Positions 1 to 32,651 of a stretch of 32,651 bases of DNA are shown piece after piece. Numbering within the stretch: the first letter of the stretch is position 1; every line of letters starts with the position of its first letter. Source of the stretch: an uncultured Pedosphaera sp. (lineage in GTDB: Bacteria > Verrucomicrobiota > Verrucomicrobiia > Limisphaerales > Pedosphaeraceae); NCBI GenBank assembly GCA_903918755.1, contig CAIXFN010000114.1, positions 1 to 32,651 of the forward strand. The letters are read 5' to 3'. A program made the position numbers and the translations under genes. The notes beneath the pieces were generated by a model. It saw only the letters and a list, made by a program, of their open reading frames with translations. It had not been told where the DNA came from and ran no database searches.

Positions 1-65
1 CCGGGAGTAAGGAAAGCTCTCCCGGGGAGGCGGACAGTTGACACGCCGCGTAGGCTTACGCGGCG
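1..65. repeat. Two adjacent hairpins at the window edge
   Basis: Two perfect inverted repeats lie upstream of the first gene. Bases 1-7 (CCGGGAG) pair with 19-25 (CTCCCGG). Bases 44-52 (CGCCGCGTA) pair with 57-65 (TACGCGGCG) around a 4-base loop, GGCT. The second stem is 9 bp and GC-rich but has no T-run after it, so it is not a standard terminator. It carries a GTAG-CTT core resembling the palindromes at 6936 and 11854 and may be a diverged copy of that dispersed family. The rest of 66-231 shows nothing I can assign apart from the leader of the porin-like gene. Confidence 0.55.
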
Positions 66-231
66 AAGAAGAATTAACCAAAAACAAAGCGCCAATGGGT
101 AACAGTCCTTTTGGCACAACGAATCACCCTCTCGGGTAACACACACTTCTGGCAGACGGCGCCCGGCGCGGCTGGCGATGTCCCCCCGAAATCTTGTTGT
201 AAAGCCGCTCCGTTCCGCGTAACCGAGAGGC

Positions 232-1416
232 ATGCAAATCAATGCCCCGGTGATTGGTGCGGCGGCGGCCTGGTGCCTGGTGGTTTCCGCCGGGGCGGGG
301 GAACATCCCGTGAATCTGCTGACGGCCGACTCCGCCACCACCCTCGGTGGTTACGTGAGCACTTCCGCTGGTTGGAGTCCCGGGGCGGGCACTGCCTTTC
401 TGCCCGCTTACAAATACGGGGGGGCCGGCAAGTCCGACGGTTTCAATTTGGACGGGGTGAACCTGACGCTGGAACATCCCCTCGATGAAACCCGCTTTGC
501 GGCGGGCTACCGCGTGGATCTGCTTTTTGGACCGGACGCCGCCGCCTTTGGCTCCCAGTCCACCGGCATCCGGGGGGATCTGGCCATTCGGCAGGCTTAT
601 GTGGAACTGTTGGTGCCCGTGGAGAATGGCCTGCATTTGAAATTCGGGGTGTTTGACCGGACCCTGGGATATGAATCGTTTGACACCACGGTCGATGCTC
701 ATTTCACCCGTTCCTGGGGGCATACGATCGAGCCCTCCACCCACACTGGGATGCTGGCGAGTTACGCCTTCGACCACGAATGGAGCGCCGATCTCGGGGT
801 CGCGGATACCGTCGGCCCGGTGATCAACCAGCGGGCCTCCCTCGTTCCCGGAGGGGCGCGGGTGGAATCGGCCCGCACCGGTCTGGCGGCGCTCCATTTT
901 TCGGCGCCGGAATCCTGGGAGCTGTTCCATAACCTCGCCCTTTCCTCCGGTTGGGTGAGCGGGTTTCAAAACGGTTTGGGCGTGGACCAATCGAGTTGGT
1001 ATGCCGGCGGTACCTGGGTTACCCCGTTGACCAACCTCCTCGTGGGTTTTGCTTACGATTACGCTGGGTTGAATCGCCAGCCGGCTGCTCCCCTAACCAC
1101 CCCGGCCTACTGGAACGCCACCGCCGGATACGCCTCCTGGCAGTTTGACCCCGCCTGGGCGCTTCATGGCCGCGCGGAGTATGCCACCCGGTCGGGTAAT
1201 TGGGTGGCTCCCGGAACCGCGGATCGGACTTTCTCCGCCACAGCCACCCTCGAATGGAAACCCTGGCACCAGGTCCTCACCCGCCTTGAGTTCCGCTGGG
1301 ATCGGGCGGTGGATGGCACCACTCCTTTTGGCGGCGCCGGCCCGGTGCCGTTGCCGATTGCCGGTACCCGGCAAAATGCCTTCCTGCTGGCCGCCAACCT
1401 GGTTTACCGTTTTTGA
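232..1416 (+). CDS. Outer membrane beta-barrel protein, porin-2 (OmpL)-like
   Basis: Predicted 394-residue exported protein, probably an outer membrane beta-barrel that passes small solutes. An N-terminal signal peptide (about residues 1-23, cut near SAGAG) is followed by alternating aromatic/hydrophobic strands typical of a barrel. The stretch around residues 70-105 (FNLDGVNLTLEHPLDE, then a YRVDLLFGPDA-type strand) and the full length fit the putative beta-barrel porin-2 (BBP2) family. The last residues, ANLVYRF, end in Phe, the usual C-terminal signal for BAM-dependent insertion. GAGAGG lies only one base before the ATG, too close for ideal ribosome binding, so the start is not fully secure. 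It is the first of three rightward envelope genes. The substrate cannot be read from the sequence. Confidence 0.8.
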   Translation: MQINAPVIGAAAAWCLVVSAGAGEHPVNLLTADSATTLGGYVSTSAGWSPGAGTAFLPAYKYGGAGKSDGFNLDGVNLTLEHPLDETRFAAGYRVDLLFGPDAAAFGSQSTGIRGDLAIRQAYVELLVPVENGLHLKFGVFDRTLGYESFDTTVDAHFTRSWGHTIEPSTHTGMLASYAFDHEWSADLGVADTVGPVINQRASLVPGGARVESARTGLAALHFSAPESWELFHNLALSSGWVSGFQNGLGVDQSSWYAGGTWVTPLTNLLVGFAYDYAGLNRQPAAPLTTPAYWNATAGYASWQFDPAWALHGRAEYATRSGNWVAPGTADRTFSATATLEWKPWHQVLTRLEFRWDRAVDGTTPFGGAGPVPLPIAGTRQNAFLLAANLVYRF

Positions 1417-1471
1417 GATTCCGCTGAATAGCCGGGTAATCTGGTGCGTCGATTGAGTGCCGGCATTGGTT

Positions 1472-1490
1472 CCGACGGTTGACCCGTCGG
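1472..1490. repeat. Perfect 7-bp hairpin after the porin-like gene
   Basis: CCGACGG (1472-1478) and CCGTCGG (1484-1490) form a perfect 7-bp stem with the loop TTGAC, 56 bases after the porin stop. No T-tract follows, so intrinsic termination is doubtful; it may act as an mRNA 3' end stabiliser or a Rho-associated pause. Its GTTGAC core also occurs beside the hairpins at the window start. Confidence 0.45.
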
Positions 1491-1555
1491 CCGCGCGGCA
1501 AAGGGGGGCGAGTTTTGAAGCTTGCCTACCCCTTTTGTGCCCGTAGAGTGGTTTA

Positions 1556-2431
1556 ATGAAAACCTTAGCTTTTGCCTTGGTCGCCCTGTTGTTTGCCCTG
1601 GATTTGCAGGCTCAGGTGACCGTTGAAGTCCGCCTGGAACAGGTCCAGTTTGTGGCCAAGGAATCCATTCCCGTGGCCGTCCGGATCGTCAACCATTCTG
1701 GCCAGACGCTGCACTTCGGCAAGGATCCCGACTGGCTGCTTTTTTCCCTGGAAGCCGCGGATGGTCACGTGGTTTTGCAGACGGAAAATGTGCCCGTGCA
1801 GGGGGAGTTTGATCTCGAGACCTCCAAGGTGGCCACCAAGCGGGTGGACATCGCGCCCTATTTCAGCCTCGATCGCATCGGCCATTACCGGCTCACTGCC
1901 ACCGTCAAAATGAAGGATTGGCTCGTGGATATTTCCAATGAAAATCCCGCCCATTTTGAAATCACCCCCGGCACCCGGCTTTGGGAGCAAACTTTCGGCC
2001 TGCCCCCGGCGGATGGCGAGAGTCATGCCCGCCCGGAAATCCGCAAGTTCATCCTTCAGCAGGTGACTTACTCGAAGCTCATGAAGATGTACGTGCGCCT
2101 CACCGACGCCTCCGAGAGCACCGTCCTCAAGGTCATCCCGATCGGTCCCATGGTCACTTTTTCCCGTCCCGATCCGATGATCGATCAGCACAGCAATCTG
2201 CATGTGGTTTACCAATGCGCTGCCCGGCTTTACAATTACAGCATCGTCAGCCCGGAGGGGCAACTCCTCCTGCGGCAGTCCTATGATGTGACCGCCAATC
2301 GGCCCCATCTCAAGGTCGATGCCACGGGGAAGATCGGGATCGTGGATGGCCTGCGGCGGATTGCCGCTGATGACTTCCCGCCCGCGCCCCCAACCGCCCC
2401 CACCAATGATTCCCAACCGCCGAAGCCGTGA
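1556..2431 (+). CDS. Secreted protein of unknown function
   Basis: A 291-residue protein with a clean signal peptide (MKTLAFALVALLFALDLQAQ, cleavage after about residue 18-20). The mature N-terminus (VTVEVRLEQVQFVAKESIPVAV, about 21-42) reads as an immunoglobulin-like beta-sandwich strand pattern of the sort found in intermolecular-interaction domains. Later segments are mixed beta, and the tail is proline-rich (PPAPPTAPTNDSQPPKP). No catalytic motif is visible and I do not recognise a family. Its 3' end overlaps the start of the following DUF481 gene by 26 bases, so the two are probably co-transcribed and translationally coupled, which suggests an envelope role. The start is set by the signal peptide; the ribosome site upstream (GTAGAG) is weak. 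Confidence 0.7.
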   Translation: MKTLAFALVALLFALDLQAQVTVEVRLEQVQFVAKESIPVAVRIVNHSGQTLHFGKDPDWLLFSLEAADGHVVLQTENVPVQGEFDLETSKVATKRVDIAPYFSLDRIGHYRLTATVKMKDWLVDISNENPAHFEITPGTRLWEQTFGLPPADGESHARPEIRKFILQQVTYSKLMKMYVRLTDASESTVLKVIPIGPMVTFSRPDPMIDQHSNLHVVYQCAARLYNYSIVSPEGQLLLRQSYDVTANRPHLKVDATGKIGIVDGLRRIAADDFPPAPPTAPTNDSQPPKP

Positions 2432-3440
2432 TTTGTTCCGCACCGCTTTCTTCGCGCTGGCCCTCCTGGCCGCGCCGTTGACGTTTGCCCAGAACGTTGT
2501 TCTACATCTCCGCAACGGGGATCGCCTGGCGGGGAAAATCCTACAGGAGACCACCAATCAGGTGACCCTCTCCACCGCCTGGATCAAAGAACTTGCGGTG
2601 CCCGTCGCGCAAATCGAACGTCGCGAAATCGTCCTTCCCGCCACCAACGCCCCCGCCACCAATTCCCCCCCGGCTGCCCTGCCTCCGCCCGTGGCCAAGT
2701 CAGGCGTCATGAATACCAATACCGCCGCGGCCAAGGCCGCCGCGTCGCCGGCCCCCACCAACACCTTTTGGAGCCGTTGGAAAGGGGAGATCGCCCTGGG
2801 TGCCGATCTGATTTACGGCGCCACCGATCAGCAAATCTATCACGGCCATAGCAAATTTACCTATGCCCAGCCGTATCACCGCGATCCCAAGGAGTTTTTC
2901 CGCGAGGTCATCACCTTTGACGCCGAGTATGGCAAGACCGCTGGCGTTCTCTCCGCCAATCGTTTCGACGGGAGTTCCAAGACGGATTTTGACCTCAACC
3001 ACCGGATGTATCTTTATAATCTGGGGGGGGCGGGCTACGACAAAATCCGCTTGATTAACCTCCGGTATGAAGAGGGACCCGGGGCAGGATACCACTGGCT
3101 CACCCAATCCAACCTGGTGGTCAACCTCGAATTGGGCGCCAATTATCAGGAGGAATACCGGGGGGACGACACCACCTCGCGCAACTTTTTTTACCGCCTG
3201 GCCGAAAACGCCACTTGGAAAATCAGCAAACAGCTCTCCTTGACCGAAAAATTTGAGTTCTTTCCCGAGGCCACCGACGTCAACCATTTCCGCTCCCGCC
3301 TGGAAGCGACGCTTAGCTATGCGCTCCTCCAAAACCTTTCCCTCAATCTTAGCACGCTGGATCTCTACGACACCCGGCCGGCCGCCGGCGTGAGGCGCAA
3401 CGAATTTCAATTGCGCACTTCCATCGGCGTCAAATTTTAG
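2406..3440 (+). CDS. DUF481 family outer membrane protein
   Basis: 344-residue exported barrel protein. The ATG at 2406 was chosen because a signal peptide follows (about residues 1-29: basic start, then FFALALLAAPLTFA). A longer frame would put 29 unlikely residues before it. Residues about 30-75 form a small beta unit (VVLHLRNGDRLAGKILQ, then VTLSTAW), as in YdiY-like proteins that couple an SH3-like repeat to DUF481. A low-complexity Pro/Ala/Thr linker follows, then about 210 residues of barrel strands containing FFYRLAENATWKI and LTEKFEFFPE, typical of DUF481 (salt-induced YdiY family). It ends in GVKF with C-terminal Phe. It overlaps the preceding gene by 26 bases and the convergent HAD gene by 4. 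Function beyond outer membrane location is unknown. Confidence 0.82.
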   Translation: MIPNRRSRDLFRTAFFALALLAAPLTFAQNVVLHLRNGDRLAGKILQETTNQVTLSTAWIKELAVPVAQIERREIVLPATNAPATNSPPAALPPPVAKSGVMNTNTAAAKAAASPAPTNTFWSRWKGEIALGADLIYGATDQQIYHGHSKFTYAQPYHRDPKEFFREVITFDAEYGKTAGVLSANRFDGSSKTDFDLNHRMYLYNLGGAGYDKIRLINLRYEEGPGAGYHWLTQSNLVVNLELGANYQEEYRGDDTTSRNFFYRLAENATWKISKQLSLTEKFEFFPEATDVNHFRSRLEATLSYALLQNLSLNLSTLDLYDTRPAAGVRRNEFQLRTSIGVKF

Positions 3441-3982
3441 GCCGCCAGGATCTGTCCGACCGGGCGAAATTGCAGGATCCGGTCTACGATCATTTCGAAA
3501 TTGGGCAGCGCCATGTCGTAGTGCACCGCGCCAATCCACGGGGACTTGATCAACAACGAGGTGCAACCCACGGTGCGGGCCGCGGCGGCGTCCTGCCATT
3601 TGTCGCTGATGACAAAGCAGCGGTCCAGGTCCAGTTGCCACTTGAACGCGGCTTCGGTGAACAGCCCCGGGCGGGGCTTGTGGCAGGGGCAACCGTCTCC
3701 TTCCGCATGGGGGCAGACCAGGATGTCGTCCAGGGGCATCGCCCGCCGGAGTTGTTCATGCATGCGTTCCAATTCCCGCCGCGCCATGTGCCCCATGGAG
3801 AGGCCCGGTTGGTTCGTGGTGGCGATTAATAAAAAGCCCGCTGCCCGCAGTCGTTCCAGCAAGGGCGCCGCTGCCGGGTTGATCTGAAACTCCTCCAGGG
3901 TCAACGGGGTGATCCGCTGCGGCCCATCCATCGGCACGAGATTCAGGATGCCGTCCCGTTCCAGGAATATCGCTTTCTTCAT
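3437..3982 (-). CDS. HAD-IIIA family hydrolase, GmhB/histidinol-phosphatase-like, altered nucleophile
   Basis: 181 residues from the ATG at 3982, chosen because the family begins with this MKKAIF strand and GGGAAAG precedes it at good spacing. The fold resembles D-glycero-D-manno-heptose-1,7-bisphosphate phosphatase. Visible motifs: motif I FLERDGILN (residues 6-14), motif II ATTNQPG (54-60), a zinc loop with Cys90, His92, Cys98 and Cys100, motif III Lys102, and motif IV ISDKWQD with Asp127 and Asp131. Oddly, the position of the nucleophilic Asp in DxD is Glu8, read as GAA; the general-acid Asp10 is kept. Known GmhB enzymes use Asp there, so activity may be reduced or altered. It is convergent with the DUF481 gene. 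A role in heptose or nucleotide-sugar metabolism is only inferred from the family. Confidence 0.83.
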   Translation of the reverse strand: MKKAIFLERDGILNLVPMDGPQRITPLTLEEFQINPAAAPLLERLRAAGFLLIATTNQPGLSMGHMARRELERMHEQLRRAMPLDDILVCPHAEGDGCPCHKPRPGLFTEAAFKWQLDLDRCFVISDKWQDAAAARTVGCTSLLIKSPWIGAVHYDMALPNFEMIVDRILQFRPVGQILAA

Positions 3983-4187
3983 AAGGCTTTCCCAAGCATA
4001 AAGCTCGCCGAGCGCGGCCATCGGTGCCTTGGAGTGAAAAAGTCCAATGAATTCACACTCTTTTCCGGTTTGCGGTTCGCGGTTTTGCGATCAATCCGTA
4101 GGCTGGCGCCGTTGGCTTGCGAAAAATGCGAAAAAGCATCCCCAAATCTGAATGCACCCGCTAGTCTCGCGTCGAACACTGGAATTT

Positions 4188-6824
4188 ATGCGACGAAACA
4201 ATAGCTGGATTTTTGCGTGCCTGGCCGTTTTGGCCAGCCCCGCCTCCTGGGTGGGCGGTCGAACGGCGGATGCCCCGTCGGCCACGATTCCCACTCCGTA
4301 CCTCACTCCCGCGGAGGAAGCCAAACTCATCCAGTTGCCGCCTGGCTACCGTCTCGAATTGGTCGTCGGCGATCCCATCATCAAAGAACCCGTGGCCTGC
4401 GCTTTTGACGGCAACGGCCGGATGTTCGTCGCCGAGATGCGCACTTACATGCAGGACATCGACGGGGGGGCGAAACAACTGACCCCCGGTGGCCGCGTGT
4501 CCCTCCACTGGTCCAGCCGGGGCGATGGCAATTTTGACCGGCACACCGTCTTTGCGGACAACCTGATCCTCCCGCGCATGATCCTCCCGCTGGCCGACGG
4601 CGTGTTGATCAACGAGACCGATTCCAATGATTTGTGGCTGTACCGCGACACCGATGGCGATGGCGTGGCGGACAAAAAGGAACTCGTGCTGGCCGGCGGC
4701 CGTCGCGGCGGCAACCTGGAACATCAGGCCAGTGGTCTCATTTGGGGTCTCGATAACTGGATGTACAGCGCGGTCAATTCCTTCCGCCTCCGCCTCCAGG
4801 GCACCAATTTCCTCCGCGAAGCCACCGGACCCAACGGCGGCCAATGGGGCGTCGGGCAGGATGATTATGGCAAACCCTGGTTCGTGAACGCCGGCGGTGA
4901 AGTCGGGCCCTTGAATTTCCAGGTGCCCATTGTTTATGGCGCTTACGGTGTCCGTGACCAGTTCGCCCCGGGCTTTCCGGAAGTCTGGCCGTTGGTCGGC
5001 CTGGCGGACGTTCAGGGTGGCACCCCGCGCTTCCGCCCCTCGGACAAGACTCTCAATCACTTCACCGCCACCTGCGGCGGCGAAATCTTTCGCGGCGACC
5101 GCCTGCCCGCCTCGGTCCGGGGCGACCTCTTCTTCGGTGAGCCGGTCGGTCGCTTGATCCGCCAGGGGCACATCACTGTTCACGAAGGCATCACCCAACT
5201 CAGCAATCCCTACGAGAAGAGTGAGTTCATCCGCGCCACGGATCCCAATTTCCGCCCCGTGAACATGGCGAACGCGCCCGATGGCACGCTGTATATCGTC
5301 GATATGTACCGCGGCATCATCCAGGAAGGCAACTGGGTGCAAAAGGGTTCCTACCTGCGCCCGATGGTGCAGAAATATGAATTGGAAAAGAATTTTGGCC
5401 GCGGCCGCATTTGGCGCCTGGCCCACCAGGATTTCAAGCCGGGCCCCACTCCCCACATGCTGGCGGAAAAACCCGCCCAACTCGTGGCCCACTTGTCCCA
5501 TCCCAATGGTTGGTGGCGCGAGACGGCCCAGAAGCTTCTGGTCCTGCGCAATGACAAAACCGTGGTCCCCGCGCTCGCGCGGATGGCCCGCAACAATAAG
5601 GAACATTTCGCCCGCATCCATGCCCTCTGGACGCTCGAAGGCCTCGATGCCCTCGCCCCGGATCTCCTCCGCGAGAAACTGCGCGACAGCGACCCGCAAG
5701 TCCGCATCGCCGCCATCCGCACCTCCGAATCACTTTACAAAAAGGAGGATAAATCACTCGTGCCTGACGTCCTGGCGCTGGCGCGGGACGCCGACCCCTC
5801 GGTGGTGCTGCAAGTGCTGCTCACCGCTAATTTGCTGAAATTCCCGGATTCCACGGCGCTGATTGAATCGGTCGTCAGCACCAACTCCGCCCGGGCTGTG
5901 ACTGAAATCGGCACCCAGTTGCTGCACCCTGGTGTCGATTTTGGCCGCGACCTCACCGCCGCGGAACGGAAACGGCTGCAACGCGGGGAGTTGATCTTCA
6001 AGGAACTCTGCTTCGCCTGCCACGGCCCCGACGGCAAAGGCATGCCCCTGGTCGGCGGCAAACCGGGGGCCACCATCGCCCCTCCTTTCACCAGTTCCAA
6101 GACGGTGAGCGGCATGGCGGACGGTGTCATCAGCGTCGTTCTCAAGGGCCTCTCGGGTCCGGTCAACGGCAAGACCTATGACGCCCTCATGGTTCCCATG
6201 GAGAGCAATGACGACGAATGGATCGCTTCCGTCACCTCCTACGTACGCAATCGCTTCGGCAAGCGCGCATCCATGGTGGAACCGGCCGATGTCGCCCGCG
6301 TCCGCGCCTGGATCAAAGGCCGCACGGAACCCTGGACCCTTGGGGAATTGCAGGCGGCTCTGCCGCAAGTCCTCACCAATCGCAACCAATGGAAGGTCAC
6401 GGCCAGCCATCGGCCCGATACTGCCCGGGCCGCCATTGACGGGGATGTGGATTCGCGCTTCGACACCGGCACCTCCCAGGTTCCGGGAATGTGGTTCCAG
6501 ATTGAGCTGCCCCAGGCCGCGCTCGTGGCCGGACTCCGGCTGGATGCGGTGAAATCACCCCAGGATTATCCCCGCGGTTACAAGGTGGAACTTTCCAACG
6601 ACGGCCACACCTGGGGCGCGCCCGTCGCCACCGGCAAGGGCACCCAACCGGTCACGGACATTTCATTCGCCCCGGCCACCACCCGGTTCATCCGCATCAC
6701 CCAAACCGGGGGCGTGGACGGACTGTTCTGGTCCATCCACGAACTGCAAATCTGGCAGCCCGGCGATCCCACCCTCTTGAAAACCGCCGCCAACAAAAAG
6801 CCGGCGGAGTCCAAGTTCCAGTAA
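4188..6824 (+). CDS. PVC-type heme-binding CxxCH protein (dehydrogenase-like propeller, HEAT, cytochrome c, discoidin)
   Basis: 878 residues from the ATG at 4188, which begins a signal peptide (MRRNNSWIFACLAVLASPASW); an ATG at 4152 would add 12 residues. Domains in order: a beta-propeller related to the 'membrane-bound dehydrogenase' N-terminus of Pirellula/Verrucomicrobium proteins (about 35-420, starting with PPGYRLELVVGDP), HEAT-like helical repeats (about 430-575), a class I cytochrome c domain with the heme site CFACH (Cys608, Cys611, His612) and possible Met ligands near MVPMES, and a C-terminal F5/8-type C (discoidin) domain (about 735-870). It is expected to be periplasmic or surface-bound and to pass electrons from an unknown, perhaps sugar-related, substrate. 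These proteins are widespread in PVC bacteria but lack an assigned reaction. The gene stands alone. Confidence 0.9.
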   Translation: MRRNNSWIFACLAVLASPASWVGGRTADAPSATIPTPYLTPAEEAKLIQLPPGYRLELVVGDPIIKEPVACAFDGNGRMFVAEMRTYMQDIDGGAKQLTPGGRVSLHWSSRGDGNFDRHTVFADNLILPRMILPLADGVLINETDSNDLWLYRDTDGDGVADKKELVLAGGRRGGNLEHQASGLIWGLDNWMYSAVNSFRLRLQGTNFLREATGPNGGQWGVGQDDYGKPWFVNAGGEVGPLNFQVPIVYGAYGVRDQFAPGFPEVWPLVGLADVQGGTPRFRPSDKTLNHFTATCGGEIFRGDRLPASVRGDLFFGEPVGRLIRQGHITVHEGITQLSNPYEKSEFIRATDPNFRPVNMANAPDGTLYIVDMYRGIIQEGNWVQKGSYLRPMVQKYELEKNFGRGRIWRLAHQDFKPGPTPHMLAEKPAQLVAHLSHPNGWWRETAQKLLVLRNDKTVVPALARMARNNKEHFARIHALWTLEGLDALAPDLLREKLRDSDPQVRIAAIRTSESLYKKEDKSLVPDVLALARDADPSVVLQVLLTANLLKFPDSTALIESVVSTNSARAVTEIGTQLLHPGVDFGRDLTAAERKRLQRGELIFKELCFACHGPDGKGMPLVGGKPGATIAPPFTSSKTVSGMADGVISVVLKGLSGPVNGKTYDALMVPMESNDDEWIASVTSYVRNRFGKRASMVEPADVARVRAWIKGRTEPWTLGELQAALPQVLTNRNQWKVTASHRPDTARAAIDGDVDSRFDTGTSQVPGMWFQIELPQAALVAGLRLDAVKSPQDYPRGYKVELSNDGHTWGAPVATGKGTQPVTDISFAPATTRFIRITQTGGVDGLFWSIHELQIWQPGDPTLLKTAANKKPAESKFQ

Positions 6825-6836
6825 GCGATTTTCAGG

Positions 6837-6866
6837 ACATCCCTTTGGCATCCGCCAAAGGGATGT
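6837..6866. repeat. Perfect 13-bp inverted repeat after the cytochrome-type gene
   Basis: ACATCCCTTTGGC (6837-6849) is exactly mirrored by GCCAAAGGGATGT (6854-6866) around the 4-base loop ATCC, starting 12 bases past the stop codon. The position suits a transcript 3' end, but no T-run follows, so it is either a Rho-independent-like structure without a U tract or an mRNA-stabilising stem. Confidence 0.6.
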
Positions 6867-6935
6867 GATGCTCGGGAATTCCGCCTCCGGTGGACTCCCC
6901 GGCTAGGAGTTCCACCTTCCCAGGCCCCCGACCTG

Positions 6936-6961
6936 TCCGACGTAGCCTTGGCGAAGTCGGA
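6936..6961. repeat. Dispersed GTAGC-TT-GCGAA palindrome, copy 2
   Basis: TCCGAC (6936-6941) pairs with GTCGGA (6956-6961) around GTAGCCTTGGCGAA. Inside the loop GCC and GGC can pair again, so the unit folds as a nested hairpin. A related unit lies at 11854-11881, and a looser one at 44-65. This looks like a REP-type intergenic palindrome. The surrounding 6867-7082 contains no gene I can support. Confidence 0.5.
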
Positions 6962-7082
6962 AGCTTCTGAGCGAAGGGCGGCAGGCGGTACCTGTGTCCG
7001 CCGACCAACAACCACGACCTTCGCCCGTCACTTTCCCAACTCCTCTCCGCCCCGCCGGAAGTGCGCTGCCCGCAAATCTTCC

Positions 7083-7673
7083 CTATTTTTCCACCGCAAT
7101 CGCTTTCACCGCCGGTTGGCGCGCCGCGCCATCACCCACCGGTTTCGCCACCACGCGCAGCGGCGTCTCAAACGTCTTCAAATCCGCGTCGGTCATGGCC
7201 GGCGCGGCTTTTTTCAGCATTTTCAAAAACCACTCCACCTCAGCCGGCGCGGAGGGAAAACCGATGTTTTGCGCCTCGGCCGTGGGGCGGGAATTCACCA
7301 GCAGTGCGCCTTCAGCGTCGAGCAGCGCGATATAGGGCAGGCCGCCGTTAAGCCCGCCGAATTTTTCCGCGTACGCGTCGCCTCCCGCATTCTCCAGCGC
7401 TTTCTTTTCGCCGTGCTCCTGGATATCGAGGGTCACGAGAACGAAATATTTTTCCAGAACCGGCTTCACTTCCGGGCGGTCCAGGTAGGCGTCCAGGCGT
7501 TTGCACCAGCCGCACCAGGAGGCGCCAAAGTGCAGGAAGATCGCCTTGTGTTCCTTCGCCGCCTTCGCCTGGGCCTGGGCCATGACCAGGTCCGCCGGGG
7601 GAGGGGACGCCATGGTTCGAGTGGTTGTCAGGATGAGGCTCATCGCGATTGCCGCCAACAGGATTCGTTTCAT
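7083..7673 (-). CDS. Secreted thioredoxin-fold protein
   Basis: 196 residues from the ATG at 7673. AAGGGG sits about six bases upstream, and the start opens a signal peptide (MKRILLAAIAMSLILTTTRTMA). The thioredoxin fold is shown by the FLHFGASWCGWCKRL segment, with the redox pair Cys54 and Cys57 in WCGWC, and by a GLPY segment carrying the cis-proline. The fold belongs with the periplasmic thioredoxin-like proteins (Thioredoxin_7/DsbD-gamma style) that reduce or isomerise disulfides. The tail beyond about residue 160 is variable and ends AVKAIAVEK. It is transcribed away from the UbiD gene, leaving 89 bases between the two starts. Redox direction and partner cannot be read; no DsbD-like partner is nearby. 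Confidence 0.85.
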   Translation of the reverse strand: MKRILLAAIAMSLILTTTRTMASPPPADLVMAQAQAKAAKEHKAIFLHFGASWCGWCKRLDAYLDRPEVKPVLEKYFVLVTLDIQEHGEKKALENAGGDAYAEKFGGLNGGLPYIALLDAEGALLVNSRPTAEAQNIGFPSAPAEVEWFLKMLKKAAPAMTDADLKTFETPLRVVAKPVGDGAARQPAVKAIAVEK

Positions 7674-7762
7674 GGAACCCCTTCTACGCCTCGTCTGTGC
7701 GGGCGTCAAGCGCGGGGACGGACATTGCATCCCCGCGCCGATCTGTTACCCTCCTTCCGCTT

Positions 7763-9304
7763 ATGGCTTTTGATTCTTTTCGCGCTTTCCTGAACCAGTT
7801 GGAGGCCGCCGGACAGTTGACCCGCATTTCCCAACCCGTCGCCACCGAACTGGAGATCACGGAGCTGGCGGATCGCGAAATGAAGAAACCCGGGGGCGGG
7901 CGGGCGCTCCTTTTTGAAAAGCCCATGGTGAACGGCAAAGTTTCGCCCTTTCCCGTCGCCATCAACACCCTGGGCTCCGCCTCGCGCATGGCCGCCAGCC
8001 TCGGCGTGCCCTCCGTGGATGACCTGGCCCGCGACCTCGGTGCGCTCATGAAAGCCAAGCCGCCCACCAGTTTCCGGGAAGCCGTCAAACTGCTGGGCAC
8101 CGCCTTTGAACTCCGCCACGCCCGCCCGAAATCCGTGAAGACCGGTCCCTGCAAGGAAGTCGTGCACCACTTCACCGCGCCGGATTCCCGCCGCGAGCCC
8201 TGGCCCGCCGCGCCCGTTATCAACGCCGCCACTGCGGTCGCCCCGCTCGTCCCCCAGCCGCCGACACTCCTGGACCTGCCGATTCTCCAGTGCTGGCCGC
8301 TGGATGGCGGGCGGTTCATCACCCTGCCGTGCGTGGTCACGCGGGACCCCGATACCGGCGATCGCAATCTGGGCATGTACCGCATCCAGATTTACGATGA
8401 TCGCACCACGGGGATGCATTGGCAGTTGCAGAAAGTCGCGGCCCGTCACGGTCGGCGCTATTACGAAACCGGGCAGCGCATGCCCGTCGCCATTTTCCTT
8501 GGGGGCGATCCCGTGTTCACCTTTTGCGCCACCGCGCCCTTGCCCGACGGCCTGGATGAATTTCTCCTCGCGGGTTATCTGCGCAAACAATCCGTAGCCA
8601 TGGTCAAATGCGAGACCAACGACTTGGAAGTGCCCGCCAACGCGGATTTCGTGATTGAAGGCTACGTGGATCCCGTGGAACCCCTGCGATTGGAAGGCCC
8701 GTTCGGGGATCACACCGGCTACTACACCCTCCCGGAGCCGTACCCGGTCTTTCACATCACCGCCATCACTCACCGGCGGGACGCTGTTTACCCCGCCACC
8801 ATCGTCGGCCTGCCCCCGATGGAGGATTTTTACATCGGCGCCGCCAGCGTCCGGTTGTTTCTGCCCGTTTTCCGCATGAACTTTCCCGAGTTGGTGGACA
8901 TCGCGCTCCCCGCGGAAGGCACCTTCCACAACCTCCTGTTTGTGAGCATTCGGAAGACCTATCCCATGCAGGCCTACAAAATCATGCACGGCCTGTGGGG
9001 CATGGGCCAGATGATGTTTACCAAATACATCGTCGTGGTGGACGAGGACGTGGACGTCCAGGACACCAGCAAGGTCATGTTCCACCTGTGCGCCAACACC
9101 GATCCCCAGCGCGATTCCATCTTCACCCGCGGCCCCGCGGATGTCCTGGACCACGCCACGTCTGAAATCGCGAGCGGCACCAAACAAGGCTTCGATGCCA
9201 CCCGCAAACTCCCCGGCGAAGGCTTCCACCGCCCCTGGCCGCCCCTGATTAAAATGGACCCCGCCATCCGCCAAAAAATCGACACGCTCTTCGGGCTCCG
9301 GTAA
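7763..9304 (+). CDS. ubiD: UbiD family prenylated-FMN decarboxylase
   Basis: 513 residues from the ATG at 7763; the family N-terminus (FRAFLNQLEAAGQLTRI) follows at once. UbiD-family enzymes reversibly decarboxylate aromatic or alpha,beta-unsaturated acids with prenylated FMN and Mn2+; the classical substrate is the 4-hydroxybenzoate precursor in quinone synthesis. Visible marks are the glycine-rich central part, NLGMYRIQIYDDRTTGMHW (about 205-225), and the diagnostic EGPFGDHTGYYT segment (about 312-323) with its conserved acidic residues, followed by THRRDAVYPATIVGLPPMED. Length matches E. coli UbiD (about 497). No UbiX flavin prenyltransferase is in the window, so the cofactor must be made elsewhere, and the true substrate (quinone precursor or another acid) is unresolved. 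No clear ribosome site precedes the start. Confidence 0.9.
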   Translation: MAFDSFRAFLNQLEAAGQLTRISQPVATELEITELADREMKKPGGGRALLFEKPMVNGKVSPFPVAINTLGSASRMAASLGVPSVDDLARDLGALMKAKPPTSFREAVKLLGTAFELRHARPKSVKTGPCKEVVHHFTAPDSRREPWPAAPVINAATAVAPLVPQPPTLLDLPILQCWPLDGGRFITLPCVVTRDPDTGDRNLGMYRIQIYDDRTTGMHWQLQKVAARHGRRYYETGQRMPVAIFLGGDPVFTFCATAPLPDGLDEFLLAGYLRKQSVAMVKCETNDLEVPANADFVIEGYVDPVEPLRLEGPFGDHTGYYTLPEPYPVFHITAITHRRDAVYPATIVGLPPMEDFYIGAASVRLFLPVFRMNFPELVDIALPAEGTFHNLLFVSIRKTYPMQAYKIMHGLWGMGQMMFTKYIVVVDEDVDVQDTSKVMFHLCANTDPQRDSIFTRGPADVLDHATSEIASGTKQGFDATRKLPGEGFHRPWPPLIKMDPAIRQKIDTLFGLR

Positions 9305-9386
9305 TGCGCTGCAATCTCCCGCCCGCACCAAGTACCGGATCGCCCGGTTCAAACCGAGACGCCAGCCCGGGTTCGGGTTCGGAGTT

Positions 9387-9400
9387 CCGCCTTCTGGCGG
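9387..9400 (+). terminator. Possible weak terminator of ubiD
   Basis: CCGCC (9387-9391) and GGCGG (9396-9400) pair around TTCT, followed by TCCCTCTTTCT. The stem is short and the T content of the tail is broken by C, so termination strength is uncertain. It lies 83 bases past the ubiD stop. Confidence 0.35.
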
Positions 9401-9553
9401 TCCCTCTTTCTCCCCACTTTCCAACTACCCCTCACGTCCGCGACCGCAAATCAACAAGCCCCTTGGCCTCCGCACTCTGGCAACCGCGCGGAATTTCGAA
9501 CGAACGGCGCTTCGCCCCCGCCAAACACCCCCGCGCCCCAATCCCTATTCCCC

Positions 9554-9649
9554 TTGGGCTGAAAGCCCAAAATCCCTCAGCCTGGGGTAAAGCGTCCCCG
9601 CGGCACCCCTGGAACCGATTCCCTCCCACCCCCCAAGCGCTGAAAGCGC
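9554..9649. repeat. Two mini-hairpins with identical GAA loop and covarying stems
   Basis: TTGGGCT-GAA-AGCCCAA at 9554-9570 and GCGCT-GAA-AGCGC at 9637-9649 share the CT-GAA-AG core while the second stem position changes as a pair (G-C versus C-G). The compensated difference suggests the folded form is what is conserved. Function unknown; likely one compound intergenic repeat. Confidence 0.5.
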
Positions 9650-9766
9650 GAAACACCGGGCTCCCCTTGTAACCCATCCCCGGCGGCGGAGGCGGAATTC
9701 CCAACGAACGATGGTTGGTGCACCCGCTCGCCAAAAAATTCAGCGTGCGGTTTTCCCAATGCCGGT

Positions 9767-9785
9767 GTCAGTTAATAAAACTGAC
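9767..9785. promoter_or_regulatory. AT-rich 7-bp palindrome upstream of the 9818 gene
   Basis: GTCAGTT (9767-9773) and AACTGAC (9779-9785) are perfect inverted arms around AATAA, ending 32 bases before the ATG at 9818. It could be an operator or a 5' leader hairpin. It also marks where the base composition turns AT-richer. Confidence 0.35.
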
Positions 9786-9817
9786 CAAAATCATTCCAAA
9801 TTCAATTAAAGGAACAC

Positions 9818-10876
9818 ATGAACCTATTAATACGTAGAACGTTTTTGGAAATTGCTTTAACCGGTGGTTTGGTAACCGGCCTTGCTTCCCGTTGCCAGGC
9901 AAAAGACATTGCTTTTCGGGCCACGGGTACCTTGACCTGTGACATAAACTTGCCGCCCAGACATCAAGTGATCAATTATGAGCTTGAGGTCTCGAATACT
10001 TGGTGGGGAATTCAAATCTCTCGCGCAGAATCCCCCACCACTCGCGCCTTTTGCGATGGGACAAACGTGTACATCACCCTATTATTCAACCCCGAGGCAA
10101 AAATCGACCCGGCAATACAACAGCGCTATGGGGCACAGCCGGTCGCGCCTGAGGTTGTTGCGCGCGCTCCCGTACCTTGTTATCTGATTCCGGGAACCAT
10201 GGCATTGGGCGATTACAGTTTGCATCTCCCGTGGTTGGCCAACTGTTCGTCTTCTTACATCAAAAGCCACGGATTGAGTCCGATTCCCGTACCCTGGAGC
10301 GCGCCGCAACGTTCGGCGGAAGCATTTTACTTCGCCGCCACGGGAGAACCATTCGCTGATGATCTGGGGTTGCCGAAGCTTGTCCACTGGAAGTTCTCTC
10401 CCGAGAACGCCAAAACGGCAATAAATCGGATCGAATACATGCGGGAGGTCCACTCGCTGGAAGATCGACAGGAGCAATCTAACCGAACCCCCAGGGTTGA
10501 TAATCCCGGGGATGAAACCGAATACAAAGTTTTGCGTTCCGATTTAGTTGACGGGATTAACGTCGCCCAGGACTATGTAATGATTCATGAGAGCCTTGCT
10601 GGACCGGCCGAAAAAAGGCACGCGATCACGATGACTGTTAAAGGGCATCAAACCGTGGTCGGCCGGGGCACGGGCGAGCTTTTGGCGTTGCCCCAATCGA
10701 ACGCTGGATATTCCGTGACCGATCACCGGTTTCGCCACCAAACACAGATGGTAGATTCCATTTTTTATTATACGAATAGCCCACTTGCGGCCGGTTTCTT
10801 GGACGAAAGACTACAGTTGATTTACTCCAAGCGAGTCGAAACCCAGCCCCTTGATCCAGCTGCTATTCCCCGTTGA
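9818..10876 (+). CDS. Exported protein of unknown function, Tat-like signal
   Basis: 352 residues. AAAGGA lies at proper distance before the ATG. The N-terminus (IRRTFLEIALTGGLVTGLASRCQA) is a signal peptide with a twin Arg followed by x-F-L, close to the Tat consensus SRRxFLK though Lys is Glu. The mature part starts with short beta strands (ATGTLTCDINL, YELEVSNTWWGIQI), includes FCDGTNVYITLLF around residues 69-81 that recalls outer-membrane lipoprotein-carrier-like folds, and has no catalytic motif I can name. Codon and base use are visibly less GC-rich than in flanking genes, and the gene stands alone after repeat DNA, so recent acquisition is possible. I do not recognise the family. Confidence 0.7.
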   Translation: MNLLIRRTFLEIALTGGLVTGLASRCQAKDIAFRATGTLTCDINLPPRHQVINYELEVSNTWWGIQISRAESPTTRAFCDGTNVYITLLFNPEAKIDPAIQQRYGAQPVAPEVVARAPVPCYLIPGTMALGDYSLHLPWLANCSSSYIKSHGLSPIPVPWSAPQRSAEAFYFAATGEPFADDLGLPKLVHWKFSPENAKTAINRIEYMREVHSLEDRQEQSNRTPRVDNPGDETEYKVLRSDLVDGINVAQDYVMIHESLAGPAEKRHAITMTVKGHQTVVGRGTGELLALPQSNAGYSVTDHRFRHQTQMVDSIFYYTNSPLAAGFLDERLQLIYSKRVETQPLDPAAIPR

Positions 10877-11068
10877 TTGTTTATCAATGTTTCAAGGCCA
10901 AAGCCCCCTTTTCGTCGCCAGCCCATTGTGGCTAAACAACTTCCGGGGATTGGGATGGGCGGGCGCCAAATTATTGTGCTGGATATCTACGGGGCATGCA
11001 CATCTAGCTGCGATGAATTCGAGAGGTGGTTGAATAATCGAAAACCGCTGGCTGCCCCCCCCACTGCC

Positions 11069-11698
11069 TCACCCCGCCTTTCCCTTCATCCGCTCCCGCT
11101 TCACCTCCTCATACGACCGGTCCCGAATAATCTGTCCATCCTCCGGAATCAAATCTCGCTTAAAATCCACTCTGTCAAAAGACGGCGCCACACAGTCGAT
11201 GGGCAGGACCTTGCCGCCAACCCTGATGTCCATGAGTTCGCCGGTGGTCTTGTGCCGGATGATCGTGAATTCGGAGCAGGGAAAGGTGCGCGGCTGGTTG
11301 ACTTCCGGATCGTCGGTAATCTCCACATAATCGTAAAGGTATTGGCCGTTCAGGTACAGGATACTGTGGTCGGCCAGTTCGATGAAGTAATGCATTCCCT
11401 CATCCTCGAATTCCTCGACCTCAAACGCGCGGGTTGCCTGAAAACTCTCCGACACCAGGAGCCCCTGGCTTTCCAGTTCAGCCATTTGTTCCGCAAAACT
11501 TTTTCGCGAAAACGACGGCCGGCGGCCTGTGCGATTGAACAGGAACAGCGCGATGCCGGCGAAGAGGAAGAGCAGGAAGGCAAAGAACATTCCCATCGCC
11601 CACGGCGGCCCAAAACCATCGGGGAAGAAGTGGTCGATGACACTGACGCAAACCAGCAGTCCACCAAAGCAGAACAGTCCGGCAAGCAGCGCGCGCAT
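11069..11698 (-). CDS. Two-helix membrane protein, conserved hypothetical
   Basis: 209 residues with two transmembrane helices near the N-terminus (about 3-24, ALLAGLFCFGGLLVCVSVIDHF; and 33-55, AMGMFFAFLLFLFAGIALFLF). A soluble domain of about 150 residues follows, rich in acidic and aromatic residues: FEVEEFEDEGMHYFIEL, then ILYLNGQYLYDY, then FPCSEFTIIRH. This soluble part looks like a small beta-rich domain of a conserved uncharacterised family; no enzyme motif is visible. The helices are separated by a short loop, so both ends probably lie in the cytoplasm. Transcribed leftward, downstream of the nucleoside hydrolase but separated from it by about 296 bases, so co-transcription is unlikely. 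Confidence 0.75.
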   Translation of the reverse strand: MRALLAGLFCFGGLLVCVSVIDHFFPDGFGPPWAMGMFFAFLLFLFAGIALFLFNRTGRRPSFSRKSFAEQMAELESQGLLVSESFQATRAFEVEEFEDEGMHYFIELADHSILYLNGQYLYDYVEITDDPEVNQPRTFPCSEFTIIRHKTTGELMDIRVGGKVLPIDCVAPSFDRVDFKRDLIPEDGQIIRDRSYEEVKRERMKGKAG

Positions 11699-11853
11699 AA
11701 CGACTCGACATTAGGATCGCGCCCGAATGCCGTCAATTGGAATACCCCGGGCGCGGGCCTCGATTGGGGGGGATGCCTTCCTGGCTGTGGACGAGTGTTT
11801 TGTTCTATTTTGTTCGGAAGAGCCGTCCGCGCTGTTTCTTCGCGATCTTCCTG

Positions 11854-11881
11854 CCCTGCGTAGCTTTCAGCGAAGCATGGG
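11854..11881. repeat. Dispersed GTAGC-TT-GCGAAG palindrome, copy 3
   Basis: The core GTAGCTTTCAGCGAAG is flanked by CCCTGC on the left and GCATGGG on the right, which pair imperfectly (CCC with GGG, GC with GC). The core matches the unit at 6936-6961 apart from two or three bases. About 30 bases further right, 11907-11950 holds another repeat-like phrase (TTTTGTGGTCTCTGCGCAC, then TTTCGTGGCTAA) of a type I associate with dispersed bacterial intergenic repeats; that identification is from memory only. No gene is supported in 11699-11994. Confidence 0.45.
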
Positions 11882-11994
11882 TCGCGGGCTTCGGTTAAAA
11901 GTCCGTTCTCCTTTCCGTTTTGTGGTCTCTGCGCACTTTCGTGGCTAAGCTTCTTTGTTTGGATCAGTCTGTTGAATTGCGCCTCGCCCTCAAC

Positions 11995-14334
11995 TCATTG
12001 CCCCACTTCCACCGAATCAAACACCGCGGTGGCGGACGCGAAAGTATTCCCGGAACAGACAAACATCCCAATCCAGCTTTTGTCATCAAAGTTGGCGGCA
12101 TGAACCAACCGCGGTTCGCCCCAGTTCCGGCCGTCGCCGGAAGTAAACACTCGAATCTCTCCTCCTGCTCGGACGAGTTTGAGGTGAACCGGCAATGAGA
12201 CTTTGCCCAGATCCTTCCTCTGGTTGTCGTCTTGATCGCCAGCTTTGTCGCGCCAACGACAGACCAGATTGCCGGTTGCCTCCACCTGGATCAGCAGGTA
12301 GCGGCCACAACTTTGGTCGAGCGATTCGCGGATCATGACCCCGGATGCCGTGGGCGGGCGGTTGTCCCACTGGTACGCTGGGCCGCCAACGTTTGGCGCG
12401 AGACTTGTCAGGCGCGCAGATATTTCTCCCTCGCTTCCCAGCGGCCGACTGACGAAAACTCCCTGATCCCGGACCCGCTGCCACCAGGAAGTCATTGCAT
12501 GGCCGGCCCCCGTGATGGTGAATTTTCCCTCGGTCGCCACTACTGCGCCGGGAATGGGTGGCGCGTTGAGTTCGTCGTAACGCCAACCCTCGGGCAGTGT
12601 CGATGGGGTCACCGTCACCGCGCAGGTCCGCCGTGCCTTCCCAATTACCGCTGTGATGATGCAGGAGCCAGGCTGCTTCCCGATCACCATGGCGATCTGT
12701 TCGCCGATGCGCCGCACCTCGGCGACGGCAGGGTCGCTGCTGCTCCACGCCACTTCCCGCTCACCAGCGTCCCGGGGAGCAATCGTCGCGTTCAGCGTCG
12801 CCCGGGTGTTGGCGGAAAGGCTAAGCCGTTCCTGGTCCAGCACCACGGCCGCCACCGCCACCGTGGGCCGGCAGGTGATCGCTTCGTTGAGTTCGATCGC
12901 GTTGATCTGAATGCCTTCGTTCGCATTGGCCGCCGTCACGCTGAGTCGGTAAAGGTTCCACTTGCCGGGGTTGGCGATGAGAAACTCGTGGCGTGGCGTC
13001 ACCTCGCTGAATCCCGGAGCTGCTTGCCCATCCAGTCGCGTCCAACTGACCCCGCCGTCATTCGATCCCGACAACTCCAGCGCGCGGGGTAGTCGTTGCT
13101 GGTTGCTGCACCGCACGGCGTACGAGGTGACCAGGTATTTTCGTCCATCGACATACTGGCACTGAATCCAACTGGCTGCCGCCTGGTCCCGCCACGCGGT
13201 TTGGTCATCATGATCGAACGCCTTGATCGGCGCAAAGTTGGAGTCGGTCGCCCCCTGGCTGGTGATTTGGCACATCCCGGCATCCGCGTAGTAAGCGGTG
13301 TTGAACTGGAGGTTCGTGGGCCGCCCCTGGCCCGCCACCATCAAGTCCTCCAGCGCTTTCTCAAGTTCAGCTTTGCCGGACTGCAGCACCAGGTACGAAT
13401 GACCGCGATCCGGGCCAGCTTGCCAGGTGTTGATCCCCGTGGACGCATCCGTGACATTCAGTCCGCCACTCACGGATTTATACCTCGGGGCGCCGCCGCG
13501 CACGGCCACCAGGCTGGTGATTGGGTCCCAACTCAAACGATCCCCGGCAAAACCCACCCCCGGATAATGCCGGTAGGCCATGGTCAGTGGGTTATGTTCC
13601 GGCATTTCGTATGTGACACGTCGACCCGAACAGGTGGAACCGCCTTCCCCGTTGAAGCGCACCGGGGTCGGCCAGGCGGAACAGATCAACGCCGCCGCCG
13701 CCGGATCTTGTTTGAAGTTCCATTCGGCTTCTTTCGGGTTTGCCGCGGGCGGGTAGGTTCCGCCCATGACTTCGAGTTGCAGCACTTTCTTGGCCACGAG
13801 CGCCGCTCCGTCCAACGGGCTGAACGCATCCGGTCCGGACTCGAGCAAGTTGGCCAGATTGCGCAACGGCCCAACCGCCACCACGACCACGCTGCGATCG
13901 GGTTGCTTCGCCAGGATCTCGCGGTACAGGGTCAGTGCAGCCGGGTAATCGCGGCTGCTGGGGAACTGGTGGGGAAATTGTTTGCTGATTTCCCGGGGGT
14001 AACCCGCATTCGGCAGGAATCCGGGGTCTTTCAATGTCCCCACTGGAATTTCCGGTCGTCCAAACCAGGTGTTGATCGCATCCAGGCAGGGAGCGATGGC
14101 GGCGGACGACGTGCACCCCATGGTGGCCAGGAGCCTGGCTTCGCCGCGTTCCACGGCTCCGTGTAGGAGGAAAAGAGCCCCTACATCATCGCAGTCACCC
14201 CCCATATCCGTGTCGAAGATGATATTGACCGGTGGCGCCGCCGTCGGGGTGTGCGACCGGTCGCCCGCGTAAGCCCCCCAGACTGCGAATGTGATGAAAA
14301 GGGTGAGGACGGTGTTCAAAAGCAAGGGCTGCAT
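11995..14334 (-). CDS. Secreted multidomain nucleoside hydrolase-like protein
   Basis: 779 residues. Signal peptide at 1-23 (LLLNTVLTLFITFAVWGAYA). Residues about 36-330 are an inosine-uridine nucleoside hydrolase-like domain: DTDMGGDCDD (41-50) matches the Ca2+-binding DTDxGxDxDD motif, VGPLRNLA matches the family's GPLTN segment, and WDPITSLVAV supplies the late Asp. Then come a discoidin (F5/8 C) domain (about 345-480), a bacterial Ig-like Big2 domain (about 490-575, AWSSSDPAVAEV), and a C-terminal concanavalin-like/DUF1349-type sandwich (about 580-779). Family members cleave the N-glycosidic bond of ribonucleosides. The added sandwich domains suggest binding to a polymer or cell surface outside the cytoplasm, so the substrate may differ from free nucleosides. 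The gene stands alone. Confidence 0.88.
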   Translation of the reverse strand: MQPLLLNTVLTLFITFAVWGAYAGDRSHTPTAAPPVNIIFDTDMGGDCDDVGALFLLHGAVERGEARLLATMGCTSSAAIAPCLDAINTWFGRPEIPVGTLKDPGFLPNAGYPREISKQFPHQFPSSRDYPAALTLYREILAKQPDRSVVVVAVGPLRNLANLLESGPDAFSPLDGAALVAKKVLQLEVMGGTYPPAANPKEAEWNFKQDPAAAALICSAWPTPVRFNGEGGSTCSGRRVTYEMPEHNPLTMAYRHYPGVGFAGDRLSWDPITSLVAVRGGAPRYKSVSGGLNVTDASTGINTWQAGPDRGHSYLVLQSGKAELEKALEDLMVAGQGRPTNLQFNTAYYADAGMCQITSQGATDSNFAPIKAFDHDDQTAWRDQAAASWIQCQYVDGRKYLVTSYAVRCSNQQRLPRALELSGSNDGGVSWTRLDGQAAPGFSEVTPRHEFLIANPGKWNLYRLSVTAANANEGIQINAIELNEAITCRPTVAVAAVVLDQERLSLSANTRATLNATIAPRDAGEREVAWSSSDPAVAEVRRIGEQIAMVIGKQPGSCIITAVIGKARRTCAVTVTPSTLPEGWRYDELNAPPIPGAVVATEGKFTITGAGHAMTSWWQRVRDQGVFVSRPLGSEGEISARLTSLAPNVGGPAYQWDNRPPTASGVMIRESLDQSCGRYLLIQVEATGNLVCRWRDKAGDQDDNQRKDLGKVSLPVHLKLVRAGGEIRVFTSGDGRNWGEPRLVHAANFDDKSWIGMFVCSGNTFASATAVFDSVEVGQ

Positions 14335-14538
14335 GTTCGGGTCGGTTGGACGATTTCTGAACGACTATCCTACGATTCTGGCTATCGCGAAAGGCTTTTC
14401 CGGGGGAGCAGGTGGTGCAGTCTCGATGCTATTGGATGGACCATCGACCAGCCGAAAAAGTCTGCGTCCAACCGGTGTTCACGCGGCGCTCTCGGCCGCG
14501 CAAGTAGTCCGACCGGTCCGGAACCGCACTGCCCGGAG

Positions 14539-14552
14539 CCGCGGAACCGCGG
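14539..14552 (-). terminator. GC hairpin directly after the response regulator gene
   Basis: CCGCGG, AA, CCGCGG forms a perfect 6-bp stem starting about eight bases beyond the stop codon of the leftward LytTR gene. There is no T-run, so this is only a possible 3' end structure. Nothing else is supported in 14335-14559. Confidence 0.25.
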
Positions 14553-14559
14553 CCTGGTA

Positions 14560-15318
14560 TCACGCAAAACGCAGTCGGATCTCTAAATCGCGCAACCCAA
14601 CGGTCACGTTCGCGCGTTTGTTCTCCTTCAGCACCGCGTAATAGTCACCGCCGCCCTGCGCTTTCAATTCCACGATGGCGCGCACATTGGCGATGAGCGA
14701 GCGATTCAGGCGCACGAAGTCTTTGGTGGACAATTCCCCTTCCAGGGTTGCCATCGTCTCGCGGATGATGTGACGTTCCCGGCCCGCTTGTACGATGACG
14801 TAATTGCCCGCGGATTCGATCCAGTCAATCTCCTCGGCTTGGATGAAGACCACGCGGTCGCCCGACTTGGCCATGAGCCGCGAAAGGGTGCGCTTGGCTT
14901 GGTCCGTTGGGGCAGGGGACGGCGCAGTTAGTCCGGCCGGTGATTCCCGCATGGCCTCCAGTTGGTCGCGCACCCGGTCCAGGGCGCGGGCTAGGCGTTC
15001 GGGGCGGACCGGCTTGAGGAGGTAATCCACGGCCCGGGTGTCAAAAGCTTCGACGGCAAACGAATCATGCGCGGTCACGAAGACCACCAGCGGCAATGGT
15101 TCGTCCGCCAGTAATTGCGCGAGTTTCAGACCGGTCAGGCGCGGCATCTGGACGTCGAGCAGCAGCAGGTCAGGGGAGAGGCTTCCCAGCACCGCCCTGG
15201 CTTCCGTGCCGGAGGCGGATTCGCCCACAATATCAACGTCGCCGTGCTCGACCAGCAATTGCCGCATGCGCTGCCGCGCGAGGGCCTCATCATCCACCAG
15301 CAGCGTTCTAATTTTCAT
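14560..15318 (-). CDS. LytTR family response regulator
   Basis: 252 residues. The receiver domain (1-120) has the acidic pair Asp9-Asp10, the phosphoacceptor Asp55 in LLLLDVQMP, Thr in FVTAHD and Lys in DYLLKPV. A Pro/Ala linker (about 125-145) leads to a LytTR DNA-binding domain (about 150-250) with IDWIESAGNYVIVQ, FVRLNRSLIANVRAI and a C-terminal YAVLKENKRANVTVG block, all typical of AlgR/AgrA/LytR regulators, which bind paired 9-bp direct repeats. Its start overlaps the end of the histidine kinase gene by 11 bases, so kinase and regulator are translationally coupled. It probably controls the divergent export operon and perhaps its own operon; imperfect direct repeats are seen between them. 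Confidence 0.94.
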   Translation of the reverse strand: MKIRTLLVDDEALARQRMRQLLVEHGDVDIVGESASGTEARAVLGSLSPDLLLLDVQMPRLTGLKLAQLLADEPLPLVVFVTAHDSFAVEAFDTRAVDYLLKPVRPERLARALDRVRDQLEAMRESPAGLTAPSPAPTDQAKRTLSRLMAKSGDRVVFIQAEEIDWIESAGNYVIVQAGRERHIIRETMATLEGELSTKDFVRLNRSLIANVRAIVELKAQGGGDYYAVLKENKRANVTVGLRDLEIRLRFA

Positions 15319-16522
15319 AATTGTTTCCGCTGCCGGCGCGCGCCGGCAGGCGGATGCTTACCCGAAATCCACCATTCGGGAGCGAGCCGAAGTTCAGTGA
15401 TTGTTCAGTTCCGTAAAGGGCGGCGAGGCGCGCTCGCGTATTGGCCAACCCGACCCCGGTGGAAGCGGGTGGTTTACCGAGGCTCTCGGTGGGACAGTGG
15501 CAACTGTTCGTCACTTCCAGGGCGATTGTCTGCGCCAAAAGTTGCACGCGCACCAGAATAGTTTCCGGTTGTTCGGACGGTTCCACGCCGTGACGGATCG
15601 CGTTCTCCACGAGCGGTTGCAGCAACAGCGGTGGCACGGGAAATCGCAGACAGGCCGCCGCGGCGTCCAGTTGGAAAATCAGGCGCTGCCCGAACCGCAA
15701 CTTCTGGATATCCACATAGTGCCCCAGCAGCTTGAGTTCCTCACCCAGGGAAATTTCCGTGCGCTGGGGATCGCGCAGCGTCATGCGCAACAGGTCGGCC
15801 AGATTCAGGACCATTTCGTTCGCGAGTTTCGCGTTTTGCGGAATCAGCGCGGAAATCGAATTCAACGTGTTGAACAGAAAATGCGGTTGCAATTGCGTGC
15901 GTAATCCTTCCAGGCGCGCCTGGGCCAGGTGCGCGGCCAGTTCCGCGGCCTGCTGCTCGCGCTCGCGCAGCCGCGCCGAGGCATTGAGCGCATGAGCGAG
16001 CAGCACCAGCACCCAGTACGGGGGCAGGTTGGTGACGGAGTTGGTGAGGACGGTTGGCAGGTCGAACTTTCCCGAACGCAGTCCCGGCGGCAAAAACATG
16101 ACGGCGGACTTTGCCGGATCCTGGTTGCCGGCCGGCGTCGGAGGAAAATCTCGCTTCCATTGTTCGTTGTAAGCCGCCAGCACCTGGGGCTGCAACACCA
16201 CCAGCGCGCTTCCCGAGAGCGTGGCGCAGATGAGGCAGAAGATGGCGGAGGCCACGATGTGCTTCCCCAGGTTCGATTTCCAGGTGGCGAGGCTGATGGG
16301 AAACACCCGGGCCAGCCAAAAAACCGGCGGCGTCAGCAAGCCAGCCGGAAGCAGGATCACCGTCACGACTTTGAGGATCAACGACAATGGGCGGAAGCCC
16401 GAGAGGCAAATCGTCGAGCTTATCAACAGCGCCAGGCAGAGCCACCCCAGCACGCCAAAGAGCCACCACCGCCGCGCTCCGCGGTTGCTGGCTTGCGGGA
16501 TGGAATTTGCCGGCTCGATCAC
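15308..16522 (-). CDS. LytS-type sensor histidine kinase
   Basis: 404 residues from a GTG at 16522, preceded by AAGGA; a TTG at 16633 would add 37 residues without membrane or family features, so the start is uncertain. About four hydrophobic segments (about 19-37, 46-72, 87-112, 165-180) form the membrane sensor. A short coiled coil (LREREQQAAELAAHLAQARL) leads to the His_kinase domain, where QLQPHFLFNTLNSIS contains the phospho-His (His214). The C-terminal ATPase part shows the N box (PLVENAIRHGVEP) and G box (GVGLANTRARLAALYG). This architecture pairs with LytTR regulators, and the regulator gene overlaps its end. The external signal is not evident; the large periplasmic loop (about 113-164) may sense envelope stress or the exported compound. 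Confidence 0.92.
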   Translation of the reverse strand: MIEPANSIPQASNRGARRWWLFGVLGWLCLALLISSTICLSGFRPLSLILKVVTVILLPAGLLTPPVFWLARVFPISLATWKSNLGKHIVASAIFCLICATLSGSALVVLQPQVLAAYNEQWKRDFPPTPAGNQDPAKSAVMFLPPGLRSGKFDLPTVLTNSVTNLPPYWVLVLLAHALNASARLREREQQAAELAAHLAQARLEGLRTQLQPHFLFNTLNSISALIPQNAKLANEMVLNLADLLRMTLRDPQRTEISLGEELKLLGHYVDIQKLRFGQRLIFQLDAAAACLRFPVPPLLLQPLVENAIRHGVEPSEQPETILVRVQLLAQTIALEVTNSCHCPTESLGKPPASTGVGLANTRARLAALYGTEQSLNFGSLPNGGFRVSIRLPARAGSGNNYEN

Positions 16523-16734
16523 TGGGCCATGTTCCTTCAAGTGCCGCAGCCTGGCAAATCCAAGTTTTTGGTGATTCGATTTGTTCTCGGTGGCCAAACT
16601 TGGCTGACTTCGGACGAAAGTTTCACCCCGCAATTGCGTGGTTTCGTCCCGTCATCCTCCGGTTCGTCACTCTCCCCACGACGAATGGTTGCGGATGCGG
16701 CAATAGTGGCTCCATGGAAAACGTGATCATCGTC

Positions 16735-16764
16735 GGGACGATCCTCCCTCACGCAGGGGACAGT
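16735..16764 (+). promoter_or_regulatory. Candidate LytTR direct-repeat site
   Basis: GGGACGAT (16735-16742) and GGGACAGT (16757-16764) begin 22 bases apart. LytTR proteins are known to bind two roughly 9-bp direct repeats about two helical turns apart, so the spacing fits, and the site lies between a LytTR regulator operon and its likely target. The bases do not match the classical consensus well, so this is inference from geometry and context. Confidence 0.3.
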
Positions 16765-16783
16765 GCCGCGCCGCGCCGCGCCG
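16765..16783. repeat. GCCGC pentanucleotide tandem repeat
   Basis: Nearly four copies of GCCGC in direct tandem, about 60 bases before the export operon start. A five-base unit could slip during replication and change promoter spacing, but only one allele can be seen here. Confidence 0.55.
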
Positions 16784-16844
16784 ATCGCGCCAATACTGGC
16801 GCCGCGATTTCTCTTGGAAAGGGCGTTGGGAGGCGCGCATTGCA

Positions 16845-18218
16845 ATGAAAACCCAAGCCATGCTGCCGATCCTTGCGGCCGCGCTTGCCCTGTCGGGATG
16901 CACGATGATCCCAAAATACGAGCGTCCTTCCGCGCCGATCGCGTCGCGGTATCCGGTTGGGCCCGACACTAACGCCACTCCAGCGGCGGCCGAGATTTCC
17001 TGGCGCGAGGTTTTTCCGGACGAACGTCTGAAAAAGCTCATCGAACACGCGCTGACCAACAACCTGGATTTGCGGGTGGCGATCCTCAATGTGGAACAGA
17101 GCCGCGCCCAGTATCGCATTACGCGGTCCGATTCATTCCCCCACGTCAACGGTAGCGGCAGTTTTGTCCGCTCCGGGGCCGCGAACCGGACGGCCGATTC
17201 CTGGAATGCCAGTCTGGGCACGACGGCCTACGAGTTGGATCTCTTTGGACGGGTGCGCAGTTTGAATGCGCAGGCGTTGGAGAAATTTCTGGCCACCGCT
17301 GAGGCGCGACGCAGTGCCCAGATTTCCTTGGTGGCGCAAGTCGCGGAAGACTACTTCACGCTGCTGGAGACCGGGGAACAGCTGGCCTTGGCGCGCCAAA
17401 CCCTGGCGGCGGTCCGCGAATCTTACGCGCTTAACCGGGCCACCTTTGAGGCCGGGGCCAGCAGTGAATTGGATTTGCGCACGGCGGAGGGACAGGTTGA
17501 GAACGCCAACATCAATGTGCTGACCTTCGAGCGACAACTTGCCCTCGCCGAAAATTCCCTGACCCTGCTTTTGGGCGGAGTTCTCCCGGATGATTTGCCG
17601 CGGCCCGGTGCGTTCAGCGCCACCAATCAGGTGGCGGAAATTCCGGCCGGACTGCCTTCCGAATTGATCGGGCGGCGGCCTGACATTTTGGAAGCCGAGC
17701 ACACTTTGAAAGCGGCCAATGCCGGTATCGGCGCCGCGCGCGCGCAATTCTTCCCCACCATCACCTTGACGGGTTCGCTCGGGACGACCAGTTCGGAGTT
17801 CGAGAAGCTCTTTGGCGCCGGCACGGGCATCTGGAGTTTCTCACCGCAAGTCACCCTGCCGATTTTCACGGCGGGCCAGACCCGCGCCAACGTGGACTCC
17901 GCCAAGGTGGGCGCGCAGATCGAGATCGCCCACTATCAGAAAGCCATTCAGACGGCTTTCCGGGAGGTGGCGGACGCGCTGGCCACCACCCGGAGTTATT
18001 CGGAACAACTCACCGCGCAGGGTGCTTTGATTCAAGCCCAGCAGCGCCGCTACGAACTCGCCAATCTGCGCTACCGCCAAGGCGATGACACGTATTTGAA
18101 TGTCCTTTCCGCCCAGCAGGACCTTTACAATGCGCAACAAAACCAAATCACGGCGCAATTGAACCGTTTGACCGGTCAGATTGCGCTTTTTAAGGCCCTC
18201 GGTGGCGGTTGGAAATAA
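16845..18218 (+). CDS. TolC/OprM-type outer membrane efflux lipoprotein
   Basis: 457 residues, NodT-family outer membrane channel. The lipoprotein signal has the lipobox LSGC with Cys19. The family phrase YERPSAPIASRYP follows, then two outer membrane efflux protein repeats (about 60-245 and 270-455). Typical coiled-coil sequences include NLDLRVAILNVEQSRAQYR, a YELDLFGRVRSL motif, and RRPDILEAEHTLKAANAGIGAARAQFFP. It forms the trimeric exit duct for an export pump. It is the first gene of a rightward operon with the adaptor 8 bases downstream, then ABC ATPase and permease, so it probably works with this ABC pump rather than an RND pump. It is divergent from the LytTR/LytS genes, whose regulator may control it. 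Confidence 0.94.
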   Translation: MKTQAMLPILAAALALSGCTMIPKYERPSAPIASRYPVGPDTNATPAAAEISWREVFPDERLKKLIEHALTNNLDLRVAILNVEQSRAQYRITRSDSFPHVNGSGSFVRSGAANRTADSWNASLGTTAYELDLFGRVRSLNAQALEKFLATAEARRSAQISLVAQVAEDYFTLLETGEQLALARQTLAAVRESYALNRATFEAGASSELDLRTAEGQVENANINVLTFERQLALAENSLTLLLGGVLPDDLPRPGAFSATNQVAEIPAGLPSELIGRRPDILEAEHTLKAANAGIGAARAQFFPTITLTGSLGTTSSEFEKLFGAGTGIWSFSPQVTLPIFTAGQTRANVDSAKVGAQIEIAHYQKAIQTAFREVADALATTRSYSEQLTAQGALIQAQQRRYELANLRYRQGDDTYLNVLSAQQDLYNAQQNQITAQLNRLTGQIALFKALGGGWK

Positions 18219-18226
18219 TTTGCCCT

Positions 18227-19384
18227 ATGAATAGACCATTCCTTCGCACCCTCAACACTATCATTGCCGCCGGCGTCCTTGCCGCCTGCTCCGGTTGCAA
18301 ACCCGGAGGCGGCGACGCGGCATCTTTCGAAACGGTGACCGCCACCCGCGGTGACCTCGCCCAGCACGTGACCGCCAGCGGTACGCTGGGCGCGGTGGTG
18401 AGCGTGGACGTGGGTAGTCAGGTTTCGGGAAAGATCGCCAGCCTGGCTGTAGATTTTAATTCGCCCGTGAAGAAGGGGCAACTCGTCGCGGAAATTGATC
18501 CGACGGTTTACGAAGCCGCGCTGCGGCAGGCGCAGGGTGAACTCGCCAACGCGAATGCCACCGTAACTCTGAAGCGCCAAAACCTGGAGCGGAAGCGGGT
18601 TCTCGTGCCGTTGAAAGCCGCCTCGCAATTCGATTTGGATCAAGCCACCGCCGAACTCGCGCAGGCGGAAGCGTCGGTGAGCATTCACGAGGCCGCGTTG
18701 GAAAGCGCCCGCGCCAACCTCGGTTACTGCAAAATCACCGCGCCGGTGGACGGCATGGTCATCGCCCGCAAGGTGGACCTGGGGCAGACCTTGACGGCGG
18801 GTTTCACCACACCCGTTCTGTTCACCATGGCGCAGGACTTATCCCGGATGCACATCAGCGCCTCCGTTGCGGAGGCGGACATCGGTCAGGTGAAGGAAGG
18901 CCAGACGGTGGTCTTTACGGTGGATGCGTTTCCCGAAAGCACCTTTCAGGGCACCGTCACCCAGGTCCGGCGTTCGCCGACCTTGACCCAGAATGTCGTC
19001 ACCTATGAGACCATTATCACTGCGGATAATCCGGAGCAAAAATTGTTTCCCGGCATGACGGCGGATGTTTCCATCCTGGTTGCGGAAAGGAAAAACGTTT
19101 GGAAAATCCCCAACGCGGCGCTCCGCTACTCGCCCCCGGAGGGGGTGGGGTTGGAACAAGCGCCGCCCAAAAACTTCGGGCGCAGTCAGCGCCTGCTCTA
19201 CGTCCTCGGCGCGAATGCTGCCACCCTTAAGCCCATGTTGGTGAAGGCCGGCATCACGGACGGCGTGGAGACCCAGATCCTGGAGGGCCTGGATGAGAAG
19301 CCCCGGGTCGTGACTTCCACCCTTTTGTTTCGGGTCAAATCATCCGGCTTTGTGCCGAAGCCGCCACCGGAGGCCCCGCAATGA
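18227..19384 (+). CDS. MacA-like periplasmic adaptor (membrane fusion protein)
   Basis: 385 residues from the ATG at 18227; a TTG at 18209 was rejected because the signal peptide begins at the ATG. A lipobox-like LAAC puts a lipid on Cys21. The beta-barrel/lipoyl/coiled-coil order is visible: lipoyl half VSVDVGSQVSGKIASLAVDFNSPVKKGQ (about 70-97), a helical hairpin (about 103-165, with LKRQNLERKRVLVPLKAAS), the second lipoyl half AVDGMVIARKVDLGQT, then beta-barrel and membrane-proximal domains. This is the arrangement of MacA/HlyD-type adaptors that link an inner membrane ABC transporter to a TolC-like channel. Its stop codon overlaps the ATPase start (ATGA), so expression is coupled. The C-terminal IPNAALRYSPPEG segment is also typical of the family. 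Confidence 0.93.
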   Translation: MNRPFLRTLNTIIAAGVLAACSGCKPGGGDAASFETVTATRGDLAQHVTASGTLGAVVSVDVGSQVSGKIASLAVDFNSPVKKGQLVAEIDPTVYEAALRQAQGELANANATVTLKRQNLERKRVLVPLKAASQFDLDQATAELAQAEASVSIHEAALESARANLGYCKITAPVDGMVIARKVDLGQTLTAGFTTPVLFTMAQDLSRMHISASVAEADIGQVKEGQTVVFTVDAFPESTFQGTVTQVRRSPTLTQNVVTYETIITADNPEQKLFPGMTADVSILVAERKNVWKIPNAALRYSPPEGVGLEQAPPKNFGRSQRLLYVLGANAATLKPMLVKAGITDGVETQILEGLDEKPRVVTSTLLFRVKSSGFVPKPPPEAPQ

Positions 19385-20142
19385 GCGCGCCCGTGATTCA
19401 ATTGCGTGACCTTGCGAAAACCTACCAGACCGGTGGGGTCTCCGTGGCGGCGGTGCGGGGTGTGACGCTCGATATCAGGCGCGGCGATTTTGTGGCGGTG
19501 ATGGGCGCCAGCGGTTCCGGCAAGTCCACCTTGATGAACACCCTTGGTTGCCTTGACCAGCCGACCCGCGGAAATTATCTGCTCAACGGCGTGGGGGTTG
19601 CGGGGCTCGATCGTCGGCAGCTTGCGGAACTGCGGAACCGCCAGCTGGGATTTGTCTTTCAAAGCTTTAACTTGCTGGCCCGCACGAGTGCGCTGGAGAA
19701 TGTCGAGTTGCCGATGCTTTACGCCATGCCGGTCATCAGTCGACGCGAACGCCGCCAACGGGCCATTGCGGCGCTGGCCCGGGTCGGATTGGCTGAACGT
19801 CACGACCATTTTCCAAGTCAACTTTCCGGCGGACAGCAGCAGCGGGTGGCCATTGCGCGTGCGTTGGTGAACCGCCCCGAACTGGTTCTCGCGGACGAGC
19901 CCACCGGCAATCTCGATTCGCGCACCAGTATTGAAATCATGGGATTGTTTCAGGAGTTGAACGCGTCCGGGATGACTCTCGTGATGGTCACCCATGAACT
20001 CGACGTCGCCGCCTATTGCCAGCGGATCATTGTGATGCGCGACGGCGAAATCCTCCGCGACACGCGCAACGAAAACCCCCGTTCCGCGGCGGCGGAAATC
20101 AGGGCGCTCGATCAGGCGGAGCGGCGGGCCAGCCATAACTAA
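19381..20142 (+). CDS. MacB/LolD-type ABC transporter ATP-binding protein
   Basis: 253 residues. Walker [10 protein letters not shown] (42-50), Q-loop FVFQSFNLL (91-99), signature LSGGQQQR (148-155), Walker B LVLADEP (168-174) and the H-loop VTHE are all intact. The sequence belongs to the LolD/MacB branch ([19 protein letters not shown]), which powers mechanotransmission transporters rather than classic substrate-translocating ones. Its start overlaps the adaptor stop by four bases and the permease follows after two, so the genes are a tight operon. In E. coli MacB the ATPase and membrane part are one protein; here they are split. The substrate may be a macrolide-like compound, a lipid, a siderophore or a peptide, and cannot be told from the sequence. 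Confidence 0.96.
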
Positions 20143-20144
20143 TT

Positions 20145-21389
20145 ATGTTTACGACTCTGCAAGTCTTGCTGCTCCAATCCTGGCAGACTTTTTTCATCGC
20201 CTTGCGGGCCTTGCGCCGGAACAAACTGCGCTCCGGTTTGACCGCCCTGGGCATCATCATCGGCGTGGCCGCGGTGGTCGCGATGGTGGCGGTGGGCAAT
20301 GGCGCCCAGGCCAGCATCACGAAGCAGGTGGCCGCGCTCGGGGAAAACCTGCTCACCGTTTTTGCCGGGAGCAAACGCTCCGGCGGAGTTAGTTCCGGGT
20401 TGGGCAGTGCCAGCACCATCACGCTGGCCGATGTCGAAGCGATCCTGCGGGAGGTCCCCGATGTCATTGCCGTCAGTCCGGAAATTTCCAGTTCCGCGCA
20501 GGCAATTGCTAACGGGCGCAACTGGTCCACCAGCATCGTCGGCGAGTCGCCGGAGTATTTGCGCATCCGCGATTGGAAGTTGGCCGCCGGCTCGATGTTC
20601 ACCGAGCGGGAAGTCCGTAGTGCGGCGAAAGTCGCCGTCATCGGTTCCAAGACCGCGCTCGAACTCTTTGGCCCGCTCAATCCGGTTGGACAAAGCGTTC
20701 GCGTCAAAAACATTCCCTTTGTGATTACCGGCTTATTGGAAACCAAGGGCGCGGGCATGGCCGGGCAGAACCAGGATGACAGGCTCATCATTCCTTACAC
20801 CACCGCGATGAAACGCATCACCGGCGACCGGTATTTGCGCTCCGTCAACCTCCAGATTCGCCAGGCGGACCGGATGGAGATCGCCCAGGCGCAGATCACC
20901 AGCCTGCTGCGCCAGCGCCATCGCCTGGTGGCCGGGCAGAGCGATGACTTCAACATCTTCAATCAGAAGGACATTGCCGACACCGTTAGCGCCGTCACGG
21001 GCACCGTCAAATTATTGCTCGGAGCGATTTCCAGTTTGTCGTTGGTCGTCGGGGGCATCGGCATCATGAACATCATGCTCGTCAGCGTGACTGAGCGCAC
21101 GCGCGAGATCGGTATCCGCATGGCGGTCGGAGCCCAACCTTCGGCGATCCAGTTACAATTTCTCATCGAAGCGGTGACCTTGAGCTTGCTCGGCGGATTG
21201 ATCGGTGTGGCGCTCGGGGTGGGCATATCGGTATTCGTGGGGAAAGCCGGCACTTTCCAGCCGGTCGTCTCCGCGGAATCCATCTTGCTGGCCTTCGGCG
21301 TCAGCTTCGTGATCGGAGTTTTCTTTGGCTTTTATCCGGCTCGTAAGGCGGCCGCCCTCGATCCGATTGACGCCTTGCGCTACGAATAG
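20145..21389 (+). CDS. MacB-type ABC transporter permease (FtsX-like)
   Basis: 414 residues. The first membrane helix lies at about 28-52, after the cytoplasmic ALRRNKLRSGLTALGIIIGVAAVV motif. A periplasmic MacB_PCD core domain (about 53-270) follows, then the FtsX domain with three helices (about 290-405), including GGIGIMNIMLVSVTERTREIGIRMAVGA, a hallmark of the family. It should sit in the inner membrane as a dimer with the upstream ATPase and push periplasmic cargo through the adaptor and outer membrane channel encoded in the same operon. It is the last gene, with a hairpin 75 bases after its stop. The whole four-gene set is a complete tripartite ABC exporter. Confidence 0.95.
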   Translation: MFTTLQVLLLQSWQTFFIALRALRRNKLRSGLTALGIIIGVAAVVAMVAVGNGAQASITKQVAALGENLLTVFAGSKRSGGVSSGLGSASTITLADVEAILREVPDVIAVSPEISSSAQAIANGRNWSTSIVGESPEYLRIRDWKLAAGSMFTEREVRSAAKVAVIGSKTALELFGPLNPVGQSVRVKNIPFVITGLLETKGAGMAGQNQDDRLIIPYTTAMKRITGDRYLRSVNLQIRQADRMEIAQAQITSLLRQRHRLVAGQSDDFNIFNQKDIADTVSAVTGTVKLLLGAISSLSLVVGGIGIMNIMLVSVTERTREIGIRMAVGAQPSAIQLQFLIEAVTLSLLGGLIGVALGVGISVFVGKAGTFQPVVSAESILLAFGVSFVIGVFFGFYPARKAAALDPIDALRYE

Positions 21390-21463
21390 GCCAGCAGCGC
21401 CGTCACTGGTTTGCGCAGTTCATGAAGATTTTTTGCTCCACCTGGCCACCTCGCACTCAGGCC

Positions 21464-21481
21464 CCGGCGACAGGTCGCCGG
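21464..21481. terminator. Hairpin between convergent efflux and pilT genes
   Basis: CCGGCGAC (21464-21471) and GTCGCCGG (21474-21481) form a perfect 8-bp stem with a two-base gap, between the rightward export operon and the leftward pilT gene. A T-run (21430-21434) lies before it, not after it, so it lacks a proper tail in the + direction. It may still serve as a two-way 3' end structure. Confidence 0.35.
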
Positions 21482-21489
21482 ATTTACAC

Positions 21490-22566
21490 TCACAGCTTGC
21501 CGCCCATTTTCAACTGGCTCTTGATCGATTCCGGATGCCGGGCGCGGCTCAACGCCGTGTCGTAGCTGATCAGGCACTGGCAATACAAGTCGAGAAGACA
21601 GTTGTCCATCAACACCATGCCCTCCTTGCCACCGGTTTGAATGATGTTTTCCAATTGATGCAGATTGCTCTCGCGGATGAGGTTGCGCACCGCGGGGGTG
21701 GCGACCAGGAATTCGCAGGCCAGCACCCGCCGGCAGCGGTCCGCCGAGGGGAGCAATTCCTGCGCGAGTACGCCTTGCAAGGTGTTGGCCAGTTGGAGCA
21801 CGATTTGCCGCTGCGCGCCCCCTTCGAACACCCCGACAATCCGCTCCAGCGCGTGCGTCACATTCGGCGAGTGCATTGTGGCCAGGACCAGGTGTCCGGT
21901 TTCCGCTGCCGCCAGCGCCGTGGCGATGGCCTCGTGGTCCCGGATTTCCCCCACCACAATTACATCCGGATCCTGCCGCAGCACATGGATGAGCGCGCGG
22001 TTGAAGGAATGGGTGTCCGTGAGGACTTCCTGTTGCACCACGATCGCGCGCTTATTCTCATGCACGAACTCGATGGGGTCCTCGATCGTGACGATTTTGC
22101 ACCGCCGTTCCCGGTTGATCAGGTCCACCAGGTAATTCAGGGTCGTGGTTTTTCCCGCCCCGGTCGGCCCGGTGATCAGAAACAAACCGTTGGGCCGCCG
22201 GGCGAGTTCATCCAGCCGTGGTGGTAGTCCCAGTTCCTCCCGGCCCGGAATCCGCTCGCCGCAGAACCGCAGACTGAGTTCCGGGAATCCATTCCGCTTG
22301 TAAAAAGTGATCCGCACCCGGCCGGCCGCGCGATGGAGCAGGGAGATGCATAATTCCCATTCGCGGTCAAAAGTGTCCTGCTGCGTGCTGGTCAGCAACC
22401 CGGCCACCATGGCGCGGATTTCCTCCCCCGCGAGCGGCGCCTCTCCGCCAAAGTGAATCTCCCCGTTGACGCGGAACGACGGGGGGACTCCGGCGATGAG
22501 ATGAAGATCAGACGCCATCTGTTCCGCCGCCTGCACGAGCAATCGCTCAAACTTGGGATGACTCAT
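21490..22566 (-). CDS. pilT: PilT-family type IV pilus retraction ATPase
   Basis: 358 residues from the ATG at 22566; a longer frame upstream overlaps the TPR gene and is not used. An N-terminal PAS-like domain (1-100, ASDLHLIAGVPPSFRVNG) precedes the RecA-like ATPase core. Visible motifs are Walker A GPTGAGKTT (133-141), the Asp box TIEDPIE (160-166), Walker B DPDVIVVGEIRD (199-210), the His box AETGHLVLATMHS, and the AVRNLIRE motif (292-299), which matches the AIRNLIRE signature tied to pilus retraction. It should power type IV pilus retraction (twitching) or a related fibre. Its ATG overlaps the TPR gene's TGA (ATGA), so the two are coupled. No pilin, PilB or PilC gene is present in the window. 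Confidence 0.93.
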   Translation of the reverse strand: MSHPKFERLLVQAAEQMASDLHLIAGVPPSFRVNGEIHFGGEAPLAGEEIRAMVAGLLTSTQQDTFDREWELCISLLHRAAGRVRITFYKRNGFPELSLRFCGERIPGREELGLPPRLDELARRPNGLFLITGPTGAGKTTTLNYLVDLINRERRCKIVTIEDPIEFVHENKRAIVVQQEVLTDTHSFNRALIHVLRQDPDVIVVGEIRDHEAIATALAAAETGHLVLATMHSPNVTHALERIVGVFEGGAQRQIVLQLANTLQGVLAQELLPSADRCRRVLACEFLVATPAVRNLIRESNLHQLENIIQTGGKEGMVLMDNCLLDLYCQCLISYDTALSRARHPESIKSQLKMGGKL

Positions 22567-23336
22567 GATCCGAACATTCCTCTTAGTCGGCCCCGCAACC
22601 GGGCGCCCAACCCTGTTTGCGCCACCTCCCGGCAAACGGCTGCGACCAGTGGCGAGCGCGGCAATAACTGTTGAGCCTGTTCCAGGGAAAGCCGCGCCGG
22701 CGTTACCAAACCCAGCGCCAACTGGCATTGGCCAGCCTGCAGCCAGAGCATGCCGCGGCCGGCGTCCAGGGCCAGACCTTGTTGCGCGTGCTGCATCGCC
22801 AGCACGATCCGGTGGTAAAAGAAATACGCGCGGGCGGTCAGCCACAAGGGAACCCAGTTGCCCGGGGCCAACCGCACCGCCTTCTCAAAACTGTATTCCG
22901 CCCTTTTCTCCTCCCGGGCCAGCAGGACATCCCCGCGCGCCAGCCAGATGTAGGGGGTGTTCCCTCGTTCCTCGATGGCATTGTCCGAGAACACGAGCGC
23001 CGCGTCCAGGTCGCCAGCCCGCGCCAGCGCCACCGCCTTCGCCGCGAGCAATTCGGCTTCGTTGGGGAATTGTTCCAAAGCCTTGTCCGCCCAGAGTCGC
23101 GCTTCCCTATATTCGCCCAATTCGATCAGCATGCGGACCTGTCCGGTCCAGGCCCCGGCGTACTTGGGATTGTGCTCCAGCACTTTCGACCAGGCGCGCA
23201 GGGCGGGTTCAAATTCTCCCTGGGTAAACGCCGTCTCCGCCTTCGCGACGAAATAAGTTTCATCCCGTAGTTCCTCCCGCCTGCCGGACTCGTCTTCCTG
23301 GTGTCCGCCAAATTCCAAATTGGAAAAACGGCTCAT
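22563..23336 (-). CDS. Tetratricopeptide repeat protein coupled to pilT
   Basis: 257 residues from the ATG at 23336 (MSRFSNLEFGG); a frame extending upstream to 23510 would run through the ArsR promoter. No signal peptide or membrane helix, so it is probably cytoplasmic. Helical repeats start at about residue 25 (YFVAKAETAFTQGEFEPALRAW) and continue in roughly 34-residue steps: YAGAWTGQVRMLIELGEYREARLWADKAL, AELLAAKAVALARAGDLDAALVFSDNAI, and PYIWLARGDVLLAREEKRAEYSFEKAV. A basic tail, RLRGRLRGMFGS, ends the protein. TPR proteins act as binding scaffolds; the four-base overlap with pilT suggests a partner or regulator of that ATPase, which is inference. No strong ribosome site is visible upstream. 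Confidence 0.82.
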   Translation of the reverse strand: MSRFSNLEFGGHQEDESGRREELRDETYFVAKAETAFTQGEFEPALRAWSKVLEHNPKYAGAWTGQVRMLIELGEYREARLWADKALEQFPNEAELLAAKAVALARAGDLDAALVFSDNAIEERGNTPYIWLARGDVLLAREEKRAEYSFEKAVRLAPGNWVPLWLTARAYFFYHRIVLAMQHAQQGLALDAGRGMLWLQAGQCQLALGLVTPARLSLEQAQQLLPRSPLVAAVCREVAQTGLGARLRGRLRGMFGS

Positions 23337-23402
23337 GTTCACCGTAAGGTAAGCTTCCGCTGCGGCTTTGATCAACCGGTAAAAATAATCACCTCCTCCC
23401 GC

Positions 23403-23432
23403 TTGACATGCAACCAAATGGTTGCATATTAT
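23403..23432 (+). promoter_or_regulatory. Promoter of the ArsR/SRPBCC operon, predicted leaderless
   Basis: A perfect -35, TTGACA (23403-23408), and a near-consensus -10, TATTAT (23427-23432), are 18 bases apart. Transcription starting 7-8 bases after the -10 would begin at about 23439-23440, exactly on the ATG of the ArsR gene. No Shine-Dalgarno sequence precedes that ATG, which supports a leaderless mRNA. Confidence 0.7.
23408..23427. promoter_or_regulatory. Operator palindrome within the promoter spacer
   Basis: ATGCAACC (23408-23415) and GGTTGCAT (23420-23427) are perfect 8-bp arms around AAAT. The palindrome fills the spacer between the -35 and -10, so a bound dimer would block RNA polymerase. 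The natural ligand is the ArsR-type dimer encoded immediately downstream, giving autorepression (inference from position and family). Confidence 0.72.
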
Positions 23433-23439
23433 CTCCGTA

Positions 23440-23775
23440 ATGAACGCAGTGTTCAAAGCGCTGGCGGACGAAAGCCGCCGCAAATTGCTCGATGAGTTGC
23501 ACCGGGACAATGGTCAGACCCTGACCCGCCTGTGCGGCCTCCTCGACATGACGCGGCAGGCCGTCACCAAGCACCTGGCGGTGCTGGAGGCGGCCAATCT
23601 TGTCACCACCGTGCGCTGCGGACGCGAAAAACTGCATTACCTCAATCCCGTGCCGTTGCAGGAGATCTACGACCGCTGGATTGGCAAGTACGAGCGCCCG
23701 CGCCTCTCGGCGTTGGGTGATTTGAAAAAGGATCTCGAAAGTGAAAACCTAACCAAAACCAAGACCAACCACTGA
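23440..23775 (+). CDS. ArsR-family winged-helix transcriptional regulator
   Basis: 111 residues from the ATG at 23440; a TTG at 23422 would sit inside the promoter and is rejected. The winged-helix fold begins with MNAVFKALADESRRKLLDELH. The recognition helix is in MTRQAVTKHLAVLEAANLV (about 36-54), followed by the wing VTTVRCGREKLHYLNPVPLQEIYDRW. There are no paired Cys metal sites, so it is not a classical arsenic sensor. This subgroup is commonly paired with SRPBCC proteins, as here (15 bases to the next start), and acts as an autorepressor. The signal that releases it is unknown. It is divergent from the TPR/pilT genes by 103 bases. Confidence 0.92.
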   Translation: MNAVFKALADESRRKLLDELHRDNGQTLTRLCGLLDMTRQAVTKHLAVLEAANLVTTVRCGREKLHYLNPVPLQEIYDRWIGKYERPRLSALGDLKKDLESENLTKTKTNH

Positions 23776-23790
23776 GAAAGGAAAATGCCC

Positions 23791-24297
23791 ATGCAAAAGC
23801 CCTCGTTCGTTTATGTCAGCTACATCCACACAACCCCGGAGAAACTCTGGGCCGCGCTCACCCAACCCGAATTCACCCGGAAATACTGGTTTGATTGCGG
23901 CATCGAATCCGATTGGAAGGTTGGCTCCCCGGTTCGATTCCGCCGCGATGGCGAACTCGCTATGGACCAGGTCCTGCTTGAATGCACGCCTCCCCGTCGT
24001 CTTGCTTACACCTGGAGCATGTGCGGCGACGCGGAAGCGAAAAGCGAACGTCCTTCCCGCGTGACCTTCGAATTGGAACCCGTGGGTGACCAAGCCGGCG
24101 CCTCCGCCCCCGTCGTCAAACTGACCGTCACGCACGACGATTTCCCGGCTGGCAGCGTGGTTTTCCCCCGCATCTCCCAAGGCTGGCCGGTGGTGCTCAG
24201 CAACCTCAAAACCCTGCTGGAATCTGGTCAACCCATGGTTACCACCTGGGAGTCTTGCGCCGCGACCACCAAAGACGAGGCTGTCGTCGCCGCCTAA
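23791..24297 (+). CDS. SRPBCC (AHSA1-like) domain protein
   Basis: 168 residues from the ATG at 23791, which has AAAGGA eight bases upstream; an ATG at 23785 is too close to that site. The fold is the START/Bet v1-like helix-grip (SRPBCC), recognised by YVSYIHTTPEKLWAALTQPEFTRKYW at the start, GSPVRFRRDG, and VLLECTPPRRLAYTW. Such proteins bind hydrophobic ligands or resemble Aha1, the activator of Hsp90 ATPase; the exact ligand is unknown. It is the second gene of the ArsR operon and ends just before a strong terminator, so these two genes are the whole unit. It may sense or remove the compound that inactivates the repressor, which is inference. Confidence 0.9.
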   Translation: MQKPSFVYVSYIHTTPEKLWAALTQPEFTRKYWFDCGIESDWKVGSPVRFRRDGELAMDQVLLECTPPRRLAYTWSMCGDAEAKSERPSRVTFELEPVGDQAGASAPVVKLTVTHDDFPAGSVVFPRISQGWPVVLSNLKTLLESGQPMVTTWESCAATTKDEAVVAA

Positions 24298-24315
24298 ACC
24301 GTCTTTTTCCCCCAC

Positions 24316-24350
24316 CGCCGTCCCGTGATCCCCTCACTGGACGGCGTTTT
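24316..24350 (+). terminator. Rho-independent terminator of the ArsR/SRPBCC operon
   Basis: CGCCGTCC (24316-24323) pairs with GGACGGCG (24339-24346), followed by TTTT. Inside, GTGA (24325-24328) pairs with TCAC (24334-24337), so the stem is effectively 12 bp with one mismatch. It begins 19 bases past the SRPBCC stop. This is the best intrinsic terminator in the window. Confidence 0.8.
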
Positions 24351-24631
24351 CATATTCTGCCCCCTACTTTCACACCTTTTGCGCCTAAATTCCGAAGGTA
24401 ATAATACGTTTCCACCTTTCCTGTGCTATATCGGGATGCATGGACGTCAATCGTCCTGGCATGGACGCGGCGATCCCGCCTGCGTGCCGGCCCAAAGTCC
24501 GCCCAAAATTGGTCACGCCCTTGGCAAACCCGCTCCACGTCCTTCCATCGAACGCGGGGCCAGGGTCATGACACTTAAGCTTGGTTGAAAAATGTTGCGA
24601 GTTGGCGGCTGAGGCGCATTCTCAGTCGCAG
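24351..24631. other. Upstream region of the tandem esterase gene
   Basis: No gene is supported here. It contains the pair of 9-bp direct repeats listed next; AT-rich bases around 24395-24405 (GGTAATAATACG) could hold a -10, but no convincing -35 was seen. A frame entering the esterase gene from 24581 lacks a signal peptide start and is not used. Confidence 0.4.
24438..24467 (+). promoter_or_regulatory. Exact 9-bp direct repeats spaced 21 bp
   Basis: GCATGGACG occurs at 24438-24446 and again at 24459-24467, with 12 bases between. GGACG-TCAAT-CGTCC (24442-24456) also forms an inverted repeat using the first copy. Two identical sites two helical turns apart suggest a tandem-bound regulator upstream of the esterase gene. 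Confidence 0.4.
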
Positions 24632-26308
24632 ATGAAAACATCGACCTCGCTGTTCCGGACCCAGTTTTATCTGATCCTCCTCGGCTCGCTCCTGGCCGGC
24701 GTGCGGCTGGCCGCGGAGGAGTCGGCCAAAACCCTGCAGGTCTTCCTGTTCGCCGGCCAGTCGAACATGGTGGGGGCGGACGCCCACCCGGATCGGATCG
24801 ACGATTATCCCATGTTCAAGGGGGCAGGTTCACCGCAGCCGGATGTCTTATTCGCCACCTTGGCGGAGCCAGCTTCCGACACTTTTGGTGGTTGGGGACC
24901 ATTGCAGCCACGGGATTCGTTCGGGTCGGAACTGACTTTTGCCCGTCGGTTGAAGTCGGCGGGCGCTGGTCCCATCGCCATCATAAAATCTGCGATCGGC
25001 GGCACCACCGTTGCATTCGACTGGAACCCAGACGCCCCGGACCAGGGACAAAAACTTTATCCTCGGACGCTTAAGCTGGTGCGCGCGGCGCTGCAAGAAC
25101 TGGACCGCCGCCATGTGCCTTATCGTCTGGCGGGGGTGATGTGGCATCAGGGTGAAAACGACATGCTGGACCGCCGGCTCAATACGAATTACGCGGCCGG
25201 ACTCACGCAATTGATCGCCCGCCTGCGACAGGATCTACATTCGCCGGAGTTGCCATGGTACATCGCCGAGGTCAGCGAGAAGGGTATCTGGGGCATGGAC
25301 AATCGGCATAACCTGGCCATTCTGCGCCAGCAGCAGGATCAGGTGCTTCAGGCGGACGCCCGGTTGCACTGGGTGCCGACTTCGCACCTGGCCTTTGAAG
25401 TAATGGGCAGCGGCCAGCCCCATTACCACTTCGGCACGCAGGGACAATTGCAATTGGGCGAGGCTTTCGCCACGGCTTATCTGGAGGCCAGTGGGAAAAC
25501 TCCCGCTGTGCCGTCGCGACGGTTCCGGACGGCACCACCGATCAAGGCCGGGAAGCGGGTGCAGCTTTTTGTCCTCGCCGGGCAGCGGAATATGGAGGGC
25601 GAGGATTCCTTTGTCTCCGAAATCCCCTCGGCCACGGGAGCGGGTTTCAAAACGCTCGTAGCTCCGCAGGAAGACATCTTGTTCCGGTATTCTCTCGGTG
25701 GCGGCTTCAAAAAGTCCCGGTCTTGGGAACCTTTGGGGCCGATGGATTTTCTGGGCAACTTCGGTCCCGAACTGAGTTTTGGAGCTAGATTGCGGCGAGC
25801 CCTCCCTGCCCAGGAAGGCCTCGCCATCGTCAAATTCACGCACAGTGGAGCACAGGGGCCGGATTGGCTTCCGAGCGGCTCGCCGGAGGCGCGGCGCAAT
25901 CTCTATCCCCAATTCCTCGATTTTATCCGGGAGGCGCGGGCGGAGCTGATCCGCCAGGGCTGCGAAGTCCGCCTGGCCGGGGTCTTCTGGCATACCGGGG
26001 AAAACGACACCTACTTCGGCCCTTATCAAAAAAAGTATGCCGGCTGGATGAAGGAACTGATCACCCAGGTGCGCTTGGACCTCCAACAGCCCGACCTGCC
26101 GTGGTTCATTTCCGAGCAACATCCGGGCGCGATCTGGGGCAATATCGCAGCCATGAATGCCTCCCTCCACGCCATGGCGCAAAAGGAGCAGCACGTTTAC
26201 CTGATCCCCACCGGTCAGTTGCCGCATGGGCGATTGCATTTCGGCACACAGGGGACGCTCCAGCTGGGGGAGGCCATGGCGGAGGCGTATTTGAAAATGC
26301 CGCGTTGA
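24632..26308 (+). CDS. Tandem SGNH/CE6 sialate O-acetylesterase-like protein, second copy lacks Ser
   Basis: 558 residues; the start at 24632 gives a signal peptide (SLFRTQFYLILLGSLLAGVRLAA), although its ribosome site is weak. Two repeats of about 260 residues follow. The first keeps the catalytic features: VFLFAGQSNMVG with Ser44, GVMWHQGEND, and the late HYHFGTQG segment with a His. The second repeat (about residue 308 onward) keeps GVFWHTGEND and LHFGTQGTLQLGEA, but its nucleophile block reads AGQRNM, with Arg319 in place of Ser, and its oxyanion-type Gly block also differs (THSGAQ versus AIGGTT). Active members remove acetyl groups from sialic acid or xylan. Here one active and one probably inactive binding domain are expected. 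The enzyme acts outside the cytoplasm. Confidence 0.9.
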   Translation: MKTSTSLFRTQFYLILLGSLLAGVRLAAEESAKTLQVFLFAGQSNMVGADAHPDRIDDYPMFKGAGSPQPDVLFATLAEPASDTFGGWGPLQPRDSFGSELTFARRLKSAGAGPIAIIKSAIGGTTVAFDWNPDAPDQGQKLYPRTLKLVRAALQELDRRHVPYRLAGVMWHQGENDMLDRRLNTNYAAGLTQLIARLRQDLHSPELPWYIAEVSEKGIWGMDNRHNLAILRQQQDQVLQADARLHWVPTSHLAFEVMGSGQPHYHFGTQGQLQLGEAFATAYLEASGKTPAVPSRRFRTAPPIKAGKRVQLFVLAGQRNMEGEDSFVSEIPSATGAGFKTLVAPQEDILFRYSLGGGFKKSRSWEPLGPMDFLGNFGPELSFGARLRRALPAQEGLAIVKFTHSGAQGPDWLPSGSPEARRNLYPQFLDFIREARAELIRQGCEVRLAGVFWHTGENDTYFGPYQKKYAGWMKELITQVRLDLQQPDLPWFISEQHPGAIWGNIAAMNASLHAMAQKEQHVYLIPTGQLPHGRLHFGTQGTLQLGEAMAEAYLKMPR

Positions 26309-26373
26309 TTTCCCCGACGGATGCGAGTGGTTAGTGATTGCATTTTCTCGTGGGGGGAGCATAAACAGGTCCT

Positions 26374-26700
26374 ATGCCGGTCGAAATATTCCAAGCCAGT
26401 CGATGGACCCGGGGGAATTTCCTGTTTCCCACGGTGATCGAGGTGTCGGACAAAGCGGTGATCCGCCGCAAACGGTCGTGGTTTACCAAGGATGAGATCA
26501 GCATGAGCATCTACAAGGTCGCCTCGGTCCATATCAAGACCGGGATGATCTGGTCCGATATTCTGATTGAATCTTCCGGGGGCTCTGATCCGCTGGCAAG
26601 CCACGGACATACCAAGTCGGATGCGCAACGCATCAAGGAACTGATCGAGGGCCACCAGGCGCTGCCCGCGAACCGTAGTGCGCAGGAGCGCGCCGATTGA
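26374..26700 (+). CDS. Small PH-like protein of unknown function
   Basis: 108 residues, no signal peptide or membrane helix, so probably cytoplasmic. The sequence alternates short beta strands (FPTVIEVSDKAVIRRKRSWF, ISMSIYKVASVHIKTGMIWSDILIESSG) and ends in a helix (KSDAQRIKELIEGHQ), the layout of a bacterial pleckstrin-homology-like domain. No enzymatic residues stand out. The gene lies 65 bases after the tandem esterase and 85 bases before the flavoprotein, all on the same strand, so it could be co-transcribed with either. An AGGT close to the ATG may serve as its ribosome site. The PH assignment rests on pattern only. Confidence 0.65.
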   Translation: MPVEIFQASRWTRGNFLFPTVIEVSDKAVIRRKRSWFTKDEISMSIYKVASVHIKTGMIWSDILIESSGGSDPLASHGHTKSDAQRIKELIEGHQALPANRSAQERAD

Positions 26701-26785
26701 GGCGCCGTGTGGCGGCGATCTCCCGGGCGGTTCTGGCTCATCATGTTCCGGGTTCTGTTCCGGCCTGGCGGGGTTCCCTTTTTTC

Positions 26786-27952
26786 ATGAAATACGATGTG
26801 GTGGTGATCGGTGGCGGCGCAGCGGGCTTGATGTGCGCCATCGAAGCGGGGAAGCGCGGACGCAAGGTCTTGGTGCTGGAGCACCAGGAACGTTTGGGGA
26901 AGAAGATCCTGATCTCCGGCGGCGGCCGCTGCAACTTCACCAACATCAACGCCGGGCCGGATAATTATCTTTCGGCCAATCCCCATTTCTGCAAATCCGC
27001 CCTGGCTCGGTATCGGCCGGCCGATTTCATCGGACTGGTGGAACGTCACGGCATTGCCTACCACGAGAAGAAGCTGGGCCAGCTTTTCTGCGACGTCACC
27101 TCGCGGCAGATTGTGGAACTGCTGGAGCAGGAGGCGCGGTTGGCCGGAGTGACCGTCCGCTTGGGGGCGCGGGTTTCGGAAACCAAGGTGGCGGGCGGAT
27201 TCCAGTTGACGACCAATTTGGGCGAGTTCGCGGCGGACTCGCTGGTGGTGGCGACCGGCGGGTTGTCGGCCCCCAAAATCGGAGCGACGGATTTCGGCTT
27301 CCGTTTGGCGCAACAATTGGGCCACTCGGTCAATGCGACGCGACCGGGATTGGTACCGGTGACTTGGGGGCCAGAAGACCGGGATTCTTATGGCCCGCTG
27401 AGTGGTATTTCACTGGAAGTCACCGCGACGGCGGGCGGAAGGAGTTTTACCGAAAATCTTTTGTTTACCCACCGGGGTTTGAGCGGACCGGCGATTTTGC
27501 AAGTGTCGAACTATGCGGAGCCCGGGCAGTCGATTGAGTTGGATTTGCTGCCGGGGCGTCCGGCCGCGGAATTGCTGGCCGCGGAACGGAATACGGCCAA
27601 GGAATTGCGGAACGTCCTGGCGATGCGCCTGCCGCAGCGATTCACGCAGGAGTGGTGCGCGCGGAACGCTCCGTCCAAGCCGATGAACCGGTACACTCCG
27701 GCGGAGTTGGCGGTGATCGCCGGGCGGTTGCATCACTGGGAAATCCGACCGGCGGGAACGGAGGGGTATGCGACCGCAGAAGTGACCTGCGGCGGCGTGG
27801 ACACCCGCGAAGTTTCCTCCAAGACGATGGAATCACGGCGCGTGCCGGGACTCTATTTCATCGGGGAAGTATTGGACGTGACCGGGTGGCTGGGCGGCTA
27901 CAATTTCCAATGGGCGTGGGCTTCTGGTCACGCGGCCGGGCAGTTCGTCTAA
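26786..27952 (+). CDS. HI0933/BaiN-type flavoprotein, NAD(P)/FAD-dependent oxidoreductase
   Basis: 388 residues from the ATG at 26786, where the FAD-binding strand starts (MKYDVVVIGGGAAGLMCAI, with GGGAAG at 9-14); a longer upstream frame would be unnatural. Further marks of the HI0933-like (COG2081) family are GKKILISGGGRCNFTN (about 41-56), LVVATGGLSAPKIGATDFGF, LLFTHRGLSGPAILQVS, and the C-terminal GLYFIGEVLDVTGWLGGYNFQWAWASG that closes the FAD site. Length agrees with the family (about 390-410). Members are soluble flavoproteins; the related BaiN reduces bile-acid intermediates, but most have no proven substrate. No functional partner is next to it; the next gene is convergent, 12 bases away. 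Confidence 0.94.
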   Translation: MKYDVVVIGGGAAGLMCAIEAGKRGRKVLVLEHQERLGKKILISGGGRCNFTNINAGPDNYLSANPHFCKSALARYRPADFIGLVERHGIAYHEKKLGQLFCDVTSRQIVELLEQEARLAGVTVRLGARVSETKVAGGFQLTTNLGEFAADSLVVATGGLSAPKIGATDFGFRLAQQLGHSVNATRPGLVPVTWGPEDRDSYGPLSGISLEVTATAGGRSFTENLLFTHRGLSGPAILQVSNYAEPGQSIELDLLPGRPAAELLAAERNTAKELRNVLAMRLPQRFTQEWCARNAPSKPMNRYTPAELAVIAGRLHHWEIRPAGTEGYATAEVTCGGVDTREVSSKTMESRRVPGLYFIGEVLDVTGWLGGYNFQWAWASGHAAGQFV

Positions 27953-27964
27953 CCACGCGCGCGT

Positions 27965-29191
27965 TCAGGGCTTGGCGCGGAGCTTGGAAATGATCGCTTC
28001 GAGACCACCTTCAACGGGTTCGATTTCCAAGGCGCGCTCGGCCGGGCGGATGGAGTTGGCGTTGGTAGGGGGATTGGCTGGCGCGGGCTTGGGTCGCCCG
28101 GAACTCGCCACGGGGGCCGGATCCAACCGCAGGGTAAGGGGCTTGATATCTTCCGCTTCGACCGTGTCAACGGGCGGTTCTTCCTCCACCTTGCTGCCCG
28201 GCAGATACCAGGATTTACGGTTGTCCAGCCAGGTGCGGTAGCGGGCATAAGTCCACATGCCATGCTCGGCGCCCGTTTCCATCACGGACATGATTTTGAA
28301 AAACTCGTTGCGTCGGATGAAACTCTTGATGGAATGGGTGGGCACGAGCACTTCACACTCGGGCACCTGGATTTTCAGTTCCGGGCGGAAGACGAGCCGC
28401 TGGGAAATGACGGCCACCACGCAGTCGGCGAGTTGCGCGCACACACTGTTCTGGATTTCCGAGGGGAACGCGGAGACCACGCGTTGCAGGGCTTCGCTGG
28501 CCGTGGCGGAGTGGGTCGTGGCGAGCACAAGGTGGCCCGTTTCGGCGGCGTTCAGGGTGAGCCGCATGGTTTCCGGATCCCGCATTTCACCGACCATCAA
28601 CACATCGGGATCCTCGCGCATGGCGTCGATGAGGGCTTGTTCGAAAGAGGGGGTGTCGCGTCCGACTTCGCGCTGGCGGATGTACGCGCGGTGCGGGCGG
28701 AATTGATACTCGATGGGGCTCTCGATGGTCACGATGTGCCGGGCTTCGACCAGGTTGATTTCCTGAATCATGGCCGCCATGGTCGAGGATTTGCCTGAAC
28801 CGGTGGGACCGCTGATGAGAATCAGTCCGTTGGTATGGGCGATGAAGCGCTTGAGCTCCGGGTGCAGGTTGAGCTTCTCCAGGGTGGCTTGGAAGGAACT
28901 GAGCAGGCGGATGGCCATGCCGACACCGCGGGAGCTTTGCAGGACATTGATTCGGCAACGGATCCCGGCAATGGTTTTGGAAAGATCGTAGGAGCGGCGT
29001 TCGAGGAAGCGGGGCCAATTTTCCGGGCCGACGATTTCCTGGGCTGCTTCCAGCAACATTTTGCGGGGCAGCGGGGTGCCGAGCATGCGCAACGAACCGC
29101 GAATGCGCACGGCGGCGGGCAGGCCCGGCTCCAGGTGCAGGTCGCTGGCTCCCTGCGCCCGGGCGGTCTCGATAAACGTCAGCAATTCCAT
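27965..29191 (-). CDS. PilT-like ATPase (second paralogue, PilU-like)
   Basis: 408 residues. The N-terminal domain begins LLTFIETARAQGASDLHLEPGLPAAVRI. ATPase motifs are Walker A GPTGSGKSS (128-136), Walker B DPDVLMVGEMRD, and the His box AETGHLVLATTHS. The Asp box reads TIESPIE, with Ser158 (AGC) where most PilT proteins, including the one at 21490, have Asp; its Glu residues remain. The AIRNLIRE retraction motif is replaced by SIKSFIRRNEF, as in PilU-like or accessory retraction ATPases. A Pro-rich C-terminal tail (about 330-408) is extra. It is divergent from the zinc-ribbon gene, and a TATATT-like box lies close to its start. It is likely a pilus accessory motor working with the first PilT, which is inference. 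Confidence 0.9.
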   Translation of the reverse strand: MELLTFIETARAQGASDLHLEPGLPAAVRIRGSLRMLGTPLPRKMLLEAAQEIVGPENWPRFLERRSYDLSKTIAGIRCRINVLQSSRGVGMAIRLLSSFQATLEKLNLHPELKRFIAHTNGLILISGPTGSGKSSTMAAMIQEINLVEARHIVTIESPIEYQFRPHRAYIRQREVGRDTPSFEQALIDAMREDPDVLMVGEMRDPETMRLTLNAAETGHLVLATTHSATASEALQRVVSAFPSEIQNSVCAQLADCVVAVISQRLVFRPELKIQVPECEVLVPTHSIKSFIRRNEFFKIMSVMETGAEHGMWTYARYRTWLDNRKSWYLPGSKVEEEPPVDTVEAEDIKPLTLRLDPAPVASSGRPKPAPANPPTNANSIRPAERALEIEPVEGGLEAIISKLRAKP

Positions 29192-29385
29192 TTGTCTCTA
29201 ATATAGATACCCGCAGGCGGGGAAATGTTACGAGCTATTGTGGATTTGTTGCTGCCGCGGACGCATGACGCTGGCTTCTCCGGACACGATTCCGGCCGGA
29301 GGAAAACGCCATTGCGTCCGGCTCGGGGGAGGGGGTATCTTAAGGTATTCCTGCGGGCCACGGCTGGCAGGAAGGGTGTGCAATC

Positions 29386-30087
29386 ATGAGTGAAGGCAAA
29401 TATTTGAAGGGTTCCTGCTCGGAATGCGGCACCCATATTGAATTCCCCGAAGCCGGCCTCGGTCAGGTCATCAATTGCCCGCATTGCGGCTTGAAAACCA
29501 AGCTCGGGGCCCCGGCACCGTCCGCGGCGCCCTCCGCCTCATCAACCGCTCTGCCCACCGCCAAGGTGGTCACCCGGAATTTGACGGCGGACGCGGAATC
29601 CGACGAGCCGGAGGGATCATCGCGCGGATTGCTGGTGGGGTTGCTCGTGCTAGTGCTGGCCGGAGGCGTGGGAGGGGGATTCTGGTGGAAGTCGCGGGCG
29701 GGCCGCAGAACGGCCGGTTTCGAAGCGACGCCACCCAAATCAGCGTCCGCCGATGCCGGGGTGGCCACGAACACCGAGGCGGTTACGGAACCACCCGCTG
29801 CCAAAGCACCGAAATCCGCCGCCGACCTGAAACTGGGGACGATCCGGCTGGAGCAAACCAAGGGCAGCAGCCTGGTTTATGCGATTGGGGCGGTGAATAA
29901 TGATTCGGATTACCAGCGGTTTGGCGTGCGGATTGAATTGAACCTGATCAACGCCAAGGGGGAGCGCGTGGGCGGGGCGCAGGATTACATCGCGGTAATC
30001 GAACCGCGCAAGACCTGGGAATTTCGCGTGCTGGTGAATGATCCAAAGGCCGTGTCTGCCACCTTGTCCGCGCTGCGGGAGGAATGA
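29386..30087 (+). CDS. Zinc-ribbon membrane protein with FxLYD-like C-terminus
   Basis: 233 residues. GGAAGG upstream fits the ATG at 29386. Residues 11-34 form a zinc ribbon with Cys11, Cys14, Cys31 and Cys34 (CSEC ... CPHC). A Ser/Ala/Pro linker leads to one membrane helix (about 81-102, GLLVGLLVLVLAGGVGGGFWW), then an Ala/Pro linker and a C-terminal beta domain (about 147-230: LVYAIGAVNNDSDYQRFGVRIELNLINAKGERVG), which reads like an FxLYD or LEA14-type sandwich. The ribbon would be in the cytoplasm and the sandwich outside. PVC bacteria carry many such ribbon-helix proteins; function is unknown. It lies 40 bases before the DUF885 gene and may be co-transcribed. Confidence 0.8.
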   Translation: MSEGKYLKGSCSECGTHIEFPEAGLGQVINCPHCGLKTKLGAPAPSAAPSASSTALPTAKVVTRNLTADAESDEPEGSSRGLLVGLLVLVLAGGVGGGFWWKSRAGRRTAGFEATPPKSASADAGVATNTEAVTEPPAAKAPKSAADLKLGTIRLEQTKGSSLVYAIGAVNNDSDYQRFGVRIELNLINAKGERVGGAQDYIAVIEPRKTWEFRVLVNDPKAVSATLSALREE

Positions 30088-30127
30088 CCGTGGGTCGCCC
30101 CCGCCGCCTTGCCCGAACATCCATTTT

Positions 30128-31735
30128 ATGAGTCGTACCACCAATCAATTTGAAGGTTTGCTGGACCGCTACTTTGAAGGCGTTTTGGCGGACAATCCCG
30201 ATTTCGCGGCCCAGGCCGGCATTCAGTCAGCCCGCGGCAAATTCCCGCAGGCGGACCAGGCGATGGAAACCCGGCAGGAGCAACGCCGGCAGAAGTGTCT
30301 GGCGGGGTTGGAGCGGATCAACCCGCGAGAACTGACCGCAGAGCAACACCTGGACCGTCTGGCGGTGCGGGCCGAGTTGTTGCGCGGAGCGGAGGATTTT
30401 GCCCGGGGGCGGGCGGGGATGGATCCACGCGCCCTGGACCACGTTTTGGACCAATTGCTGCACGAGTTGCAACGCAGCCAGGATGAGCCGCGGATGGTGG
30501 CGCGACACCTGCGCTCACTGTTGCAACAGGCGCCCCGTTATCTCGGTGAGGCGGCCACACTGCTGCAGCGTCCGGAGCCGGTCTGGCTGCGGATGATGGA
30601 GCAAACCGCCGCGGGGGCCGGGGAACTGATTGACGCCGTGGCCACGTTTTTGCGTTCCCAGGGCGAGCAGCCGGCGGATGCGGCTCGACTGGCCGGGGTA
30701 CGGCAGGCGATTGCGGATTATGCCACGCACGCGTTGGCATTACCGGCGGCGCCGGCCGGTTCCTTTGCCGTGGGGGCGGAGGTATTGCAACGCCGCGTGC
30801 GTGACGATTTGGGATTGGACTATTCCCTGGGGCAGATCGAGGCGCTGGCGTTGGCGGAAATTGAGCGGGTGGGCGGTTTGCTCGCCACGGCGGCGCGCAA
30901 ATTTGGTGGGAACCGGCCCACCCGAGAAATCCTGGCCGCGGCGCGGGCCGAATGGGAGCCGGGCGAAGACTTGTTGAATGTTTACAGCAAGGAAACCATC
31001 CGGGTGGCGGAGGCGTTTCGCGCGGCCAAGGCGGTCACGTTTCCGGCGGGTGAAACTTTGGATGTGCGGCCGGTGCCGGAGTTCATGCGTCACCTCTTCC
31101 CCACGGCGGCCTACTCCCAGCCCGGGGCGTTTGAGCGGCGGCAGCACGGGATTTTCTGGGTCAACGATTTGAGTGCCACCAAAACCACGGAACCGGAGAA
31201 GCGGGCGGAACGGCAACAACATTTCAGCTTGAGCCTGACCTGCGCGCACGAGGCCTACCCGGGGCATCACCTGCAATTTGTGACGGCGAACCGGCATCCG
31301 CGCAAGTGGCGGCGACTGCTGGCGCACGCGGTGTTCTACGAGGGCTGGACCTTGTGGTGCGAGCAGATGATGGCGGATTTGAAGGTGATCCGCTCCCCCT
31401 GGCTGCGGCTGCAGCAGTTGCACGACGCCCTGTGGCGCTGCCACCGCATCCTGGTCGATTTACGGTTGCAGACCGGGCGCTACACCTACGAACAAGCGGT
31501 CAGCCACATGCGCCGACATCTGGCGTTTACCAAGGCCCGGGCGGAGGGGGATGTGAATTGGTACACCGGCGCGCCGGCGGTGCCGATGAGCTACTGGCTG
31601 GGGCGGCTGGAAAACGAGCGGCTGCGCCAGCGGTTGGTCGTGGGCCGGGGCTGGACGTTGCAACACTTCAATGACTGGCTGCTGAGCTTCGGCACCCTGC
31701 CACAGGCCTGGCTGGAGAAATACGGGCTCGATTGA
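30128..31735 (+). CDS. DUF885 family protein, metallopeptidase-like
   Basis: 535 residues from the ATG at 30128 (MSRTTNQFEGLLDRYFEGVLADNPDFAAQAG), the normal family N-terminus; a longer frame overlapping the zinc-ribbon gene is rejected. The protein is mostly helical and has no signal peptide, so it is probably cytoplasmic. The diagnostic segment is CAHEAYPGHHLQF (His374, Glu375, His380, His381), an HExxxGHH-like metal site, followed by EGWTLWCEQMMAD, where Glu is a probable third ligand. A late RxxTGRYTYEQAV block and EKYGLD end complete the family pattern. DUF885 proteins are thought to be zinc-dependent hydrolases acting on peptides or amides, with few proven substrates. It starts 40 bases after the zinc-ribbon gene. 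The length is normal, with no sign of damage. Confidence 0.92.
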   Translation: MSRTTNQFEGLLDRYFEGVLADNPDFAAQAGIQSARGKFPQADQAMETRQEQRRQKCLAGLERINPRELTAEQHLDRLAVRAELLRGAEDFARGRAGMDPRALDHVLDQLLHELQRSQDEPRMVARHLRSLLQQAPRYLGEAATLLQRPEPVWLRMMEQTAAGAGELIDAVATFLRSQGEQPADAARLAGVRQAIADYATHALALPAAPAGSFAVGAEVLQRRVRDDLGLDYSLGQIEALALAEIERVGGLLATAARKFGGNRPTREILAAARAEWEPGEDLLNVYSKETIRVAEAFRAAKAVTFPAGETLDVRPVPEFMRHLFPTAAYSQPGAFERRQHGIFWVNDLSATKTTEPEKRAERQQHFSLSLTCAHEAYPGHHLQFVTANRHPRKWRRLLAHAVFYEGWTLWCEQMMADLKVIRSPWLRLQQLHDALWRCHRILVDLRLQTGRYTYEQAVSHMRRHLAFTKARAEGDVNWYTGAPAVPMSYWLGRLENERLRQRLVVGRGWTLQHFNDWLLSFGTLPQAWLEKYGLD

Positions 31736-31843
31736 GGTAAAGGATTTTCATCTTCCCTCCTCGCGTCGAACCCCGAAGGCAATTCCCGGGGTCCGCCGCC
31801 ACGGCAATCCTGAACTCTGAATCGCCAGCTGACCGGCCTTGGT

Positions 31844-32651
31844 TCAAGGCAAAAGTTGAATGCGATAATAGCGCTGCGTAACGGCATCCACATCAATAGT
31901 CGTATTCAGAGCGTTGGTGACGGTAATGGGGCTGCCGAGACTCACCCAATTTGTCGAACCCAAATCCGTGGCGTATTGAACCTGGCAAACCTGGTTGGAA
32001 AGTGCGTTCCAGCTTAAGGCAACACCACCATTGGTTACAGTCAGTCCTAGGATGCTCGGTGGTATATTTAGACTGAATAACGTGCCGTAGCCTTCATCTT
32101 CCCAGGTTTGGGTTCTGAAAGGACTGCCATTCGGGATAAAACTTGAACCACCGAAGGGCGTCTTGCCATAAATTTTGCCGTTCCTGCCCTCGGTCAGGGT
32201 GGCATTCGGGTGTTGTCCATCAGGACCTCTAAATGCGTAAAGCGTTGTAAATTTGCCTTGCGGCGTCATCTGAAAGATCGTCCCATGTCCGTAATAGTAG
32301 TATTGATGATCATAAAAATCTCCACCATACCAGGTGGTGCCGTAAAAATTGCCATCGCTGGCCTGCATCAGGCTGTTGGGTTCGGAGCCATCACTGCCTC
32401 CGGTGAAAGTATAGAGGGTTGTGAGAACGCCGTTCGTTGTAATCCGGTAAATTGTGCCAATAGTGGTTCCGTAAAAACATCCATCTTTTCCCAAAACGAT
32501 CCCCAACGGGCCGTAACCACTAGTGCCATTAAACGAATACAAGGTTGTGAAGTCGCCGGTGCCGGTGTAAAACTCTTTCTGTAATTTGTCTTTCTTCTCC
32601 CCGCCGCCACCCCTCCGGGGTGAGGCGGAGCGAAGCCGCGCGTAGCGAGGC
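31844..32651 (-). CDS. GloVer-repeat protein, C-terminal part, runs off window
   Basis: Open frame from the right edge leftward; the 5' end is outside the window. Repeats of about 60 residues read LYSFNGTSGYGPLGIVLGKD, then GCFYGTT; LYTFTGGSDGSEPNSLMQAS, then DGNFYGTT; and LYAFRGPDGQHPNATLTEGR, then NGKIYGKT. This is the tandem GloVer repeat (LYxFxGxxDGxxPxxxLxxxxDGxFYGTT), likely a beta-propeller-like secreted or surface domain. The C-terminus (NQVCQVQYATDLGSTNWVSL ... RYYRIQLLP) resembles the fibronectin-like tail common in verrucomicrobial surface proteins. A TTG at 32542 could be a start but cuts a repeat, so the frame surely extends upstream. The first residues beyond about 32585 are repeat-derived DNA, so interruption of the gene is possible. 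Composition is AT-richer than its neighbours. Confidence 0.75.
   Translation of the reverse strand, partial: PRYARLRSASPRRGGGGEKKDKLQKEFYTGTGDFTTLYSFNGTSGYGPLGIVLGKDGCFYGTTIGTIYRITTNGVLTTLYTFTGGSDGSEPNSLMQASDGNFYGTTWYGGDFYDHQYYYYGHGTIFQMTPQGKFTTLYAFRGPDGQHPNATLTEGRNGKIYGKTPFGGSSFIPNGSPFRTQTWEDEGYGTLFSLNIPPSILGLTVTNGGVALSWNALSNQVCQVQYATDLGSTNWVSLGSPITVTNALNTTIDVDAVTQRYYRIQLLP
32585..32651. repeat. GC-rich palindromic repeat at the right edge
   Basis: CCCC-TCC-GGGG, GCGG-AGCGAAG-CCGC and the phrase GCGTAGCGAGGC stand together here, a cluster of small hairpins of the kind found in dispersed intergenic repeats. The frame of the GloVer gene stays open across it. That gives Arg/Gly/Ser-rich residues unlike the rest of the protein. 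Confidence 0.45.

Follow-up and report, generated by a model that had tools for sequence, protein, structure and literature searches.

The window analysed here, i.e. the whole stretch of 32,651 nucleotides from an uncultured Pedosphaera sp. (Verrucomicrobiota; contig CAIXFN010000114.1), harbors an arsR-type gene followed on the same strand by a gene coding for an AHSA1/SRPBCC-domain protein. Their promoter region and genes are organized as follows:

23403..23408, + strand: -35 hexamer TTGACA (direct reading and promoter scan)
23409-23426: spacer of 18 bases between the -35 and -10 hexamers
23408..23427, strandless: putative operator filling the spacer, a perfect 8+4+8 palindrome, ATGCAACC-AAAT-GGTTGCAT
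23427..23432, + strand: -10 hexamer TATTAT (direct reading and promoter scan)
23433..23439, + strand: discriminator CTCCGTA, 7 bases, with the transcription start predicted at 23439 or 23440 (from spacing alone)
23440-23442, + strand: arsR start codon ATG, 7 bases past the -10 hexamer
23440..23775, + strand: arsR, an ArsR-type winged-helix regulator of 111 aa with a predicted leaderless ATG at 23440 (HTH_20 and NCBIfam NF033788 above cut-offs)
23777..23784, + strand: Shine-Dalgarno (SD)-like AAAGGAAA ahead of the second gene, whose ATG is at 23785 or 23791 (direct reading)
23785..24297, + strand: AHSA1/SRPBCC-domain gene, the second cistron (Pfam AHSA1, E 2.6e-22)
24316..24346, + strand: strong hairpin followed by a short U run, a possible terminator of the two-gene unit (-21.2 kcal/mol, z -6.7)

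An earlier sequence-only reading had described TTGACA, a perfect 8+4+8 palindrome and TATTAT as overlapping at 23403-23440. The letters, read directly, are exactly so, the palindrome (23408-23427) having one base in common with each hexamer. The promoter scored 11/12 against the consensus. A scan of 2.1 kb retrieved four promoter-like sites, versus 0.5 +/- 0.7 in shuffles: this promoter in two registers and a weak minus-strand site in two registers. The latter (23456-23428, TTGAAC-17-GATAAT, 9/12) overlaps the operator and faces a divergent TPR gene that starts at 23336 (-), upstream of arsR. As for the palindrome, the whole window contains six distinct perfect inverted repeats (arms of 8 or more bases, loops of 10 or fewer), and about 8 of such size are expected at 61% G+C (by arithmetic, not by shuffling). 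By itself it is not above chance; its position exactly between the hexamers and its conservation (see below) are. Transcription is predicted, from spacing, to start at the arsR ATG, and "leaderless" here denotes a leader predicted to be no longer than a few bases.

The first protein matched PF12840 (HTH_20; 43.3 bits for a cut-off of 27, E 3.5e-11), PF01022 (HTH_5; 23.5 bits for 22) and NF033788 (HTH_metalloreg; 60.1 bits for 55), and by its HTH_20/HTH_5 domains it is an ArsR/SmtB-type winged-helix regulator. Assignment to the SdpR autorepressor family (NF033789) was rejected, the score of 43.6 bits being far under the curated cut-off of 100. The CxC motif is a paired-cysteine site for metal sensing. 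A cysteine occurred at residue 32 in 59 of the 85 clusters of relatives described below; the window protein lacks the second cysteine of the motif, and metal sensing was not accepted on the name of the family model. The AHSA1 gene begins nine bases after the arsR stop, and among the 113 loci (window counted) with an identity of at least 60%, 110 have such a gene downstream of arsR on its strand. The hairpin behind it is absent from the output of a simple terminator scan. Two PilT-like ATPase genes were also noticed in the window from their translations, at about 21490-22500 (-) and 27965-29191 (-).

Relatives were chosen from genome contigs by protein similarity only. Upstream of the best 80 of 544 matches, the string GCAACC-N4-GGTTGC was exact in 58 cases and carried one mismatch in 20 and two in one, so that the palindrome is indeed conserved beside orthologues, as the sequence-only reading would have it. 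L061 is the sole one of these 80 in which the left arm is lost. Of the 80, 77 have an in-frame ATG that follows the right arm by 10-17 bases, the remaining three displaying CTG (L030), TTG (L055) or GTG (L084) at the start position. Even for L065 and L068, which encode N-terminally extended proteins, an ATG occurs 11 bases past the arm. Sequence just 5' of the -35 hexamer was only 27% identical (24 clusters of a stricter set). Among the palindrome-bearing organisms were Verrucomicrobiota, Mesorhizobium and other Alphaproteobacteria, Phormidium and Calothrix (Cyanobacteriota) and Limnoglobus (Planctomycetota). Since the layout is common to related genes in several distant bacterial groups, it is taken as a real design. 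Both L019 and L061 have lost the left operator arm and the -35 hexamer and kept the right arm, -10 and ATG; their upstream sequences are identical and may come from one genome seen twice.

The regulon search by palindrome that had been proposed was run on the own genome (7.19 Mb), where the exact palindrome occurs once only and no regulon was seen. With two or three mismatches, 20 further places were found, versus 8 for a reversed control. In the genomes of six relatives, allowing one mismatch, seven sites were located at arsR genes (one each in five genomes and two in the Planctomycetota genome), and four other one-mismatch sites were retrieved. Because the exact palindrome is unique in its own genome, ArsR is most simply read as an autoregulator acting locally on the arsR-AHSA1 pair.

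The sequence-only reading had also combined a leaderless start with the lack of an SD sequence. The former stands as a prediction, for which the evidence is the short distance from -10 to ATG; the latter turned out to be uninformative. A survey of 0.82 Mb of the own genome with a crude ORF-based gene set supplied 239 starts, at which SD motifs were not enriched (15/239, versus 12-19/239 at five shifted positions). A missing SD is therefore no evidence for leaderlessness in this genome and was rejected as such. SD-scarce Verrucomicrobia have already been described, namely Akkermansia muciniphila and strain IMCC26134 (PMC10783764). In the same survey, TANNNT peaked at a gap of 6 to the ATG (13/239; positions at gaps 20-44 averaged about 1.2); at gap 7, which is that of the window, the count was 0/239. 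The strict pattern TTGACA-N16-19-TANNNT-N5-9-ATG occurred 12 times in the own genome, versus once for the reversed pattern, and all 12 head open ORFs of at least 81 aa. Their gaps were 6 (six sites), 7 (three, window included) and 9 (three). Given this excess and the gap-6 peak, leaderless-type promoters look like an ordinary minority mode there. By their translations, these twelve promoters (L195-L206) precede Fur-, PadR-, AbrB-, HIT-, HisD- and KamA-like genes, among others. A -10-before-start criterion for leaderless genes was likewise used by Zheng 2011, whose main text mentions neither Verrucomicrobi nor ArsR (PMC3160421).

A clear contrast was observed between the two cistrons among relatives. 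In 34 of 37 clusters the AHSA1 start paired better with the anti-SD sequence than did the arsR start; without seven AHSA1 starts that lie well away from the arsR stop (four belong to fused frames), this held for 30 of 30. This contrast vanishes when the examined window is shifted.

Genome and plasmid searches provided a wider set of 166 loci, 160 of which were kept and grouped into 85 clusters below 85% identity (some loci were present twice via two collections, duplicates that the clustering absorbs). Left out were L189 (no tblastn hit) and L114, L119, L144, L181 and L193 (frameshift, truncated or misplaced match). Start positions were counted from the operator centre, c. The spacer-operator class, which shares the window's register of palindrome, -35 and -10, comprised 44 of the 85 clusters; its promoter matches are not independent since both hexamers are part of its definition, to which the start position does not belong. 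The first ATG or GTG was at c+19 to c+24 in 39 of these 44, where an in-frame ATG or GTG is expected by chance in about 10% (by arithmetic). In those 39 clusters the bases between -10 and start were near random (27% identity over 74 equal-length pairs), and their number stayed at 4-9. Among them are L161, L170 and L171, which lie on plasmids of Streptomyces and a Deinococcus. In L170 and L171, arsR is followed by a gene whose annotation is VOC protein instead of SRPBCC, and the annotated start of L161 is the second ATG. As to the other five clusters, L055 displayed TTG at the leaderless position, and L162, L163, L177 and L169 started at c+38 to c+69, the leader of L162 being shorter than its figure because the scan was centred on the first of two tandem palindromes. 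These four and L132 and L164 make up the leadered class (six of the 85 clusters), in which several display SD-like bases. A leaderless start is not obligatory among relatives. The leadered relatives L163, L177, L132 and L247 combine GCAGG- or GCAAG-type half-sites with Q44, and appear to represent a natural switch from leaderless to leadered alongside an operator change.

Another palindrome was present in 32 clusters, 21 of which start at c+8 or c+10, a position within the right arm or abutting it; no clear palindrome was seen in 9 of the 85 clusters. The Mesorhizobium-type loci (33, forming one cluster) displayed two ATGs each, at c+19/c+25 in 32 and c+18/c+24 in one, the first of which is perhaps too close to the -10 hexamer. 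In a tree of the 85 proteins, where 36 of 82 inner branches are under 80% support and the labels of the six leadered clusters and of L055 were set by hand, the window's group of 40 was composed of 35 spacer-operator leaderless and 5 leadered clusters. Besides, the arsR frame exceeded 180 codons in 13 of the 85 clusters (L138, L149, L153, L156, L157, L160, L161, L162, L169, L178, L179, L180 and L186), which are probably fusions of ArsR to a second domain.

Residues of the recognition helix were compared with half-site bases in 71 of the 85 clusters, the nine without palindrome and five doubtful ones (L149, L153, L164, L166 and L180, judged by hand) being left out. R39 occurred with G1 in 69/69 and L39 with T1 in 2/2. 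Q40 went with C2 in 41/41, other residues with T2 (29) or A2 (1). K44 was associated with C5 in 58/58 (in both half-sites in 55, in one in 3), and Q or L44 with G or T in 13/13. Nineteen distant relatives added later displayed K44 with C5 in 19/19, L39 with T1 in 17/17 and R39 with G1 in 2/2; P40 was found with T2 in both half-sites in 10/11 and A40 with C2 in both in 5/6, so that C2 does not require Q40. A second later set comprised 28 loci, many of which nearly duplicate earlier ones. Here, L252 and L253 had no operator, the two half-sites of L254 (Q40) differed, one with T2 and one with C2, L273 combined N44 with C5, and the other 24 fitted the code by reading. To the eye the pattern is strong, statistically it is modest, since there are few independent changes (on well-supported branches, 2 and 1 pairs) and the tree test, being without power, could not have reached significance. 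The covariation supports ArsR itself as the protein that would bind the palindrome. With the conservation of the palindrome beside relatives, it upholds, as a prediction, the autoregulated switch proposed at the outset.

Promoter evidence differed among operator classes, being strong in the spacer class, partly by definition, and weaker where the operator covers the start region or centres on the ATG. Among the 13 members of the GTGAC/GTAAC class, 11 displayed a TTGACA-like site, in 10 of the 11 at 33-41 bases before the start versus 23% in shuffles; their -10 signal was poor (3/13, versus 2/13 at a 12-base shift). In the GTTAT class (8), TATAAA ends 8 bases before the ATG in seven loci and 6 bases in one, a -10 signal that is unspecific because 5/8 also score at a 12-base shift; -35 sites were in place in only 3/6. 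The six leadered clusters gave 0/4 TTGACA-like sites at -41 to -33. The distant relatives added later were twenty from the same taxonomic order as the window, 19 of them with a readable match. In 17 of these 19, the ATG start codon itself forms the centre of a palindrome with TTAACC or TCAACC half-sites; operators of this kind are therefore partly coding. The same pattern was seen in L278 (no tblastn match), L120 and L022, the last being a second relative inside the window's own genome. Altogether, L276-L285, L287-L294, L022 and L120 are noted as ATG-centred ArsR paralogues of Verrucomicrobiota. At the ATG-centred loci an AT-rich hexamer ends 7 bases before the ATG and was scored as -10 in 14/20 versus 2/20 at a 12-base shift, a count that predates the strand correction of two rows (L290 and L292). 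Their -35 signal was weak (6/13 scoring sites at -41 to -33).

The family is sparsely distributed. At E 1e-10, 11 of 146 genomes from the order and 11 of 387 from the phylum had a match to the arsR-type gene; at E 1e-15, so did 32 of 246 from the Limnoglobus phylum, 17 of 240 from the Mesorhizobium class and 3 of 194 from the Calothrix phylum (centre genomes included in all counts). ArsR identity to relatives in other phyla was 70-80%. Patchy occurrence and such identity between phyla make it likely that horizontal transfer played a part, and it may explain some, perhaps much, of the sharing; "conserved" does not mean vertical inheritance throughout. Phylum labels were taken from database records, where those of MAGs may be wrong, and are absent for 19 of the 39 leaderless-distance clusters. 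A phage feature was ruled out: viral contigs contained no exact palindrome, and the protein search retrieved one relative there and one weak match in phages.

From the layout, its conservation, the covariation between recognition helix and operator and the contrast in SD pairing, all of which are direct observations, the locus is probably an autorepressed two-gene unit with a leaderless message beginning at the arsR ATG. RNA polymerase would bind TTGACA/TATTAT and start within about one base of this ATG, the message running on through the AHSA1 gene to the hairpin. An ArsR dimer on the palindrome between the hexamers would exclude polymerase and so limit the protein's own level, until a ligand, perhaps also handled by the AHSA1 protein, releases it. 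A leaderless arsR combined with an internal ribosome site for the second gene would hold the repressor at a low level compared with the AHSA1 protein. In this scheme we infer the binding, the repression, the exact 5' end, the co-transcription, the ligand and the repressor:AHSA1 ratio.

Autorepression could also operate on a message with a leader, if transcription started upstream from another promoter or translation began at a later codon. The six leadered clusters, several with SD-like bases, and the empty gap-7 position among the 239 surveyed starts lend some weight to this version. Yet, it seems unlikely, since in 39 of 44 clusters the promoter flanking the operator allows hardly any leader and the 2.1 kb scan disclosed no other promoter-like site on the + strand.

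Two further explanations detach the palindrome from ArsR. It might be the operator of another transcription factor, or serve the divergent gene, as the nearby TPR gene and the weak minus-strand site overlapping it would suggest. However, no TPR gene was found at any of the 164 other oriented loci within their flanks (some of which are short), the palindrome follows arsR, the helix residues covary with the half-site bases, and the genome contains a single exact copy; this is very improbable. Least credible of all is a chance palindrome within an ordinary promoter. The number of perfect repeats in the window, six for some eight expected, would allow it, but at most two mismatches in 79 of the best 80 of 544 relatives, next to a mere 27% identity just upstream of -35, speak against it. 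The autorepressed unit with a leaderless message remains the preferred interpretation.

A broader proposal, which we advance tentatively and rate a shade below an even call, is that a leaderless or nearly leaderless start is the selected constant of this ArsR lineage, along which the operator slides and for which the helix code can be read (R39-G1, Q40-C2, K44-C5). The registers would be the -35/-10 spacer (c+19 to c+24), the region from the promoter up to the start codon (c+8 or c+10) and the start codon itself (c+0, in Verrucomicrobiota paralogues). If true, repressor scarcity through leaderless translation would be a design principle common to autorepressors of several phyla. Leaderless messages in bacteria are usually discussed one genome at a time. 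In the present case a leaderless-type start seems to persist within a single gene family across Verrucomicrobiota, Planctomycetota, Cyanobacteriota and Alphaproteobacteria, as well as in individual plasmid-borne relatives from Actinomycetota and a Deinococcus, with its surroundings randomised. The family thereby offers a direct way to test why leaderless starts are so frequent among repressors. Likewise, the table of helix residues and half-sites gives testable predictions of operator specificity for ArsR proteins that are called "metalloregulator" by a family model without a metal test.

The leaderless layout common to several phyla and the sliding operator look new: no report of either was found in the open-licence papers searched, nor any relevant match to the operator strings. 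The kind of unit is already known, from the autorepressor Rv2034 and the leaderless acuR operon. The closest characterised counterpart, Rv2034 of Mycobacterium tuberculosis, is an ArsR regulator whose autorepression was shown by reporter and footprint and whose DNA binding was not inhibited by the metals tested (PMC3338718). It resembles the window's protein in regulator class, in its operon with Rv2035, a gene of the polyketide_cyc2 type, and in an 8+4+8 palindrome with a 4-base loop adjoining the start codon (PMC3338718). Differences are the half-site, CCGTAAGT, a palindrome nearer the start (dyad about 13 bases before the GTG, as counted on the printed footprint with the last GTG as start) and further targets such as dosR; the word "leaderless" is absent from the main text of that paper (PMC3338718). 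In the window, a same-strand SRPBCC/AHSA1 gene follows arsR, and the 8+4+8 palindrome comes with covariation, its binding being putative; the unit thus appears to be of the Rv2034-like kind, with another half-site and an operator further upstream.

The acuR-acuI-dddL operon of Rhodobacter sphaeroides, whose 5' end was mapped exactly at the repressor AUG, likewise has the repressor first and downstream genes that are translated better than the leaderless repressor (PMC3017554), which the stronger SD pairing at the second gene across our relatives matches. AcuR is of the TetR type and responds to acrylate (PMC3017554), and the likeness is one of layout, operators left aside. Adjacent acuR- and acuI-like genes also occur in other Proteobacteria and in one Verrucomicrobium, and lambda cI and Tn1721 tetR are cited in the same paper as leaderless repressor messages (PMC3017554). 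The latter two share the leaderless repressor with the unit described here, but their proteins and operators are unrelated to the window's.
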